Positions 1-64,000 of a stretch of 64,000 nucleotides of DNA are shown here, one piece after another (the first letter of the stretch is position 1; every line of letters starts with the position of its first letter). The notes under the pieces are model-generated. The model worked only from the letters and a program-made list of their open reading frames with translations. It did no database searches and had not been told where the DNA came from. This stretch comes from Anaerolineales bacterium. GTDB lineage: Bacteria > Chloroflexota > Anaerolineae > Anaerolineales > Villigracilaceae. A program made the position numbers and the translations under genes. The stretch spans positions 1-64,000 of the forward strand of contig JACZJB010000206.1 in assembly GCA_014860805.1 (NCBI GenBank). The letters run 5' to 3'.

Positions 1-300
1 GTTTTGATCAATTTGAAGAATTTTCTACTGCGTCCCTATATCATGGGACGCAGCCTGCACATGAATGAGGCTTTGATCTTTATTTCGATCATGATTGCCA
101 CGATTCTGGAAGGCATCATGGGCGCCCTGCTGATTGTGCCATTGCTGGCTTCTGTAATTGTGGTTTATAAATATTTACAGCGCCGAATTTTGGAATTGCC
201 TCCGTTTGCAGAGGGGGACTCCCGTCAATTCAGCCCCCCTGCCGACAAGCTGCAACCGCAAGATCGAATCCCGAAACGCGAAAAGAAAAAGAATTCATGA
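1..300 (+). CDS. AI-2E family transporter, C-terminal fragment (5' end outside window)
   Basis: Hydrophobic C-terminus with [24 protein letters not shown], resembling AI-2E/PerM transporter C-terminus; frame open to window edge. Confidence 0.55.
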
Positions 301-1229
301 AAATTATTTATTCAATCATTGCTCCGATCTATAATGAAATAGAGAACCTGCCCGAACTCCATCGCAGAGTGAAAGAAGTAATGGATTCGGCTGGGGAACC
401 CTGGGAACTCATCCTCGTTGATGATGGTTCTACGGATGGCTCCACAGAAAGAATCCTGCAACTTGCCGAAACGGATAAAGCCATCCGACCTGTTATCTTT
501 GCCCGTAATTTTGGACACCAGGTTGCCATCACCGCAGGCTGGGATTACGCGCGCGGCGATGCGGTTATCATTATTGATGCGGATTTGCAGGATCCGCCCG
601 AGGTTATCCTCGACCTTGCAAAAAAATGGAAGGAAGGTTACGAAGTCGTGTACGCTGTCCGTGCCGAGCGCGAAGGTGAGACGTGGTTTAAAAAATTTAC
701 CGCCGCTGTTTTTTATCGTTTGATCTATAGCATCACCGACGTAAAGATCCCTGTGGATACAGGCGACTTTCGCTTGATGGATCGTAAAGTTGTCAATGTG
801 CTCAAGCAGATGCGGGAACGTCACCGCTTTCCGCGCGGCATGTCTGCATGGGTGGGCTTCCGCCAGATCGGCGTGCAATACAAGCGAGCAGCTCGTAAGG
901 CAGGTGTGACGAAGTATCCCTTCCGCAAGATGCTAAAACTTGCCCTGAATGCCATTACAGGATTTTCTTATTTTCCCTTGCAGGTGGCAACGTACTTTGG
1001 CTTTGTTTCGGCAGGCATTTCGATTTTGGCAATTCCCATAGTCGCTGCTTTGCGCCTTGCAGGCTCTCATTTTTTTGAAGGTCAAACTACTACGTTAATT
1101 TCAGTGCTCTTTCTCGGCGGCGTGCAGTTGATCTCGCTTGGTATTTTGGGTGAATACATTGGAAGGCTTTACGATGAAGCCAAAGGCAGGCCGTTGTATA
1201 TCGTCCGCGAAGCGCCGGAAGATCAGTAA
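297..1229 (+). CDS. Glycosyltransferase family 2 (dolichol-phosphate mannosyltransferase/GtrB-like)
   Basis: [37 protein letters not shown] motifs; two C-terminal TM segments. Confidence 0.93.
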
Positions 1230-1245
1230 ACGATAATTGGCAGTG

Positions 1246-1282
1246 AGTCGGCGGTTATCTGAAAGGAAACCGCCGACTTTTT
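1246..1282 (+). terminator. Rho-independent terminator after glycosyltransferase gene
   Basis: AGTCGGCGGTT/AACCGCCGACT stem followed by TTTTT. Confidence 0.85.
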
Positions 1283-1314
1283 ATCATCCCCTACAATACC
1301 TTTAAACTTATTCC

Positions 1315-2685
1315 ATGAACCTATCCTTCCTGCGAGACCGCCCCTTTCTTAAAGAAATGCTGGTGATTGCAGTCCCAATATCATTTCAGCAGCTTATCAA
1401 CGCCTCCCTCAACATGATCGACGTCATCATGGTCGGGCAGTTGGGCGAGGCTTCCATTGCCGCGCTTGGTTTGTCAAACCAGGTCTTCTTCGTCCTCATT
1501 CTTTTGTTGTTCGGTACCACTAGCGGCATGGCGATCTTCACGGCCCAATTTTGGGGAAAGCAGGAACTCGAACCCATCCGCAAAGTGCTGGGTATGAGCA
1601 TCGTGACAACAGCCTTTGTCGCGCTTCTCTTTACATTGGCTGCTACGCTCATGCCGCGCACGGTTCTCGGTCTTTATACGAACGACGCAGCCGTGATCGA
1701 GATCGGCGCGCAATATCTCAGTATCGTTGGTTTTAGTTACATTCCGGTTGCCATTGCAACTTCTTATGTTGCAGTCATGCGCAGTATTCAACTGGTGAGA
1801 CTAACAGTGATTGCAACCGTCACTGCTTTGATCTTTAAGACGATTCTTGGATATATGCTCATTTTCGGCTATGCAGGCTTCCCTGCTCTCGGGGTGCGGG
1901 GCGCAGCGATAGGCACCGCCTCCGGCTGGACTTTGGAATTGATTCTGCTAATAGGCCTGGTCTACACTCAAAGGACTCCCCTGGCAGCCAAAGACCTGGG
2001 GACACTTTTCTCTTTTGATATGATCTTCTTTCAAAGAGTATTAAAGACAGCCCTGCCAGCCATGGCAAATGAGTTGTTTTGGTCACTGGGTATCACGACT
2101 TACAATGCTATTTATGCCCATATTGGCACAGACTCGATTGCCGCGGTCAACGTCAATGCGACCATAGAGGAGCTTGGCTTTGTGGTTTTTATGGGACTTG
2201 GCAATGCCTGTGCTGTCATGGTGGGGAATCGTATCGGTGCAGGTAAAAAAGAGGAGGCGTACGAAACGGTCCGTCGTGTAATCATTCTTAGCGTTTCCGC
2301 GGCGTGGATCGTGGGGCTGGTCGTTGTTCTTCTGCGTGACATAGTCGTAGGCTTGTATGACCTGTCACCGAGCGGCATTGTCAATGTCCGCATGTTGATG
2401 TTGATGATGGCCTGCACGCTTTGGATCCGCATGTTTAACTTTTCCACTTTTATTGGCGCGTTAAGAGCTGGTGGAGATACCCGCTTTGCCCTCTTGATGG
2501 AAATTTGTTCGATTTGGTTGATCGGTGTTCCTGCTGCATATTTTGCGGCGTTTGTCCTGCATCTGCCGGTTTACTATGTGTATCTCTTTGTGATCCTGGA
2601 AGAGATTGCCAAAGCCTTTGTTAGCTTCTGGCGTTTCAGGTCGCGTAAATGGATTCATGATCTGGTCAATGAAGCGACGGTATAA
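1315..2685 (+). CDS. MATE family efflux transporter
   Basis: 12-TM protein with typical MATE N-terminus (AVPISFQQLINASLNMIDVIMVGQLGEASIAALGLSNQ). Confidence 0.92.
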   Translation: MNLSFLRDRPFLKEMLVIAVPISFQQLINASLNMIDVIMVGQLGEASIAALGLSNQVFFVLILLLFGTTSGMAIFTAQFWGKQELEPIRKVLGMSIVTTAFVALLFTLAATLMPRTVLGLYTNDAAVIEIGAQYLSIVGFSYIPVAIATSYVAVMRSIQLVRLTVIATVTALIFKTILGYMLIFGYAGFPALGVRGAAIGTASGWTLELILLIGLVYTQRTPLAAKDLGTLFSFDMIFFQRVLKTALPAMANELFWSLGITTYNAIYAHIGTDSIAAVNVNATIEELGFVVFMGLGNACAVMVGNRIGAGKKEEAYETVRRVIILSVSAAWIVGLVVVLLRDIVVGLYDLSPSGIVNVRMLMLMMACTLWIRMFNFSTFIGALRAGGDTRFALLMEICSIWLIGVPAAYFAAFVLHLPVYYVYLFVILEEIAKAFVSFWRFRSRKWIHDLVNEATV

Positions 2686-2720
2686 AAACAGGCGAGATTT
2701 TCTCGCCTGTTTTTATACCG
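2678..2720. terminator. Bidirectional terminator, 20-bp perfect arms with 3-nt loop
   Basis: CGGTATAAAAACAGGCGAGA-ttt-TCTCGCCTGTTTTTATACCG at convergent gene junction. Confidence 0.9.
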
Positions 2721-2804
2721 AACCGTCCCTGCGAATTTGCCTGGTTTTGCCGGAACCAGCTTCAGTTCAAATATGAAGCGTTTTTATCTTAAATTACTTG
2801 AGCG

Positions 2805-3620
2805 TTAAGGAAGTCCTTTATAGTTGTTGGCCTTCCATGATTTGTAGCGTGCTTGGCCGATATCGGAGAGCAGTAATGTCATGCCAAATATGATGAGGAC
2901 ATTGGTGATGAAGAAAAAGATAACTTCCTCAAGCGGAAGGATGCCGAAGAATAGAATGCCAGTGGTTTGGTCTTTTGCGATTGACCAGGTGGTATCTGTG
3001 AGCGCGAGGATATCCATTAGTGAGAGATAGGTGCCGGGGACGAGGATGCCGAGCAGAACAAGCTTGCGGTGATGCCAAAGGATGTCTGCGCCATAAAGCA
3101 GTTGTGGGAAGATGGCGGGGAATGCCCAGAAAAGGGTAATGGATAAATATGTGATGGGTTGGTTGTCGCTGAAGAAGAGCGCCGAAAAAACGATCCACGC
3201 AGCAAATAAGATTAAGAATGAAATAATTCGTGCTGATTTTGATGGTTGGAAACTTTTGGAGGGTTCTGAAACTCTTCTTGCGAGGAACCACCACCATAAC
3301 CCCGAAAGGATGGTCTCCAAGACAAAAAATGTGTACTCTTCGATGGGAACGTAGCCGAATACAATGCCTGTGACCAGATCAGGGTTGTAGTACCAAACGC
3401 CTGTTGCCACCAGATAGTTGTCCCATGGCGTGGTGTAGACCACAGCTAGAATAACATGAATAAGAATCCCGATCCACACGGCGCGTCCATTTTGAAAGCC
3501 GGGGGTGGGCTTGTTGTTTTTATTGTCCCACCAGGTGATTGCGAGAAAAACAATGATAGGGAGTACGAGAAAGCGAAGGAGGAATCCGAAGTAGGTCATA
3601 TTAGCTATTTCTTTTCTCAA
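2805..3620 (-). CDS. Fused heterodimer-type lycopene cyclase (CrtYc-CrtYd-like)
   Basis: Two lycopene cyclase domain repeats with PIEE and PLEE motifs; PWDNYLVATGVWYYNPD..GYVPIEEYTFF. Confidence 0.85.
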   Translation of the reverse strand: MRKEIANMTYFGFLLRFLVLPIIVFLAITWWDNKNNKPTPGFQNGRAVWIGILIHVILAVVYTTPWDNYLVATGVWYYNPDLVTGIVFGYVPIEEYTFFVLETILSGLWWWFLARRVSEPSKSFQPSKSARIISFLILFAAWIVFSALFFSDNQPITYLSITLFWAFPAIFPQLLYGADILWHHRKLVLLGILVPGTYLSLMDILALTDTTWSIAKDQTTGILFFGILPLEEVIFFFITNVLIIFGMTLLLSDIGQARYKSWKANNYKGLP

Positions 3621-4851
3621 TTTTCATTATCACCCCCGGGCGCGGTTCAAGGGTGGCGCCCATGTGTGGATGAATGGGATGATTTGTGAATTTAAATGTG
3701 AATGTTTTTAAGAGATGTGTCATTACAACGCGCGCTTCCGTCTGACCGAATGCTGCGCCAATGCACGCGCGCGGACCGCCGCCAAATGGAATGTAGCTCA
3801 TTGGCGGTGTTTTGCGTCCATGAGCAAAACGTTCGGGGCAGAATTCTTCAGCGTTTTCCCAGATTTCGGGGTCGCGGTGGGTCAGGTAGATCGAGTAGAA
3901 CAGCCGCTCATCCTTCGGAACTTTATTGCCGTTGAAATCCATTTCTTGTGCAATGCGCCGATTGCCAATATGGATGGGCGGGTAGAGCCGCAGACTTTCC
4001 TTGATGACATGGTCAAGCAGCGGTGATTTTTCCATGGTATCCACTTCAAGGTTGACCTGTACGTGAGTCTCAGGATGTTGGCCCAATAATGCGAAGACCC
4101 ATGCCAGCAATGCTGTGGATGTGTCATGCCCTGCGATCATCATCGTCAGCATCTGGTCACGGATGACTTTGTCGGTAAGGCCGGCGTCAATCAGATGCTG
4201 GAGTAAGTCATTCCTTCCTTTTTCTCCCCTCTTTCTCTCCTCGATTATTCGGAACAAATAATCGTCCAGTTCTTTCAGCGGTTTGCGGAAACCAGGTCGT
4301 GGAATTTTTCGCCAGATAATCCATCCGCCTGGGGAGATGTATTTGATGGCTTTGAGAATCGGGTCCCAAATTTTCGGCAAATCATCCCAAACATCTTTGC
4401 CGAATAAGGCTTGCATGATGATCAGCAGGGCGATCTTGCGGCTTTCGATGAGCATGTCCACAGTTTTGCCTTCCTGCCATTGCGAGGTGACTCTGTCGGT
4501 TTGGGCGATCATCATTTGGGTGTAATCAGCCAACCGCGCAGGATGAAGCGGTGGTTCCATCAACTTGCGATACTGATCATGTTCTTCCCCGTCCACGACC
4601 AGCACGCCGCGATGCAGCAAGTCTGTGACAGGATCGGTGTTGCGCCAGAGGACTTTTTCGCGTTCAGTAACAAGAACCTTGCGAACCGCTTCCGGGCCGA
4701 AAACAACGTATGGACGAAAACCTGGGATTGGAATTTGAAAGAAATATCCCACATGCTTTGCCATCACTTTTAAAGGACCGAGCGGGGATTTCTCTTTGAA
4801 TAATGCGCGCAATGCCGCGCGGCCAGTTTCGGGAGAGAGAGGCTTGGGCAT
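3601..4851 (-). CDS. Cytochrome P450
   Basis: AGHDTST (I-helix), ESLRLYPP (K-helix), FGGGPRACIG heme-binding motif; start taken as MPKPLSPETGR, since the longer track ORF runs out of frame into the upstream gene. Confidence 0.93.
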   Translation of the reverse strand: MPKPLSPETGRAALRALFKEKSPLGPLKVMAKHVGYFFQIPIPGFRPYVVFGPEAVRKVLVTEREKVLWRNTDPVTDLLHRGVLVVDGEEHDQYRKLMEPPLHPARLADYTQMMIAQTDRVTSQWQEGKTVDMLIESRKIALLIIMQALFGKDVWDDLPKIWDPILKAIKYISPGGWIIWRKIPRPGFRKPLKELDDYLFRIIEERKRGEKGRNDLLQHLIDAGLTDKVIRDQMLTMMIAGHDTSTALLAWVFALLGQHPETHVQVNLEVDTMEKSPLLDHVIKESLRLYPPIHIGNRRIAQEMDFNGNKVPKDERLFYSIYLTHRDPEIWENAEEFCPERFAHGRKTPPMSYIPFGGGPRACIGAAFGQTEARVVMTHLLKTFTFKFTNHPIHPHMGATLEPRPGVIMKIEKRNS

Positions 4852-4856
4852 ACGGA

Positions 4857-5405
4857 TTAATTTTCTCCCTGTTCGATAATGAAACAACCCGCATTGGTGG
4901 GATGATCTTCCACGAGAGTGTTTGGCTTTACTTTGCGGATGATCCATAGGATGAGGAAGTCTCCGGCTGCGGCGGTTGTGTAGAGAAGCCCGAACAAAAA
5001 TAATAAGATGCTGCCAGTGAACAAGCTGATGAGCCATGGCAAAATGCCGAGCAGAAGCCCCGGCGCATACGAACCGATGCGGTAGGGGCGAATGTCCATG
5101 AGCTCTTTGCAATGCGCGTATGGCGTGAACGTTTTCCATTGAAAGCCGAGTTTGAAAACGTTCAATGGTTTTTTTGCAAAGAACGCCCATGCGAACATGT
5201 GGATCAACTCATGTGTAAGGATTCCAAGAAGCAAAACAAATCCGTAAACGGCCATGTTCGCGTCGGGGGGGATGACGGGAATTCCATGAAGCGAAACGAA
5301 CGGAATTGTCTGAAGAATCGCGGCAGGAATAGCAATTAATAAGGATTTGCTTGAGGCTTCTTTCATGGATATGGAAATATCCTTTTTATTTTCGTTCATG
5401 CTCAA
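4857..5405 (-). CDS. DUF3267-like integral membrane zincin (putative metalloprotease)
   Basis: THELIHMFAWAFFAKKP (HExxH) within a multi-TM protein. Confidence 0.7.
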   Translation of the reverse strand: MSMNENKKDISISMKEASSKSLLIAIPAAILQTIPFVSLHGIPVIPPDANMAVYGFVLLLGILTHELIHMFAWAFFAKKPLNVFKLGFQWKTFTPYAHCKELMDIRPYRIGSYAPGLLLGILPWLISLFTGSILLFLFGLLYTTAAAGDFLILWIIRKVKPNTLVEDHPTNAGCFIIEQGEN

Positions 5406-6759
5406 TCCTTTGCTTTGCAGCGCTGTACGCTTTTAAGGTTCTTTCTTTTACAATTTCGCGATTTACGATTGGCATTTCAGGGTAGCCGTTCACTTTAATC
5501 TCAAAATCTGAAGGGGCGTGAATTTCCTTTGCGCTCAGCGTGCCCAGTTCAGGAACCCATTTGCGGATGTAATCTCCCTTTGGATCAAACTTTGCGCTTT
5601 GCAGCACGGGGTTGAAAATTCTAAAATAAGGCGCAGCATCGGTGCCTGTACCAGCCGTCCACTGCCAGCCGCCATTGTTTGCAGCGGGGTCGCCATCCAG
5701 CAGGTTTTCCATGAACCATTTTTCACCCCAGCGCCAATCGATCAACAAATCCTTGACCAGAAACGAAGCCACGATCATGCGCGCGCGATTGTGCATCCAG
5801 CCTGTTTGTTTGAGTTGGCGCATGGCCGCATCCACGATTGGCATACCTGTGCGTCCATCCTTCCACGCGGCGAATTCCGATTCATTATTCCGCCACGGGA
5901 TATTTGCCAGCGCAGCATTGAAAGAACCTTTGCTCACATGCGGAAAGTGATACAAAATTTGAATGTAAAACTCGCGCCAGATGAGTTCGTTAAGCCAGAT
6001 CTCTGCTCCGCGTTTTGACTCTGCGCTTCTTGCTGCGCTTATAGCCTGCCTCGCTGCGTTGACAGCTTGCCTCAGCCCAAGCATTCCGAAACGCAAGTAT
6101 GGAGAGAGAGCGGATGTTCCGTCAAGGTCCATACGATTGCGGTCATCGGCGTAAGAATAGATTCGTTTGTGCAAAAATTCTTCGAGGCGGGTTAACGCTT
6201 CCTGTTCACCAGCGGGGAAAAGCGGATTGGTTTCATGGGAAGGCAAGTTGTCAGATTTAATTCCATCGGGCGTATAAATTTTTACAGGCGTAGGAAGGAG
6301 CTTGAACCCGTTGAGTTTTGCCTTCCATGTTTTGGAATAAGGTGTGTATATGGTGTATGGCCTGCCGTCAGGTTTGAGGATATGTTTGGGATGATGGACC
6401 GTTTGACCATGAATGAGCTGCAATGGCAGGACTTTTGCAATGAGACCGTCCCGTTTGCGGGCGTGGGGGGTGAAATCTTCCTCGGCGAGGATGGTTTCAG
6501 CATGGGTTTCTTCAAACAGGTTTCGAAGAACGTCAATGGGATTGCCTTTGCGAATGACAAGGTAGGAACCGTGTGCGCGGAGATCTTTGTCTAGTGCGGC
6601 CAGCCCTTCGTAGAGAAAATTTCGTCGGCGGAGGGATTGGGAGGAAAATGCCGGATCGAGGATGAAGACTGGGATGACAAAATCAGCTGTCAGCGCGGCT
6701 TGAAGCGCAGGATTGTCGGTTAGTCTTAAGTCGCGGCGAATCCACCAGATGGCCGTCAT
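5386..6759 (-). CDS. phr: Deoxyribodipyrimidine photolyase / cryptochrome family
   Basis: IWWIRRDLRLTDNPAL, LIWREFYIQIL, WQWTAGTGTDAAPYFRIFNPVLQSAKFDPKGDYIRKWVPEL. Confidence 0.95.
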   Translation of the reverse strand: MTAIWWIRRDLRLTDNPALQAALTADFVIPVFILDPAFSSQSLRRRNFLYEGLAALDKDLRAHGSYLVIRKGNPIDVLRNLFEETHAETILAEEDFTPHARKRDGLIAKVLPLQLIHGQTVHHPKHILKPDGRPYTIYTPYSKTWKAKLNGFKLLPTPVKIYTPDGIKSDNLPSHETNPLFPAGEQEALTRLEEFLHKRIYSYADDRNRMDLDGTSALSPYLRFGMLGLRQAVNAARQAISAARSAESKRGAEIWLNELIWREFYIQILYHFPHVSKGSFNAALANIPWRNNESEFAAWKDGRTGMPIVDAAMRQLKQTGWMHNRARMIVASFLVKDLLIDWRWGEKWFMENLLDGDPAANNGGWQWTAGTGTDAAPYFRIFNPVLQSAKFDPKGDYIRKWVPELGTLSAKEIHAPSDFEIKVNGYPEMPIVNREIVKERTLKAYSAAKQRIEHERK

Positions 6760-7382
6760 ACGAATTGAAGCCTCATTTTTTTGTTGTTTATTTCCAGGCT
6801 AATGAATTCTTTGCGGTCTATGGTCAACTTGCCTGTATTGTTTGCATTGTCGTTGAAATTTAGAAAGCCATACGCGCGGATGCGGGTGCGGCCGATGAAC
6901 GAGAGCGCGAGTTCACTGGTGAGGATGCCTGTCAGGTGGGCGGTGTACATGCCTGATTCGAAATTGAATTTTGATGGCGCGGGCATGCCCAGTCCGCGCA
7001 GGCCGACAGTGGTGCCCGTGATCTCTTCACTGCCTGAGAATAGGTCTCCGTTGGGCATGGCGGCGGTGTAGGTGATGAGATAGTGCGGCGAAGTGGATAC
7101 TAATTTGGCTGTGACGATTGCGCCTGTGACCGTATCTGCTTCGGAGATTTCTGCGCCTGCTGGGTTGAATTGTGGTTGGTAATAAGCCCGCCCGAAAGAA
7201 GTCGATGATGTGACTGCATACATGGCAATTTGGGCGAGAGCTTCGCTGGTTTTATTTTCAGCCAGCAGCGCAGGGACGGACATCAGCCATTGCGTTTTGT
7301 GCATACGGCGTACGACGTAGCCGAGCAGGGTGATGCCTGCAGGGGGTAATTCGTAACGGGTGATGTTATCGGGCATGGTCAA
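6756..7382 (-). CDS. Uncharacterised protein encoded within the carotenoid cluster
   Basis: 208-aa ORF overlapping photolyase start (4-nt overlap); no recognised family. Confidence 0.7.
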   Translation of the reverse strand: MTMPDNITRYELPPAGITLLGYVVRRMHKTQWLMSVPALLAENKTSEALAQIAMYAVTSSTSFGRAYYQPQFNPAGAEISEADTVTGAIVTAKLVSTSPHYLITYTAAMPNGDLFSGSEEITGTTVGLRGLGMPAPSKFNFESGMYTAHLTGILTSELALSFIGRTRIRAYGFLNFNDNANNTGKLTIDRKEFISLEINNKKMRLQFV

Positions 7383-7424
7383 CTCCTTTAATGGAACAGG
7401 TGACAGGTAAGCATGAAGCGGTTC

Positions 7425-8645
7425 TTAATCCGAAACGGGAATGGGCGCGGTTTTATTCTGTTTGAAGGTGGCGACGATCGGATGATTGTAGATCTTGATA
7501 AAAACGTAAACGCTAACGCCAGCCATAAGAACGGCGCCAAAGATGCCTGGCGCCCAGGTACCGATCTGCTGTAGTAATACGCCTCCTAGAATTGGGGCAA
7601 TGATGCGCGTGGAGCTTTCGACTGCGGCAGATAAACCCAGGATGCCGCCGATTTCCTGCGGAGCTACGGCTTTGGTGAGCGTGCTGGAAAGTAAGGTGTT
7701 GAGTAGACCGCCTGAGAGAGCGGTGGGAGTCATGATTACGTACAGCCAAATCACGGACGGGGCCAATGCCCAACCCAGCAGGGAAATGCCCATTAAAACA
7801 ACTGAGGCGGTGATGAGAATATCTTCGCGGTAACGATTGGTGAGGCGGCCAACAAGGAAGCCTTGCACAATGACGGAAAGCACGCCAACGTAGGTGAGTA
7901 CGAAGCCAGTGTCGCGCGCGGTGAGGTTGAATTTCGCCAGCGCATACAACGCGAAGATGGTTTGAAAAATTGCGAAGGCCAATCCAAAGAAGAAGCGGGT
8001 GATGAGGATCGAGCCAGTGAAGGGACGTTGGAATGCGACGAGCAGCGCGTTCAAAGTAACGGCTGGTCGTTTTTCGGGCATTTGATTGCGCTTCTCTTCT
8101 GTTAGTGATTCAGGAAGCCACACGTAGATCAAAATAAGATTGATGAGTGAAATGGCTGCGGCGGCAAATGCAGGGACCGCGTAGCCCCATTGGCTGAGCA
8201 GCCCGCCAGTGACGGGGCCGATGATAAAGCCGAGGCCGAAGGCTGCGCCGATCATACCCAGGCCTTTGGAGCGGCTTTTTTCGTCGGTGACATCTGAGAT
8301 GTAGGCTTGTGCCACGCTTAAGTTGCCGCCTGTGAGACCGTCTAAAATGCGGCTGGCGAAGAGCATCCATAAGGCATTGGCGAAGCCGAGCAATAAAAAG
8401 CCGAGGAAAGTGCCGAAGACGCTAAGAAGCAAAACAGGGCGGCGTCCGAAGCGGTCGGAGAGGCGGCCAAGAATCGGCGCGCCAATCAATTGCATGAGCG
8501 CGTAGGAAGCGATCAAAATCCCAGTAGTGGTTTGGTTGGCGCTGAAGGTTTCAGCGTAATACGGCAGAAGCGGAAGGATCAAGCTGAAGCCGAGCAAGTC
8601 AATAAAAACGACGAGAATGATCGAGAAGAGACGTTTGTTATCCAT
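7425..8645 (-). CDS. MFS transporter (TetA-like DHA1 family)
   Basis: 12 TM; GRLSDRFGRRPVLLLSVFGT motif. Confidence 0.9.
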   Translation of the reverse strand: MDNKRLFSIILVVFIDLLGFSLILPLLPYYAETFSANQTTTGILIASYALMQLIGAPILGRLSDRFGRRPVLLLSVFGTFLGFLLLGFANALWMLFASRILDGLTGGNLSVAQAYISDVTDEKSRSKGLGMIGAAFGLGFIIGPVTGGLLSQWGYAVPAFAAAAISLINLILIYVWLPESLTEEKRNQMPEKRPAVTLNALLVAFQRPFTGSILITRFFFGLAFAIFQTIFALYALAKFNLTARDTGFVLTYVGVLSVIVQGFLVGRLTNRYREDILITASVVLMGISLLGWALAPSVIWLYVIMTPTALSGGLLNTLLSSTLTKAVAPQEIGGILGLSAAVESSTRIIAPILGGVLLQQIGTWAPGIFGAVLMAGVSVYVFIKIYNHPIVATFKQNKTAPIPVSD

Positions 8646-9513
8646 TTTTTCCTTTATCTAAATATTTCGAGCGATACGCTTCCTGATAATGAAATTCGAA
8701 CTCAGGTTTTTTTCCAGTCTTAGTCAGGTTCTCCCAGCCGACTCGAATCAGGCCGAGCAGGGGAGTCCATGATTTGAATAATTTAACTTCGGTAAATTCT
8801 TTGTGATTGCCTGCTACCGTTTTTACCAATTTGTCCGAAGCATATTTGGCTGGCTGGCTGAGAAAGCGTAATACAAAACCGAAATTCTTCAACATTTCTT
8901 TTCCGCGCTCGCCGACCACGATTGGGCTGGTGAGCATGTCGGTGGTCATCATGCCTGGGCTGAATCCCAAAATTTGTATGCCGCTGCCTTTGAGTTCAAC
9001 TGCCAGACTGCGCGTGAAAGATGTGATCCACGCTTTGGTTGCGCCGTAGAGGCCGGTAGGGGATGCAGGGCGCAGAAAACTTCCGTTGCCGTAAATATTG
9101 ATCAGCATCCCTTGTTTGCGCGGGAGCATGTAATGCGTGATGGCTTGTGTACAGCGTAACACGCCGAGATCGTTTGACATGAACATATCCAATGCGTCCT
9201 GTGGATTCATATCCAGCATCATGCCCGCGGCGTTTGAATAGCCCGCGTTGTTGATCCAGATATCGATGCGGTCAAATTTCTGGATGACGTCCTCGACCAA
9301 TTTGTAGATTTGTTCTTCTTCTCGGACATCCATCACAAACCCGCTCACTCGCCCTTTGAGTTGGAGCGTGGCCAATGCGGCATCCACTGCCTGTTGGCTT
9401 CTTCCAGTCACAGCGACGATGGCTCCTGCTTCAAGCATAGATTCGGCGATGGCGTAGCCAAATCCGCGAGTGGAACCTGTCACTACAACGATCTTGTCTT
9501 TAATTTTTGACAT
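8638..9513 (-). CDS. SDR family NAD(P)-dependent oxidoreductase
   Basis: VVTGSTRGFGYAIA, NNAG, YGATKAW motifs; start taken as MSKIKDK. Confidence 0.92.
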   Translation of the reverse strand: MSKIKDKIVVVTGSTRGFGYAIAESMLEAGAIVAVTGRSQQAVDAALATLQLKGRVSGFVMDVREEEQIYKLVEDVIQKFDRIDIWINNAGYSNAAGMMLDMNPQDALDMFMSNDLGVLRCTQAITHYMLPRKQGMLINIYGNGSFLRPASPTGLYGATKAWITSFTRSLAVELKGSGIQILGFSPGMMTTDMLTSPIVVGERGKEMLKNFGFVLRFLSQPAKYASDKLVKTVAGNHKEFTEVKLFKSWTPLLGLIRVGWENLTKTGKKPEFEFHYQEAYRSKYLDKGKNG

Positions 9514-9766
9514 GTAATTTCTCATTCATTGTTCTCAGCAAGCCGAAAAATTTCTCATTTGCTGGAATATCGCTTGCCTCATGCCCGTAGCGGACATAGC
9601 ATGCCTTGTTTATCTATGGCAACTTACTTGCGCGGATAAGAGCAATTTGACAAAAAGGGGAGGTCGTAGCGATCCATTGCCAGCCTTGCAGAACAAGGCG
9701 GCAGAAAGCCGATTAATAGCAAAACAGGAAATGCACTCACTTCATTGCAAAGACCAGCGTGCTGAC

Positions 9767-10336
9767 TTAAATTTTTCCCTGATATTCCGGTGCGATGGGT
9801 TCGGAAATTTGTGTTGGGAACATCTGGTGCAAGAGGGAGATGATTTGGAAGGCGGTTTCAGATCCAAAGGTGAAGAAGCCTTCATACAGGCGCTGATCGT
9901 CATCTGGGTCAATTTCTTCAGCGAGCAGGGTGGCGTAAATGCCTGCTCCGTAGGCAACTACGAACCAGTACCGTTCAAGGGGCGTGCCGCTTGTGTCAAT
10001 GCCTATGGTGCGCGGCAATTTTGGAAGAGGTGCGTCCGGGACACCATACAGCCACAGTCCATTGGATGAAACCGCCACTTTTTTATACTGATCCAACTGC
10101 TCGTCGATGCGTGAAAAATATTGAAAGGAAACATGAGAGTCTGCGACTCCGGGAGTTTCGATAACAGAGTTTTCGATCAAGCGGCTGATTGAGATCATGC
10201 TTTTCACGGAAAAGATATAACGGAAGTTGGAGCTTTGCAGGTCTTTTGGTTTGAGCCTACTTAAATATTTTTCTGTTCGCGGAGGAAACAGGGGCAATAG
10301 TTTGTGATAGAAAGTTGAAAGAATGTCGTTTGCCAC
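9767..10336 (-). CDS. DICT sensory domain-like protein
   Basis: C-terminal pattern resembles DICT domain (SVIETPGV..FQYFSRIDEQ..GIDTSGTPLERYWFVVAYG..FEGFFTF-like); lies directly downstream of B12-MerR gene. Confidence 0.6.
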   Translation of the reverse strand: MANDILSTFYHKLLPLFPPRTEKYLSRLKPKDLQSSNFRYIFSVKSMISISRLIENSVIETPGVADSHVSFQYFSRIDEQLDQYKKVAVSSNGLWLYGVPDAPLPKLPRTIGIDTSGTPLERYWFVVAYGAGIYATLLAEEIDPDDDQRLYEGFFTFGSETAFQIISLLHQMFPTQISEPIAPEYQGKI

Positions 10337-10338
10337 GG

Positions 10339-11655
10339 TTAGGTAATCCTTGCCTGTTCGTTCAACCAGGTTTTGATGGGAGAGCCCGAGCCATTAATGT
10401 GTTCATCTACGGCGCGGGAGTAATTGTTCATGAAGTTCGTTAATTCCTGCGGGGGCCTCTGATGGAACTGGAGCAGCACTTTCAGCCATTCCATTTCATT
10501 TGTTACGTGTTCCATGTCTCCGAATTGCAGGGCTGCGATGATGTTGTCACCCAGAAAATGGATGCCGGTGTTGAGTTGTTCCGGATCAATCGAAAGAGGC
10601 TGTACCAATTCTTTAAGGGTGTTTTCAATGTACGTGCGGCGTGAACTGAATGCCTGTAAGGCGGTCGTATATTTCTGTGGAACCGCTTTTGTATCTTTTA
10701 CATTTCCCTTAACTTTTAGTAATTTCTCAACCTGGTCAATGGAAGAATCCACAGCGTTGCCGAGATAATAGCCCGGGATGTGGTTTGTGAGGGTGGGCCG
10801 CAGGGTAAAGATGCGTCCCCCGTAGCCGATGGGAATGTTCAAGCCCGAAAGAGAGAAAGCGGTTGTTTGCAAAGCCGCTGCGCTGATCAGCGATTGCGCA
10901 ACCAGGAGCACCAGGTTCGCTTTTACTTTTGAGACGGTTTCTTCAAAACGTTCCGCTGGAACATTGGCGCCGAGGTAGATCACGTTCAGTCCGCGGCGGC
11001 GCAGAAGCAGCGAAAGCATCAGGGGCGTGAACGTGTGCCACTCTCCGGGCGGGCAGCCTACCAAAACTGTCTGCGGGCGGGTGGGGATAGGTGAGGCGCT
11101 TAGCAACGCGTCGAGTCGTCGCATGGCCAGACCTGACGCGAAATGCTCCTGCTGAACCGATGCACGGTTTTCATACCAAAGACCGCCGATCTCCGACATG
11201 CCTTTTTGCAGGACGTCCATGCAGACCGATTCTACGGAGAACATGGAAAAGGCTTTGTTGAGCGCCTGCTCGGCATTTGTTTCGTTGAAGCTTATGCAGG
11301 CGTTGATCCATTGTGCGCGAATCGTATCAAGGGTGGTGTCTGGGGCGGCGTTGGCAGAAGTCGTTTGGGCAGAGGCAAAACTTGAAGATGTGTAACCAGC
11401 CAGCGGGTCCAGACCGGAAGCGAGGTGTTCATTCCACAGATCCACAGCCCGCGAGATGGAGAGTCCCTCTGCCTGCCGTGCGATCAGCCATTTGATGGTC
11501 TCGATATCATATTGCGAATACAAACGGTGCCCGCCTGCACTGCGGTTTGGCGTGGGTAATCCGTAGCGGCGTTCCCAGGCGCGCAGGGTGTCGGCGGCGA
11601 GACCGGTTTCAAGTAAGACGGCTTTTAAGTTGAAGGCAGGGGATTTACTGAACAT
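10339..11655 (-). CDS. MerR-family regulator with B12-binding domain, CarH/LitR-like photoreceptor
   Basis: N-terminal MerR HTH (AADTLRAWERRYGLPTPNRSAGGHRLYSQYD); W-x9-EH motif (WYENRASVQQEH); E-x-H cobalamin motif (PPGEWHTFTP); Rossmann-type B12-binding domain. Confidence 0.9.
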   Translation of the reverse strand: MFSKSPAFNLKAVLLETGLAADTLRAWERRYGLPTPNRSAGGHRLYSQYDIETIKWLIARQAEGLSISRAVDLWNEHLASGLDPLAGYTSSSFASAQTTSANAAPDTTLDTIRAQWINACISFNETNAEQALNKAFSMFSVESVCMDVLQKGMSEIGGLWYENRASVQQEHFASGLAMRRLDALLSASPIPTRPQTVLVGCPPGEWHTFTPLMLSLLLRRRGLNVIYLGANVPAERFEETVSKVKANLVLLVAQSLISAAALQTTAFSLSGLNIPIGYGGRIFTLRPTLTNHIPGYYLGNAVDSSIDQVEKLLKVKGNVKDTKAVPQKYTTALQAFSSRRTYIENTLKELVQPLSIDPEQLNTGIHFLGDNIIAALQFGDMEHVTNEMEWLKVLLQFHQRPPQELTNFMNNYSRAVDEHINGSGSPIKTWLNEQARIT

Positions 11656-11664
11656 AAAATATCC

Positions 11665-13200
11665 TTAGGCTGGGGTTAAGGTGGGGTTGACCACCTTTTG
11701 CACAGCTATTGTACCTTCTTCTTTAAGGATTCGCTCGGTTGTCAGGCGGGCGGAGAGCAAAACGATGGGCAGACCTGTGCCAGGGTGGGTGGATGCGCCC
11801 GCGAAGTACAGGTTCTTGTATTGCTTGTGGCGATTGTGCGGACGCAGATAGCCGACCTGCCAGAAGTTGTGACTCAGCCCGAAAGCCGCCCCATTTACCA
11901 GATTGAAACGTTCTTTCCACACTTTGGGCTGGTACACCATCTCAAACTTGATGTTCTGCTCGAGGTCGGTTGCTCCTAATTCATTCGCGAGACGGGTGAG
12001 CACGGTCTGGCGGGCACGCTTGACCATCGCATCCCAATCTTGTTCGCTGCGTGCATCAAGATGACCGACGGGCACCAAAACATAAAGCGTGTCCTGTCCG
12101 TTGGGTCCTGCAGCGGGATCTGTGCGCTTCGGCGCGTGGACGTAGAAGGACGGCACGTCAGGCAGAGTGTGGTCATTGAATATCTGATCGAAGGATGCCT
12201 TGTAATCGCCGCCGAGGAAAACATTGTGATGCGCGATCTGCGGATATTCCTTCTTTGTTCCCCAATAAAACATAATGGTGGAGCAGGTATAGAGTTTTTC
12301 TTCCACAAGCTTTTTTGCTTCGGCACGGTCAGGCAGCAGTTGGTCGTAAATATACGGAAGGTCTGCATTGCCGACAAAAATATCTGCCGTGTAGGTCTTG
12401 CCGTCTTCTGTGATCACGCTTTCCACTTTGGATTTACCCGTGTTGATCTTCTTCACCGGGGCGTTGTAAATAAAAGTCACGCCGTGTTTTTCAGCGACTT
12501 TGGTAAGCGCCTGAATGCCGGCGTACATCCCGCCCATGGGATACCAAACCCCTTCAGCCAATTCCGTGTATTGCAGCAGAGAGTAAGTGGCTGGGGCATC
12601 GTAGGGACTTAATCCCAGATACATATTTTGGAAGGTGAAGGCAGCTTTCAAGCGTTCGTCTTTGAAGAAGCGGCTGGTGTTCTTGTAATGTTTGCCTAAT
12701 GCCTTTAATTGAAAGATGAGCGGCAGGTTGGACAGGCTGAAATATTCGAAGATGTTGAAAAAATTTCTACCCACGAATTTCTCGAGCGAAACTTTGTAGT
12801 GTTTGCTGCCCTCTGCAATGTAATTCAGAAACCCTGTAAAAGCGGTCTTTTCCACTTTCTCAAGCTGGGTCTGCATTTTGCCAATGTCGGAAGTCAGTTC
12901 CAATTCCAAGCCATCATCAAAGCGGACTTTGTATGTCGGGTCAATGCGGCGCAGGTCGAGGTGGTCGCTCATCTTTTCGCCGAGTGCTGCGAAGGTTTCT
13001 TCCCAAACTTCGGGCATCAGAAACAGGGTAGGGCCAATGTCGAAGCGGTGTCCATCGCGGATAATCTGGTTGCAGCGCCCGCCCGGAGTCTCGTTCTTTT
13101 CCAGCACGGTTACTTCATATCCATTTTTAGCAAGTCGGGCAGCGGTTGCGATTCCGCCGATTCCTGCGCCGATCACTACGGCGGTTTGTCTTTTAGTCAT
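11665..13200 (-). CDS. crtI: Phytoene desaturase (CrtI)
   Basis: VIGAGIGGIATAARLAKNGYEVTVLEKNETPGGRC; C-terminal YFAGASTHPGTGLPIVLLSARL. Confidence 0.95.
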   Translation of the reverse strand: MTKRQTAVVIGAGIGGIATAARLAKNGYEVTVLEKNETPGGRCNQIIRDGHRFDIGPTLFLMPEVWEETFAALGEKMSDHLDLRRIDPTYKVRFDDGLELELTSDIGKMQTQLEKVEKTAFTGFLNYIAEGSKHYKVSLEKFVGRNFFNIFEYFSLSNLPLIFQLKALGKHYKNTSRFFKDERLKAAFTFQNMYLGLSPYDAPATYSLLQYTELAEGVWYPMGGMYAGIQALTKVAEKHGVTFIYNAPVKKINTGKSKVESVITEDGKTYTADIFVGNADLPYIYDQLLPDRAEAKKLVEEKLYTCSTIMFYWGTKKEYPQIAHHNVFLGGDYKASFDQIFNDHTLPDVPSFYVHAPKRTDPAAGPNGQDTLYVLVPVGHLDARSEQDWDAMVKRARQTVLTRLANELGATDLEQNIKFEMVYQPKVWKERFNLVNGAAFGLSHNFWQVGYLRPHNRHKQYKNLYFAGASTHPGTGLPIVLLSARLTTERILKEEGTIAVQKVVNPTLTPA

Positions 13201-13249
13201 TATTTGTTTCTCCTTGAGTTTTCACAGGCAAATCACATTTCTGAAATCT

Positions 13250-13277
13250 ATTCTACCTCTTGTCTATTATTTGTCAA
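13250..13277 (-). promoter_or_regulatory. Predicted promoter of crtI operon
   Basis: TTGACA-N16-TAGAAT on minus strand (-35 13277..13272, -10 13255..13250). Confidence 0.75.
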
Positions 13278-13311
13278 GGTTTATTGTATATCTTTGCAAA
13301 ACCTTGACAAA
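13270..13311. promoter_or_regulatory. Candidate photoreceptor operator: perfect 13-bp inverted repeat over both -35 elements
   Basis: TTTGTCAAGGTTT (13270-13282), 16-nt spacer, AAACCTTGACAAA (13299-13311). Confidence 0.75.
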
Positions 13312-13331
13312 CTGGATAAATCCTGTAAAAT
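13304..13331 (+). promoter_or_regulatory. Predicted promoter of crtB
   Basis: TTGACA (13304-13309)-N16-TAAAAT (13326-13331). Confidence 0.75.
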
Positions 13332-13384
13332 TTCAACTATTGATTTCGAACTACTTTTGAAAGGTTCAAAGAGGAGAAGATACG

Positions 13385-14332
13385 ATGCAAGCACACGCCA
13401 ATTGGGAGCACCACTTACTTGATCTAGCCGGGCACATTCCCCATCCGTCCACGCGACCATTTTTTTCGTACTGGGCTGGCGACGACTCGCTGCGCAAAGC
13501 CTACAAACAAGCCGAAGTCATTACCGCTGAGCACAGCAAATCCTTCCATGTTGCGTCAGGCTTGCTTCCCGAAGAAAAACGTTCCGCAGTCCGCGCCTTG
13601 TATGCCTTCTGCCGCACCGTGGACGATATTGTAGATGAGGTCGAATTCAAAAAAGACCGCGACTTTGAATTGGATTACTGGCGAAACATTGTTCAAACCG
13701 CTTCTTCCTCCGCCGACGATTTGGTCGCTGCCGCATGGGCTGATACCCTCACCCGATACCATATCCCGCGCCATTACGCCCTGCAACTGATCGACGGCGT
13801 GGCGCGAGACCTTTCTCAAACGCGTTACCAAACTTTTGATGACCTCGCCACATACTGTTATGGAGTCGCATCCACAGTTGGCTTAATGAGCATGTATATC
13901 GTTGGCTTCAAAAGCCAGGATGCCGTGAAGTACGCCATCAAACTCGGCGTGGCTTTGCAAATGACCAACATCCTGCGTGATGTGGGGGAGGATTACCGCA
14001 ACGGGCGTTTGTACCTGCCGCGCGAAGAACTCATCCAGTACGGCATCCGCGAGCAGGACATTGCCGAAGGACGAGTATCCGATAACTGGCGGCAATTCAT
14101 GCGCTTCCAAATCGAGCGCACCCGCCAGCTTTACAAAGAATCATGGGCTGGCGTGAAAATGCTTGAACGTGAAGGACAGCTAGCCGTTGGCGCCGCGTCC
14201 ACGTTTTACAGCGGTATTTTGGATGATATCGAAAAGCATGATTACAACGTCTTCACCCGCCGCGCCTCTCTAAGCACATGGGGCAAGGTGAGCCGAATTC
14301 CAGGCTTGTGGATGAAGGTCCGTTCGTTATAA
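13385..14332 (+). CDS. crtB: Phytoene/squalene synthase family protein (phytoene synthase)
   Basis: ALYAFCRTVDDIVDE and QMTNILRDVGEDYRNGRLYLP motifs; divergent from crtI. Confidence 0.93.
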   Translation: MQAHANWEHHLLDLAGHIPHPSTRPFFSYWAGDDSLRKAYKQAEVITAEHSKSFHVASGLLPEEKRSAVRALYAFCRTVDDIVDEVEFKKDRDFELDYWRNIVQTASSSADDLVAAAWADTLTRYHIPRHYALQLIDGVARDLSQTRYQTFDDLATYCYGVASTVGLMSMYIVGFKSQDAVKYAIKLGVALQMTNILRDVGEDYRNGRLYLPREELIQYGIREQDIAEGRVSDNWRQFMRFQIERTRQLYKESWAGVKMLEREGQLAVGAASTFYSGILDDIEKHDYNVFTRRASLSTWGKVSRIPGLWMKVRSL

Positions 14333-14383
14333 GAAAAAACAGTAGAGAGGCTCTTCCAGCGGGAGAGGGGTTTAAAGGATTGT

Positions 14384-14417
14384 CCATACGGGATATTCAT
14401 ATGAATATCCCGTATGG
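14384..14417. repeat. Perfect 34-bp palindrome downstream of crtB
   Basis: CCATACGGGATATTCAT|ATGAATATCCCGTATGG. Confidence 0.9.
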
Positions 14418-14430
14418 TTTAAAATAAAGA

Positions 14431-15114
14431 ATGTCAAACTTCAGAAAAATTTTTGCGTCCCTTGCTTTATTACTTCTCGTCTCCTGTGGAGGTCCTGTGG
14501 CTGCACCTGCGTCATCGAATCAAACGTATCGTTATCTTGCTTTGGGTGATTCCTATACCATCGGCGAAAGCGTGGCAGAAGATGAACGCTGGCCCAATCA
14601 GCTGGCAACATTTATGGATTCTAGGAACATTGATGTCACCATTATTGCCCGCACAGGCTGGACCACGAGCGAGCTTTGGCAGGGAATCCAGGCCGCAGAT
14701 CCGCAAGGGACATACGACATGGTCTCTCTGCTGATCGGCGTCAACAATCAATACCGCGGATATGATATCGATGAATATCGCGAGGAATTTCGCTTTTTGC
14801 TGGGGAAAGCCATTGAGTTTGTGGGCGGGAAGCCTGAACATGTATTTGTGCTGTCCATTCCAGATTGGGGCGTTACACCTTTTGCCGCAGGCCGGGATCG
14901 CGGGCTGATTTCGAGCGAGATCGACGCATTTAATGCTGTTAATCTGGAAGAAGCTAAAAAAGCAAATGTTAACTATGTAGATGTCACGCCAATATCACGC
15001 GGAGCGGTAAACGATCCTTCATTGATAGCGGCAGATGGATTACATCCGTCTGGGAAAATGTACACGGAATGGGCAAAGCTGTCATTGCCGATAGCCCTTG
15101 GGATACTGGAGTAA
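14431..15114 (+). CDS. SGNH/GDSL-family hydrolase lipoprotein
   Basis: Lipobox LLLVSCGG; GDSYTIGE; C-terminal DGLHPSG. Confidence 0.88.
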   Translation: MSNFRKIFASLALLLLVSCGGPVAAPASSNQTYRYLALGDSYTIGESVAEDERWPNQLATFMDSRNIDVTIIARTGWTTSELWQGIQAADPQGTYDMVSLLIGVNNQYRGYDIDEYREEFRFLLGKAIEFVGGKPEHVFVLSIPDWGVTPFAAGRDRGLISSEIDAFNAVNLEEAKKANVNYVDVTPISRGAVNDPSLIAADGLHPSGKMYTEWAKLSLPIALGILE

Positions 15115-15145
15115 AATGAAGGCATAAATTCAAACGGAGAAATGT

Positions 15146-15553
15146 ATGCCCACGATCAAAGCCGTAAATCACGTAGCTGTTGTAGTAGATGATATGGGAA
15201 AATCCCTCAAATTCTGGCGGGACGCATTGGGGATTCAACTTCATGAACTGCGTGATGTCCCCGCCGAGAAATCGCAGGTGGCTTTCTTGCCCATTGCAGG
15301 CGCCGAGGTTGAGTTGGTCATGCCGACCACGGATGACTCTGGTATTGCCAAGTATCTTGCCAAACGCGGCCCTGGTATGCACCACCTCTGCCTGGAAGTG
15401 GACGATATCAATGGAATGATGTCTCAATTAAAAGCAAAAGATATTCGGCTGATCAATGAAGAACCCCGCTTTGCTGCGGATGGAAAAAAATATGCTTTCA
15501 TTCATCCAGAGTCGACGGGCGGGGTGTTGGTTGAGCTGTATCAGCTTGCTTAA
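15146..15553 (+). CDS. mce: Methylmalonyl-CoA epimerase-like VOC protein
   Basis: VNHVAVVVDDMGKSLKFWRDALG; HHLCLEVDDI; FIHPESTGGVLVEL. Confidence 0.88.
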   Translation: MPTIKAVNHVAVVVDDMGKSLKFWRDALGIQLHELRDVPAEKSQVAFLPIAGAEVELVMPTTDDSGIAKYLAKRGPGMHHLCLEVDDINGMMSQLKAKDIRLINEEPRFAADGKKYAFIHPESTGGVLVELYQLA

Positions 15554-15562
15554 TAATTAGCA

Positions 15563-17005
15563 ATGCCAGAGAATATTGACGACATCCTGAAAAATGAATG
15601 TGGCCTTTTAAAAGACCGCCCCGTTGTTGTGGGGGTTTCCGGCGGACCGGACAGCCTGTGCTTGATGGAGACCTTGCGCAAGGCGGGATATCCCGTCATT
15701 GTTGCTTATTTCGATCATCAGCTTCGTCCCGAGTCAGCGGCGGATGCGCGCATGGTGGAGAAAACCGCCAATCGTTTAATGCTCGCCTGCTATTTGGATG
15801 GCGCTGATGTGCGCGCTCATGCCGAGGGAAAGAAACTTTCCATTGAAGAAGCCGCTCGAAACTTGCGTTACAGGTTTTTGTTCAACCTTGCCCGCCGCTA
15901 CAATGCCCAGGCAGTAGCTGTTGGGCATACGGCAGATGATCAAGTAGAGACCGTATTGATGCACTTTCTGCGCGGCAGCGGCATTGCCGGCTTGAAGGGT
16001 ATGTCTTACCGATCCGTCATCCCTGTTTTTGATCCGGAGATTCCTGTTGTCCGTCCCCTTTTGGATATGTGGCGCGAAGAAACCGTTGTCTATTGCGCGG
16101 TCAATGGGCTGCGTCCGCATTATGACTCAAGCAACGATTCATTGAATTTCCAGCGGAACCGTATCCGGCATATCTTAATCCCCAATCTTGAAACATATAA
16201 TCCAAAATTCCGTACCGCTGTGCTGCGCATGTCACAATCGCTAAAAGGCGATTACACATTCGTGATGGAAACGCTTGAGACTGCGTGGAAGCAGACGGTT
16301 CTTACTGTGGATAAGGAATCCGTCACTTTTGATTTTTCTCTGCTCTCGAACTGCTCGCTCGGACTCCAGCGCAATCTGGTCAAACACGCCATGCAAATGC
16401 TTCGCCCCGGCATAGATGTCACGTTCTCCGTGTTGGAGCGGGCGACAAACTTAATTAAACAAGGCGCTTTATCTTCACGCGTTGATTTGAAGGCTGGTCT
16501 GCGTATGTTCCGCGAGTCAGATTTGATTTATATCAGTACCCTGGATGCTGAATTGCCTTTTGACCTGTGGCCCCAGATGCCGGGCGACCTTCCCGTTCCC
16601 ATTACACCTCCTCAGCAGGTTGCGCTCGCCGGCGGTTGGAAGATCGGTTGTGAACGCTGGCATCTTCCGATATTAGCCAGGGAGCAAGCTGAACGAAACG
16701 ATGACCAATTCCAGGTCTGGTTGGATGCGGAGCGTTTGCCGGATACGCTTCATCTGCGGTCACGTCATCAAGGCGACCATTTCGCGCCGCTGGGGATGGG
16801 CGGACATTCGCAGAAGCTTTCCGATTTTTTTGTGAACGAGAAGGTGCCGCATCGTGCGCGCGAACACTGGCCCTTATTATGTGCCGGTGATGAAATTATT
16901 TGGGTTCCGGGTTATCGTCCCGCGCATCCTTATCGGTTAACCGACACAACACGAAAGGTTTTTTATCTTTCTGTTCTCCGCCCGTCTGAAAAAGGTTCAG
17001 AATAA
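15563..17005 (+). CDS. tilS: tRNA(Ile)-lysidine synthase
   Basis: VVGVSGGPDSLCL PP-loop; HTADDQVETVLMHFLRGSG; RNRIRH. Confidence 0.94.
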   Translation: MPENIDDILKNECGLLKDRPVVVGVSGGPDSLCLMETLRKAGYPVIVAYFDHQLRPESAADARMVEKTANRLMLACYLDGADVRAHAEGKKLSIEEAARNLRYRFLFNLARRYNAQAVAVGHTADDQVETVLMHFLRGSGIAGLKGMSYRSVIPVFDPEIPVVRPLLDMWREETVVYCAVNGLRPHYDSSNDSLNFQRNRIRHILIPNLETYNPKFRTAVLRMSQSLKGDYTFVMETLETAWKQTVLTVDKESVTFDFSLLSNCSLGLQRNLVKHAMQMLRPGIDVTFSVLERATNLIKQGALSSRVDLKAGLRMFRESDLIYISTLDAELPFDLWPQMPGDLPVPITPPQQVALAGGWKIGCERWHLPILAREQAERNDDQFQVWLDAERLPDTLHLRSRHQGDHFAPLGMGGHSQKLSDFFVNEKVPHRAREHWPLLCAGDEIIWVPGYRPAHPYRLTDTTRKVFYLSVLRPSEKGSE

Positions 17006-17040
17006 AAAAGTCCCGTTCCATGGAACGGGACTTTTTTATT
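17001..17040. terminator. Bidirectional terminator, perfect 40-bp palindrome
   Basis: AATAAAAAAGTCCCGTTCCATGGAACGGGACTTTTTTATT. Confidence 0.9.
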
Positions 17041-17939
17041 TATTTGATTTCGCCATTTAATTGTCTGAGTTTTATGAACAATTCGCGCCATTGAATTTTT
17101 GAGACGCCCAGCTTTTGACGAATTTTATCCACTTCCACCCCAGATTGATAATCGCGCAGAGCGCAAGTCCAGCGGCACATATCAAAAGATAGGTGTTTGC
17201 TGAGACCGGCTTCTTCGCCTATATCTTCCAGCAGATATTCAAGTCTGCGCGGCGACCAGGCGAATACCTGGTCCACAGGCTGGTATTGGGCGAGATATTC
17301 CTTGTAAGCGGCAATCCAGTCTTCATCCAAATCTATTTTGCGTTCCTTGTAGCGGTTGGCTGGACTTGCGTAGCGGACAAATAGATGCGGGCCGTTCTTC
17401 GAATCAAGGTCAATATGATTGATATGAATGCCAAGGCATTCGCTTTTCTTGATGGCGGTTGTCAGCAAAAGATAGACGAGGGTATATGGGCGGGCATCAG
17501 GCTTCTTTTCACGGCGGTGACGGTCTGCGGCAAGTAAGACGGCTTCGTACTCACTCTCTGTCAGCACTTGCGGAATTGGGCTAATGGCGGAGCGCTGCAG
17601 GACTTTTTCAGCCGGGTCAATGGCGAGAGCGCCATGCTGGTTCAACCAGCGGAAAAATGATTTGACAGAAGTTATACGCCGCGAGAGGGTTTTGGGGCTG
17701 CATGGAATGCCTCTTTCCTTTTCCATCCAGGCGAAGAAGCGATTGAGATCGTCTGTGGTGATCGCGCCAATGTTTTGGTCCGGAGCAATGAATTGATTGA
17801 GCAGCCGCGCATCCGAAAGGAATGCTTTTACGGTATTGGCGGAGCGCCCTTGGTCGTACAGGAACATTTCCCAGCCATTGATGGCGGCTGGAAGTAAAGT
17901 CTTTGAATTGATATGTGCCGAATCAGTTGATTTTGCCAT
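17040..17939 (-). CDS. Tyrosine-recombinase-fold (XerC/D-like) protein with degenerate active site
   Basis: SAM-like core-binding N-domain (SANTVKAFLSDARLLNQFI..SPKTLSRRITSVKSFFRWL); C-domain aligns gaplessly to Xer motifs with catalytic substitutions. Confidence 0.8.
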   Translation of the reverse strand: MAKSTDSAHINSKTLLPAAINGWEMFLYDQGRSANTVKAFLSDARLLNQFIAPDQNIGAITTDDLNRFFAWMEKERGIPCSPKTLSRRITSVKSFFRWLNQHGALAIDPAEKVLQRSAISPIPQVLTESEYEAVLLAADRHRREKKPDARPYTLVYLLLTTAIKKSECLGIHINHIDLDSKNGPHLFVRYASPANRYKERKIDLDEDWIAAYKEYLAQYQPVDQVFAWSPRRLEYLLEDIGEEAGLSKHLSFDMCRWTCALRDYQSGVEVDKIRQKLGVSKIQWRELFIKLRQLNGEIK

Positions 17940-18040
17940 AATATGTCCTTGCGCAATAGCGCATAGTCTTTTCGTATAGTTTAGCGAATCTGACGGGGGT
18001 TGTCAACTGGGTATTTGGGCAGTTATTGCACAATGAGATA

Positions 18041-19543
18041 TTAATGCGTAAGTTCCTGTGGCTGGAAGCACGGCTCATAATCTGCGCCGAGGATGACGCG
18101 ATATTGCACGGCGCTATTTGCGTCGGGGAGGGAAAGTATATTTGCCGAATACAGGCCAAGGCTATTGATGATCGTCTGTCGTTGGGTTGAATCCTGCCCG
18201 GGTGTGAAATCCACCAATACAGAGGAAGAATAGTTTCGGTGGTCGGCAGTCCCAAGAATGGTTTGATAACCCGCATAATTTAGGCGCGAGGCTGCAAGGG
18301 ATTCGAGGGTTTCAAAGCTGGCACCGTTTTGTACTTCCACGGTGATGGTTTCGCGGGTGACTGCGAAGTTGGATAGCGTGGTGGCTTCAACCAGCATTTG
18401 ACTTAACTCCGCCTCATTCGGAAGGAGAACGGATGCGCCTCCGGGGGTTATCCACGAGCTGACAAGGGGCGGGCGGATGAAGTAGCCGCGAATGTTGGCA
18501 TTGGTAAAGTTGACGGCGTAGGGCGCCATGCGGAGCATATCAGCAAGGCTGAGATCGGTAATGACCGTGCTTGAGAAATCATTATAGAGTTGAGGGATTT
18601 TACTGAAGGTGTCGGTCTGCAGGGCTTTTTGGAAGATGGTGCGCAATACTTCCTGTTGGCGACGCCCGCGGTCAAAGTCATTGGATTTGGAGCGGGAGCG
18701 GGCATACCATAAAGCAAGATCGCCATCCATGTGAACCTGACCGGGTCCGACTGTGTAAAGCCACCAATTGTTCTCGTTGTTTGGGTCGTACGATGGATCA
18801 ATTAATCGCCAGTCTGTGTAGGCGCATGAGACAGGGACTTCAATTCCTCCGAGCGTGTCTACAATTCGGCGGAATCCGTCGAACTCAACCATTGCAGTGT
18901 GGTCAATCCGAATGCCAAGGTTGTATGCAATGGCTTCTTTCAGGAGACCGGGTCCGCCGCCGGGATAGCCTCCAATTTCTCCGCTTTGATAAGCAGTATT
19001 CACACGCTGCATTCCAACCGTTGGGATGTAGATCCACAGATCGCGTGGAATCGAAATGAGAGACACCTGTCCTTCTTTCGGCCAGACAACGGCAATAACC
19101 AGGGTGTCGGTCCTGTACGAAGAGCCCGGGCGTTTGTCCGAACCAATGAGCAGAAAGTTGATGGTTTCATTGTCTGTCAGAGGCGGCAGGGCGGTAGGTT
19201 CTACCAAAGAGGATTGAGCCGGGGGAGCAGCTTGAGTGGGGAAGAGTTGATGGATTGCAAGTGTAGCTGTCGGTGAAGTTTGAGGCGCAATTACAGGGGA
19301 TGGGGTTTCCGTTGCAAAGAGCGGCTGGGCGGCGGATATGTTCGTGTCAAATGTATACAGAGAAGGCAGGGTGGGCGTGTACAGCGAAGGTTGAAATGGA
19401 GTTGGTGTTGGCGTTGAATTTGGCGCGGAAGTCACAAGCACAAAAGGCAATGCGCCTTGTTCAGGCGCAGGGGAGTTTGTTCCGCAGGCTGTTAGAGCAA
19501 TTAAAAACGCTGCGGTAAGTGAAAGGAATTTAAATAATTTCAT
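18041..19543 (-). CDS. LytR-CpsA-Psr (LCP) family protein
   Basis: Lipobox; LLIGSDKRPGSSYRTDTLVIAVVWPKEGQVSLISIPRDLWIYIP; LWYARSRSKSNDFDRGRRQQEVLRT. Confidence 0.93.
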   Translation of the reverse strand: MKLFKFLSLTAAFLIALTACGTNSPAPEQGALPFVLVTSAPNSTPTPTPFQPSLYTPTLPSLYTFDTNISAAQPLFATETPSPVIAPQTSPTATLAIHQLFPTQAAPPAQSSLVEPTALPPLTDNETINFLLIGSDKRPGSSYRTDTLVIAVVWPKEGQVSLISIPRDLWIYIPTVGMQRVNTAYQSGEIGGYPGGGPGLLKEAIAYNLGIRIDHTAMVEFDGFRRIVDTLGGIEVPVSCAYTDWRLIDPSYDPNNENNWWLYTVGPGQVHMDGDLALWYARSRSKSNDFDRGRRQQEVLRTIFQKALQTDTFSKIPQLYNDFSSTVITDLSLADMLRMAPYAVNFTNANIRGYFIRPPLVSSWITPGGASVLLPNEAELSQMLVEATTLSNFAVTRETITVEVQNGASFETLESLAASRLNYAGYQTILGTADHRNYSSSVLVDFTPGQDSTQRQTIINSLGLYSANILSLPDANSAVQYRVILGADYEPCFQPQELTH

Positions 19544-19581
19544 CTATGAATCTTTGCGGTCTGTGATGTGAGCGGTCTTAC

Positions 19582-20391
19582 CTATGGGAAGGCGGTCAGG
19601 CTGGCAGTAGGCGTCGGCATGGATGTAAAAGTTGGAGCAACGGTGGCAGATGGCGGCACAGGTGTGTCGCTGGGCTGCACTGTGATTGTAAACGGCAAAG
19701 CAGTCTCTGTCAGCGGGTCGGTGGGATATGGCGTAACAGTAACACCCGGCTGAGGGGTTGGGAAAGGCGTACGCGTGGAGACATTTGGCACCCAAAGGAC
19801 TTCGCCAATATAAACAATGTCGCTGGTCCTGCAATTGACGTTCTTTAGCAGACCCGCCGTGCTGTAGTGATTTGTGGCAATCGAATAGAAAGTGTCACCT
19901 GGTCTAACGGTGTAACTTTTTACCCAGCCCGCTGCTCCCTGCACACAGGACTGAAATGTACTGGTGGCGACAGGCGGAACGTACAACACTTTGCCGGCTA
20001 CAAGATTATCACTTACCAAACAGTTTCCGCGTTTCAGATCATCCCTGTTCACGCGATACCGCACAGCCAGGCTGTCCAGAGTATCGTTGGATTGCAATAT
20101 GATCTGGCTCCACCCCAATGGAGGCAGACAAGTGCTTTGAAATAATACATTTGTAGATGTGGGCAAAACTATTAAGGTTGGAGTGTCCAGACCGGGGATG
20201 GCCGTCAATGTCGGAGGAAATGTCGGCGTGGCTGTCAGAGGAAGCGGGGATGGCATCACAATATTGGTCGCTGTTGGAGCCGCCTCAGGGACAAATTCCA
20301 CAAGCGAGATCGATAACGCTCCCACCATTAACCCGATTGAGAGCATTGCGATCACGAGCGCATTGCCAAAATCGCGCAAGCCTTGCGTCAT
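19582..20391 (-). CDS. LysM domain-containing membrane-anchored protein
   Basis: N-terminal TM; two LysM-like repeats (SNDTLDSLAVRYRVNRDDLKRGN; RPGDTFYSIATNHYSTAGLLKNVN). Confidence 0.85.
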   Translation of the reverse strand: MTQGLRDFGNALVIAMLSIGLMVGALSISLVEFVPEAAPTATNIVMPSPLPLTATPTFPPTLTAIPGLDTPTLIVLPTSTNVLFQSTCLPPLGWSQIILQSNDTLDSLAVRYRVNRDDLKRGNCLVSDNLVAGKVLYVPPVATSTFQSCVQGAAGWVKSYTVRPGDTFYSIATNHYSTAGLLKNVNCRTSDIVYIGEVLWVPNVSTRTPFPTPQPGVTVTPYPTDPLTETALPFTITVQPSDTPVPPSATVAPTFTSMPTPTASLTAFP

Positions 20392-22796
20392 TTCTTTCCT
20401 TTGACTTCACTATTTTTTTCAGGGCCTGCGGAACCGGCAATCGGCAGCAAAACGCTGAACGTTGACCCAACTCCTTGTTCACTTTCCACCCATATTCGTC
20501 CATGTTGAGCTTCCGTGAGAGCCTTGGCGATGGAAAGCCCAACACCTGTATCGCCAACTCCCTGAATAAGAACATTATCTGCACGGTACAAGCGAGTGAA
20601 GACTCGCGGCAGGTCAATGGATGCAATTCCGCCGCCGCTATCCGTCACCTGAATCAGAATGTAATCCAACCCATTCTCGCTTCGGGTCTGGACCTTGAGC
20701 CTGACCGTCCCCTCAAACGGAGTGGCCGCCCCTGCATTTTGCATCAAATGGATCAAAATCTGCTGCAACGCCTCACGGTCTGCTTGAATGGGAGCAAGCG
20801 TCTTTGGCAAATCCAGGTGCATGGAAATATTTTTCTCGCGCACCTGCGTGCTTGTGTAGGACATGGCATTGTCAATGATTGAATTCAAATCCACAGATTC
20901 AGGCTTGAGATCGTTCAATTCCGTTTCCAACGTTGTGACCTGGATCATGTCATCTGTTAAACTGCGGATGCGTTCTGTGGAAGCCTTGATCCGCTCCACA
21001 AATTTTCTTTGCAGCGCGCCAAGAATCCCGACCGACTCGCCGAGTAACAGATCCGTGTACCCAACAATGGATGACAAGGGTTGGCGCAATTCCTGCGAAA
21101 TGGACGCAATGACCTCAGCCTGTTCCGTGCTTTTTGTGGCTGCGCGCCCTTTCTCCATTTCGTGTGCTTTCATGTTTGCATCTGCAAGCTGGTTTTGCAA
21201 ACGCGCAAGTTCCTGTAATGTTGTCTTAAGTTCCTTTTCAACCTGCGAAGCGGAAGCGGATGGCTGAAGGTTTTTGCCCGAACGCAGTTCGGCATTTTCC
21301 TGCTGTAATTGCTCTATGATATGAATCGATTCTTCCTGAGCTACTCGCAGGGACGATACTTCGGTGGCGCCGCTTTTTTGGATCTCTGCCCGGGCTGCTT
21401 CCAGCTGCTGAGTGAGTTCCTGCACCTGGCGCTCCAGTTGGATGGTTTGTGTCCGCGCCTGATCGGCTTGTGCTTCCAGTTTATTTATATTTTGACTTCG
21501 CTTGATGATGGGTACAAGCGACATGGCAATGTTGGAGAGGAAAGCCTGATCTTCTGCTGTCCAGGTTCGGTCGGAATAGGGAGAGAGTAAAAGCAGACCG
21601 CCCAGTGATTCTTTCTCCGGGGTGAGGATCGGCACACTCAATAAGTGACCGGGATTGGTCAAGCCAAGGATATCCCCAAGTCCTTTAATGTCTGCGGAAG
21701 TACTGCTGGCAGGCATTCGCAAGGGACGCCCACGCTGGAGGGAATTTGCCAGCATGGGAATGGAACCTTTATTAAGCGAACCGCCTTCTAAACTGTCTTC
21801 ACGGATAAGATCGTATCCGCCGGCAATCACCATCTGGTTGTTGTTGTCTGTCAGATAGATCATGAAGCACAAGTCAGAAAGCATTGTCTGAGCAATGGCG
21901 CGGGTAACCGCCTGGCTGACCTTTGTCGGGTTCGACTCTGCCGCGAGCGCGAGCATGGCATGGAAGGTTTTTGGATCGGTGCTATATCGTCTGCGTTCCG
22001 GGTTTGCAGTATCTTGTTGCTTGGTTGCTTTCGGCCGAGGAGCAGAAACCGTGATTTGTCCCGGTGTGGCGAACCGTTGCGGCAGTGTCAACAAAATGGG
22101 ATACGCCGCCATGTATGCCAGACGCACGATTCCCGAATAGTTTCCTTCAATTTGAAACAATAAATGACCCACATGGCCTAGAAAACCCAGGAATAGCAAA
22201 GTCACCCCATTCCACATGCTGTCCGGCCTGCGGATGAAAAGAATGGTAATGCCGACCAATGCCATGAAAAGTGAGATGATTTGCCACAGCCAATCATCAA
22301 CGGTCTGATTGTAACTTAATGAGGCAAACTGAGGATCGGCGATCTGAGTCTGCCATGTGAGCAGGCTTACTCCCAAAGCTACCAATATCAGCAGACTTAG
22401 CAGCGTCGCTGCCGCGTCTGCCCCGCGGTTTGGCTCAGGAAAGGCATACAGCCAGGTGATCCAAATGATGCCGAACAGAATGAAAGCCCTGTCCATTGGC
22501 GGCAGAATCGTTCTTGGTTCGACAATTTGCTGCCAGCCCAGCCCGCTGAAAATGAACATGAAAATTTGCGCGCAAAGTAAAATGCCTAGCCCCACAAAAG
22601 CGCGTTTTGCCTGTGGAAATTCGCTGACCCGCCAGTGATTAAACGCAGATTGCAGCGCGCTCGCCACGGCGAACACCAAAACTATATAATAAATTAAATC
22701 CCCGGGGGGAACCGTCAGCTGTGTGAGGATTAAACTGGTAAATGCGTTCATGCACTCACGATTATACTGCCAGTTCAAAAAATATGTCCCACCCAA
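20388..22796 (-). CDS. Membrane GAF sensor histidine-kinase-like protein with atypical H-box
   Basis: N-terminal TM array, GAF, coiled coil, SQELRQPLSSIVGY, N-box, DSGGGI, GVGLSIAK; phosphoacceptor His replaced by Gln. Confidence 0.88.
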   Translation of the reverse strand: MGGTYFLNWQYNRECMNAFTSLILTQLTVPPGDLIYYIVLVFAVASALQSAFNHWRVSEFPQAKRAFVGLGILLCAQIFMFIFSGLGWQQIVEPRTILPPMDRAFILFGIIWITWLYAFPEPNRGADAAATLLSLLILVALGVSLLTWQTQIADPQFASLSYNQTVDDWLWQIISLFMALVGITILFIRRPDSMWNGVTLLFLGFLGHVGHLLFQIEGNYSGIVRLAYMAAYPILLTLPQRFATPGQITVSAPRPKATKQQDTANPERRRYSTDPKTFHAMLALAAESNPTKVSQAVTRAIAQTMLSDLCFMIYLTDNNNQMVIAGGYDLIREDSLEGGSLNKGSIPMLANSLQRGRPLRMPASSTSADIKGLGDILGLTNPGHLLSVPILTPEKESLGGLLLLSPYSDRTWTAEDQAFLSNIAMSLVPIIKRSQNINKLEAQADQARTQTIQLERQVQELTQQLEAARAEIQKSGATEVSSLRVAQEESIHIIEQLQQENAELRSGKNLQPSASASQVEKELKTTLQELARLQNQLADANMKAHEMEKGRAATKSTEQAEVIASISQELRQPLSSIVGYTDLLLGESVGILGALQRKFVERIKASTERIRSLTDDMIQVTTLETELNDLKPESVDLNSIIDNAMSYTSTQVREKNISMHLDLPKTLAPIQADREALQQILIHLMQNAGAATPFEGTVRLKVQTRSENGLDYILIQVTDSGGGIASIDLPRVFTRLYRADNVLIQGVGDTGVGLSIAKALTEAQHGRIWVESEQGVGSTFSVLLPIAGSAGPEKNSEVKGKK

Positions 22797-22814
22797 CGTA
22801 TAATTATCATTACG

Positions 22815-24209
22815 ATGTTCAATAGCAAAAATTCCATTTGGTACGCAAGCGCAGTAATTTTGGCTGCCATCCTAATTCCTGTTATTTTTACAGGGTATTC
22901 TTCCATTAAACGCGCAGACTCTGAATTCGCCGCGCAAAATTACGCGAAAGCTTTCGAATATTATCAGCAGGCGGCGCGCCTGCTCCCCTGGCGTAGCGAC
23001 CTTTTGGAAAAGGCGGGTATCGCTGCGTATGCAAGCAACGATTATTCAACCGCGATTGCTTATCTGAGTAAGTCTTTACCGCGTACTGAACAAGGCTGGC
23101 TAGCATTGGGAAATTCCTATCTGAACATGAACGAGACGCCTTCTGCGCTGCAAGCATATCAGCAGGGTTTGCGCTTTTACGATTCCGCTTCGCTGTATTC
23201 CGGGCTTGCCTTCATTTATCGCAGCCAAAAAGATTGGCCTGCCGAGCGGGACGCACTTCAGAATCAATTGCGCCTCGATATCAGCGATGCCTACACTCAT
23301 TATAGACTTGGTCTCCTGTTGACCTTCCTTGCCCCAGAACAGGCTCTTTCGGAATTAACGCTCGCCTCTTCGCTGGACCCTGAAACTGATTCGGCTGTGC
23401 AGACATTAATCGCTGCCTTGAATCTATCAGCCACGCAGCCCGACGCATCTGAGCAAATGCTGACGATTGGACGCGCTCTCGGTCTCGTACAGGAATGGGA
23501 ATTGTCGCTTGCGGCATTTGAGAAGGCAATCGAATTGGACGGGGAAAATGCTGAGGCGTGGGCGTGGCTTGGCGAAGCGAAACAGCAGATCGGTCAGGAT
23601 GGAAGCGTGGAACTTGATCGCGCATTGACCCTTGATCATAAATCGGTCATCGTTCGAGCGCTGCGCGGCTTGTATTGGAATCGTCAAGGAAAATACGAAC
23701 AGATGCGTGCTGAATATGCGCTTGCCGCAGAGTTTGACCCAGCCAACCCTGCATGGCAGGCAGCGCTGGGAGACGCATATCTTAAGCTGGGTGACCTGAC
23801 TTCTGCATTGAACAGGTATCAACGGGCTGCTGAACTTGCCCCGACTGATCCAACGTACTGGCGGCTGTTGGCTGTTTTTTGTGCGGAGAACAGGGTGAAC
23901 GTGGAAGACATCGGTTTGCCTGCCGCGCAAAATGCCGCACAGCTTGCGCCGAACGATCCTTTTGCGTTGGACGCTTTGGGTTGGGCATATCTGTCTTCGG
24001 GGCGATATGCCAATGCGGAGCAAACATTGCTGGATGTTATTGCCGATTACCCGAATCATTTTCCCGCGCACATTCATCTTGCCATGACGCATCTTGCTCA
24101 GGGAAACCGCGCCGCCGCGTTCAATCAATTGACTTTTGTCCGTGACGCTGACTCAGGCGGCAATTATGCGGCGTTAGCCGATGAGATGTTGAAGAGGTAT
24201 TTTCCTTAA
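22815..24209 (+). CDS. TPR repeat protein
   Basis: N-terminal TM followed by many tetratricopeptide-like repeats. Confidence 0.88.
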   Translation: MFNSKNSIWYASAVILAAILIPVIFTGYSSIKRADSEFAAQNYAKAFEYYQQAARLLPWRSDLLEKAGIAAYASNDYSTAIAYLSKSLPRTEQGWLALGNSYLNMNETPSALQAYQQGLRFYDSASLYSGLAFIYRSQKDWPAERDALQNQLRLDISDAYTHYRLGLLLTFLAPEQALSELTLASSLDPETDSAVQTLIAALNLSATQPDASEQMLTIGRALGLVQEWELSLAAFEKAIELDGENAEAWAWLGEAKQQIGQDGSVELDRALTLDHKSVIVRALRGLYWNRQGKYEQMRAEYALAAEFDPANPAWQAALGDAYLKLGDLTSALNRYQRAAELAPTDPTYWRLLAVFCAENRVNVEDIGLPAAQNAAQLAPNDPFALDALGWAYLSSGRYANAEQTLLDVIADYPNHFPAHIHLAMTHLAQGNRAAAFNQLTFVRDADSGGNYAALADEMLKRYFP

Positions 24210-24251
24210 ATCATAAAACGTCCCGAAAATTTTTCGGGACGTTTTATGATT
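24209..24251. terminator. Bidirectional terminator, 21-bp perfect arms
   Basis: AATCATAAAACGTCCCGAAAA-t-TTTTCGGGACGTTTTATGATT at convergent junction. Confidence 0.9.
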
Positions 24252-25092
24252 ATTTGGGGGAAAATAAAATATCTTCCACGGGTGTTTTCAGTTGCAAGCG
24301 CCGCCCCGTGATCTTCATCAAATCTGCAAGGGACTTTTTCTTTGTGCCGTCCCACAGGACGAGATTATCCCTTTGTTTCGCCATGTATTCTTCCAGTTTC
24401 CCGAAATCTGAATAATTATCAAAGAAACCTACCAGGCGTCGGAAGAGTTTTGGCAAAACCAAAACATCTTCCTGCAGAGTCCGCATGTCAAGCAGTGTGA
24501 AATCGGGTGTGCGGTCAATGGACCAGATTCCGCGCTTGGTTTTTCTGGCGCGGGTTACCACTGCGCGAATCTTTTCTGCGAAGATTCTGTCGGTTGAGGT
24601 GTAGAAGGTGGGATAGACCAATCCTTCGCGCGCCAATTGAAAATTGAGCGAGTCTTCCACCGGCAGTGCAGTTGAATCCATAACGGCGCCGTCGATGAGT
24701 TTTGCGTTTTTTGGAAAGAGATAACTGACTGGGCGTCCGAAGCGGTCTGTCGAAGCGGAGGCAATGAAGCCTGCCTTGCCGTCGTCCGCATCCACGATCT
24801 GGGTTACGCTCAGGCTGTATATCACCGATTTTATGTTGAGCATATCCAATAAAGATTCCAGCGCGGCGATCGCAAATGCCCGCGACTGGTGATAGCCTTC
24901 ATAGTGTGTTTCGAGCGCGTCAATCGATTCCACGCGCAGTTGTTTCTTTTTAGCGGCTTTGAGAGCGGGAGTGCCCCACTCGAAGAAATCCCAATTCTCC
25001 GCTTTATTTGCCTGAAAACGGATCGAGTCGCCGTCGGGTTGAAAGCCTTTTACGTGAAATGTCCCTGCAATGATTTTATATAGTGCCATCAT
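24250..25092 (-). CDS. Staphylococcal nuclease-like (TNase/SNase) domain protein
   Basis: DGDSIRF..LRVESIDALETHY..DRFGRPVSYLF..AREGLVYPTFY pattern resembles SNase motifs; start taken as M(M)ALYK. Confidence 0.6.
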   Translation of the reverse strand: MMALYKIIAGTFHVKGFQPDGDSIRFQANKAENWDFFEWGTPALKAAKKKQLRVESIDALETHYEGYHQSRAFAIAALESLLDMLNIKSVIYSLSVTQIVDADDGKAGFIASASTDRFGRPVSYLFPKNAKLIDGAVMDSTALPVEDSLNFQLAREGLVYPTFYTSTDRIFAEKIRAVVTRARKTKRGIWSIDRTPDFTLLDMRTLQEDVLVLPKLFRRLVGFFDNYSDFGKLEEYMAKQRDNLVLWDGTKKKSLADLMKITGRRLQLKTPVEDILFSPK

Positions 25093-25166
25093 AGTCTCCT
25101 TTGTTGGTGTATTTATTATAGGGAATTTCCCTGCCAAAGGCAACCGACTCACAGTAAAATCAGCAC

Positions 25167-25439
25167 ATGCCTACTGTCCGCTTTCCCGCGTTGATGAAAT
25201 TCTATGTGGATAACCAGAGCGAATTTGAAGTGAGCGGTTCCTCAGTTGCCGAATTGATCGACAATATCCTCGTTCTTTACCCCGCGCTGAAACCGCATTT
25301 GCTTGATGCAAAGGGTGACCTGCGCAGGCACTTCAATATTTTTGTGAACGGCATTCATTTGCAGGAATTGAACGGAATGGATACGAAACTAAAAGAAGGG
25401 GACAAGGTCATCCTGATGGCATCCGCAGCGGGGGGATAA
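25167..25439 (+). CDS. MoaD/ThiS family sulfur-carrier protein (CysO-like)
   Basis: 90-aa beta-grasp protein ending in ASAAGG (C-terminal GG). Confidence 0.85.
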   Translation: MPTVRFPALMKFYVDNQSEFEVSGSSVAELIDNILVLYPALKPHLLDAKGDLRRHFNIFVNGIHLQELNGMDTKLKEGDKVILMASAAGG

Positions 25440-25447
25440 TTTTTTCA

Positions 25448-25475
25448 TTGACAAATCGGGTAAGATACGTAAAAT
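25448..25475 (+). promoter_or_regulatory. Predicted promoter upstream of Cys leader peptide / cysteine synthase
   Basis: TTGACA (25448-25453)-N16-TAAAAT (25470-25475). Confidence 0.7.
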
Positions 25476-25494
25476 AACCAACATCTAATCGAAA

Positions 25495-25548
25495 ATGAAA
25501 TCATCCAACCTTTACTTACATTGCTTGTGTCTATCGCGGGGCTCGTAG
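25495..25548 (+). CDS. Putative cysteine-rich leader peptide MKSSNLYLHCLCLSRGS*
   Basis: ATG AAA TCA TCC AAC CTT TAC TTA CAT TGC TTG TGT CTA TCG CGG GGC TCG TAG, between promoter and strong RNA stem; not in ORF track because short. Confidence 0.6.
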   Translation: MKSSNLYLHCLCLSRGS

Positions 25549-25656
25549 CCGCCGCCTGAGACAGACCCTCCGCAGTCAACGGAATCAGACGGTAGGACGA
25601 CCCCCGCTTGCAGAATTTTGCATAGTGTGGCGTTTGTTCGCCGTCTTTTTGTTTAC
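25536..25656 (+). promoter_or_regulatory. Structured leader RNA (candidate attenuator) of the cysteine synthase gene
   Basis: GCGGGG (25536-25541)/CCCCGC (25602-25607) with nested CGT/ACG and CCGCCTGA/TCAGACGG pairs; downstream GGCG-tttgtt-CGCC then GTCTTTTTGTTT. Confidence 0.55.
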
Positions 25657-25687
25657 CCGTTGGCTGCTTTTTGATTTAAGAGATTTC

Positions 25688-26638
25688 ATGACTTTACTAG
25701 ACTTTCGATTAGCTGAATCAAACTTACGTTCGCTGAATGGACTGCCCGCTCACGTTGGGAATACACCTCTCCTTCCGCTTCGCCGGCTGCGCCTCGGCCT
25801 GTCTCCTCGTGTCCAAATATTCGCCAAAGCTGAATGGTTTAACCCCGGAGGTTCTGTCAAAGACAGACCTGCGTTGAACATTATCCAGACCGCCATCCTG
25901 AATGGCGACTTGGGCAATGGCAAACGCCTGCTGGATTCCACATCTGGAAACATGGGAATTTCATACGCCACCTTTGGCGCAGCGTTGGGGATTCCCGTCA
26001 CATTGGCGTTGCCTGCCAGCGCCAGTTCCGAACGCATTTCCATCCTCAAAGCCCTCGGCGCGGAATTGATTCTCACGGATCCGCTCGAAGGTTCGGATGG
26101 AGCGATTTTGAAAGCGCGCGAACTTGCCGCTGAAAAGCCGGACTTGTATTGGTATGCCAATCAATACAACAACCCTGCCAATCCGCAGGCGCATTACATC
26201 TCCACGGGACCAGAGATCCTGTGCCAGACGGACGAGCAAATAACTCATTTCATTGCAGGTCTTGGTACTTCCGGCACGTTGATGGGCACGGGACGTTATC
26301 TGCGTGAGCAATTACCGCATGTGAAGATTTTGGCTTTCCAACCTGATGCATCTTTCCATGGTTTGGAAGGACTTAAGCACATGCCGACTGCGATCAAGCC
26401 TGGGATTTATGATGAGTCGTTCGCTGGTACCCCGCTCGCAGTTAAGACAGAGGCGGCGCATGAGATGGTGATCAGTTTGGCGCGGGAGGAAGGTCTCTTT
26501 GTTGGGATATCCTCCGGGGCTGCGGTTGTGGCTGCGCTTCAAGTGGCAAGTGAATTAGATGAAGGCGTTGTAGTGACACTGTTCCCCGATGCTGGCTATA
26601 AGTATTTGAGCGATACAAGTTTGTGGGAGAGTAAGTAA
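25688..26638 (+). CDS. PLP-dependent cysteine synthase family protein (CysM/CysK-like)
   Basis: GNTPLLPLRR, GGSVKDRPALNII, STSGNMGISYA, GLGTSGTLMGTGRYL; start taken as MTLLDFRL, after the leader. Confidence 0.9.
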   Translation: MTLLDFRLAESNLRSLNGLPAHVGNTPLLPLRRLRLGLSPRVQIFAKAEWFNPGGSVKDRPALNIIQTAILNGDLGNGKRLLDSTSGNMGISYATFGAALGIPVTLALPASASSERISILKALGAELILTDPLEGSDGAILKARELAAEKPDLYWYANQYNNPANPQAHYISTGPEILCQTDEQITHFIAGLGTSGTLMGTGRYLREQLPHVKILAFQPDASFHGLEGLKHMPTAIKPGIYDESFAGTPLAVKTEAAHEMVISLAREEGLFVGISSGAAVVAALQVASELDEGVVVTLFPDAGYKYLSDTSLWESK

Positions 26639-27048
26639 TGCTGGCAGTTCCAGGTGAATTGATCGGACAAATTAGCAGGCATGTTGAGGAAGCCTACCCT
26701 GAAGAGGGGGCTGGCTTTTTGATCGGCGTGGAGGGCGAGGTGCGGCAGATTTTGTCTTTGCCCAATGCACGTGAGTACGAGGCTCGCCACAACCGATTTT
26801 TGTTCACGCCTGAGGATTATCTCAAGGCTGAATTGGAAGCTGACCGTCTTGGCTTGAGTTTGATCGGCGTATTTCACTCACACCCCGATTGCCCGAACAT
26901 CCCGTCTGAATATGACCGTGAATGGGCGCAGCCTTTTTTCTCCTACGTCATCACGCGCGTGGATGCGGGCAAGGCGGTCAATCACCGCTCATGGCGGCTG
27001 GTGGAAGATCGTTCGAAGTATGAAGAAGAAGAGATAAAAATTCTATAA
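26638..27048 (+). CDS. JAMM/MPN (M67) metalloprotease, Mec-like sulfur-carrier hydrolase
   Basis: EEGAGFLIG; GVFHSHPDCPNIPSEYDREWA (H-S-H-P...D JAMM motif); start overlaps cysteine synthase stop. Confidence 0.88.
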   Translation: MLAVPGELIGQISRHVEEAYPEEGAGFLIGVEGEVRQILSLPNAREYEARHNRFLFTPEDYLKAELEADRLGLSLIGVFHSHPDCPNIPSEYDREWAQPFFSYVITRVDAGKAVNHRSWRLVEDRSKYEEEEIKIL

Positions 27049-27067
27049 TGACTTTGGTGGTTGAACT

Positions 27068-27109
27068 GCCCTTCGACTGCTCCGCAAAAGACGCGGCTCC
27101 GCTCAGGGC
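27068..27109. repeat. Imperfect intergenic inverted repeat
   Basis: GCCCTTCGACTGCTCCGC..GCGGCTCCGCTCAGGGC. Confidence 0.6.
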
Positions 27110-27142
27110 GAACATCACTGCCATAAAAAACAGGATATTAAT

Positions 27143-27637
27143 ATGACATCGCAAACCTTACAAAAAGTGGATCATTCCGCGTTAAAAACGAATCAATTGT
27201 TCATTATCTTGTTGAACATTCTGGCTTTTATCATCAATCAACCCATCCTTACTGCCTTTGTGGCTTTGGTGTTGGGAATTGGCGCCGTTTTGAAAACTCC
27301 CGGTTTTGGATTCGTGTACAAGTCCATATTTAAGCCGCGTGGATGGATGAAGCCCGATGTGCTGGAAGATAACCCCGAACCGCATCGTTTTTCACAGATC
27401 GTTGGCTTCTCATTTCTATTGGTTGGTGCGATTTCTCTGTTCCTGGGTTTCATTGGCCTGGGCTGGACATTAGTCTGGATCGTGATCGCCCTCGCTTCCT
27501 TAAATGCCTTTGGCGGTTTCTGCGTGGGATGCGCTGTGTATTACTGGCTCGCACGATTTAACCTGCCCGGTTTTGGAAAGCAGCCACCTGCGGGAACCTT
27601 CCCCGGTGCAAAGCCGAAAGCTGGGGTGACCGCATGA
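27143..27637 (+). CDS. DUF4395-like membrane protein
   Basis: Multi-TM protein with FGGFCVGCAVYY CxxC motif; 4-nt overlap with thioredoxin gene. Confidence 0.7.
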   Translation: MTSQTLQKVDHSALKTNQLFIILLNILAFIINQPILTAFVALVLGIGAVLKTPGFGFVYKSIFKPRGWMKPDVLEDNPEPHRFSQIVGFSFLLVGAISLFLGFIGLGWTLVWIVIALASLNAFGGFCVGCAVYYWLARFNLPGFGKQPPAGTFPGAKPKAGVTA

Positions 27638-28041
27638 ACTCGGAAATCTTGTTGCGTTTTGTCTCTGCAATTGGTATTATATTTTTAGGCGTGGGCATGT
27701 ATTGGCTGGCGAATCAATTTTTACTGTCACGCGCAAAGAGTAGTTTAACCTCCCTGCCGAACCCACTGCCGAATATACCTGTGATCGTATATTTCACCAC
27801 GCCTGATTGCGCGCCTTGTAAGTCCGTGCAGCGCCCCGCATTGGACAAGCTGACCAGCCTGCTCGGTGAGAAATTGCATGTGGTTGAAATTGACGCCACC
27901 GAACGCCCCGACCTCGCGAAGACCTGGGGCGTGATGAGCGTGCCGACAACCTTCCTGCTCGATGCTCGGGGCGAGGCTCGTTATGTCAATAACGGCGTGG
28001 CTCGTGTTGAGAAGTTGATGGAACAGATACAAACGTTGTAA
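27634..28041 (+). CDS. Membrane-anchored thioredoxin-family protein
   Basis: N-terminal TM; VIVYFTTPDCAPCKSVQRPALDKL (CAPC); SVPTTFLLD (cis-Pro). Confidence 0.9.
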   Translation: MNSEILLRFVSAIGIIFLGVGMYWLANQFLLSRAKSSLTSLPNPLPNIPVIVYFTTPDCAPCKSVQRPALDKLTSLLGEKLHVVEIDATERPDLAKTWGVMSVPTTFLLDARGEARYVNNGVARVEKLMEQIQTL

Positions 28042-28045
28042 TCTC

Positions 28046-28197
28046 CGGTGGTTGAGTAAGGTGAGTGTTTTTCTCGCCCGTACACTTGCACCAGTACGCA
28101 AGTGCAGGTGTCGAAACCACCAGCGAATGAAAAGCTTATTATCAAGTGGTGGTCTTGATATGCCCCTTGAAGAGCACTCGGGGCTACTCGACCACCG
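28046..28197. repeat. Pair of REP-like palindromic units
   Basis: Unit A GGTGGTT...AACCACC (28047-28121) and unit B GGTGGTC...GACCACC (28148-28196), enclosed by CGGTGGTTGAGTA/TACTCGACCACCG. Confidence 0.65.
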
Positions 28198-28231
28198 TGT
28201 TATGACAAAATAAAATTTTAGGAGACTCTTC

Positions 28232-28504
28232 ATGCCCGTTTTACGAATCCCAACTCCGTTGCGTGCCTACACCAATGGACAAGCCGAAGTCACTGTCAAC
28301 GGCACAAGCATTTCTGAGGCGCTGACGGACCTCACCAACCAATACCCAACGCTCAAACCGCATTTGTTCAATGATGGCGGGGATTTGCGACCCTTCGTCA
28401 ATTTGTTCGTGGGTGAACACAACATCAAGGATTTGCAGGGTGTGAACACTCCTGTCAAAGACGGCGAGAAGATCATGTTGATCCCGTCCATTGCTGGAGG
28501 CTAA
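28232..28504 (+). CDS. MoaD/ThiS family sulfur-carrier protein (CysO-like, second paralog)
   Basis: 90 aa, ends IPSIAGG; resembles mycobacterial CysO pattern (IPTxLRxxTxGQ). Confidence 0.88.
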   Translation: MPVLRIPTPLRAYTNGQAEVTVNGTSISEALTDLTNQYPTLKPHLFNDGGDLRPFVNLFVGEHNIKDLQGVNTPVKDGEKIMLIPSIAGG

Positions 28505-29663
28505 TATTATGCTGCCTGAATTAAATCACGAAGAAATTCTGCGTTATTCGCGTCACTTGTTGATTCCCGAAGTGGGGTTGGATGGTCAGCTCAAACTGAA
28601 AAATTCGTCCGCGTTGGTTGTGGGAACTGGCGGGTTGGGGTCGCCGGTTTCCTTGTATCTGGCTGCGGCGGGGGTAGGGCGCATCGGACTCGTGGATTAT
28701 GATGTCGTCGATTCGTCCAATCTCCAACGCCAGATCATCCACGGCACATCCACGATTGGAAAGTTGAAAGTGGAAAGCGCGAAAGCCAAGCTGTTGGATT
28801 TGAATCCCGATATTCAAGTGGATGTTTACAACGAGCCGTACACGTCTGAAAATGCGATGCGCATTGCCAGGGATTATGACATCATCCTCGACGGTACGGA
28901 TAATTTTCCCACCCGTTATTTGACCAATGATGTTGCAGTTTTCCTCGGCAAGCCAAATGTGTACGCGTCCATCTTTCGTTTTGACGGGCAGGTGAGCGTG
29001 TTCTATGCCAAGGAAGGACCTTGCTATCGCTGTCTCTTCCCTGAACCGCCTCCCCCGGGACTCGTCCCTTCGTGCGCGGAAGGCGGCGTGCTTGGCGTGC
29101 TGCCCGGCACGATCGGGACGCTTCAGGCTACCGAAGCATTGAAAGTGCTCCTCGGCATTGGCGACCCGATGATCGGACGCCTGCTTTTGTATAATGCATT
29201 GGACATGTCTTTTGACTTCGTCAAGCTTAAGAAGAATCCCAAATGCCGCGTCTGCGGACCGAATGCTGATATCAAGGAATTGATCGATTACGAAGAGTTC
29301 TGCGGTGTGCCGGGTCACGATCACGGGGACGAGGGTTCAGCGGGCGCAGGCTTTGACATCACGGCTCAGGAACTTGCCGAGCGCGTAAAGACCAATCACC
29401 TCAAATTGCTGGACGTTCGTGAGCCGCACGAATTGCAGATTTCTGCACTGCCGAACGCAGTCAATATTCCGCTGGGTCAACTGGCTGGACGTTTATCCGA
29501 GCTAAACAGCGCCGATGACATGGTTGTCTTCTGCAAAGGCGGCACCCGTTCCACGCGCGCGCTGGAGTTGCTTGCCAGCGCAGGCTTTAAGAAAGTGAAG
29601 AACCTCAAAGGCGGAATCAACGCCTGGGCAAAGGATGTGGATACGAATTTGCCGGTGTATTAA
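28491..29663 (+). CDS. MoeB/ThiF-type adenylyltransferase with C-terminal rhodanese domain (MoeZ-like)
   Basis: RYSRHLLIPEVGLDGQLKLKNSSALVVGTGGLGSP; CxxC pairs; rhodanese VVFCKGGTRSTRAL. Confidence 0.93.
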   Translation: MLEANIMLPELNHEEILRYSRHLLIPEVGLDGQLKLKNSSALVVGTGGLGSPVSLYLAAAGVGRIGLVDYDVVDSSNLQRQIIHGTSTIGKLKVESAKAKLLDLNPDIQVDVYNEPYTSENAMRIARDYDIILDGTDNFPTRYLTNDVAVFLGKPNVYASIFRFDGQVSVFYAKEGPCYRCLFPEPPPPGLVPSCAEGGVLGVLPGTIGTLQATEALKVLLGIGDPMIGRLLLYNALDMSFDFVKLKKNPKCRVCGPNADIKELIDYEEFCGVPGHDHGDEGSAGAGFDITAQELAERVKTNHLKLLDVREPHELQISALPNAVNIPLGQLAGRLSELNSADDMVVFCKGGTRSTRALELLASAGFKKVKNLKGGINAWAKDVDTNLPVY

Positions 29664-29736
29664 GGCTTATAGGTGGAAGGTCGCAGGTTTAAGGTTGTTG
29701 GGGTTGTCGATAATTTGGAAAGAAGAAAAAGGAAAG

Positions 29737-29786
29737 AAAGAGCCATTTTCCATGAGAGTTGTCTTGTGGAAAATGGCTCTTTTTGA
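29737..29786. terminator. Bidirectional-type terminator
   Basis: AAAGAGCCATTTTCCA...TGGAAAATGGCTCTTT. Confidence 0.85.
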
Positions 29787-29828
29787 TGCTCTTCGGCTTA
29801 TAATTCTCTCATTGGGATATTAACTAAT

Positions 29829-30767
29829 ATGCCACGACCTCTCCGCGTTTTTCTTTGTCATGCCTCGCAAGCAAATTTAATTGCTGTTTTAGTTTTGGTT
29901 GTTTTTCTTGGCGCATGTAAAACACAGACAGTGGCCCTAACAGTAATTCCAACGGCAACGCAACTGATAATTCCAACACAAACTCCTAGTATTGGCTCGA
30001 CTATGATTTCAGATAAAGATGGGATGACTTTGCTTTACGTTCCAGCGGGAAAATTCATCATGGGGGAAAAATCTGAAGAGGCATTGGCAATATGCCAAAA
30101 TTTTCGCTCCGATTGTCAATTGAATCAGTTTATAGGCGAGGAACCGCCTCACGAAGTTAATTTGAATGCTTTCTGGATCGATCAAACCGAAGTGACCAAA
30201 GCCATGTATACCAAATGCGTGGATGCGAGCATATGCCAGCCTCCGCTATATACTCATTCCTATTACAGCCGTGCGGAATTAGACAATAATCCTGTTGGTT
30301 TTGTAGATTGGGCTATGGCGAACACATATTGTCAGTGGGCGGGGCGCCGTTTACCCACAGACGCCGAATGGGAAAAAGCCGCCAGTTGGGATGATAGGAC
30401 AAAAACAAAACGCATCTATCCTTGGGGTGATAATATTGATTGCTCTTTTGCAAATTATTACGGGAAAATCGGAGGTTGCGTCGAAGGTACGACCCCTGTT
30501 GGAAGTTATGAAATTGGCAAAAGCCCTTACGGCGCGTATGATATGGCAGGCAATGCTTGGGAATGGGTCAATGATTGGTTCAGCACGAAATATTACAGGG
30601 ATTCGCCTTTATTCAATCCTTTGGGGCCGGATACAGGTCAATATCGAGTGGTGCGCGGTGGTTCATCAGATCACGAAGGTTTCAATGTTCGAACCACGGA
30701 TCGTTATTGGAGTGTACCGTCGACTTTCGGCTATAACCTTGGTTTTCGTTGTGCCAGTTCACCATAG
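29829..30767 (+). CDS. Formylglycine-generating enzyme/SUMF1-family lipoprotein
   Basis: Lipobox FLGACKT; FIMGE, VTKAMY, WAGRRLPTDAEWEKAA, YDMAGNAWEWVNDW, VVRGGS. Confidence 0.92.
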   Translation: MPRPLRVFLCHASQANLIAVLVLVVFLGACKTQTVALTVIPTATQLIIPTQTPSIGSTMISDKDGMTLLYVPAGKFIMGEKSEEALAICQNFRSDCQLNQFIGEEPPHEVNLNAFWIDQTEVTKAMYTKCVDASICQPPLYTHSYYSRAELDNNPVGFVDWAMANTYCQWAGRRLPTDAEWEKAASWDDRTKTKRIYPWGDNIDCSFANYYGKIGGCVEGTTPVGSYEIGKSPYGAYDMAGNAWEWVNDWFSTKYYRDSPLFNPLGPDTGQYRVVRGGSSDHEGFNVRTTDRYWSVPSTFGYNLGFRCASSP

Positions 30768-30794
30768 TTTTAAAATACTGGCTCCTCAATTTAC

Positions 30795-30846
30795 GACCTC
30801 CGAGTTCTTCACCCCTAGGGTGTGCTTTGCAAAGAACTCGGAGGTC
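30795..30846. repeat. 15-bp perfect inverted repeat between SUMF1-family gene and CBS gene
   Basis: GACCTCCGAGTTCTT / AAGAACTCGGAGGTC with nested CACCC-cta-GGGTG. Confidence 0.85.
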
Positions 30847-30886
30847 TGCTCTTTACGGTAAAATACCCTCCAACCAAGGAGAGAGA

Positions 30887-32299
30887 ATGACAGGATTACC
30901 CGAATCAAAAGAGAGACGAGTCTTTAATAATGTGCTTGGCGCGATGGGGAATACGCCGCTGGTCCGGTTGGAACGAATAGGGAAAGATTTGCCCGTCCCA
31001 TTGTATGCGAAATTGGAATTCATGAATCCCGGCGGTTCGGTCAAGGATCGAGTCGGGGCAAATATTATCGAGCAGGCCGAGAAGAGGGGTGAGATCAAGC
31101 CCGGTGGCACCATTGTCGAAGCGACTTCTGGAAATACGGGCGTCGGTCTCGCGATTGCGGCGGCGTTGAAGGGTTACAAAACCATCTTCGTCATGCCTGA
31201 CAAGATGAGCAACGAAAAGATTTTATTGCTGCGTGCCTATGGCGCGAAAGTCGTCATCACTCCTACCGCCGTTGGACCCGACGATCCGCGCTCTTATTAT
31301 GAAGTCGCCAAGAAGTTTGCGCGTGAAACTCCGAACGCAATTTTGGCAAATCAATATCACAATCCCGATAACCCAAAGACTCATGAGATCAGCACAGGCC
31401 CCGAGTTGTGGGAGCAGACAGAAGGCAAATTGACCGATGTCATCATCGGCATTGGCACAGGCGGAACCATCAGCGGGGTGGGGCGCTATCTTAAATCCAA
31501 GAATCCGGACATTCAGATCGTCGGTGTGGATATCGAAGGTTCGATTCTCACTGAAATTTGGCAGAACAAAGGCAAGATTCCACCGGGCGCTTATCCCAAG
31601 ACCTATAAAGTGGAAGGCATCGGTGAAGACTTTTTGCCCTCCGCCATGGACATCACCGTGGTGGATGCCATTGAACGCGCGGGTGACCGCGAGTCATTTT
31701 TGTGGGCGCGTCAACTGGTTCGGCAGGAGGGAATTTTCGCGGGCGGTTCGTCCGGCTCCGCGATTGCGGGCGCTCTCAAATATTGCCGCAAGCTTCCTGC
31801 GGAACGCATCCCTGTGGTGATTCTTCCCGATTCGGGATCTCGTTATCTTTCGAAATTCTATGATGACAAGTGGATGCGCGAATTCGGTTTTCTCTCGATG
31901 GAATTCGGAGAAACGGCTCTGGGCGACCTGTTGATTGCGAAGCCAAACAAGGCATTGATCACGGCGACGATTGGGGATTCGATCCGCAAAGTGGTGTCAG
32001 TGATGCACCAAAATGCAGTATCCCAGATGCCAGTTGTCGGCGCGGATGGATCGCTTGCGGGTCTCATCGAAGAAGTGGACCTGCTCAATCACATGCTTGA
32101 AAAGCACGAGCACAATAATGATGAAAAGATCGACGATCTCGTGCAAAATGCCGGGGCAGTCTTCCCGCCTGAAACCCCGCTGGAAGAGGCTATGCCGTCC
32201 CTTACGGCGGGTTATGCCCTCATTGTTGTGGAAAACAGCAAACCGATCGGCATCCTCACCAAGATCGACGTGCTGGATTATGTAGCTGGAAAGATATAG
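30887..32299 (+). CDS. Cystathionine beta-synthase / cysteine synthase with C-terminal CBS pair
   Basis: GNTPLVRLERIG, GGSVKDRVGANII, EATSGNTGVGLAIAAA; two CBS domains; start taken as MTGLPES after AAGGAGAGAG. Confidence 0.92.
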   Translation: MTGLPESKERRVFNNVLGAMGNTPLVRLERIGKDLPVPLYAKLEFMNPGGSVKDRVGANIIEQAEKRGEIKPGGTIVEATSGNTGVGLAIAAALKGYKTIFVMPDKMSNEKILLLRAYGAKVVITPTAVGPDDPRSYYEVAKKFARETPNAILANQYHNPDNPKTHEISTGPELWEQTEGKLTDVIIGIGTGGTISGVGRYLKSKNPDIQIVGVDIEGSILTEIWQNKGKIPPGAYPKTYKVEGIGEDFLPSAMDITVVDAIERAGDRESFLWARQLVRQEGIFAGGSSGSAIAGALKYCRKLPAERIPVVILPDSGSRYLSKFYDDKWMREFGFLSMEFGETALGDLLIAKPNKALITATIGDSIRKVVSVMHQNAVSQMPVVGADGSLAGLIEEVDLLNHMLEKHEHNNDEKIDDLVQNAGAVFPPETPLEEAMPSLTAGYALIVVENSKPIGILTKIDVLDYVAGKI

Positions 32300-32307
32300 A
32301 CCCGAAC

Positions 32308-32340
32308 TCGCCCTGATCGAAAAGTCAGGGCGAAATTTTA
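32308..32340. terminator. Terminator after CBS gene
   Basis: TCGCCCTGA-tcgaaaag-TCAGGGCGA followed by AATTTTA. Confidence 0.75.
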
Positions 32341-32350
32341 TTTTCGGGAC

Positions 32351-32379
32351 TTGAAACAGAACAAATGTTCTGATATAAT
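32351..32379 (+). promoter_or_regulatory. Promoter with LexA-like (GAACN4GTTC) palindrome as its spacer
   Basis: TTGAAA-CAGAACAAATGTTCTGa-TATAAT; N17 spacer consists of the palindrome plus one base. Confidence 0.65.
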
Positions 32380-32417
32380 ATTTCTACTGGATCGGCGCGT
32401 GCCGTTCAACTTTAAAA

Positions 32418-32840
32418 TTGGAGGCTGAAATGGATTTTAGTTCAATTAATTGGCTAGCGGTTGTGGTTTGCGTTGTGGTGAGTATGATCAGCGGGTCGAT
32501 CTGGTACAACCCGAAGACGTTCTTCCCAATGTGGTGGAAGGTCGTTGGAGCAGGCAGGGAACAGCCCGGCATGGAAAATATGGGTATGACATGGGGTCTG
32601 ACAGTGCTTTCCTCATTCGTTCAGGCAGTTGCCATGGCGTTGATGGTCAACTTCATGGGCGGCGTAGACGCAGCTTCCGGCGCCCGGATTGGATTTATGC
32701 TTTGGCTTGGTTTTGTTGCCCCCACGTATCTGGTCAATAAACTTTTTGCAGGTCACGGGTTGAAGATCTGGGCAATTGAAATTGGCAACCACCTTGTCAA
32801 CTTCCTCTTGTTCGGTGCCATTCTTGGCGCATGGCATTAA
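32418..32840 (+). CDS. DUF1761-like membrane protein
   Basis: INWLAVVVCVVVSMISGSIWYNPKTFFPMWW. Confidence 0.85.
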   Translation: MEAEMDFSSINWLAVVVCVVVSMISGSIWYNPKTFFPMWWKVVGAGREQPGMENMGMTWGLTVLSSFVQAVAMALMVNFMGGVDAASGARIGFMLWLGFVAPTYLVNKLFAGHGLKIWAIEIGNHLVNFLLFGAILGAWH

Positions 32841-32858
32841 TAATCAACTTTTGCAAGT

Positions 32859-32894
32859 AAAATAAGTGGACGGCATACGCCGTCCACTTATTTT
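32859..32894. terminator. Terminator after DUF1761 gene
   Basis: AAAATAAGTGGACGGC-atac-GCCGTCCACTTATTTT. Confidence 0.85.
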
Positions 32895-32908
32895 TTAACA
32901 GGAGCGCA

Positions 32909-33364
32909 ATGATCCGTTTGTATCGTGAAGACGATTTTGAAGCTGTAACTGCCTTTTGGTTTAGAGCCATGCACACCGCCATGCCCGATCTGATGAAACG
33001 CATGGGCTTTGAGTTGGAAGGCGCGCGCGAATATTTTCGGAATGCAGTCGTTCCCGACAATCAAATTTGGGTGTACGAACGGGATAATGTCCCGATCGGT
33101 TTTCTCGCGATCCAGGGCGATTTTATTGACCGTCTGTATGTGGACCCGGATTATCACCGTCAAGGTGTTGGGCAGGCGTTGCTCATGAAAGCCCGCGAAC
33201 TTTTACCGAAACATATCTGGCTTTATACACATGTTGTCAATAAAATGGCGCGCGCCTTTTATGAAAAGAACGGTTTTGTAGCTGAAAAATTTGGCGTCAG
33301 CCCGGCGCCCGAGTCCGAACCTGATGTCGAATATCACTGGCGGGCGAATCCCACTCACAAATAA
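32909..33364 (+). CDS. GNAT family N-acetyltransferase
   Basis: LYVDPDYHRQGVGQALLMKAREL; FYEKNGF. Confidence 0.92.
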   Translation: MIRLYREDDFEAVTAFWFRAMHTAMPDLMKRMGFELEGAREYFRNAVVPDNQIWVYERDNVPIGFLAIQGDFIDRLYVDPDYHRQGVGQALLMKARELLPKHIWLYTHVVNKMARAFYEKNGFVAEKFGVSPAPESEPDVEYHWRANPTHK

Positions 33365-33366
33365 TC

Positions 33367-34473
33367 ATGCGTCCCACTTATCTTGAAGTCAATCTCGAAC
33401 AGCTAAAGAAAAACCTTGAAGCCATCCGCGCGCATGTTGGGAAAGCAAAGATCATGCCGATGGTCAAAGCCAATGCCTACGGCCACGGCATCGAAGGCGT
33501 GGCTCCGTTCATCGAACCCTACGTGGATTATCTTGGCGTTGCGCTTGTTGAAGAAGCGATTCAATTGCGCATGCTTGGGATCAAGAAGCCGATCCTCGTT
33601 GCAGGCGGCACGTTGATCGAACAATTGCCTTTATTTTTTGAGCACGATTTAATTCTCACCGCCTCTTCGCTTGACCTGTTAACTGCTGCTGAACAATTGG
33701 GAGAATCTACCCGGCAGAGACTCAAAGTCCATTTGAAAATTGACACAGGCATGGAGCGGGTGGGGGTCCATGAATATGAAGCGGAAAAGTTCATCAAAAC
33801 ATCGCTTGCGTGTAGTCACTTAGGTGTAGAGGGGATTTATACTCATCTTGCTAATTCCGAGCAAACAAATGCAAGTGTGACACCCGCGTCTCTTCAACTT
33901 GAACGCTTTCAGGAAGTATTGCATTTCTACGAAAAGAACAGCCTGCCCATGCCCATGCGGCATGTCTGCAATTCGGGTGGAATTCTGAATCTGCCAGAAG
34001 CGCATCTGGATATGGTGCGCCCCGGCGTTTTATTTTATGGCGTTTATCCCGGACGGGATATTCAGACGAAGATCGATGTGAAACCTGCGCTCACTTGGAA
34101 ATCGAAGGTGGCGTACAGCAAGGTCACACTGCCGGGGCGAAGCGTCAGTTATGGGTCGTTGTGGCAGGCTGGGGCGCAGACAAGAATCGTCACTGTCCCG
34201 TGCGGCTATGCGGATGGATATTTTCGCAGAATGACAAATCAAGCGCGGGTCGTCATCAACGGGAAGTCGTATCCACAGGTTGGGCGCATCTGTATGGATC
34301 AATTCATGGTGAGTGTGGGCGATGACGATGTGAAGGTGGGGAGTGAGGTCACTTTGTTGGGCGGTGGAATCACTGCTGAAGAGCTTGCCGACTGGACGGG
34401 CACGAACGAGTATGAGGTGATGACGAATATTAGCGCGCGTGTGCCAAGGGTTTATATCGGTGCGGTACAATAG
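33367..34473 (+). CDS. alr: Alanine racemase
   Basis: PMVKANAYGHGIEGVAP PLP-Lys motif; RPGVLFYGVYP; GRICMDQFMVSVG. Confidence 0.95.
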   Translation: MRPTYLEVNLEQLKKNLEAIRAHVGKAKIMPMVKANAYGHGIEGVAPFIEPYVDYLGVALVEEAIQLRMLGIKKPILVAGGTLIEQLPLFFEHDLILTASSLDLLTAAEQLGESTRQRLKVHLKIDTGMERVGVHEYEAEKFIKTSLACSHLGVEGIYTHLANSEQTNASVTPASLQLERFQEVLHFYEKNSLPMPMRHVCNSGGILNLPEAHLDMVRPGVLFYGVYPGRDIQTKIDVKPALTWKSKVAYSKVTLPGRSVSYGSLWQAGAQTRIVTVPCGYADGYFRRMTNQARVVINGKSYPQVGRICMDQFMVSVGDDDVKVGSEVTLLGGGITAEELADWTGTNEYEVMTNISARVPRVYIGAVQ

Positions 34474-34495
34474 GCGCACAATTTTGAGACGAGGT

Positions 34496-35059
34496 GTGAA
34501 GTTGAATTCGAGAGTTAAAGATTATTTAATCTTATTTGGTGTGGCGGGTGTGGTGGTTGCGCTTGATCAATGGACAAAGTGGCTGGTGCGCGAGAATATC
34601 GAGTTTGGCGGCATGTGGCTGCCCGAGTCAATGATGTGGCTTAGCCCGTATGCGCGCATTGTGCATTGGTATAACAGCGGCGCGGCGTTTGGTATGTTCC
34701 AGAACGGAAATCTTATTTTTACAATCCTGGCTTTTATTGTGATCGGCGCCATTATTTATTATTTCCCGCATGTGGAGAACGAAGATTGGACATTAAAGAT
34801 CGCAATGGGGTTGCAGCTGGCAGGCGCAAGCGGCAACCTGATTGACCGTTTGATGATGGGCAAGGTGACGGATTTTATTTCCATTGGAGTATTCCCTGTT
34901 TTCAATGTTGCAGATGCTTCCATCTCAATAGGCGTGGCTGTTCTTTTGCTGGGAGTATGGTTCAAGGAGAGACAGGAAAAGATCGCGAAGGCTATGGAAG
35001 AAGTTGTTGAAAAACCAGGTCAGGCTGAAGTCTCGACTCGTTCTGCAGAAGAAAGTTAG
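34496..35059 (+). CDS. lspA: Signal peptidase II, copy 1
   Basis: LDQWTKWLVREN, NSGAAFGMFQ, GNLIDRL, FNVADASI; GTG start after GACGAG. Confidence 0.93.
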   Translation: MKLNSRVKDYLILFGVAGVVVALDQWTKWLVRENIEFGGMWLPESMMWLSPYARIVHWYNSGAAFGMFQNGNLIFTILAFIVIGAIIYYFPHVENEDWTLKIAMGLQLAGASGNLIDRLMMGKVTDFISIGVFPVFNVADASISIGVAVLLLGVWFKERQEKIAKAMEEVVEKPGQAEVSTRSAEES

Positions 35060-35067
35060 CCTGCGAA

Positions 35068-35613
35068 ATGGATGAGAAACCCACGCTTTTGGCAGAACAA
35101 ATTACCACTCGAAAAAAATATTCCGTTTTGCTGGTTGCTGTAACATTGATTGTTGCTTTTGACCAATGCACAAAATGGCTGGTGCGCGAGAATATTCCAA
35201 TTAATACATCCTGGCTGCCTGATTCATTAAACTGGCTTTCTCCGTATGCCAGAATCACATATATCCAGAATAGCGGGTCATCTTTTGGGATGTTTCAGAA
35301 CGCCAAGGTCTTTTTGGCGGTTCTGGCTGTGTTGATCATCCTCGGCGCCATTTACTATGTGGTGACCATGGATTTCGTCGACGATTGGACGATGGCGGCT
35401 GCAGGTCTTTATATTGGCGGGGCGATCGGGAATTTAATAGACCGTCTGTCCATCGGCAGTGTAACGGACTTTGTTTCCGTGGGGACATTTTATATTTTCA
35501 ATGTGGCTGATGCCAGTATCAACGTCAGCGTGGCAATGTTAATTTTGATCGTGTTTATCCATGAAAGAAGAAAACCTACTATGTCAACACCAACTGAAGG
35601 GGAGATATCATGA
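35068..35613 (+). CDS. lspA: Signal peptidase II, copy 2 (tandem paralog)
   Basis: FDQCTKWLVREN, NSGSSFGMFQ, GNLIDRL, FNVADASI. Confidence 0.92.
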   Translation: MDEKPTLLAEQITTRKKYSVLLVAVTLIVAFDQCTKWLVRENIPINTSWLPDSLNWLSPYARITYIQNSGSSFGMFQNAKVFLAVLAVLIILGAIYYVVTMDFVDDWTMAAAGLYIGGAIGNLIDRLSIGSVTDFVSVGTFYIFNVADASINVSVAMLILIVFIHERRKPTMSTPTEGEIS

Positions 35614-36536
35614 GCGAACGAGTGGAAAAGTTTAAGTATGAGGATAAAAAGGCTGGCCGCCTTGATAAGTTCCTTGTGATGTGCCTGCCCGAGTTTTCGC
35701 GGGCGCGTTTGCAGGGATTGATCGAGGATGGTTTTGTTTCGATCAATGGCGTCCCTGCAAAAAAATCAGGGCAATCCCTGGATAACGGCTATGAAGTGGA
35801 AGTGCGTATTCCACCGCCTGTCCCAAGTGGACTGGTAGGCGAGAATATCCCGCTGGATATCGTTTTTGAGAATGATGACTTGATTGTGGTTAACAAGCCT
35901 GCGGGTATGGTCGTTCATCCTGCTGCTGGACATGCCTCGGGAACTTTGGTTAATGCTGTTTTGGGATATGACCCTGATATGGAAGGCATTGGTGGAGAGG
36001 AACGCCCCGGACTTGTGCATCGGCTGGATAAGGAAACTTCAGGATTGATCGTGCTGGCAAAAAACGAGCGCGCGCATAATTGGCTGCAAGACCAATTCCG
36101 CTTGAGAAAAGTGGAGAAGACCTATCTTGCCCTGGTAGATGGAAAACCGCCCACACCCGCAGGCCGCGTGGAGGCATCCATTGGGCGAGATCCAAAGGCG
36201 CGTAAAAAAATGGCAATTGTGCCAGCAGGCAAAGGGCGCGAATCCGTTAGCGAATATAAAACGCTGGAAAGCTTTAAAAACCATACCCTGTTGGAGTTTC
36301 GCCCGCATACCGGGCGCACACATCAAATTCGTTTGCACTGTCAGTTTTTGGGATGCCCGATCGTGGGCGATTCAGTGTATGGGAAGCGCACGGTAACGGC
36401 TGAGATCAACAGACATTTTCTTCATGCCTGCCGTTTGAAAATCCTATTGCCAAATGAAAAGCAGCCCAGAACCTTTGAAGCTGAATTGCCAGTTGAACTG
36501 AAAACTGTTTTGGAGGAAGTGAAGAGATATGAATAG
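35610..36536 (+). CDS. RluA family 23S rRNA pseudouridine synthase
   Basis: [45 protein letters not shown]. Confidence 0.94.
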
Positions 36537-37572
36537 CATGAATTTCGTTGACCTTCGTTCAGATACCGTTACAAAGCCCACCCCTGAAATGCGCGAAGCG
36601 ATGGCGGAGGCTGAGGTGGGTGATGATGTTTATATGGATGACCCGACTGTGAATGCTTTACAGGCAAAGGCAGCATCCATGCTTGGCAAGGAGGACGCGC
36701 TTTTTGTCCCATCCGGTACGATGGGGAATCTTCTGGCTTTGCTTGTCCATTGCCAGCGCGGGGATGAGGCGATTGTTGGCGAGAAATCCCATATTTATTT
36801 GAATGAAGCAGGCGGGATGGCTGCGCTGGGTGGAATTTACCCGCATCCAGTGAGAAATCAACCTGACGGCACGCTTGCCCTGGATGATATCCGCGCCTCG
36901 ATCCAGACCGAGGATGTGCACCACACCATTACGCGACTCATTTGCATCGAGAACACGCAGAATGTTTGCGGTGGTATTGCGTTGACCCCTGAATACACGG
37001 CGCAAGTGGGGAAGCTCGCCAAAGAAAATGGTTTAAAGTTTCACATTGATGGCGCGCGAATCTTCAACGCTGCCGCTGCACTGAATGTGGATGTAAAAGA
37101 TTTAACCGCCCCCGCTGATTCGGTAATGTTCTGTTTGAGCAAGGGATTGGCTGCGCCCGTCGGTTCAATGCTGGTGGGGATGAAGAAATTTATTGATCGC
37201 GCGCGTCATCTGCGCAAGATGCTGGGCGGGGGGATGCGTCAGGCGGGAGTGCTGGCAGCGGCGGGGTTGATTTCGTTGGAGAAAATGACAGGGCGGCTTG
37301 GGCAGGATCATGCCCGGGCGAAGAATCTGTTTGAGGGGTTGAAGCAGGTGAAGGGATTAAAGCTGGATGCGCGCTCCGCGTCCAATATGGTGTATTTCGA
37401 TCTTGCCGATCGCATTGCTTTATCGGAAAATCAAATTATTGAAGAGATGAAGAAGTATGGCGTGCTGGTGGATTGGGCGGGTCCCCGCCGCTTTCGTTTG
37501 GTTACCCACTATTGGGTGGATGATGAAGGGGTGGAGAAGGTTGTCAAAGGGTTTTCGGAAATACTGAAATAA
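36529..37572 (+). CDS. ltaE: Low-specificity L-threonine aldolase
   Basis: [41 protein letters not shown]. Confidence 0.93.
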
Positions 37573-37578
37573 TATGCG

Positions 37579-39123
37579 TCATTGAGTAGTCATGGGTGTG
37601 GATTCGATCTGGTCGCGCCCGCGTTCCTTTGCCGTGTATAGACGTTGATCTGCTAGGTCTATTAATTTGATGATCTCGTCAGCTTCTTCGGGAAAGACAG
37701 CTATGCCCATGCTGATGGTTGGGACGGGAATCTGGGCATGGTTGTTGTGGTTGATTTTGATGGATGTGAGAGTTTCACGGATTCGTCCGGCAACTTGAAT
37801 TGCTTGTTGAATATCAGTGTTCGGGAGCGAGATTGCAAATTCTTCCCCGCCCCAACGACCGACAGCGTCGGTCTTTTTTATGTGCTGGCGGATCGTGCGG
37901 CAAAGGTTGATGAGGATTTCATCTCCGATTGAGTGACCAAATGAGTCATTAAATTGTTTGAAATAGTCAATATCCAGCATGATCAAACTAAGGTGTTGAT
38001 TTTCCATCTGGCAAATTTCAGCCTGTTCCCTTAATTTTTGAATGAAATAACCGTGGTTAAATACGCGGGTGAGGCTGTCCAGCCTTGCCTGTTCCTGGAC
38101 AAGGGCATGGTGATAGGTGTTGTCCAGGGCGAGGGCGGCGCGCTGTGCAATGTTGGAGAGCAGTTCAAAATCGCTGCGGTTGAATGCGTTTGCATGGTAG
38201 GATGCGATGGCCATGACGCCATTTACGTGTATTCCCTTCATGGGAACGCCCATCCAGGAAAGGGAGTCTTTTGGTTTTCCTATCAACGAGATTTTTACAC
38301 CCTCAAGTGGTTCCGCTTTTCGAATGTCCGCGAGAAAGAGGACTTTTTGATTTTGCAGGACCCAGTTGGCAAGGGTTCCTTCGAGTTTTATGTTGGTTCC
38401 ATTGAAATATTCCCCGTCATCATAGAAAAGCTCCATGAGAAGCTCGTCGCCTTCTTGGATGCCGATATAGTATGTGTCTGCTTCCAGTACATTTTGAAGT
38501 TCGGCATCCAACAGGGCAAGGAGTTGTTTCGTATCCAGCGTGGAGACAATTTGTTTGCTTACTTCATTGACGATCTCGAGACGGTTCATCTGTTTTTGTG
38601 AGATCGTTTTTAATTGTTGTATGGTTTCAACAGAAATAAACGCGCTGGTGATAAAGCCAATGTGAATAATCCATCCGCTCAAGGACAAGCTGTGATTGAG
38701 ATAAAAAACGAAATGACTTAAGGAAACTATCACGATCAAACAATAGGCTGGTCTGCGGCTTGAAATAACAGACGTTGCAAGCGCCGCCATGAATACGAGT
38801 GCATACGCCAGGTGGTTGAGTTCAACAGGGATCAAATAGGGCAGCAGGCCCAGTGCGGCGCCTGCAATTCCTGCGTTGTACCATGCATATTTTGAGCTGT
38901 TTGGGGATAGGATGTAATTCCGATAATAAAAACCCAAGTAAAAGCAGCCGATAATGCCGTACGCGATCAGGATGTTTCTGTGTACCTGGTCCGCCGGCGG
39001 GTAGAACAAAATGGTGGCGATGATCGTGATGGACAAACTGATTATGCCGGCGATCACTGACGGCAGGATCGAAGCCAGATTGTCCTGAGGATCATACCCA
39101 AATTTGTTCGAATGCTTGTCCAT
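37579..39123 (-). CDS. GAF-GGDEF diguanylate cyclase with N-terminal TM region
   Basis: GGEEF active-site motif (GRWGGEEFAISLPN); GAF upstream. Confidence 0.93.
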   Translation of the reverse strand: MDKHSNKFGYDPQDNLASILPSVIAGIISLSITIIATILFYPPADQVHRNILIAYGIIGCFYLGFYYRNYILSPNSSKYAWYNAGIAGAALGLLPYLIPVELNHLAYALVFMAALATSVISSRRPAYCLIVIVSLSHFVFYLNHSLSLSGWIIHIGFITSAFISVETIQQLKTISQKQMNRLEIVNEVSKQIVSTLDTKQLLALLDAELQNVLEADTYYIGIQEGDELLMELFYDDGEYFNGTNIKLEGTLANWVLQNQKVLFLADIRKAEPLEGVKISLIGKPKDSLSWMGVPMKGIHVNGVMAIASYHANAFNRSDFELLSNIAQRAALALDNTYHHALVQEQARLDSLTRVFNHGYFIQKLREQAEICQMENQHLSLIMLDIDYFKQFNDSFGHSIGDEILINLCRTIRQHIKKTDAVGRWGGEEFAISLPNTDIQQAIQVAGRIRETLTSIKINHNNHAQIPVPTISMGIAVFPEEADEIIKLIDLADQRLYTAKERGRDQIESTPMTTQ

Positions 39124-39125
39124 AT

Positions 39126-42100
39126 TTAGTCGCTGAAAACAAATCCAGTTTCATCTTTTAATACAAGCTGCTCAAAGATTGGGACGATATTCGGGTCGAA
39201 TAAAATCCCTGATTGTTCGTTCAGGTATTGAAGCGCCTCTTCTGTGGAGATTTTCGTTCGATATGGCCGGTTGCTGGTCAGGGCATCGAAGGCATCCACA
39301 ATGGAAAACATGCGGGCAAGAATTGGAATATCTTCTCCTGCGAGTCCGCTGGGGTAGCCGGTGCCATCCCATCTTTCCTGGTGATGACGGATCAATGGAA
39401 TCGTATCTTGCAGAAAGGGGATTCCCTCTACGATCTTTGCACCGATATCTGGATGCAATTTCATGATTTTCCATTCTTCAGCGGTCAAGGGACCGGGTTT
39501 GTGTAGAATGGTGTCGCTGATGCCGATCTTGCCAATATCATGTAAAAGAGACCCGCGTTCCAGTACCTTTAGTTGCTGATGAGTGTACCCAAGGGTCTCT
39601 CCGAGTTTGGCCGCCATGGAACTTACCCTCAGGCTGTGACCTTCTGTCTCTCGATCTCGTGCATCCAGCGCGGAAATTAAAGAAGCAAGCGTCTGGTCGT
39701 AGGTAGCTTCCAGCATATCGTAGGCAGCCTTGATCTCGACTGCCTGACGGCGCGATTCCACCAGCAGGAGCGATCGTTCCAGTGCAATGGCTGCTTGATT
39801 GACCAGTGCCTGCAGATCGTTTGGATTTGCCGCGGGTTTATTTCCCTGATCTTCGTGTGCATCCATCCAAACTGCGCCATATTTGCGAATGGGGGTTTGG
39901 ATGGGCAGGCAGGTTCGGGTGACAGAATGTCCTTGTGAAAAATAAATAAGCTGGCCCGAATTCATCGCATCCTTGATGAGTTCCATTGGGTGTTTATTGC
40001 CGCTATGCGTTCCTGTCTCATCAATTTCCAATTCTGCTTCAATTTCACCATCAACATTCAACAGCACAATGCCTGTCGTAATGCTTTTCGCAAGTTTGTG
40101 AGCAGTTTTAGCAATATCCACTGCGGCGCTTTCAAGATTTTCCGCTTGAATGATTTGATTGCTTAGCCGATACAACAGGGAAGTGATTCGCAAGGAGGAT
40201 CGAAGCTCCTGCTGCAGCCAGGTGCTCTCGAATGCTCCCGCCGCCTGGATCGAAAGAAGTTCTGCAAGCGACTCGTCGTTTTCTGAAAAGAACACCCCAT
40301 CCTGCTTCCCAAACGCAAAAATGACGCCAATGTTCATGCGGTGCCAGCGGATTGGAATGGTGAGCATGCTCCGCAGCCCGGCGTTGTCAATATCCAGGTG
40401 TGATGTGGCGCTGTATTTTCTAACATCGCGAATTCGGAATGGCTGGGCGGCTTGAAAAGCCATTAGCACGAGTGACTCGGAAGTGGCTGAATTTTGCAGG
40501 GATCTCAGCAGGTTGGGCGCAGGGCCGGACGAGGCGCTTTGGGTAAAGTTCCTTTCCTGCCCCAACTGAATATGGACAAACGTGAATCTGGCTTGCAGGA
40601 TTTCCCTGCTGATCGATGCCACCTCATGCGCAGTCGTTCCCGGCTCAACCATGGCTGAAAGCTGGCTGCCCGCTTGAATGAGATTCATTAAACGCTGATG
40701 GTATCCTGAGCGCTCCCAGGAACGGGTCAATTCCGCGCCGACAGCTTCTGCGAGCCCAATGTCTATGCTGCTGAATGCGCTTGTCTTTTCACTGCTGAGA
40801 ACGATCGCTCCATTCGCATGTCCATTGAGTATCAAGGGAATAATTAATGACGAAAGGCTGTTTTCATTTTCAAAACGAATGTAATCGGCATCTTCGCGGA
40901 TGTCGTTAATGATTTGTGTTTTTCTCTGCCGGATAGCCCGCCCAATTGCGCCGACAGAAATACTTTGACGGTACCCAGCAGGGATCATGTTGGTCTGGTG
41001 TCCTGCGGCGGCCAGCAGCATGAACTCCCGATTTTCCGATTCATTGACATAAATGCAGGCCAATGAACATTCCAAAGCCCGTTCCAGCGTGTTGGCTGCA
41101 AGTTGGGCCGCAACCGGCTGGTCTAATTGATTTTCAAGCTGCTGACTTAATTCCAGTAAAAGGTTTAATTGTGCGTTTCTTTTCTTTTCATTCCCCACTT
41201 GATGCGCTAGTGAATCGATCTGGTCTGTCTGCGCGTTTATTCGAATGCGTGTCAGTTCCTGTGTAAGAATAAAAGGCCTGAGATATAACGATATTTGCTG
41301 CCCCCAGTTCCCAAAATCAAAGCTGCGTGAACTGGCTGGGTCTCCCACGTCTTCCGTTTTTTTCAATTCCTGCAGGAGGATATTGATTGTCATAAGAATG
41401 GTGAAGACTTCATAATGAATGATGACCGAAGCCATGAAAAAGAATAGAAAGGTAACTCCCCGAATGGTTGCGATGGAAACAGCAGTTTCATTTATGGAAA
41501 TGTCCAGCAGCAGGAGCAGGACGCCTAAAAATGTCAGCAGGATCAACTCCAGCGAGGCGGCTATCATGACAGACCTGTATCCGAGAATGTTATCTTTCGT
41601 CAGGTCCAAATAATCCCACGGAACGATGTCGTTCATTATCATTGCCATGATCGCTAAAAATGGGATCAACAGAGTCGCAATCGGTACGATCGGTATAAAA
41701 ATAAGACACCATCCCAGCCAGGGGAGGATCTGCAGGCGCATCAAAAACCCGCTGTGTTTTAAAGATGGTGCAACTGTTGCGATTCCCCCGGCAAGGGCCG
41801 TTACTAAAAAGCCGATCACCAGGGAGGTTTTGTAATTAACCAGGTCGTATTGGGCATATTGAGCTTTTGAAACAGCCAGGAATATCCCGCTTGTAAAACC
41901 GATCAATACAAATGTCAGGTTCAGGATGTTGGTCTGTGTAAAATATTTCTTGAGCGGGGTGAGTAAGGTTAAGGTCGCAAGCCCGGTGTAAAACAGGATG
42001 ATCCCTTCAAGATAATATCCGGCTTGCCAGTAAATTCGGGTGAAAATAAAAAGAAGTGCTGCGGCTGCCCCCCGGATGATTATGGATCGTTTCCGACCCG

Positions 42101-42311
42101 CACGTATTATTGAAACGACTTCCAGCGACAGGGCTGTTGCAAAACTAACAAAACCCAGCACAGCGAAAAGCCAGCGAAACTCAGACGTATTAATGACTCT
42201 AAGTTCAGCCGGAATTAAAAGCAGGGCGGCTCCAATGACTCCCAAAATTCCTGAAGAAAAAGCGTTTAGGTTATGGATGAATGGCTGCTTCATGATGCGG
42301 TAGGATAGCAT
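39126..42311 (-). CDS. Membrane GAF/HD-GYP phosphodiesterase
   Basis: HSLRVSSMA, LLHDIGKIGI, RHHQERWDGTGYP; multiple GAF-like regions and N-terminal TM array. Confidence 0.92.
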   Translation of the reverse strand: MLSYRIMKQPFIHNLNAFSSGILGVIGAALLLIPAELRVINTSEFRWLFAVLGFVSFATALSLEVVSIIRAGRKRSIIIRGAAAALLFIFTRIYWQAGYYLEGIILFYTGLATLTLLTPLKKYFTQTNILNLTFVLIGFTSGIFLAVSKAQYAQYDLVNYKTSLVIGFLVTALAGGIATVAPSLKHSGFLMRLQILPWLGWCLIFIPIVPIATLLIPFLAIMAMIMNDIVPWDYLDLTKDNILGYRSVMIAASLELILLTFLGVLLLLLDISINETAVSIATIRGVTFLFFFMASVIIHYEVFTILMTINILLQELKKTEDVGDPASSRSFDFGNWGQQISLYLRPFILTQELTRIRINAQTDQIDSLAHQVGNEKKRNAQLNLLLELSQQLENQLDQPVAAQLAANTLERALECSLACIYVNESENREFMLLAAAGHQTNMIPAGYRQSISVGAIGRAIRQRKTQIINDIREDADYIRFENENSLSSLIIPLILNGHANGAIVLSSEKTSAFSSIDIGLAEAVGAELTRSWERSGYHQRLMNLIQAGSQLSAMVEPGTTAHEVASISREILQARFTFVHIQLGQERNFTQSASSGPAPNLLRSLQNSATSESLVLMAFQAAQPFRIRDVRKYSATSHLDIDNAGLRSMLTIPIRWHRMNIGVIFAFGKQDGVFFSENDESLAELLSIQAAGAFESTWLQQELRSSLRITSLLYRLSNQIIQAENLESAAVDIAKTAHKLAKSITTGIVLLNVDGEIEAELEIDETGTHSGNKHPMELIKDAMNSGQLIYFSQGHSVTRTCLPIQTPIRKYGAVWMDAHEDQGNKPAANPNDLQALVNQAAIALERSLLLVESRRQAVEIKAAYDMLEATYDQTLASLISALDARDRETEGHSLRVSSMAAKLGETLGYTHQQLKVLERGSLLHDIGKIGISDTILHKPGPLTAEEWKIMKLHPDIGAKIVEGIPFLQDTIPLIRHHQERWDGTGYPSGLAGEDIPILARMFSIVDAFDALTSNRPYRTKISTEEALQYLNEQSGILFDPNIVPIFEQLVLKDETGFVFSD

Positions 42312-42456
42312 AAGAACCAGAATTTATCTACCTCTCCATAAAACTCAAATTGAGACAAAAAAGCCAGCTGCGATTTCTGATATAATCCCGGACGCAAATT
42401 GGCTTTTAAGTTGGGGGCGCGCCTGTTTGTAAAAAATACAGATACAGGTATCCATA

Positions 42457-43293
42457 ATGCAAACTTATATTTCCCTCGCTCAAATTGACGAAATTGCACA
42501 GAATATAAAGAGTCGGATTTCGATTCAACCCGTTGTTGGAATCATTCTCGGTTCGGGACTTAACGGACTGGCTGATTCCATCCGAGAAGCAGTTCACATC
42601 CCCTACAGTGACTTGCCAAACTTTCCCGTTTCAACTGTCCATGGGCATGTCGGTCGATTTGTTATTGGTGAACTGGAAGGTCGTCCCGTTCTTGTGATGC
42701 AGGGGCGCATCCATTATTACGAAGGCTATACCATGGGAGAAGTTACCCTGCCGGTCCGAGTGATGCAGCGCATGGGAATTCCATCCATGATCGTGACCAA
42801 TGCCGCAGGCGGAGTGCATCCCGAGTTTGAACCCGGCGACGTCATGCTGATTACCGACCAGCTAAACCTTATGGGTATGTCTGGATTGAATCCGCTTATG
42901 GGACCGAACCTGGATGAAATTGGCCCCCGCTTCCCGGATATGAGCCAGCCGTATGACCGTGTTTATTGCGATCTAGCCCGTGGTGTTGCAAAGGAAAATG
43001 GCATTACACTGCGCGAAGGCGTTTACGCAGGATTAAGCGGCCCATCTTTTGAATCTCCAGCGGATTTGCGCTTCTTGAGAAATGCAGGCGCAGATGCAGT
43101 GGGAATGTCCACTGTGCCGGAGGTGATCATCGCCCGTCACGGGAACATGCGTGTGCTTGGACTTTCTGGCATTAGTAATAAAGCTAACCTGGATGGTTCT
43201 ACAATCACAACCCATGAAGAGGTTATTGAAGCTGGTAGAGTAATCACTCCCAAGGTTGAGAAGATCATCCGTGGAGTATTGCGTGGGTTGTAA
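42457..43293 (+). CDS. punA: Purine-nucleoside phosphorylase
   Basis: GIILGSGLNGLA; VMQGRIHYYEGY; TNAAGGV; GPSFESPADLRFLRNAGADAVGMST. Confidence 0.94.
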   Translation: MQTYISLAQIDEIAQNIKSRISIQPVVGIILGSGLNGLADSIREAVHIPYSDLPNFPVSTVHGHVGRFVIGELEGRPVLVMQGRIHYYEGYTMGEVTLPVRVMQRMGIPSMIVTNAAGGVHPEFEPGDVMLITDQLNLMGMSGLNPLMGPNLDEIGPRFPDMSQPYDRVYCDLARGVAKENGITLREGVYAGLSGPSFESPADLRFLRNAGADAVGMSTVPEVIIARHGNMRVLGLSGISNKANLDGSTITTHEEVIEAGRVITPKVEKIIRGVLRGL

Positions 43294-43306
43294 GTAAGTT
43301 TTGCGA

Positions 43307-43984
43307 ATGGCTGAATTCTATAAATTCCTCGCCTCCTATGAGGTGCTGATCTATATTCTGCTGGCAATAGGCGGTTTATTCTCCTTTCGCTGGCTGTGGC
43401 GGTCTTGGAGGGAGTGGCAGGTAGCTGTATATAGTCTGGAACGTGAGTTCTCTTCGCGCCGTTTTGGCCGGTCAGCTGCCATTTCAACATTTATTGCGAT
43501 CTTGTTCTGTGCTGAATTCTTCATGGCTACGTTCATCATCCCCGGGCTTCCCGCTGAAGTATTTATCTCCACCCCAACCTTAGACTTGATTTCCACACCC
43601 TTGGGCACACTTTCCGCTGAAATGATGACCCAATTTTCAGGGTTACCTCCGCAAGCGGCGGCCAGCAGCACGGGATGCATTCCTTCGCAGATCGATATTA
43701 CTTTTCCGCAGCCCGGCGACGAAATTAAAGGTGCCATTGAATTGAGTGGTACTGTGGATATTCCAAATTTTGGTTTCTATAAATACGAAGTGGCTCCCAC
43801 GGGCAGCGACACCTGGGCAACCATTTCTGCTGGGCGAGCCATAGTGAACAACGGCTCCCTGGGACGCTGGGATGCCACTGCTCTTACGCCAGGTGACTAC
43901 CAATTGCGCCTGGTGGTTACTGATAATCAGGGACAGATATTGCCGCCCTGTGTTGTTCCGGTGCGGGTCGTTCCCTTACAATAA
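43307..43984 (+). CDS. Hypothetical membrane protein with C-terminal Ig-like region
   Basis: Two TM segments then ITFPQPGDEIKGAIELSGTVDIPNFGFYKYEVAPTGSDTW. Confidence 0.7.
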   Translation: MAEFYKFLASYEVLIYILLAIGGLFSFRWLWRSWREWQVAVYSLEREFSSRRFGRSAAISTFIAILFCAEFFMATFIIPGLPAEVFISTPTLDLISTPLGTLSAEMMTQFSGLPPQAAASSTGCIPSQIDITFPQPGDEIKGAIELSGTVDIPNFGFYKYEVAPTGSDTWATISAGRAIVNNGSLGRWDATALTPGDYQLRLVVTDNQGQILPPCVVPVRVVPLQ

Positions 43985-44001
43985 AACTACTGGAATTATT
44001 T

Positions 44002-44541
44002 ATGCCTGAAATTCAATTACGCCCAACCGTTGCCACAGACCTTTCCCGGTTAATGGGATTTGACCATTCTATAAGCAGTGAGTCTGTCTGGCAATTGGAA
44101 TTGCGGAGGGAGAATGGACAGGTGGCAAGCACCTTCCGTGAAGTGCGCCTGCCGCGGACCATCAAAGTGGCTTACCCCCATAATCCATTTGCTCTTGCCG
44201 ATGACTGGGTGAGGAAATCCATGATGTACACAGCTTTTATTGGGCCGGATCCCGTGGGATATATCTGCCTGTTGGAGCGGGGTACCGCTTCAGTTGTTGG
44301 GATCACTGATCTGGTGGTGGATGCGGCAAATCGCCGCAAAGGCGTGGGAGCAGCCTTATTGGCAGCCGGGCAGGATTGGGCGGCGTCCAGATCGCATCGT
44401 CGCCTGATCTTGGAGATGCAGGCAAAAAATCTTCCAGCCATCCGCCTTGCACAAAAATTTGGATATGAATTCTGCGGGTATAATGACCATTACTATATCA
44501 ATCAGGATGTAGCCGTCTTTTTTGCGAAGATACTAAAGTAA
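44002..44541 (+). CDS. GNAT family N-acetyltransferase
   Basis: LVVDAANRRKGVGAALLAAGQDWA; RLAQKFGYEFCG. Confidence 0.9.
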   Translation: MPEIQLRPTVATDLSRLMGFDHSISSESVWQLELRRENGQVASTFREVRLPRTIKVAYPHNPFALADDWVRKSMMYTAFIGPDPVGYICLLERGTASVVGITDLVVDAANRRKGVGAALLAAGQDWAASRSHRRLILEMQAKNLPAIRLAQKFGYEFCGYNDHYYINQDVAVFFAKILK

Positions 44542-44584
44542 TACCGGCAGCAGGTGCTGCGAATCATTTATTGGAAGGGTTTGT

Positions 44585-46495
44585 ATGATTAACGGTTGGT
44601 CGGCAACACTTCTGGCGGGGATCCAGACGCTCAACCAGATATTAACGGCGGGGATCGCCATAACAGCGTTTTCGCTGTTTCTCTATGCGCTTTCATTTAA
44701 CCTGCGTGATAGAGTTGCGCGTTCGTTCGCGATCATTTTGCTATGTGTAGTGGTGGTGTTTACATCTGAAGCTTTGCAGGATAAGTCGCTGACCCTCGAA
44801 GCGATTGAATTATTCCTGCGATTGCAGTGGTTTGGTATTGTTTATCTACCGGCGGCATATCTTCATCTTTCTGATGCGTTGCTTGTAACAGCCGGGCGTC
44901 CCTCCCGCGGACGCAGGCGAATTGCAGTGCGCGGGATGTACGTTCTCTCCACTTTTTTCATTGTTTTATTAGCGTTTGGATATTTACTGGGTCCGATGGT
45001 GCCCGATGGCAAGCCGGCGCCTTATCTTTTGCGCACCATTTGGACGGAAGTATTTACACTGTTCTATGTATTTTCGATGGTCTGGGCAGGGATCAATTTT
45101 GCGCGTGCCTACAGTTTGATGTTGACCCGCTCAGGCCGTCGCCGCATGCTCTACCTGATGGCTGGCGCTACGGCCCCGGCGCTTGGTTCCTACCCGTATC
45201 TTTTGTTCGGGTATAGCATTGCCGCGCAACATCAGTACTTGTTTTGGGGTGTGGCAACCGCGATCAATCTACTCGTAGGCGCGTTGGTGATTTTGATGGC
45301 GTATGCCGTTGCGTTCTTTGGCGTTTCCTGGCCAGACCGTGTGATTAAAAGCCGCCTGTTTAAATGGATCATGCGCGGCCCGGTGGTAGCCTCTGCCGCT
45401 CTTGCTTTAATGACCATTGTTCGCCGTGGTGGGGAATTGCTTGGTTCTCCATATAATGCCTTTGTCCCTTTTACGGTTGTGGCGACTGTGCTGCTTTTGG
45501 AACACGCCATTACATTTGCTGCTCCACTTTGGGAACGTTGGCTGTTTTTTGGACGCGACCGGAATGAATTGGTTCTGCTTCAAAATATCGAAGAACGCCT
45601 GCTTACTCAGAGTGATTTGCAGCAATTCCTTGAAGCAGTTCTTGCTGCCGCACGGGATCATTTGCGTTCTCCCGCGGCTTTTGTGGCTGCGCTGGATGAT
45701 GAGACCTTGTCCCCAATTGTAGTGGCCGGGAATCGAACATTGCTCGATCAGGAAAGTTTGACCGAAGCGATGGAACAGGTCAATGGTGAGACACGCCGTG
45801 AATTTCAATGGGGAAATTTCTGGGTATTGCCCCTGCATCGTCGTAGAAATTTGGATATGGATCAGGATGAATTGCCTCCCCTGCTGGGTTTGATGGGCGT
45901 GGCAAAGCATGAAAAGCCGGCGATGGAAAATGACCAGCGTGATGCTTTGTGGCTTCTGGCAGACCGTGCGGCGCTTGCATTGGAAGATCGTCAAATGCAG
46001 CAGAGTGTATTTCGTTCGTTGGCAGATTTGCAGCCGCAAGTGGAAATGATCCAGCGGATGCGTGCAGCGGGACGATATGACAGCCGCACCAGTTTGATGT
46101 CTGAACCGGCTCTTGAAGAGGCGGACCTTGCAAACTGGGTGAAGGATGCGTTGACGCACTATTGGGGCGGCCCAAAACTGACAAATAACCCGTTGATCAA
46201 ACTTCAGATGGTGCGTAATCTGGCCGAACAGGATGATGGCAATACTGCAAACGCTTTGCGAGCTTTATTGCGCCGTGCGGTGGATCAGGTCAAGCCGCGA
46301 GGCGATAGAAAGTTCACCACGGAATGGATTCTGTACAATATTCTGGAGATGAAATTTATCGAAGGGCGCAAAGTGCGGGATGTGGCGGCGCGGCTCGCCA
46401 TGTCTGAAGCAGATTTGTATCGAAAGCAGCGTGTGGCTGTGGAGGCTGTCGCCAGGGCAATTCTCGAAATGGAAACAAACCTTCAAGATCAATAA
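44585..46495 (+). CDS. 7TM-GAF sensor protein with C-terminal HTH-like segment
   Basis: N-terminal TM array, GAF-like middle, C-term FIEGRKVRDVAARLAMSEADLYRKQRVAVEAVARAI; no histidine-kinase catalytic motifs. Confidence 0.75.
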   Translation: MINGWSATLLAGIQTLNQILTAGIAITAFSLFLYALSFNLRDRVARSFAIILLCVVVVFTSEALQDKSLTLEAIELFLRLQWFGIVYLPAAYLHLSDALLVTAGRPSRGRRRIAVRGMYVLSTFFIVLLAFGYLLGPMVPDGKPAPYLLRTIWTEVFTLFYVFSMVWAGINFARAYSLMLTRSGRRRMLYLMAGATAPALGSYPYLLFGYSIAAQHQYLFWGVATAINLLVGALVILMAYAVAFFGVSWPDRVIKSRLFKWIMRGPVVASAALALMTIVRRGGELLGSPYNAFVPFTVVATVLLLEHAITFAAPLWERWLFFGRDRNELVLLQNIEERLLTQSDLQQFLEAVLAAARDHLRSPAAFVAALDDETLSPIVVAGNRTLLDQESLTEAMEQVNGETRREFQWGNFWVLPLHRRRNLDMDQDELPPLLGLMGVAKHEKPAMENDQRDALWLLADRAALALEDRQMQQSVFRSLADLQPQVEMIQRMRAAGRYDSRTSLMSEPALEEADLANWVKDALTHYWGGPKLTNNPLIKLQMVRNLAEQDDGNTANALRALLRRAVDQVKPRGDRKFTTEWILYNILEMKFIEGRKVRDVAARLAMSEADLYRKQRVAVEAVARAILEMETNLQDQ

Positions 46496-46547
46496 ACAAG
46501 CGTATCATTATTACGCATATTTTATCAAGTAAGACAAGGAGGCCATT

Positions 46548-47513
46548 ATGGTTGGCCAAAAAAGAAAGTATGAAACTCCAATCCCTGAAGTGGACGAAGG
46601 CTGGTGGGCGTCTGTCTTGGCGGAGGAGAATCGTGTGTCGGGGTCGGCTCCGATCCGTTCGGCGGGGAACAGGTCTGAGGTCAGTGACGAGGCGAAACAA
46701 TCAGCCCCGGAAAAAAAGGTCACCGCAAATTGGACTCAGGTCAAAGACCTTTATTTGCGCGATCAGATCATAGACCTGACGGTCACTGGACATAATCGCG
46801 GCGGCTTGCTTGTGGAGGGCGACGGCTTGTATGGATTTGTTCCATTCTCACATCTGGTCGATCTGGCGGGCAAAGTTGAAATTGCCGAACGTGAACATGA
46901 TCTTGAAACGTACGTTGGGCGTTCTCTGCGTTTGAAAGTCATTGAATGCGTGCCCGAAGATGGACGGGTCGTTTTTTCCGAACGTGCCGCGCAATCGGAA
47001 CCCGGCAAACGCGCAGAATTGTTCCATGCATTGCAAGCGGGTCAGCGGGTTCAGGGCGTTGTAACCAACATCACGGATTTTGGCGTCTTCATTGACCTTG
47101 GCGGTGTTGAAGGATTGATCCATATTTCTGAATTGTCCTGGGGGCGGGTTACGCATCCGTCGCAAATTGTGACGATGGGCAGCACGATCGATGTGCAGGT
47201 GCTCGATCTGGCTCCTGAACGCTGCAGAGTAGCTCTTAGTTTGAAGCGGTTATTGCCAAACCCGTGGCAGACAGCGACTGTTGATTTTCCAGAAGGCTCC
47301 ATTCAAAATGCCTTGATCACCAGCGTGCTTTCTTTTGGCGCGTTCGCTCGTCTGGATGCCGGCGTGGAAGGTTTGATTCACATTTCCGAAATTCCGCAAG
47401 CCGAAGGCAAACCTTTGCGCGAGACTCTTTCTGAAGGACAGCAGATTCAAGTTCGCGTTTTACATTTGGATGCCTCTCATCAGCGCCTCGGTTTGAGCAT
47501 GAGATTTGAATAA
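46548..47513 (+). CDS. S1 RNA-binding domain protein (three S1 repeats)
   Basis: VTGHNRGGLLVEGDGLYGFVPFSHL; VTNITDFGVFIDLGGVEGLIHISELSW; VLSFGAFARLDAGVEGLIHISEI. Confidence 0.93.
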   Translation: MVGQKRKYETPIPEVDEGWWASVLAEENRVSGSAPIRSAGNRSEVSDEAKQSAPEKKVTANWTQVKDLYLRDQIIDLTVTGHNRGGLLVEGDGLYGFVPFSHLVDLAGKVEIAEREHDLETYVGRSLRLKVIECVPEDGRVVFSERAAQSEPGKRAELFHALQAGQRVQGVVTNITDFGVFIDLGGVEGLIHISELSWGRVTHPSQIVTMGSTIDVQVLDLAPERCRVALSLKRLLPNPWQTATVDFPEGSIQNALITSVLSFGAFARLDAGVEGLIHISEIPQAEGKPLRETLSEGQQIQVRVLHLDASHQRLGLSMRFE

Positions 47514-47518
47514 CTCGA

Positions 47519-49777
47519 ATGTCTGAAAACCAAAATCCTCGCAGCAGGCAATTTGCACAAACCGAATCTACTTCGGGAAGCGACTGGCTCGACAGGCTGG
47601 CACGCTTCTACTCGCTATTTGGGCGTTATCTTCGTGATGCAATCGGCGTTGGGCTGATCGCTTTTGCGCTCATGTCTTTGCTTGCGGTTTTGGAATACGT
47701 TTTCAACCAAATCGTCGCTCCAGCCGCGCAAAACACAAACGCCACCTTCTTGAACGGAGTCATTCTGGTGTTTGTCGCCAGCTGGCTCACGCGTTGGTTT
47801 GGCTTGGGCAGCCTGCTCATTATTTTTGGAATTGGATATTTTGGATATTCCCTTGTTCGACGAGACCGAAGTGAAGCGCGTTGGGGACGAATCATCGCCC
47901 TTGAACTCGCCGCTCTCTTAACCCTGGGCTTGTTTGCTGCTTCGAGCGGCAACAATCTCTTCCTGGCAGAATCCGGCCTGGCTGGCGGACGCCTGGGCTG
48001 GGGCATGGTTACGCTGGCGTGGCGTTACATGGGTTCAGTTCTCGGCACACTTGTGATATTCGTTTTTTGGGTGCTTGCTACGGCGACCGGCTTTGGCTTT
48101 TGGACAAAACTGGAATCATGGCTATTGCGGCTTGCCGGGGAAACTGCGCCCGTGGTAGTTTCCACGCCTGTTCCTGTTGAAGCAGAAAAAACTGCAGAGG
48201 AACGTTCCAAGACCTCTGCTCCTAAAAAGAAGACTCAACCATTACCCCCTGAATTCCGCACTTCCTTGAAATCTTCCAATAAAAAAGATGAGAAGTCGCT
48301 CAAGCCGCCTCCGCGTGGAGAAGACCTGCCGCCTTTGACCATTTTGCTTGCTGAAACTTCCGCACGAGCGGATGAACGTACCATCAACCAAACCGCCGGG
48401 TTGATCATGAAAACCCTTTCAGATTTTGGCATTCCTGCTACGGTGATCGGATATCGGGTAGGTCCCTCTGTCACGCAGTTCGCTGTTCAACCTGGGTTTA
48501 TCAAAAAGCCGGGCTCGGATGAAGAAGACTTGCAGCAGATGAAAGTCCGCGTGGCTCAGATCGCTTCACTGGAAAAAGATATTGCTTTGGCGCTATCCGC
48601 TCAACGCTTGCGTATCGAAGCGCCTGTACCGGGCAAACCATATGTTGGCATTGAGGTCCCAAATACGCATAGTTCTGTGGTGCGCATGAAAACCTTGCTT
48701 GAGTCGGACGCATTCTACAAAGGAGGCGCGCCGCTTACCATTGCCCTTGGGCGTGACGTCTCGGGGCAGCCATTGATCGCTGACTTGTCCCGCATGCCGC
48801 ATTTACTGATTGCAGGTTCCACGGGCTCTGGTAAATCGGTATGTATTACTTCCATTGCGGCTTGCCTCGCCATGAACAATGCTCCCGAAGATTTACGTAT
48901 GGTCATGATCGACTCGAAAATGGTGGAGTTGATCCGCTTCAACGGTTTGCCGCATTTATATGGGAAAGTGGAAACCAATCTTGAGCGTATTTTGGGTGTT
49001 CTACGCTGGGTGGTTGTTGAAATGGAACATCGCTACCGCCTGCTTGAATCCGCTCATGCTCGTGACCTGGATTCCTACAACCGCAAAATCACGCGTAAAG
49101 CGGAGGGAAAAGCTTTACCGCGCATCGTTGTCCTGATCGATGAACTTGCCGACCTGATGATGTCTGCACCTGACCAGACCGAACATAATCTTGTCCGTCT
49201 GGCTCAAATGGCGCGTGCGACGGGTATTCATCTTGTTGTTGCCACGCAGCGTCCTTCAACAGACGTGGTGACGGGTTTGATCAAAGCCAATTTCCCGGCT
49301 CGCCTGGCGTTTGCTGTGGCATCCGGTATCGACAGCCGTGTTATTTTGGATTACACGGGTGCAGAAAGTCTGCTTGGGCGCGGCGATATGCTCTTCCTTA
49401 ACCCGGAAGTTGGAAACCCTGTCCGCGCGCAGGGTGTGCTGATCACCGACATGGAGATCGAGCGCATCATTTCCCATTGGCAGAAGAATACAGACACAAC
49501 GGAAGAAGCCCCGCCTTGGGAGAAACTCCTGCAGGAACCTGCTGAAAATGAAGATGATGGATTGGTTGAACAAGCCATTTCCATTGTCAGGAGCAGCCAG
49601 CGTGCCTCGGCTTCCCTGCTTCAGCGCCGCCTGCGGATTGGGTATCCGCGTGCCGCGCGTTTGCTTGACCAGCTTGAAGAGATGGGTGTTGTTGGACCCT
49701 CTCTCGGCGGCGGAAAAGAGCGCGATGTTCTTGTCAGCGAAGACGATCTGGCGGATGATGAAAAATCCGAAGAATAA
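47519..49777 (+). CDS. ftsK: DNA translocase FtsK/SpoIIIE
   Basis: N-term TM; Walker A AGSTGSGKSV; RLAQMARATGIHLVVATQRPSTDVVTGLIKANFPARLAF; C-terminal gamma wHTH. Confidence 0.95.
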   Translation: MSENQNPRSRQFAQTESTSGSDWLDRLARFYSLFGRYLRDAIGVGLIAFALMSLLAVLEYVFNQIVAPAAQNTNATFLNGVILVFVASWLTRWFGLGSLLIIFGIGYFGYSLVRRDRSEARWGRIIALELAALLTLGLFAASSGNNLFLAESGLAGGRLGWGMVTLAWRYMGSVLGTLVIFVFWVLATATGFGFWTKLESWLLRLAGETAPVVVSTPVPVEAEKTAEERSKTSAPKKKTQPLPPEFRTSLKSSNKKDEKSLKPPPRGEDLPPLTILLAETSARADERTINQTAGLIMKTLSDFGIPATVIGYRVGPSVTQFAVQPGFIKKPGSDEEDLQQMKVRVAQIASLEKDIALALSAQRLRIEAPVPGKPYVGIEVPNTHSSVVRMKTLLESDAFYKGGAPLTIALGRDVSGQPLIADLSRMPHLLIAGSTGSGKSVCITSIAACLAMNNAPEDLRMVMIDSKMVELIRFNGLPHLYGKVETNLERILGVLRWVVVEMEHRYRLLESAHARDLDSYNRKITRKAEGKALPRIVVLIDELADLMMSAPDQTEHNLVRLAQMARATGIHLVVATQRPSTDVVTGLIKANFPARLAFAVASGIDSRVILDYTGAESLLGRGDMLFLNPEVGNPVRAQGVLITDMEIERIISHWQKNTDTTEEAPPWEKLLQEPAENEDDGLVEQAISIVRSSQRASASLLQRRLRIGYPRAARLLDQLEEMGVVGPSLGGGKERDVLVSEDDLADDEKSEE

Positions 49778-49797
49778 AAGGAATCTGTGAGCCCTCG

Positions 49798-50436
49798 ATG
49801 AATCATCTCAAACCTACTTTCACGGATAGATTGAGAATTATTTTTAAAGGCATATTGGATCCCATTGGCGGGTCTTTAAATCGCCTCGGCTTAACCCCAA
49901 ACTCCATCACGCTGCTTGGTCTCGTTGGAACGGCAATCGGCGCATACTTTATCTCGCAAGGGAAAATGACCACAGGAGCATTTGTCTTGCTGGCTTCCGT
50001 GCTTGTGGATGCATTTGATGGAACGATGGCGCGCCTGCGCGGTGAACCCAGTGACTTTGGTGGTTTTGTTGATTCGGTCAGCGACCGTTATGCGGAACTG
50101 ATTACCTTTGCAGGGCTGCTGTATTTTTTTGCGATGCAGGGAAATGCTCCCGGTGTGATGATTACTTTCGCGGCAGCGGCGGGATCCGTGCTTGTCTCAT
50201 ACGTGAAGGCACGCGCAGAGGGATTGGGCTTTACCGCAAAAGTCGGCATCCTTACCCGCGTGGAACGTTACATCGTTTTGATTCCATTGCTTGTTTTTAA
50301 TCAGCCTTTCATCGCAGTCCTTATTATCGCCCTGCTGGGAAATATTACAGCGCTTCAACGTATTCTTCATGTCCGCGTGCAGGGACATGTGCGTATGCAA
50401 AAAGCCAGGGAAGAAAAGAAAGAATATTTACACTAA
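49798..50436 (+). CDS. CDP-alcohol phosphatidyltransferase family protein
   Basis: LVDAFDGTMARLRGEPSDFGGFVDSVSDRYAE (DGxxAR...GxxxDxxxD). Confidence 0.92.
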   Translation: MNHLKPTFTDRLRIIFKGILDPIGGSLNRLGLTPNSITLLGLVGTAIGAYFISQGKMTTGAFVLLASVLVDAFDGTMARLRGEPSDFGGFVDSVSDRYAELITFAGLLYFFAMQGNAPGVMITFAAAAGSVLVSYVKARAEGLGFTAKVGILTRVERYIVLIPLLVFNQPFIAVLIIALLGNITALQRILHVRVQGHVRMQKAREEKKEYLH

Positions 50437-51237
50437 ATGAGCGAAGGCTTTTTGATCGGTCCGTGGTTGATGCGTTGGAACGGCTTTCTGCTTGTGTTCG
50501 GCGTCGCTTCCGGGGCGCTGCTGTCTGCGTATCGGGCAAAGCGCCGCGGCTATGACCCTGAAATCGTCTATTATCTTTTTTTGCCTTTGATCATCTGGGG
50601 GACGATTGGCGCGCGCCTCTGGCATATCTTTACCCCGCCTCTTTCTTCGGTTCAACTTGGTCTGACCACCAAATATTATCTCACCCATCCCTTGGACGCA
50701 TTGTCGCTGTGGACTGGCGGTTTTGGAATTCCCGGTGCAATCCTCACCGGAACCCTCGTTCTCTTTCTTTTTGAGCGGAGAAACGAACTCCCTTTTTGGG
50801 AATTGGCTGATCTGCTTGCGCCTGGTCTTGCCCTTGCACAGGCAATTGGACGGATCGGAAATTATTTCAATCAGGAATTGTATGGATTGCCGACAGAAAT
50901 GCCCTGGGCGGTATTCATAGACCCCGCCAATCGTTTAAGCGGATACGAAAATGTACATTTTTACCATCCACTGTTTGCGTATGAATCCCTGCTTAATTTT
51001 GGGAACCTGTTTTTCTTAGTATGGCTTGGATATAAGTTTTCAGAGCGCCTAAAGGCAGGGGGCCTTTTCCTTGTGTATCTTGTTGTCTATTCCATCATCC
51101 GTTTTTTGCTGGAATTCCTGCGTCTTGACGCGGCGCTGGTAAATGGATGGAATGTAAACCAGTTGTTTTTTGCGGCGCTTTTTTTATGCGCAGGCGGATG
51201 CTTGTTTTGGCGGCAACGAGCTGCACAGGTATTGTAA
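50437..51237 (+). CDS. lgt: Prolipoprotein diacylglyceryl transferase
   Basis: GARLWHIF, ALAQAIGRIGNYFNQELYGLPTEMPWAVFI, HPLFAYESLLNFG, RFLLEFLR. Confidence 0.93.
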   Translation: MSEGFLIGPWLMRWNGFLLVFGVASGALLSAYRAKRRGYDPEIVYYLFLPLIIWGTIGARLWHIFTPPLSSVQLGLTTKYYLTHPLDALSLWTGGFGIPGAILTGTLVLFLFERRNELPFWELADLLAPGLALAQAIGRIGNYFNQELYGLPTEMPWAVFIDPANRLSGYENVHFYHPLFAYESLLNFGNLFFLVWLGYKFSERLKAGGLFLVYLVVYSIIRFLLEFLRLDAALVNGWNVNQLFFAALFLCAGGCLFWRQRAAQVL

Positions 51238-51313
51238 GGTCTTTGTGAAGAAGTAAAAGCAAGGCGGGTAATAAAATAGTGATAGCCTGTTTCTTTATCT
51301 ATGAGGAAAACCT

Positions 51314-52249
51314 ATGATTGAAACTGAGGATCTAAGCAAGCAATTCCATGACTTTATGGCTGTGGACGGCGTTAATCTGTCCGTGCAGTCAGGTCAGATA
51401 TTGGCGTTGTTGGGACAAAATGGGGCAGGTAAGACCACTACCGTCCGTATGTTGACAGCACTGTTGCAGCCATCGCGCGGGTGGGCGCGCGTGGCTGGGT
51501 ATGACGTTGTCAAAAACGGACACGATGTCCGTGCTTCCGTGGGAGTGTTGACAGAACAGCACGGTCTATACATGCGCATGACAGCCAATGAATATCTTGA
51601 TTATTTTGGGCAGGTGTACAGTCTTTCCCCGTCTGCGCGAAGGACACGCAGTAATAATTTGCTGGAATATTTCGGGTTGGCGGAAGCGGCTCACCGCAGG
51701 ATCGGAGAATATTCAAAGGGGATGCGCCAGAAGCTGGCTTTGGCGCGCGCGATGATGCATGATCCCGGCGTGCTTTTGCTCGATGAACCCACCTCTGCCA
51801 TGGACCCTGAATCCGCGCGATTGGTGAGGGATGAGATTGCCCGTTTGAAATCCACCAGCCGTACGATTGTCATTTGTTCGCACAACCTGACTGAAGTGGA
51901 AGTGCTGGCGGACAAGATCGCGATTATTTATCGCGGACGTATTTTATTACAGGGGACATTGGATGAATTGAAGAGCCAGGTGCTTGGTGCGCCCGAATAC
52001 GAAGTCAAATTTAGCGAAGCATGGGATTCGGCAGGTTTTGAAATGCCCGACGGTGTGGACCTGCTTTCGCAAACGCCGACCAGTTTGAAGGTTCGTGTGA
52101 AGCGCCCCGAGGAATCAAATCCGCAGATACTGAATATGCTGTCTTCCAAATCTGCATCAGTCATGGCTTTTCAGGAAGAGGCGCGTACGTTGGAACAGGT
52201 CTATCTAAAAGTGATGACGGAAGCAAGAGGGCAGGAACATGTTCAGTAA
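51314..52249 (+). CDS. ABC transporter ATP-binding protein
   Basis: LLGQNGAGKTTTVRML; YSKGMRQKLALARAM; LLLDEPTSAMDPE. Confidence 0.95.
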   Translation: MIETEDLSKQFHDFMAVDGVNLSVQSGQILALLGQNGAGKTTTVRMLTALLQPSRGWARVAGYDVVKNGHDVRASVGVLTEQHGLYMRMTANEYLDYFGQVYSLSPSARRTRSNNLLEYFGLAEAAHRRIGEYSKGMRQKLALARAMMHDPGVLLLDEPTSAMDPESARLVRDEIARLKSTSRTIVICSHNLTEVEVLADKIAIIYRGRILLQGTLDELKSQVLGAPEYEVKFSEAWDSAGFEMPDGVDLLSQTPTSLKVRVKRPEESNPQILNMLSSKSASVMAFQEEARTLEQVYLKVMTEARGQEHVQ

Positions 52250-53672
52250 ATTGAAACTCGTCTGGCTGGTGGCTGGGCGCGAACTGCGCGACCAATTCCG
52301 TGATTGGCGTGTGCTTGCGCCGATGTTGATTCTGACTTTGTGCTTTCCGTTTTTAATGAACGAATTCGCAAGACAGACTGTTGATTTTTTGAATCAATAC
52401 AATGCAAACCTGATCCTCGAACGGCTTGTCCCGTTCTCGATCATGATCATCGGATTCTTTCCGATCACGGTTTCGTTGATTGTGGCATTGGAATCTTTTG
52501 TGGGGGAGAAGGAGCGCGGCACCATTGAACCGATGTTGAGTGCGCCGTTGGATGACTGGCAGTTGTATTTTGGAAAATTACTGGTTGGTGTGGCGACACC
52601 TTTGATCGCAAGTTATGTATCCATTGGACTGTATCTTTTTATGGCATCACGCCAGAACCTTGCGATGCCGCCTGCGCCAGTGATGGTTCAGTTATTTCTC
52701 CTCACAACGGCTCACGCGTTTTTGATGGTGAGTGCGGCGATAGTGATTTCGGTTCAATCGACTTCGGTGAAAGCAGCCAATCTGCTGGCTTCTTTTATTG
52801 TGATTCCGGTTGCCATTTTGATGCAGGGCGAGGCGGTGATGTTGTTCTGGGGGAACGAGCAGGTGCTTTGGCTGGCTGTCGCAGGTGTGATGATCATTGC
52901 GCTGCTGTTGATCCGTGTTGGCCTTGCCCACTTTCAGCGGGAATATTTATTGGGGCGTGAGATCGACGTTATTAACCTGCGCTGGATGTGGAAAACATTC
53001 TGGTTGAATTTTCGCGGCGGAGCCAACTCTGTTGGCGGCTGGTACAGGAATGTATTAGGTTCAGCGTTTCGACGCATTCTGCCTGCCATGTTTTTTATGG
53101 TGGTCATCGCGGGAGTCAGCATTTGGATGGGATATGACTGGATCAATCAGAATGTGGCAGAGACTATTGCCAAAGCTTCACCCGGCGATTTGGAATTAGT
53201 GAAGGAGCGAGTGGGCGACCTTCCTGACCTTGCGGAGATACGCGATAGTATCAGCGCCCCTTTCCTGTTCTTGAACAATACCCGTGCTGTCGCCATTATT
53301 TTCCTGGCAGGATTGGTGTCTTTCAGTGTGCTGGGGATTCTGCTTTATATGGTGAATATTGGTTTGATCGGCGGGATATTCGCATTGCTGCAATTGCTGG
53401 GTATTCAGCCCTGGCCGATTTTCCTCACTGGTGTGGCGCCGCATGGAATTTTTGAAATTCCTGCGTTGATGATCGGCAGCGCAGTCGTGTTATATATTGG
53501 AGCGTCCCTCGTCACTCCGCAGACGGGAAAATCCATGGGCGAGGTCGTCCTTGAATTGATGGCAGACTGGGCGAAAATATTTATCGGCCTGGTGGTTCCG
53601 CTCTTGGCAATTGCGGCATTGATCGAGGCCTACATTACGCCGGGTTTGTTGTTGAATGTTTTGAGTCTTTGA
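52239..53672 (+). CDS. ABC-2 type transporter permease
   Basis: Multi-TM with ALESFVGEKERGTIEPMLSAPLDDWQLYFGK. Confidence 0.92.
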   Translation: MFSKLKLVWLVAGRELRDQFRDWRVLAPMLILTLCFPFLMNEFARQTVDFLNQYNANLILERLVPFSIMIIGFFPITVSLIVALESFVGEKERGTIEPMLSAPLDDWQLYFGKLLVGVATPLIASYVSIGLYLFMASRQNLAMPPAPVMVQLFLLTTAHAFLMVSAAIVISVQSTSVKAANLLASFIVIPVAILMQGEAVMLFWGNEQVLWLAVAGVMIIALLLIRVGLAHFQREYLLGREIDVINLRWMWKTFWLNFRGGANSVGGWYRNVLGSAFRRILPAMFFMVVIAGVSIWMGYDWINQNVAETIAKASPGDLELVKERVGDLPDLAEIRDSISAPFLFLNNTRAVAIIFLAGLVSFSVLGILLYMVNIGLIGGIFALLQLLGIQPWPIFLTGVAPHGIFEIPALMIGSAVVLYIGASLVTPQTGKSMGEVVLELMADWAKIFIGLVVPLLAIAALIEAYITPGLLLNVLSL

Positions 53673-53676
53673 GGTT

Positions 53677-53710
53677 AAATCCTGCGGACGATACATCGTC
53701 CGCAGGATTT
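53677..53710. terminator. Terminator, 16-bp arms with 2-nt spacer
   Basis: AAATCCTGCGGACGAT-ac-ATCGTCCGCAGGATTT then TTTT. Confidence 0.88.
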
Positions 53711-53763
53711 TTTATCATCCAATCGAGATTTTCAACAGCGGGAAATTAGGTTAAGATATCCTT

Positions 53764-54525
53764 ATGCCAAAGGTAATCATTCTCGGCGCCTCCAACGCGA
53801 TCCCAACTTCGGAAAGCGAGAACACACATATGGTCGTTGTAGGAACTGACCGCATGTTATTGATCGACTCGGTCAGCAATCCGATTTTGCGTCTGGAACA
53901 GGCGGGACTGGATTTCAACGACCTCACGGATATTATTGTCACTCACTTTCATCCAGACCATGCCTCGGGCATCCCGCTTCTTTTAATGGATATGTGGCTG
54001 ATGGGCAGGCAAAAACCGCTCAATATTTACGGCCTGCATTACACGCTGGACCGTGTGGAAGGGTTGATGGGGTTTTACAATTGGTCAGACTGGCCCGACT
54101 TTTTTCCTGTCATCTTTCATCGCATTCCTTTGCGGGAAATGTCGCAAGTGCTGGAGTGCTCAGATTTTAAGATTCACGCATCGCCAGTTCACCACATGAT
54201 TCCAAATATCGGGCTGCGTATCGAATTTCTCCCAAGCCAGAAGGTTATGGCATATTCATGTGACACCGAGCCCTGTGCTGAAGTGGTGCGCCTCAGCGAA
54301 GGCGCAGATGTATTGATTCACGAAGCTACAGGGGAGTCGCCCGGGCATTCCTCCGCAAAACAGGCCGGCGAAATAGCAAAAAAGGCTGAGGTGGGAAAAT
54401 TATTCCTTATTCATTATCCAACGGGTAAATTTGCAAAAGGCGATTTGGTTGCCGAAGCACAAACGGCTTTCCCCGGTGAGATTACGCTTGCGAAAGATTT
54501 TATGACCCTCGATTTCACCAAATAA
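53764..54525 (+). CDS. MBL-fold metallohydrolase (ribonuclease Z-like)
   Basis: VTHFHPDHASGIP; LIHEATG; GEIAKKAEVGKLFLIHYP. Confidence 0.88.
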   Translation: MPKVIILGASNAIPTSESENTHMVVVGTDRMLLIDSVSNPILRLEQAGLDFNDLTDIIVTHFHPDHASGIPLLLMDMWLMGRQKPLNIYGLHYTLDRVEGLMGFYNWSDWPDFFPVIFHRIPLREMSQVLECSDFKIHASPVHHMIPNIGLRIEFLPSQKVMAYSCDTEPCAEVVRLSEGADVLIHEATGESPGHSSAKQAGEIAKKAEVGKLFLIHYPTGKFAKGDLVAEAQTAFPGEITLAKDFMTLDFTK

Positions 54526-54556
54526 ATTCCCCTCTTCAAGAAGCAAGAGGGGAATT
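54525..54556. terminator. Bidirectional terminator at convergent junction
   Basis: AATTCCCCTCTT-caagaagc-AAGAGGGGAATT. Confidence 0.8.
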
Positions 54557-54559
54557 GGT

Positions 54560-55063
54560 TTACCAGCCTGAAATATAGGGCTCCCATTCGCCATTTTCAG
54601 AAATATGTTTTCCGAAAATATAAGCGGCGCTGGCAGGCGGCTCCACTGGCAGGTGCATTAAATGCATGTGAGCCTCGTCCACTTTGCGGCCGCCTTTGCG
54701 GTGGTTGCAGGCGGGGCAGGCAGCCACGAGATTCGTCCAGGTATGCTGTCCGCCCATGTGGCGCGGAATCACATGATCCACGGTCAAACTCACATCGCGC
54801 CTGCCGCAATACTGACAGGTATAATTGTCCCGGCGGAATATTTCGCGGCGCGTTAATTTTACGCGTGGCCGCGGACGATGAACCTGGCTTTCCAGCCGAA
54901 TGACAGAAGGGCGCGGAAGCAACTGAGATATTGTTCGGATATGCCCGCGTCCATTTGCGATCATTCCAGCTTTGCCAGCAAGGATCAGACCAATAGCCCG
55001 CCGTGTTGAGCATACGTGAATCGGCTCAAAATTAGCATTGAGTACCAATACGGGTTCCTGCAT
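54560..55063 (-). CDS. HNH endonuclease
   Basis: YTCQYCGRRDVSLTVDHVIPRHMGGQHTWTNLVAACPACNHRKGGR; start taken as MQEPVLVLNANFEP. Confidence 0.92.
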   Translation of the reverse strand: MQEPVLVLNANFEPIHVCSTRRAIGLILAGKAGMIANGRGHIRTISQLLPRPSVIRLESQVHRPRPRVKLTRREIFRRDNYTCQYCGRRDVSLTVDHVIPRHMGGQHTWTNLVAACPACNHRKGGRKVDEAHMHLMHLPVEPPASAAYIFGKHISENGEWEPYISGW

Positions 55064-55150
55064 GGTTGCTCGGCAATTCTGCGTGATTATACATCCACTT
55101 AATTGAATTCGTAAAAGTACTAATCTGCTAAACGTTACAGGAGCATTGAA

Positions 55151-56044
55151 ATGAAAGTTATGATCGCGGGCGGCTCGGGCTTTCTCGGGCAGGCGCTTAC
55201 AAAATCCCTGCTCGCTGATGGGCATCAGGTGTACGTTCTTACTCGCGGCGCACGCGCAATGGACGGTGTGCAGGCAGTACAATGGGATGCGAAAACAACA
55301 AAAGGATGGGGGCATCTCGTCAACGAAATGGATGCGATAATCCACCTTTCTGGGAAGTCGCTTAGTTCCTGGCCGTGGACTGCCGCCGTAAAGCAAGCCT
55401 TCCACGACTCGCGCATCCTTCCTGGACTTGCACTTGCTCAGTCTATCCAGGAAGCGACTCATCGCCCGGGCATTTTCATCCAAGCCTCGGGCATTAATCA
55501 TTACGGCTTGAGCGGGGATCTCGCTGACGAATCCACCCCTCCCGGAGATGATTTTCTTGCCCAACTGACTATCAAATGGGAAGATGCAACCAGATCCATT
55601 GAAGAGTTGGGCGTCCGCAGGATAGTCATTCGCAATGCGCCTGTGCTTGCAAAGGATGGCGGGCTTTTGTCTCTGATGGCTCTTCCCATTCGATTATTTG
55701 TAGGCGGTCCATTGGGTTCTGGGAAACATTCCATGCCGTGGATTCACATCAATGATTGGGTAGGGGGAGTGCGCCATTTGATCGCAAGTGAAAATGCTCG
55801 GGGTGCGTATAACCTTGTTGCGCCTACGCCCACATCCAACGCGGAATTTAACCGTATACTTGCCAAGGTGCTCCACCGCCCATACTGGTTCCCGACTCCC
55901 GCTTTCTTGCTGCGGACCTTTTTGGGTGAAATGAGCGTCTTGATTCTGGAAGGCAGGTTTTCCCAGCCCAAACGGCTGATCGAGTCTGGGTATCAGTTTC
56001 AGTTTCCAGGTCCGCGTGAAGCGCTGACCGATTTGTTAGGTTAA
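55151..56044 (+). CDS. TIGR01777-type NAD-dependent epimerase
   Basis: MIAGGSGFLGQALTKSL; VNEMDAIIHLSGKSL; MPWIHINDWVGGVRHLI. Confidence 0.92.
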   Translation: MKVMIAGGSGFLGQALTKSLLADGHQVYVLTRGARAMDGVQAVQWDAKTTKGWGHLVNEMDAIIHLSGKSLSSWPWTAAVKQAFHDSRILPGLALAQSIQEATHRPGIFIQASGINHYGLSGDLADESTPPGDDFLAQLTIKWEDATRSIEELGVRRIVIRNAPVLAKDGGLLSLMALPIRLFVGGPLGSGKHSMPWIHINDWVGGVRHLIASENARGAYNLVAPTPTSNAEFNRILAKVLHRPYWFPTPAFLLRTFLGEMSVLILEGRFSQPKRLIESGYQFQFPGPREALTDLLG

Positions 56045-56065
56045 TGTCTAAGGAGAAAAAATCAA

Positions 56066-56743
56066 ATGAAGAAATTCATCCTCTTATTACTGGTCTTTGT
56101 CGCTGCATGTGCTCCTGCCGGACAATCACCCGAGGTTGTTCTGCCGCAATTCCTTGCAACCGCCACAGCTTATATTGACCCTGCTTCCTACCCGAATGTT
56201 CAAGCTGAATTGGCTGTGCCGAATCAATCAGCCAGCGGAATCGATGTCCGCATGGAGCGCGCTTCGATGGAAGGAAAAAATGTGAATGCGGATGTTTGTT
56301 TTACCCTGCCTGATACATCTGATTGGGGCATCTCGTTTGCAAGCCTGAATTATGGCGGGACTGTTCTGCAGGAATATGGGACGACGTTGGTGAGTTTGCA
56401 GGAACCTTCGGAAGGACAACCAGGCTTGCGCTGCGATACGTTGACCTTTGTAGTGCCGCCTGATGCCGACTTGACCAATGCAACCATTGTGATCGATGCC
56501 ATCGCCACAACTCCACGTGAAGGTGAATATTGTTCTGTGTACATGCCCAAGATTCAACAATCCATGCTGGAGCGCGGTATTGGTATTTCGCTGGATTGTG
56601 TGGATGTGAACGGTGTGTTGACCATGCAAATTCTTAGCATCCCGCCCGAGATGACCCAGGAGCAGGCTGAGCAAATCGTTTACAGCGACGAGTACTACAC
56701 TGTCAAAGGTCCGTGGACCTTCTCATTCAATTTGTCGCAATAA
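56066..56743 (+). CDS. Putative lipoprotein
   Basis: Signal peptide and lipobox (LLLLVFVAACAP). Confidence 0.75.
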   Translation: MKKFILLLLVFVAACAPAGQSPEVVLPQFLATATAYIDPASYPNVQAELAVPNQSASGIDVRMERASMEGKNVNADVCFTLPDTSDWGISFASLNYGGTVLQEYGTTLVSLQEPSEGQPGLRCDTLTFVVPPDADLTNATIVIDAIATTPREGEYCSVYMPKIQQSMLERGIGISLDCVDVNGVLTMQILSIPPEMTQEQAEQIVYSDEYYTVKGPWTFSFNLSQ

Positions 56744-56760
56744 AAATCCTGTTGTATAAT
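56732..56760 (+). promoter_or_regulatory. Predicted promoter of tyrS leader
   Basis: TTGTCG (56732-56737)-N17-TATAAT (56755-56760). Confidence 0.75.
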
Positions 56761-56766
56761 AGCGAT

Positions 56767-56817
56767 ATGTCTGGTAAATCTTTCGTCAACAAATATTATT
56801 ACCACGCTGCCACTTAG
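56767..56817 (+). CDS. Putative tyrosine leader peptide MSGKSFVNKYYYHAAT*
   Basis: ATG TCT GGT AAA TCT TTC GTC AAC AAA TAT TAT TAC CAC GCT GCC ACT TAG; three consecutive Tyr codons just before a protector stem. Confidence 0.85.
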   Translation: MSGKSFVNKYYYHAAT

Positions 56818-56873
56818 TTCCTTGCGGTAGTGTGCTATCAACGCGCCCAACTATCGCGGGCGCGTTTTTGTTT
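56803..56873 (+). promoter_or_regulatory. Transcription attenuator of tyrS (protector/antiterminator/terminator pairings)
   Basis: 1:2 CACGCTGCC(56803-811)/GGTAGTGTG(56826-834); 2:3 CTTGCGGTAGT(56821-831)/ACTATCGCGGG(56850-860); 3:4 AACGCGCCC(56840-848)/GGGCGCGTT(56858-866)+U-tract. Confidence 0.85.
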
Positions 56874-56922
56874 GTCAATTTGCAGAACAGGATATTATTA
56901 TTGCTCTATTCAGGAGAATGTT

Positions 56923-58134
56923 ATGAACATCGAAGAACAAGTTGAATTATTGATGCAGGGAACGGAATACGGCGATGAGGAATTAAAGAATTCCATGACC
57001 CGTGAACTCCGCGAAAGGCTGCTGCTTGCCGAGAAGGAAAAGCGGCCTCTGCGCATCTATTGCGGATACGATCCCACGTCCACAGATTTGCATTTGGGGC
57101 ACACCATCTCCATGCGCAAGCTGCGCCAGTTTCAGGATTTGGGACATGATGTGACCTTTCTCATTGGAAGCTATACTGCTTTGGTGGGTGATCCGTCGGA
57201 CAAGAATAAGGCGCGTCCCATCCTGACCGAAGAGAAGGTGGCTGAAAATGCACTGACCTACGCTGAACAAGCCTTCCGCGTGCTTGACCGCGAAAAGACG
57301 AAGATCCGCTACAACGGTGAGTGGTTATCCAAGCTCACATTGGTGGATTTGATTCGTCTCGGTCAAAACTTCACAGTGCAGCAGTTTTTAGCGCGCGAAA
57401 ATTTTGCAAAACGTTTGGAAAAGGGCGAACCCATCTATCTGCATGAGACTTTCTATGCCTTGATGCAGGGCTACGATGCTGTGGCCATGGAGACCGATGT
57501 TCAGGTTGGCGGTTCAGACCAATTGTTCAATATCATTGTGGCAGGGCGCAAGTTGCAAGAGTCGCAGGGACAAAAACCATTGGTCGGCATTGTTACGGGT
57601 ATTTTGCCCGGCACCGATGGCGTACAAAGAATGTCCAAGTCGATTGGAAATATCGTTCCGATCAATACAGGCGCGAATGACATGTTTGGCAAGCTGATGT
57701 CAGTCCCTGATTTTGCGATGGGTACGTACATGCGTCTTGTCACGCGTTGGAGTCCGCAGGAGATCGATAAGATCGAGAAGGATGTGGCTTCCGGTGCGTT
57801 CCATCCACGGGATGCGAAGATGAAGATGGCGTGCGAGATCACCAGCATTTTCTACGGTGATGAAGAAGCCGTTGCAGCGCAGGAGAATTTCGTTAAGACC
57901 TTCCAGCAGAAAGAAATCCCTGACGAAATGCCAGAGTTTGATCTGCAAGATGGTCAAACAGTGGTTGATGTCATTCTAGCGGCGAAACTGGCGGAAAGCA
58001 AAAGCAAAGCCCGTGCTTTGATAGACCAGAAGGGAGTGCGTCTGGATGGTGAAGTGTTGGAGCGCGGCGATGCCATCTTTCCGCATCGGGGTGTTTTACA
58101 GGTGGGCAAACGAAGGTTTTTACGGGTCAAATAG
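56923..58134 (+). CDS. tyrS: Tyrosyl-tRNA synthetase (C-terminal S4 domain)
   Basis: CGYDPTSTDLHLGHTISMRKL (HIGH-like), MSKSIGN (KMSKS), C-term S4 (SKSKARALIDQKGVRLDGE); start taken as MNIEEQ after CAGGAG. Confidence 0.95.
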   Translation: MNIEEQVELLMQGTEYGDEELKNSMTRELRERLLLAEKEKRPLRIYCGYDPTSTDLHLGHTISMRKLRQFQDLGHDVTFLIGSYTALVGDPSDKNKARPILTEEKVAENALTYAEQAFRVLDREKTKIRYNGEWLSKLTLVDLIRLGQNFTVQQFLARENFAKRLEKGEPIYLHETFYALMQGYDAVAMETDVQVGGSDQLFNIIVAGRKLQESQGQKPLVGIVTGILPGTDGVQRMSKSIGNIVPINTGANDMFGKLMSVPDFAMGTYMRLVTRWSPQEIDKIEKDVASGAFHPRDAKMKMACEITSIFYGDEEAVAAQENFVKTFQQKEIPDEMPEFDLQDGQTVVDVILAAKLAESKSKARALIDQKGVRLDGEVLERGDAIFPHRGVLQVGKRRFLRVK

Positions 58135-58144
58135 AATTGAATAA

Positions 58145-58180
58145 AAAAAGAAGCAGGTAGATATCTACCTGCTTCTTTTT
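58145..58180. terminator. Bidirectional terminator, perfect 36-bp palindrome
   Basis: AAAAAGAAGCAGGTAGATATCTACCTGCTTCTTTTT. Confidence 0.9.
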
Positions 58181-58184
58181 GTTT

Positions 58185-61100
58185 TTAACCCTGTTTTCTC
58201 TCACGCTTTGCAGGTTTCTTTTTGACAGCCTCCTTCTTTTTTGAAGGAGAGGCGGAGCTGGGATTTTGCTTTCCCTTGATCAGTTTCATGAATTCATTTA
58301 ATACGTGCGGGTCAAACTGTTTACCAGACAAATCATTGATGTATTTTATAATATCAGCTTCTGCCCATGCTTTGCGATAGGGGCGATCAGAGAGGAGCGC
58401 GTCCCAAACATCTGCAATCGCAAAGATGCGTGCTGCGAGCGGTATCTCGGTGCCTTTTAAGCCGCGTGGGTATCCGCTGCCATCCCACCATTCGTGATGA
58501 CAATAAGCAATATCCAGTGTGGGGCGCAAATAGGCAATGGGATAGAGCAGGTCGTAGGCATATTGCGGGTGCTTTCTCATTTCCTCTGTTTCTTCTTCGG
58601 TCAATGGGCCAGGCTTGCGCAGAATATTGTCCGGCACGCCCATTTTTCCGATGTCATGAAGCAGTGTGCCGCGGCGGATATTGGGGATCTCAGACTCGGG
58701 AATGCCCATTTGCCGTGCCAGTTCCAAGGTTAAGTTGGTGACGCGGTTGGTGTGACCTTTCGTCTCCTTGTCCCGCAATTCAAGGGCCTTGCCCCATCCT
58801 TCCAAGGTTGTGTCGTAGGCAAGGGAAAGTTCCTGATTGCTTCGTTGTAGATTTTCAAATAACTGGGCGTTGTCGATCGCAATGGTCGCCTGACCGGCAA
58901 GGGTTTTTAGGAAATCTTTCCAATCTGCTGATGGATTGAAGTTGTACCTGAAGAAGGTTTCAATCAATCCCCTGGTTGCGCCTTTGCTGAAAAGCGGCAT
59001 GGCGAAATAGCTTTTGAAACCCTCGTGCAGCAAATATTCAGGAATTAATATGTCGTCCTCTTCTTCAATGTTTGTGATCAGGAGTTCCCGACGGTCAAGA
59101 AGGGTGCGGCTGGTCAGTTCATCTCCAATGCCGATTGGGTGTTTTGAGATGGTTAAGTTATTAAACCCAATCGATGTGTAACTGTCCAGCATTTGACTGT
59201 CTGGATTGTAGACAAGGATGCGAGCTGCGCTGGCACCCATTTTAGTGGTCAGGTATTCGGTCAAAATATTTAAGGTGATGTGCAAGTCAAGGCTGGATGT
59301 GATGGCGGTGTCCAATTCACGCAAAGCGGTCAAGCGGCGGATCTGTTCTTCGCTTTGTTGAAAAAGACTTGAACGATAAATGGCGTTTCCAGCGATATCG
59401 GCAAGCGTAGCGATCAGGCGGATGTGATGTGATTCGAACTTTCTCGTATTATTTCTGGCGATCATTATGACGCCGATCGTATTTAGTGACGTGCGTATCG
59501 GAACAGCTAGTCCGCTAGTATTGCTTTGTATAATTTTTTTATTTTCCTCAGTAACCCTTGATTCCTTCGAGAGATTTTCACTTAAGTAGAGTAACCCGCT
59601 TGAGAATACATGCCCAATAATCCCTTCGTTCGGTTTGAATTTTGATTTTGGCAGGTTTCCAAGCCATCCACTGCTGGTTTGTGTGGTTAGTTCATTAATT
59701 TCAGAATCATACAGCCAGATGGCGACTGCCGCATCGGTGTCGATACTGGACTTTATTTCTTCAAGGAGGATCGGCAGCATTTCCTTTGTATCTTTTGCCG
59801 TACGGAGCGAAAATGATACACGGTTTACCATTTCCAGCTCGTCGAGCCTTTTCCATGTTTCACTATAAAGCCTTGTATTTTCAAGGGAAGTCGCTGCCTG
59901 ATGGGCGAAGGTTTGTGCTGCGATCGCATCATCTTGTGAAAACGCTCCAGGGGTACGGCTGTCGATGGTGAGATAGCCGATCACCTGTCCGCGTGAAATG
60001 AGCGGGACACCCATCCAACCGCGGACATGTTGGGAATCCCCCCAGTTTTGAAAGCGCGTATCTTCCCTGCAATCGTCAATGATCAGTGCCTGGCCGGTCT
60101 TATTGATAATTTGACAAAGGATGTTGTTCGATGAAAAAACCTGGTCCACCGCTTTTTCAGGGTGCGGCAAACCTTTGGCGGCGGTGATGCGGACCTGATC
60201 CCCTTCGAGTTCCAATATGGATGCGCTGTCGTATGGAGCAATTCTGTACAGCCACTCAAGGATAGCGTGCTGAAGGGAGGAAAGATCCAATAAATTGGTA
60301 AGCTCTGTTGCGGCGCGCATAAGGATCTCTGCGCTTTCGCGCCGCTTCTTTTCCAATTCAAATAATCTTGCTTTTTCAATTGCTGTGGCAGCCTGATTTG
60401 CGAACGTCTGCATCAAAGTTGCGTGTTCGTCTGTAAAAGTGCCCGCTGTGCGGCTGTCGAGGTTGATAAAGCCGATCAATGAGTCTTGCGCAAACATGGC
60501 AACCGACATCCAGCCGTGGATATATTCGCTTCCTTCCCATTTCTCGAAGCGTCCATCCTTTTGAGCGTCTTCGAGAATGAGCGGTTTGGAGCTTTTTGCA
60601 ACCTCTTTCCATTTGTCCGTCATTAGAAATTTTTGCCCGGTTCGATATTGTTCGGGCAAGTTGCGTTTTGCTGTAAGTTCCAGTGTCTCATTCGATCCTT
60701 TTAACATAACGGACGCACTGTCATAGGGTGCAAGTTTTTTCGTCCAGTCTAGTAGATTTTCAAGCAGGTCGTTCATGTTCAATGTATTGGCGAGCGAAGT
60801 GGTGGCAAGGCTGAGAATTTCTGCTCCCTCTCGGCGGCTTTGTTCCAACTTAAATAAGCGGGTGTTCTCGATTGCAATAGCAGCCTGGTTTGCGAAAGTC
60901 TGGGCTATGGCGGCATGATCGTCATTGAAAAAGCCTGGGATGCGGCTGTCGAGGTTTAAAAACCCTATTACTTTATCTTGAGAAATGAGCGGAATGCCCA
61001 TCCATCCATGGATATAATTTGTCTGCTCGAATTTTATGAAACGTTCATCCTGTTGTATGTCAAAAATGATTTTCGCCCTGCGGAAATTTTCCAGCCCGCC

Positions 61101-63362
61101 CCATTTATCCAAACTCGACGTATATTTTTTGCCAATTAATTCTGCGGGAATGTTTTTTCCCGCAACGATCTCAATCTTTCCTTGATTGATCATTTCAATG
61201 GATGCGCTGTCGTAGCTGACCAGCTTTGCCAGCGAAGTGAAGATTCTTTCAGAAAGTTTCCCTAATTCGAGATTGGATGTTAATTCCACGGTTGCCTCGC
61301 GAAGGATCTCCGCTTCCAAACGACGCTTCTTTTCCGCCTCGAAGAGTTGAATCCTTTCAAGGGCATTCGCCAACCCCCCGGCAATTGTGTTCAGCAGTCT
61401 TTCGTCCCTTTCGGTAAATGTATCCAGCTTTTTGCTTTCCACATTTAGCACACCAAAAATATTTGATCCGCTTATGATCGGAACGCAAAGTTCTGAGCGT
61501 GTTTCACTGCTTATCTTAAAGTAGGAGGGTTCAAGTGAAACATCCCTCACGCGGACGGGTTGTCTTGTACTTACAACTTTACCGCCGATACTCTTTGAAA
61601 CGGGCAGCTGTGTGTCTATATTTTCGAGGTTGCTGCCCCGGTAGGAAAAATGAGGCAGCAGTGCTTCTTTTGTCTCGTTCAGAAGAAGCACCCCGCAATT
61701 ATCTGAATACAGGGAGTCCCCGATAATGTCAGTAATTTGCTGAATTAATGTATCCGAACTCCTTGCTGTTGACGCTGTTAGAGCAGCCAAATGAAGAATA
61801 CTTAACTCTCTAAATTGCTTTTGTAAGGCTGCCTCGTTCTGTTTTTGCACGCTGATATCTTGGGCAACCGCAATAATCGCATCCTGTCCGAAATACGTCC
61901 CTTTAAATAAACGCACATCTTTTGGAAAGATTTCTCCATTGCTGCGCAGACCCCAGAATTCAAATTGCTGTTGCCTCCCTTCAAATGCGGATAGGATAGC
62001 CTGGCTGATTTTCCCCATATCATTTTTACCGGGAGCGCCTAGAAACTCAGGTGTTTTTCCAATAAAGAACTCTTTAGGATATCCATATGTTTGAATAGCG
62101 CCCTCGTTGACATCAAGGAAGCGCCCATTTTTGTCTTGAATGTAGATCGCATCCTGCACAGTGTCAAACAAGCCGCGGTAGCTCATTTCACTGCTTCGTA
62201 AAGCTTCTTCTGAGATTTTCTTTTCAATGGATGTGCCAAGCGTATTTGCGGCAGCACGGAGAGCTTCAATTTCTGCCGTACTCCATTCTCGTTCGGCCTT
62301 GCAGTCATCAAAGCCAATGAACCCCCACCAATCCATCACTGCCTGAATTGGAATGCAGATCAGCGTGAAAACCCCCTGGCTTTGAAGGAGTTCCTGTTCT
62401 TCAGATGGAAAGTCCCTTATATTCCCAACTATAGGCTTGCCTTTGTCAAAATGATCAGCCCAGCGTGAAAACGCTTTGTTTTTAACGCTAATACTTTGAA
62501 ATTTGCTGCTGTTGACCTGTTGTTTTATTGTTTCATCGCGCCATTCATAAACCTGCGAGACTTGTACATTCCGATCTTCTTTTAACTCTTTTTTGAAAAT
62601 ATAAACTCGGCTGACCTCAGTTGTTTTTCCAAGTTGGGTAAGAACCTTGTCAACACTATTTTCCCAATTTGTAGAAGTTAGAAATTGTTCTGCTGAAAAA
62701 CCAACGGCGCGCAGGATTGCGTCGCGGCGTATCGAAGCATCCTCAGTTCGTTTTTGTTCAGTGATATCCAGTAGGATCCCCTGCCAGAATAGGGGAGTGC
62801 CGTCTTCTCCCCGTATGATGAATGCGTCTTCCTTTATCCAAAGATAATGACCGTCTTGATGACGCATCCTGTACTCAATATGAAAAGGTTCACCAGTTGC
62901 GTTGGTGCGGCTATCTTCGGCAAGTACACGTTCCTTGTCTTCGGGGTGAAGCGAATTTACCCAAAGATCACTGCGGTTTGCCCATTCTTCAGCCGTATAT
63001 CCAAGCAGGTCTTTTATGCGCGGGCTTATATACTGGGTTGTTTGGCCGTTGTTGAATCGATCCATGAAGATGACGGCGGGCAAATTCTCCACTAGTAGGC
63101 GGTACGGGTCCTCAGCTTCAAAGAGAGTACTTTTAACCTTTTTTTGCTCTTGGGCTTCCAGTGAAGTGTAAGAATTTTTTAATATAATGAATAATAGCAG
63201 GCTGCCTAGGATAACAAAAAAATAATTCTTAACCAGCCATGCTGCTGCAGGGGAATCAAATACCATGTTAATGAGTTTGTCGGAAAATAGAATCCATAAC
63301 ATCCCTGCTGCAAAATACGCGAGGGATATTTTTATGGCGAAAAAAAAGTTCTGTTTGTTCAT
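58185..63362 (-). CDS. Giant multi-PAS/multi-GAF HD-GYP signalling protein (1725 aa)
   Basis: Two N-terminal TM, PAS modules, several GAF modules, C-terminal HD-GYP (LLHDIGKMGV, CHHEWWDGSGYP). Confidence 0.93.
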   Translation of the reverse strand: MNKQNFFFAIKISLAYFAAGMLWILFSDKLINMVFDSPAAAWLVKNYFFVILGSLLLFIILKNSYTSLEAQEQKKVKSTLFEAEDPYRLLVENLPAVIFMDRFNNGQTTQYISPRIKDLLGYTAEEWANRSDLWVNSLHPEDKERVLAEDSRTNATGEPFHIEYRMRHQDGHYLWIKEDAFIIRGEDGTPLFWQGILLDITEQKRTEDASIRRDAILRAVGFSAEQFLTSTNWENSVDKVLTQLGKTTEVSRVYIFKKELKEDRNVQVSQVYEWRDETIKQQVNSSKFQSISVKNKAFSRWADHFDKGKPIVGNIRDFPSEEQELLQSQGVFTLICIPIQAVMDWWGFIGFDDCKAEREWSTAEIEALRAAANTLGTSIEKKISEEALRSSEMSYRGLFDTVQDAIYIQDKNGRFLDVNEGAIQTYGYPKEFFIGKTPEFLGAPGKNDMGKISQAILSAFEGRQQQFEFWGLRSNGEIFPKDVRLFKGTYFGQDAIIAVAQDISVQKQNEAALQKQFRELSILHLAALTASTARSSDTLIQQITDIIGDSLYSDNCGVLLLNETKEALLPHFSYRGSNLENIDTQLPVSKSIGGKVVSTRQPVRVRDVSLEPSYFKISSETRSELCVPIISGSNIFGVLNVESKKLDTFTERDERLLNTIAGGLANALERIQLFEAEKKRRLEAEILREATVELTSNLELGKLSERIFTSLAKLVSYDSASIEMINQGKIEIVAGKNIPAELIGKKYTSSLDKWGGLENFRRAKIIFDIQQDERFIKFEQTNYIHGWMGIPLISQDKVIGFLNLDSRIPGFFNDDHAAIAQTFANQAAIAIENTRLFKLEQSRREGAEILSLATTSLANTLNMNDLLENLLDWTKKLAPYDSASVMLKGSNETLELTAKRNLPEQYRTGQKFLMTDKWKEVAKSSKPLILEDAQKDGRFEKWEGSEYIHGWMSVAMFAQDSLIGFINLDSRTAGTFTDEHATLMQTFANQAATAIEKARLFELEKKRRESAEILMRAATELTNLLDLSSLQHAILEWLYRIAPYDSASILELEGDQVRITAAKGLPHPEKAVDQVFSSNNILCQIINKTGQALIIDDCREDTRFQNWGDSQHVRGWMGVPLISRGQVIGYLTIDSRTPGAFSQDDAIAAQTFAHQAATSLENTRLYSETWKRLDELEMVNRVSFSLRTAKDTKEMLPILLEEIKSSIDTDAAVAIWLYDSEINELTTQTSSGWLGNLPKSKFKPNEGIIGHVFSSGLLYLSENLSKESRVTEENKKIIQSNTSGLAVPIRTSLNTIGVIMIARNNTRKFESHHIRLIATLADIAGNAIYRSSLFQQSEEQIRRLTALRELDTAITSSLDLHITLNILTEYLTTKMGASAARILVYNPDSQMLDSYTSIGFNNLTISKHPIGIGDELTSRTLLDRRELLITNIEEEDDILIPEYLLHEGFKSYFAMPLFSKGATRGLIETFFRYNFNPSADWKDFLKTLAGQATIAIDNAQLFENLQRSNQELSLAYDTTLEGWGKALELRDKETKGHTNRVTNLTLELARQMGIPESEIPNIRRGTLLHDIGKMGVPDNILRKPGPLTEEETEEMRKHPQYAYDLLYPIAYLRPTLDIAYCHHEWWDGSGYPRGLKGTEIPLAARIFAIADVWDALLSDRPYRKAWAEADIIKYINDLSGKQFDPHVLNEFMKLIKGKQNPSSASPSKKKEAVKKKPAKRERKQG

Positions 63363-63486
63363 GAATTTGGTTCAAACATGCCTTTGAATCATTATAGACA
63401 TTATTGAACAAAAAATCCATGTCAAATGGATTGTAATAGGGTGTGTGGGAATCAAAACGGGTTCGCACTGCGAACCCGTTTTCAGA

Positions 63487-63557
63487 GGCGTCGACGGGAT
63501 TTGAACCCGTGAATGAGGGTTTTGCAGACCCTTGCCTTACCACTTGGCCACGACGCC
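63487..63557 (-). tRNA. tRNA-Cys (GCA)
   Basis: Reverse complement GGCGTCGTGGCCAAGTGGTAAGGCAAGGGTCTGCAAAACCCTCATTCACGGGTTCAAATCCCGTCGACGCC; 71 nt cloverleaf. Confidence 0.95.
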
Positions 63558-63616
63558 ATTTATACAATGAGGATTGCTGACTGAATTTTTTCCAATCCGC
63601 AATCCTCCATGTTTGA

Positions 63617-63687
63617 GCGGGCGATGGGATTCGAACCCACGACCTTCTCCTTGGCAAGGAGACGTACTACCACTGTACTACGCCCGC
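63617..63687 (-). tRNA. tRNA-Gly (GCC)
   Basis: Reverse complement GCGGGCGTAGTACAGTGGTAGTACGTCTCCTTGCCAAGGAGAAGGTCGTGGGTTCGAATCCCATCGCCCGC. Confidence 0.95.
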
Positions 63688-63716
63688 AGATTACGACCTG
63701 CTTACTTGGCCGAGAG

Positions 63717-63790
63717 TGCCGAGACCCAGGATCGAACTGGGGACACCGCGATTTTCAGTCGCGTGCTCTACCAACTGAGCTATCTCGGCA
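63717..63790 (-). tRNA. tRNA-Phe (GAA)
   Basis: Reverse complement TGCCGAGATAGCTCAGTTGGTAGAGCACGCGACTGAAAATCGCGGTGTCCCCAGTTCGATCCTGGGTCTCGGCA. Confidence 0.95.
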
Positions 63791-63816
63791 ATGTGTTTAG
63801 TTGTTAAGCGTCCGTG

Positions 63817-63845
63817 ATTTTACACGCAGTTATATGGATTGTCAA
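63817..63845 (-). promoter_or_regulatory. Predicted promoter of the tRNA Phe-Gly-Cys cluster
   Basis: TTGACA-N17-TAAAAT on minus strand. Confidence 0.75.
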
Positions 63846-63894
63846 GAAAAGAGTTGAGCAATATACGTTTCTATGTATCCTTGGATACTCATTC

Positions 63895-63923
63895 TTGACT
63901 TTTTACGCCCGATTCGATATAAT
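63895..63923 (+). promoter_or_regulatory. Predicted promoter of the gene starting at about 63995
   Basis: TTGACT-N17-TATAAT; downstream CTGTCC-aaa-GGGACAG hairpin and AGGAGAGAAGA ATGGCA at window end. Confidence 0.7.
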
Positions 63924-64000
63924 TTTAGGTCGCTGTCCAAAGGGACAGTTAAAACCGTTTCATCATTCAGCCAAACAAAGTCAGGAGAGAAGAATGGCAT

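Follow-up and report, generated by a model that had tools for sequence, protein, structure and literature searches.

The operators of the described CarH proteins are tandem 11-bp direct repeats of the form nnnnTnnACAn or nAnnTnnACAn, with the -35 element lying within one repeat, and palindromes are not what the CarH proteins characterised by structure or footprinting read (PMC9304148, PMC8156234). The light-response signature of CarH/LitR proteins consists of GxxW, EH, GxxH and GxxxP (PMC11796333), and the full Rossmann B12 motif is ExHx2G/P-x41-SxT/V-x22-27-GG (PMC9304148). Photocobilins combine a B12 domain with a globin-like domain able to hold biliverdin (PMC10979010); control of transcription factors has been proposed for them, and the works that we found tested it for enzymes only. 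Literature searches on CarH in Chloroflexi and on Villigracilis carotenoids returned nothing specific.

The DNA analysed here (the window) is a 64,000-nucleotide stretch from an Anaerolineales bacterium, in which crtI, encoding a protein of the phytoene desaturase family (11665-13200, minus strand), is divergent from a crtB-like squalene/phytoene synthase gene (13385-14332, plus strand). crtI is the first gene of a leftward operon, followed by the gene for a CarH-like regulator (10339-11655, minus strand) with a MerR DNA-binding domain, a B12-binding cap and Rossmann domain and a C-terminal globin-like domain. The initial annotation had described this operon as crtI-MerR/B12-DICT; the presence of a CarH-like gene was borne out, and the MerR/B12 and DICT parts proved to be separate ORFs, the DICT-domain protein (9767-10336, minus strand) having an ORF of its own 2 bp after the regulator gene. 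Downstream of carH (3601-10336, minus strand), the genes encode the DICT protein, an SDR, an MFS protein, a photolyase, a zincin-like DUF3267 protein and a P450, and plausibly constitute one photoprotection cluster. A photolyase gene also lies near carH in many relatives. An Rfam scan of the 64-kb window identified three tRNAs only, and no riboswitch.

The 184-bp region between crtI and crtB contains an interrupted inverted repeat (13270-13311, no strand), TTTGTCAAGGTTT (13270-13282)-N16-AAACCTTGACAAA (13299-13311), with 13-bp arms and 100% complementarity, exactly as first reported. A pattern search of the 4.23-Mb assembly gave this locus as the single match to the complete motif, and the longest comparable inverted repeat in 1000 dinucleotide shuffles of the intergenic region was 11 bp. 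Exact copies of a single arm, one inside an ABC transporter ORF (C49:788) and one in the promoter of an ArsR-like gene (C264:4800), lacked the second arm and were taken as chance matches or plain promoters. Each arm holds the TTGACA -35 box of an outward promoter with a 16-nt spacer, again as initially described: TTGACA-N16-TAGAAT for crtI (13250-13277, minus strand; -35 at 13277-13272, -10 at 13255-13250) and TTGACA-N16-TAAAAT for crtB (13304-13331, plus strand; -35 at 13304-13309, -10 at 13326-13331), each matching the consensus at 11 of 12 positions.

The same segment can be read as direct repeats. On the plus strand, the unit AACCTTGACAA (13300-13310), which is a full match to nAnnTnnACAn, holds the crtB -35 box and is kept in 26 relatives, stands in tandem with TATCTTTGCAA (13289-13299), a TnnGCA variant upstream of that box, giving the pair TATCTTTGCAA-AACCTTGACAA facing crtB. 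On the minus strand, a second copy of AACCTTGACAA (13271-13281), also a full match, holds the crtI -35 box and is in tandem with ATAATAGACAA (13260-13270), which keeps TnnACA and lies in the crtI promoter spacer, giving the pair AACCTTGACAA-ATAATAGACAA facing crtI. Tandem 11-bp repeats of the nAnnTnnACAn type over a -35 or -10 element, a sequence feature of CarH operators, are therefore found at both 13260-13281 (minus strand) and 13289-13310 (plus strand). Two degenerate minus-strand units, GAGGTAGAATA (13249-13259), overlapping the crtI -10 box, and GATATACAATA (13282-13292), upstream of the crtI -35 box, are candidate pseudo-repeats. With 16-nt spacers, the distance from -35 to -10 in the segment 13250-13331 is exactly 22 bp, or two repeat pitches, and an 11-bp array is therefore in register over both hexamers.

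The locus probably carries a facing pair of CarH-type operators, one at each divergent promoter, both for the CarH-like protein. Each operator would be a tandem 11-bp direct-repeat array with two clear units plus degenerate ones, and one unit per array (AACCTTGACAA) would double as the promoter's own -35 element. In the dark, the CarH-like protein from the crtI operon, as an oligomer loaded with AdoCbl, would cover the two arrays and keep RNA polymerase away, leaving crtB, crtI and the regulator's own gene repressed; in the light, breakage of the Co-C bond would cause the oligomer to fall apart and both promoters to open. Binding, repression and the response to AdoCbl and light are predicted here by analogy with the CarH family. 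The arrangement resembles that of CarH in Thermus thermophilus and Bacillus megaterium in its 11-bp TnnACA units, one of them with the -35 box, and in its linkage to carotenoid genes, but differs in having two arrays, in opposing orientation, at divergent promoters. It also resembles the CarH/CarA operators of myxobacteria (M. xanthus, Cystobacter and Sorangium), where direct repeats and pseudo-repeats cover the -35 element and an inverted repeat turned out not to be what is recognised, although the genes and the unit sequence are different here.

The initial annotation had named absence of the repeat from close relatives with the same gene order as a refuting observation. We compared 52 regions around CarH homologues, together with two control regions, from Anaerolineales MAGs; the majority of genomes from the source organism's genus had such a homologue. 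All 26 of the close intergenic regions between divergent crtI and crtB, that of the window among them, held a TTGTCAA...TTGACAA pair, so that the operator-like element over both -35 boxes is conserved throughout these loci and passed this check. The spacing of the crtI promoter was unchanged in all 26, the 16-nt spacer of the crtB promoter was kept in nearly all loci compared, and the 22-bp pitch of the hexamers was fixed in all relatives, whereas the sequence outside the promoters and operator had drifted. One could suppose that no regulator is involved and that the arms are alike only through near-consensus sigma-A -35 boxes at both promoters, the invariant core TTGACA being indeed the consensus -35 sequence. 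This is highly improbable, given that the conserved block of each arm (TATTTGTCAAGGTTT) extends well past the hexamer, that the second unit 11 bp away, which is not a promoter element, is conserved too, and that tandem units also sit downstream of the -10 box in promoters serving carH only.

The comparison also bears on the proposal, made in the initial annotation, that a single symmetrical operator shuts both promoters at once; on this view, the whole palindrome would be the target of one regulator dimer or tetramer. (Pseudo)palindromes are the usual binding sites of MerR proteins (PMC8156234), the arms are perfect over 13 bp in the window, and inverted repeats of at least 13 bp (13-18 bp) were present in 16/26 loci. 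In the remaining 10/26, however, the palindrome was broken and the 11-bp pitch retained, and the gap between the arms differed by locus (18, 19, 26, 28, 29 or 30 nt, that of L051 being ambiguous owing to an extra unit), with no helical phasing. Counts of same-strand TGTnnA pairs by offset gave one sharp peak, at 11 bp; pairs exactly 11 bp apart occurred in 25/27 divergent crtI/crtB regions (shuffle mean 0.37, maximum 2). The second crtB-side unit is fully canonical in several relatives; it contained TTGACA in L051 and TnnACA in L048, L049, L050, L056 and L060. Units free of any palindrome precede peroxiredoxin-like, HlyD-type and carH genes (see below), and in Myxococcus the CarA site, at first taken for inverted repeats, was subsequently reinterpreted as direct repeats (PMC9304148). 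A single symmetrical operator is thus quite unlikely. What is constant is the 11-bp pitch on each side of a variable gap, and the palindrome is therefore best seen as a by-product of the head-to-head junction between two direct-repeat arrays, which corrects an easy misreading of a striking feature. One genome, G029, has two crtI-carH loci (L050 on C90 and L051 on C171), both with the operator, and TTGACA is duplicated at the 11-bp pitch in the second.

The regulator matched the Pfam models MerR_1, B12-binding_2 and B12-binding, all above the cut-off. The residues W160-x9-E170-H171 and E205-x-H207 were invariant across 27 homologues, and the region of W160, E170, H171 and H207 aligned with W131, E141, H142 and H177 of TtCarH; the MerR and B12-binding domains and the W-x9-EH and ExH residues are shared with CarH of T. 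thermophilus and B. megaterium. The light-response signature is present as G157-W160, E170-H171, G204-H207 and, by probable placing, G229-P233 for GxxxP. Of the Rossmann motif, ExH and GG are present, with T210 at the position of G/P after the axial His and VAQ in place of SxT/V. The score against the NCBIfam CarH equivalog NF052513 was 139 bits, below the cut-off of 400. This score and the two motif departures count against a reading of the repeats as CarH operators, and because of them the regulator is referred to as CarH-like rather than as CarH proper.

A further difference from the CarH of T. thermophilus and B. megaterium, in addition to the equivalog score, is that the regulator is about 130 residues longer at its C-terminus. 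The AF2 model (mean pLDDT 87) has a C-terminal helical domain at residues 327-434, and the best Foldseek matches of the model were T. thermophilus CarH and photocobilins. The alignment of the model with the photocobilin 8j2y covered 326 columns (TM-score normalised to the target 0.84, rmsd 3.3), and in hmmsearch the family profile matched 8j2y over residues 142-409 (E 2.9e-21). A B12 domain fused to a globin-like domain, a feature of photocobilins, was thus recovered with the AF2 model, Foldseek and hmmsearch, and the regulator may be a MerR-type photocobilin. As in SasPcob (8j2w/8j2x) and AbDPcob (8j2y), a B12-binding domain is followed by a five-helix globin-like domain; the solved photocobilins are stand-alone proteins or diguanylate cyclase fusions, whereas the partner here is a MerR DNA-binding domain. 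With regard to the biliverdin residues of SasPcob (Asp270 and Trp296), W390 was invariant and fell opposite a Trp of 8j2y in the alignment, which did not place a counterpart of Asp270. The assembly gave no match to heme oxygenase (PF01126), which would have spoken for a bilin chromophore.

The predicted regulon was sought by sequence-pattern searches. A scan of the own genome for TGTNNA plus TGTCAA picked up five candidate sites besides the one at crt, where the control gave a count of 1. At C158:40501-40600 (L139, L207), a peroxiredoxin-like gene of the AhpC/TSA family has three tandem 11-bp units (ATTGCAAAACCTTTGCAAAACCTGTGCAAT) in its promoter, and these are conserved across the genus; tandem units with no palindrome precede this gene in 26/29 loci, the C158 copy among them. 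At C1:9409-9427 (L135, L189), two tandem units, again with no palindrome, lie directly upstream of an HlyD-family membrane-fusion gene, which adjoins ABC transporter genes, and homologous sites were found in G010, G018, G025, G035 and G039. Repeats were also present, with no palindrome, before carH genes with no linked crt genes, commonly in the form TTTGCAAAGGTTTTGCACAGGTATTGTACC; in carH upstream regions lacking crtI, 11-bp TGYnnA pairs occurred in 15/23 (shuffle maximum 3). These repeats before carH itself lend good support to the tie, first suggested from the gene order, between the element and the neighbouring CarH-like gene.

Occurrences of a strict two-unit pattern, CCTNNRCAAAACCTNNRCA, were tallied across 101 genomes. 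Within the genus, it occurred in 22/43 carH-bearing genomes (one of the 22, G002, being counted from a contig-edge fragment) and in 0/14 carH-lacking genomes, with a Fisher p of 3.5e-4, or 8.5e-4 after the removal of one doubtful hit, values that ignore shared ancestry and MAG incompleteness. G041, the sole genome of the genus in which the peroxiredoxin-like gene was present and carH was not detected, lacked the repeats (L169), this genome being 82% complete; the genus contains no genome with crtB and without carH, and hence no ideal negative control. Some other protein, a different MerR or a stress regulator, might bind the repeats, with the CarH-like protein a mere neighbour: the targets include peroxiredoxin-like and HlyD-type genes, for which no earlier tie to CarH was found in the literature searched. 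This alternative nonetheless appears unlikely, as the repeats track the presence of carH across the genus and occur before carH with the crt genes unlinked, and the unit is an exact match to the CarH consensus.

If the facing arrays are CarH-type operators, AAACCTNNRCA provides a testable unit for the predicted regulon, in a lineage for which no described CarH system was found, and the regulon would add antioxidant and efflux genes (peroxiredoxin-like and HlyD-type). The joining of a B12-plus-globin unit to a MerR domain would likewise provide the idea of photocobilins acting as transcription factors with concrete operators and target genes. It is conceivable, albeit doubtful, that the regulator acts as a transcription factor of the photocobilin type, coupling B12 and a bilin and released by red and green/blue light from the 11-bp direct-repeat operators of carotenoid synthesis, the peroxiredoxin-like gene and an efflux component, which would constitute a dual-chromophore light regulon in Anaerolineales.

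Two further gene arrangements were observed. In L073 (G073, from another family of the order), carH adjoins a homologue of the peroxiredoxin-like gene, an adjacency that supports a functional link between the two. In L058, L074 and L081, carH is divergent from a gene with a start that by eye looks TspO-type, and CarH-like repeats or TTGACA arms lie between the two genes.

Follow-up and report, generated by a model that had tools for sequence, protein, structure and literature searches.

A predicted cysteine-codon transcription attenuator upstream of cysM and other sulfur metabolism genes in Anaerolineales

The window analyzed here is a 64,000-nucleotide stretch of DNA from an Anaerolineales bacterium (GCA_014860805.1, contig JACZJB010000206.1, positions 1 to 64,000). 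It contains a cysM-type cysteine synthase gene preceded by a promoter, a short open reading frame (ORF) with two Cys codons, and a set of overlapping RNA helices (Table 1). The CysM protein matches Pfam PF00291 at 1.2e-65; its best NCBIfam match is TIGR01138 (cysM, 2.8e-99), which is under the curated cutoff of that model. Judged by their order and spacing, the genes that follow are likely co-transcribed with cysM, and by gene content the predicted operon is a sulfur-carrier route to cysteine. Two ThiS/SAMP1-like carrier genes flank cysM (25167-25439 and 28232-28504), the upstream one ending just before the leader promoter. A cluster of three tRNA genes is located at 63486-63789 (-) of the window.

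Table 1. Coordinates of leader elements and downstream genes in the window.
Feature	Coordinates	Strand	Basis
Sigma-70-type promoter TTGACA-N16-TAAAAT of the leader	25448-25475	+	Promoter scanner, 11/12 matches
Leader as a conserved cis-regulatory unit	25495-25672	+	
Leader peptide ORF, MKSSNLYLHCLCLSRGS-stop, 17 codons	25495-25548	+	Conserved in relatives
Regulatory codons Cys(TGC)-Leu(TTG)-Cys(TGT)	25522-25530	+	C-x-C in 101/101 leaders
Predicted pause hairpin 1:2, GCGG-GGCU/AGCC-CCGC, forms with leader unoccupied	25536-25555	+	Minimum free energy fold, own-versus-cross test
Predicted antiterminator P1+P2	25536-25607	+	Nascent-RNA folding, own-versus-cross test, compensatory P1 changes
P1 (GCGGGG/CCCCGC plus a second segment)	25536-25541:25602-25607 plus 25543-25546:25597-25600	+	
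P2, CCGCCTGA:TCAGACGG, one C-A mismatch	25552-25559:25585-25592	+	
Predicted inner terminator T1 (25587-25593:25640-25646, contains GACGG:CCGTC), then TTTTTGTTT	25587-25654	+	Folding, own-versus-cross test
Predicted outer terminator helix S2, GCAGTCAACGG (25572-25582):CCGTTGGCTGC (25657-25667)	25572-25672	+	Folding, own-versus-cross test
Second U-run TTTTT, directly 3' of S2	25668-25672	+	
Small P3 hairpin	25627-25644	+	Sole pick of a simple terminator scanner
cysM-type cysteine synthase gene (PALP fold), the putative regulated gene	25688-26638	+	Pfam PF00291, NCBIfam TIGR01138
Genes for Prok-JAB protease (Mec-like), DUF4395 membrane protein, thioredoxin-like protein, ThiS/SAMP1-like sulfur carrier, ThiF/MoeZ-like E1 with rhodanese domain	26638-29663	+	

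A sequence-only reading of the window had pointed out the promoter, the ORF with its TGC (25522) and TGT (25528) codons, a nested stem (GCGGGG/CCCCGC, TCGT/ACGA, and the P2 arms with one mismatch), a GGCG-tttgtt-CGCC element at 25629-25642, a T-run from 25646, and the cysM start codon; all of these are present. The region 25480-25700 folds with a z-score of -4.9 relative to its shuffled versions.

To determine how widely the leader occurs, we searched related genomes. When DNA from 61 genomes was searched, comprising the window's own genome and relatives, the element turned up solely in the window's genus; 30 genomes carried it, often at a second site as well. We then used covariance models built from 33 leaders (R1) and 90 leaders (R2); the model by which the leaders tested below were found includes the P1, P2, and P3 pairs but not S2 or T1. 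R1 matched 43 of 57 genomes of the window's genus and 110 of 301 genomes of the order, with one extra match elsewhere in the class (G456). With R2, the leader family was detected in 234 of 400 sampled Anaerolineales genomes (85 of 130 genera), and a search of 400 Chloroflexota genomes gave 33 matches, all in Anaerolineales. When named genomes were scanned by pattern, most matches came from Anaerolineales or Chloroflexi metagenome-assembled genomes, including a Candidatus Villigracilaceae record. Eight pattern matches in other phyla (Bacteroidetes, Betaproteobacteria, Streptomyces, Gemmatimonadota, and others) were unconfirmed by the covariance model and were treated as chance. Since the R2 matches within the phylum all fall in the order and those in other phyla were unconfirmed, the leader appears to be mainly an Anaerolineales family. 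Antisense model matches at the leaders' own loci were left out as an artefact of the near-palindromic stems.

The genome of the window has two copies, the second of which precedes a gene for a rhodanese-type sulfurtransferase (Pfam PF00581). A third listed match in this genome is the antisense of the first copy. In several genomes of the genus, a third, divergent leader (CICTRRG[FH]* or similar) precedes cysK, and one such leader precedes a CBS-like gene; a search of the window's own genome at E values up to 1 gave no divergent third leader. The divergent leaders (L269-L274, L286-L289, and L291) have a longer terminator region. Tandem Cys leaders stand before one cysM-type gene in L102 (1155-1314 and 1460-1609; G292:C58) and also in L173/L177; those of L102 each have their own peptide (CLCLKRDL* and CSCLRRGL*), and such an arrangement might make the response steeper. 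On JAKAFP010000004, two confirmed copies are close neighbors. The claim of a leader before cysM stands, but the sequence-only reading overlooked the order-wide spread, the regulon of several operons, and the further copies in the genome and genus.

The leader peptides were compared in a set of 101 leaders that had been pre-filtered for TGY-NNN-TGY to remove antisense matches. Their consensus is M-x(n)-C-x-C-x-x-R-G-x-stop. The C-x-C motif is present in 101 of 101, a completeness that is partly due to selection because TGY-NNN-TGY was required; the matches failing this test were antisense ones, and nearly all weak matches examined keep the motif. The codon between the Cys codons takes 16 forms. 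The first Cys codon is TGC in 98 leaders and TGT in 3, and the second is TGT in every one. Long open frames of the window favor TGC over TGT (88:38), yet the second leader Cys codon is invariably TGT; no pairing that would explain this fixed TGT was found. An open ATG in the Cys frame exists in 97 of 101 leaders, compared to 2 and 5 for the other two frames. The distance from ATG to Cys ranges from 3 to 15 codons, while that from Cys to the stem is exactly 5 nt in 99 of 101. TAA, TAG, and TGA serve as stop codons in 48, 45, and 8 leaders, respectively. Within the window's genus, the peptide core is C-[LS]-C-[LI]-x-R-G-S*, TAG, TAA, and TGA stops are exchanged, and lengths change in steps of three. 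The short ORF and its Cys codons, whose conservation had been proposed as a check, are therefore kept in close and distant relatives alike. Of the 101 relatives, 97 have a promoter-like pair ahead of the leader, compared to 2% in shuffles. A Shine-Dalgarno sequence is present in many leaders outside the window's family; the leader ORF of the window's genus is without one.

The gene next to the leader could be classified in 98 of 101 cases (the remaining 3 being at contig ends or having an unclassified next gene), and all 98 belong to sulfur or cysteine metabolism: cysM in 55, cysK in 22, rhodanese in 12, DUF4395 of a thioredoxin operon in 6, CBS-like in 2, and YeeE-like in 1. Classes were assigned by similarity to reference proteins, and the YeeE and CBS names are our reading of the sequence. 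The YeeE case is L140, where a Cys leader stands before a YeeE/YedE-like membrane protein gene. It suggests that uptake of a sulfur compound (thiosulfate?) may belong to the regulon.

To assess the helices independently of an alignment, we compared the pairing of each arm with its own partner to its pairing with the partners of other leaders ("own-versus-cross" test) in 52 non-redundant leaders with 5,000 permutations. The 1:2 hairpin, the inner part of P1, P2, T1, and S2 each gave 0/5,000, while a negative-control segment pair gave 3,139/5,000; these counts are not probabilities, because related leaders are not independent. Since the search model holds the P1, P2, and P3 pairs, the support for P1 and P2 comes partly from selection; the support for S2 and T1 is free of this effect. 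Across lineages, S2 is re-made with different letters (GCAGTCAACGG/CCGTTGACTGC, GCCAGCAGAA/TTCTGCTGGC, AGCCAGTCGA/TCGACTGGCT, and ACAGCCTTCTGACCTT/AAGGTCAGAAGGCTGT). Within the genus, the aligned leaders have two-sided changes at five pairs in S2 and the GACGG:CCGTC helix, and sliding the arms removes most of the pairing. The stem covariation that the sequence-only reading had asked for in relatives is thus observed. The P1 arms GCGGGG/CCCCGC are almost invariant throughout the order, beyond what pairing requires.

P2 and T1 compete for one shared arm and are mutually exclusive. When folding was restricted to nascent RNA up to the end of P1, P1+P2 formed (-31.4 kcal/mol). In the complete leader, T1+S2 (-58.8 kcal/mol) was preferred over P1+P2 (-43.0 kcal/mol), and with a ribosome on the stop codon only T1+S2 was left (-45.7 kcal/mol). 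Much the same held for the 52 leaders: P1 formed in the stalled nascent state in 52/52, and T1/S2 formed in the stop state in 52/52 and in the free full RNA in 49/52. Because T1/S2 thermodynamically beats P1/P2, antitermination must be kinetic; the energetics imply that a stalled ribosome, which keeps the 1:2 hairpin open, sets the antiterminator at an early stage and that termination is the default. T1 and S2 each end directly at a U-run, and these U-runs recur across the family. In principle, the S2 pairing could also arise as a pseudoknot involving the P2 loop. The compact P3 hairpin was considered as the main terminator and is disfavored since P3 with a clean U-run is missing in some second-copy leaders (such as L030, L038, and L041), whereas S2 with its U-run is kept in all second copies. 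The P3 hairpin is compatible with P1/P2 and might cause some termination in either state.

Overall, we consider it very probable, from sequence comparison and folding, that the leader is a ribosome-mediated transcription attenuator of the trp/his type that senses how much charged tRNA(Cys) is available. Upstream of cysteine genes stands a short predicted ORF whose regulatory codons specify the pathway's end product. The antiterminator and terminator helices are exclusive and co-vary, and terminator stems followed by U-runs, one after T1 and one after S2, precede the gene. The position of the codons, with the 5-nt spacing between Cys and P1, is as expected for such a device, the footprint arithmetic being assumed. 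Several points count against it: the leader holds only two Cys codons, and the his, phe, and thr leaders have runs of regulatory codons, more than two; the P3 hairpin might terminate in either state; S2 could be a pseudoknot; antitermination has to be kinetic; and the leader ORF of the window's genus has no Shine-Dalgarno sequence. We infer that the leader is translated, that ribosomes stall on it, that termination takes place, and that cysteine starvation is the inducing condition.

In the proposed mechanism, RNA polymerase would start just downstream of the promoter and a ribosome would translate the 17-codon leader. When Cys-tRNA is plentiful, the ribosome would reach the TAG stop codon at 25546, and its footprint would extend to ~25559, covering the 5' arms of both P1 and P2. 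The 3' arm of P2 would then be free to pair with CCGTC beside the first U-run, forming T1, and the GCAGTCAACGG loop would pair with CCGTTGGCTGC beside the second U-run, forming S2, so that transcription would end before cysM. When Cys-tRNA is scarce, the ribosome would stall at TGC or TGT; with the stall at the first codon, its edge would fall at ~25535, immediately before P1. Both footprint positions assume the general size of a ribosome. With the ribosome stalled, P1+P2 could form before the terminator arms are made, leading to read-through into cysM and the sulfur-carrier operon. In the absence of translation, the 1:2 hairpin would hide both 5' arms, and termination would be the default. 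Most likely, the cysteine-making genes are transcribed only during cysteine shortage. Much of this wiring had been anticipated: the stem from 25536 had been proposed as the antiterminator, and a ribosome at TAG had been proposed to free GACGG (25588-25592) for pairing with CCGTC (25641-25645) before the U-run. Covariation and folding agree with both proposals, which were incomplete in that S2 with its own U-run and the 1:2 pause hairpin had been overlooked.

A more elaborate version, which we put forward tentatively and consider doubtful, is a two-step attenuator in which two Cys codons and the nested T1 and S2 provide a graded, two-threshold response and co-ordinate a whole cysteine/sulfur-carrier regulon across this order of the little-studied Chloroflexota. 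A stall at the first Cys codon would allow P1+P2, a stall at the second would allow P2 only, and the strict choice of TGC followed by TGT would be part of the tuning.

The leader could instead sense the ribosome but control translation initiation of cysM or mRNA stability, as reported for mycobacterial polycysteine upstream ORFs (uORFs), which are described as translation attenuation (PMC13236596, PMC9031893). The end of S2 ~20 nt 5' of the cysM ATG (25688) is consistent with this idea. However, the family-wide U-runs at the ends of both T1 and S2 speak for termination, the helices of the window leave the cysM ribosome site uncovered, and relatives differ widely in how far the leader stands from the gene. 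We therefore regard control at the level of translation or stability as unlikely.

Considerably less probable is a riboswitch in which the P1/P2 domain binds cysteine or a precursor directly and the ORF is incidental. A large structured domain before cysteine genes and the nearly invariant P1 sequence would fit it; in contrast, the C-x-C motif and the maintained reading frame would not. The P2 loop is variable in length and sequence, and by inspection there is no conserved unpaired core outside the codons, the stop, and P1/P2. A match to a known noncoding RNA family, which the sequence-only reading had listed among possible refutations, was not obtained: for the window region, Rfam 15 gave no family at gathering score, and raising E values up to 10 gave meaningless snoRNA matches. 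Among 12 other members, mostly distant, none had an Rfam 15 match at the leader. The unrelated c-di-GMP-I riboswitches detected in this search are two tandem elements at 53-230 (-) of L091, ~2.3 kb upstream of a Cys leader.

It is slightly less credible still that the nascent ...CxCxxRG peptide is an arrest peptide, with cysteine or sulfide as the signal for ribosome stalling. The R and G residues are each conserved in 98 of 101 leaders, which would fit such a sensor, but this conservation arises because the P1 arm GCGGGG encodes them, which disfavors the arrest peptide. Rare departures of P1 (GCGGAG/CTCCGC, GCGAGG/CCTCGC, and GCGGGA/TCTCGC) are compensatory and keep the pairing, and two of them alter the peptide (Gly to Ser in GCGGAG/CTCCGC and Gly to Asp in GCGGGA/TCTCGC). 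The residues between and after the Cys positions and the length of the peptide also vary. Finally, the ORF might have arisen by chance next to an intergenic hairpin of the usual kind or the terminator of the upstream ThiS-like gene. Nothing but the shortness of the ORF speaks for this reading, which is already refuted because promoter, ORF, and competing helices are conserved throughout the order ahead of many different loci.

The attenuator reading places the leader beside the trp, his, thr, and phe attenuators of Enterobacteria, which share codons for the amino acid of the pathway, the arrangement of 1:2 pause, 2:3 antiterminator, and 3:4 terminator helices, the U-run, and the location before a biosynthetic operon. 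The Chloroflexota leader differs in sensing Cys through two codons in a C-x-C arrangement, in the extension of the antiterminator by P1, and in an additional outer terminator helix that has a U-run of its own; the sequences showed no relation. T-box and SAM (S-box) leaders also exert RNA control over cysteine or methionine genes elsewhere, but they have no translated leader, and no Rfam T-box or SAM match was found here. Mycobacterial polycysteine leaderless uORFs were reportedly described by Canestrari in 2020. Like the leader studied here, mycobacterial and actinobacterial cys leaders place a Cys-codon peptide before cysteine or sulfur operons; they differ in having adjacent Cys runs near the stop. 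For Mycobacterium, Propionibacterium, and Bifidobacterium, such leaders were predicted with no conserved terminators (PMC1262725); the mycobacterial ones are cysteine-responsive, with a reported action on translation (PMC13236596, PMC9031893). The Anaerolineales leader, by contrast, is a predicted intrinsic-terminator switch with C-x-C spacing, a 5' UTR, and conserved terminator helices, and so falls outside the mycobacterial polycysteine group. Another related published case is uORFC-8-2 of Rhodobacterales cysS, where two tandem Cys codons in a uORF are conserved and ribosome-mediated attenuation with an intrinsic terminator is predicted (PMC8632094). In that alphaproteobacterial element, the adjacent Cys codons lie inside the first stem and cysS is the only target. 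In Anaerolineales, the Cys codons are one codon apart and ahead of the stem, the fold is different, and several cysteine and sulfur operons follow, with no cysS among the classified downstream genes.

Cysteine attenuators are thus already known elsewhere; none matches the Anaerolineales leader in C-x-C spacing, fold, targets, or lineage, and in the open-licence literature we found no paper on such a leader, or on any ribosome-mediated attenuator, in Chloroflexota. The present results add a predicted cysteine attenuator family in Chloroflexota that is order-wide and well supported by comparison. They define a putative cysteine/sulfur-carrier regulon (cysM, cysK, sulfurtransferase, DUF4395-thioredoxin, CBS-like, and YeeE) in mostly uncultured bacteria and give hints to the function of genes of unknown role, such as DUF4395 and the rhodanese paralogs.
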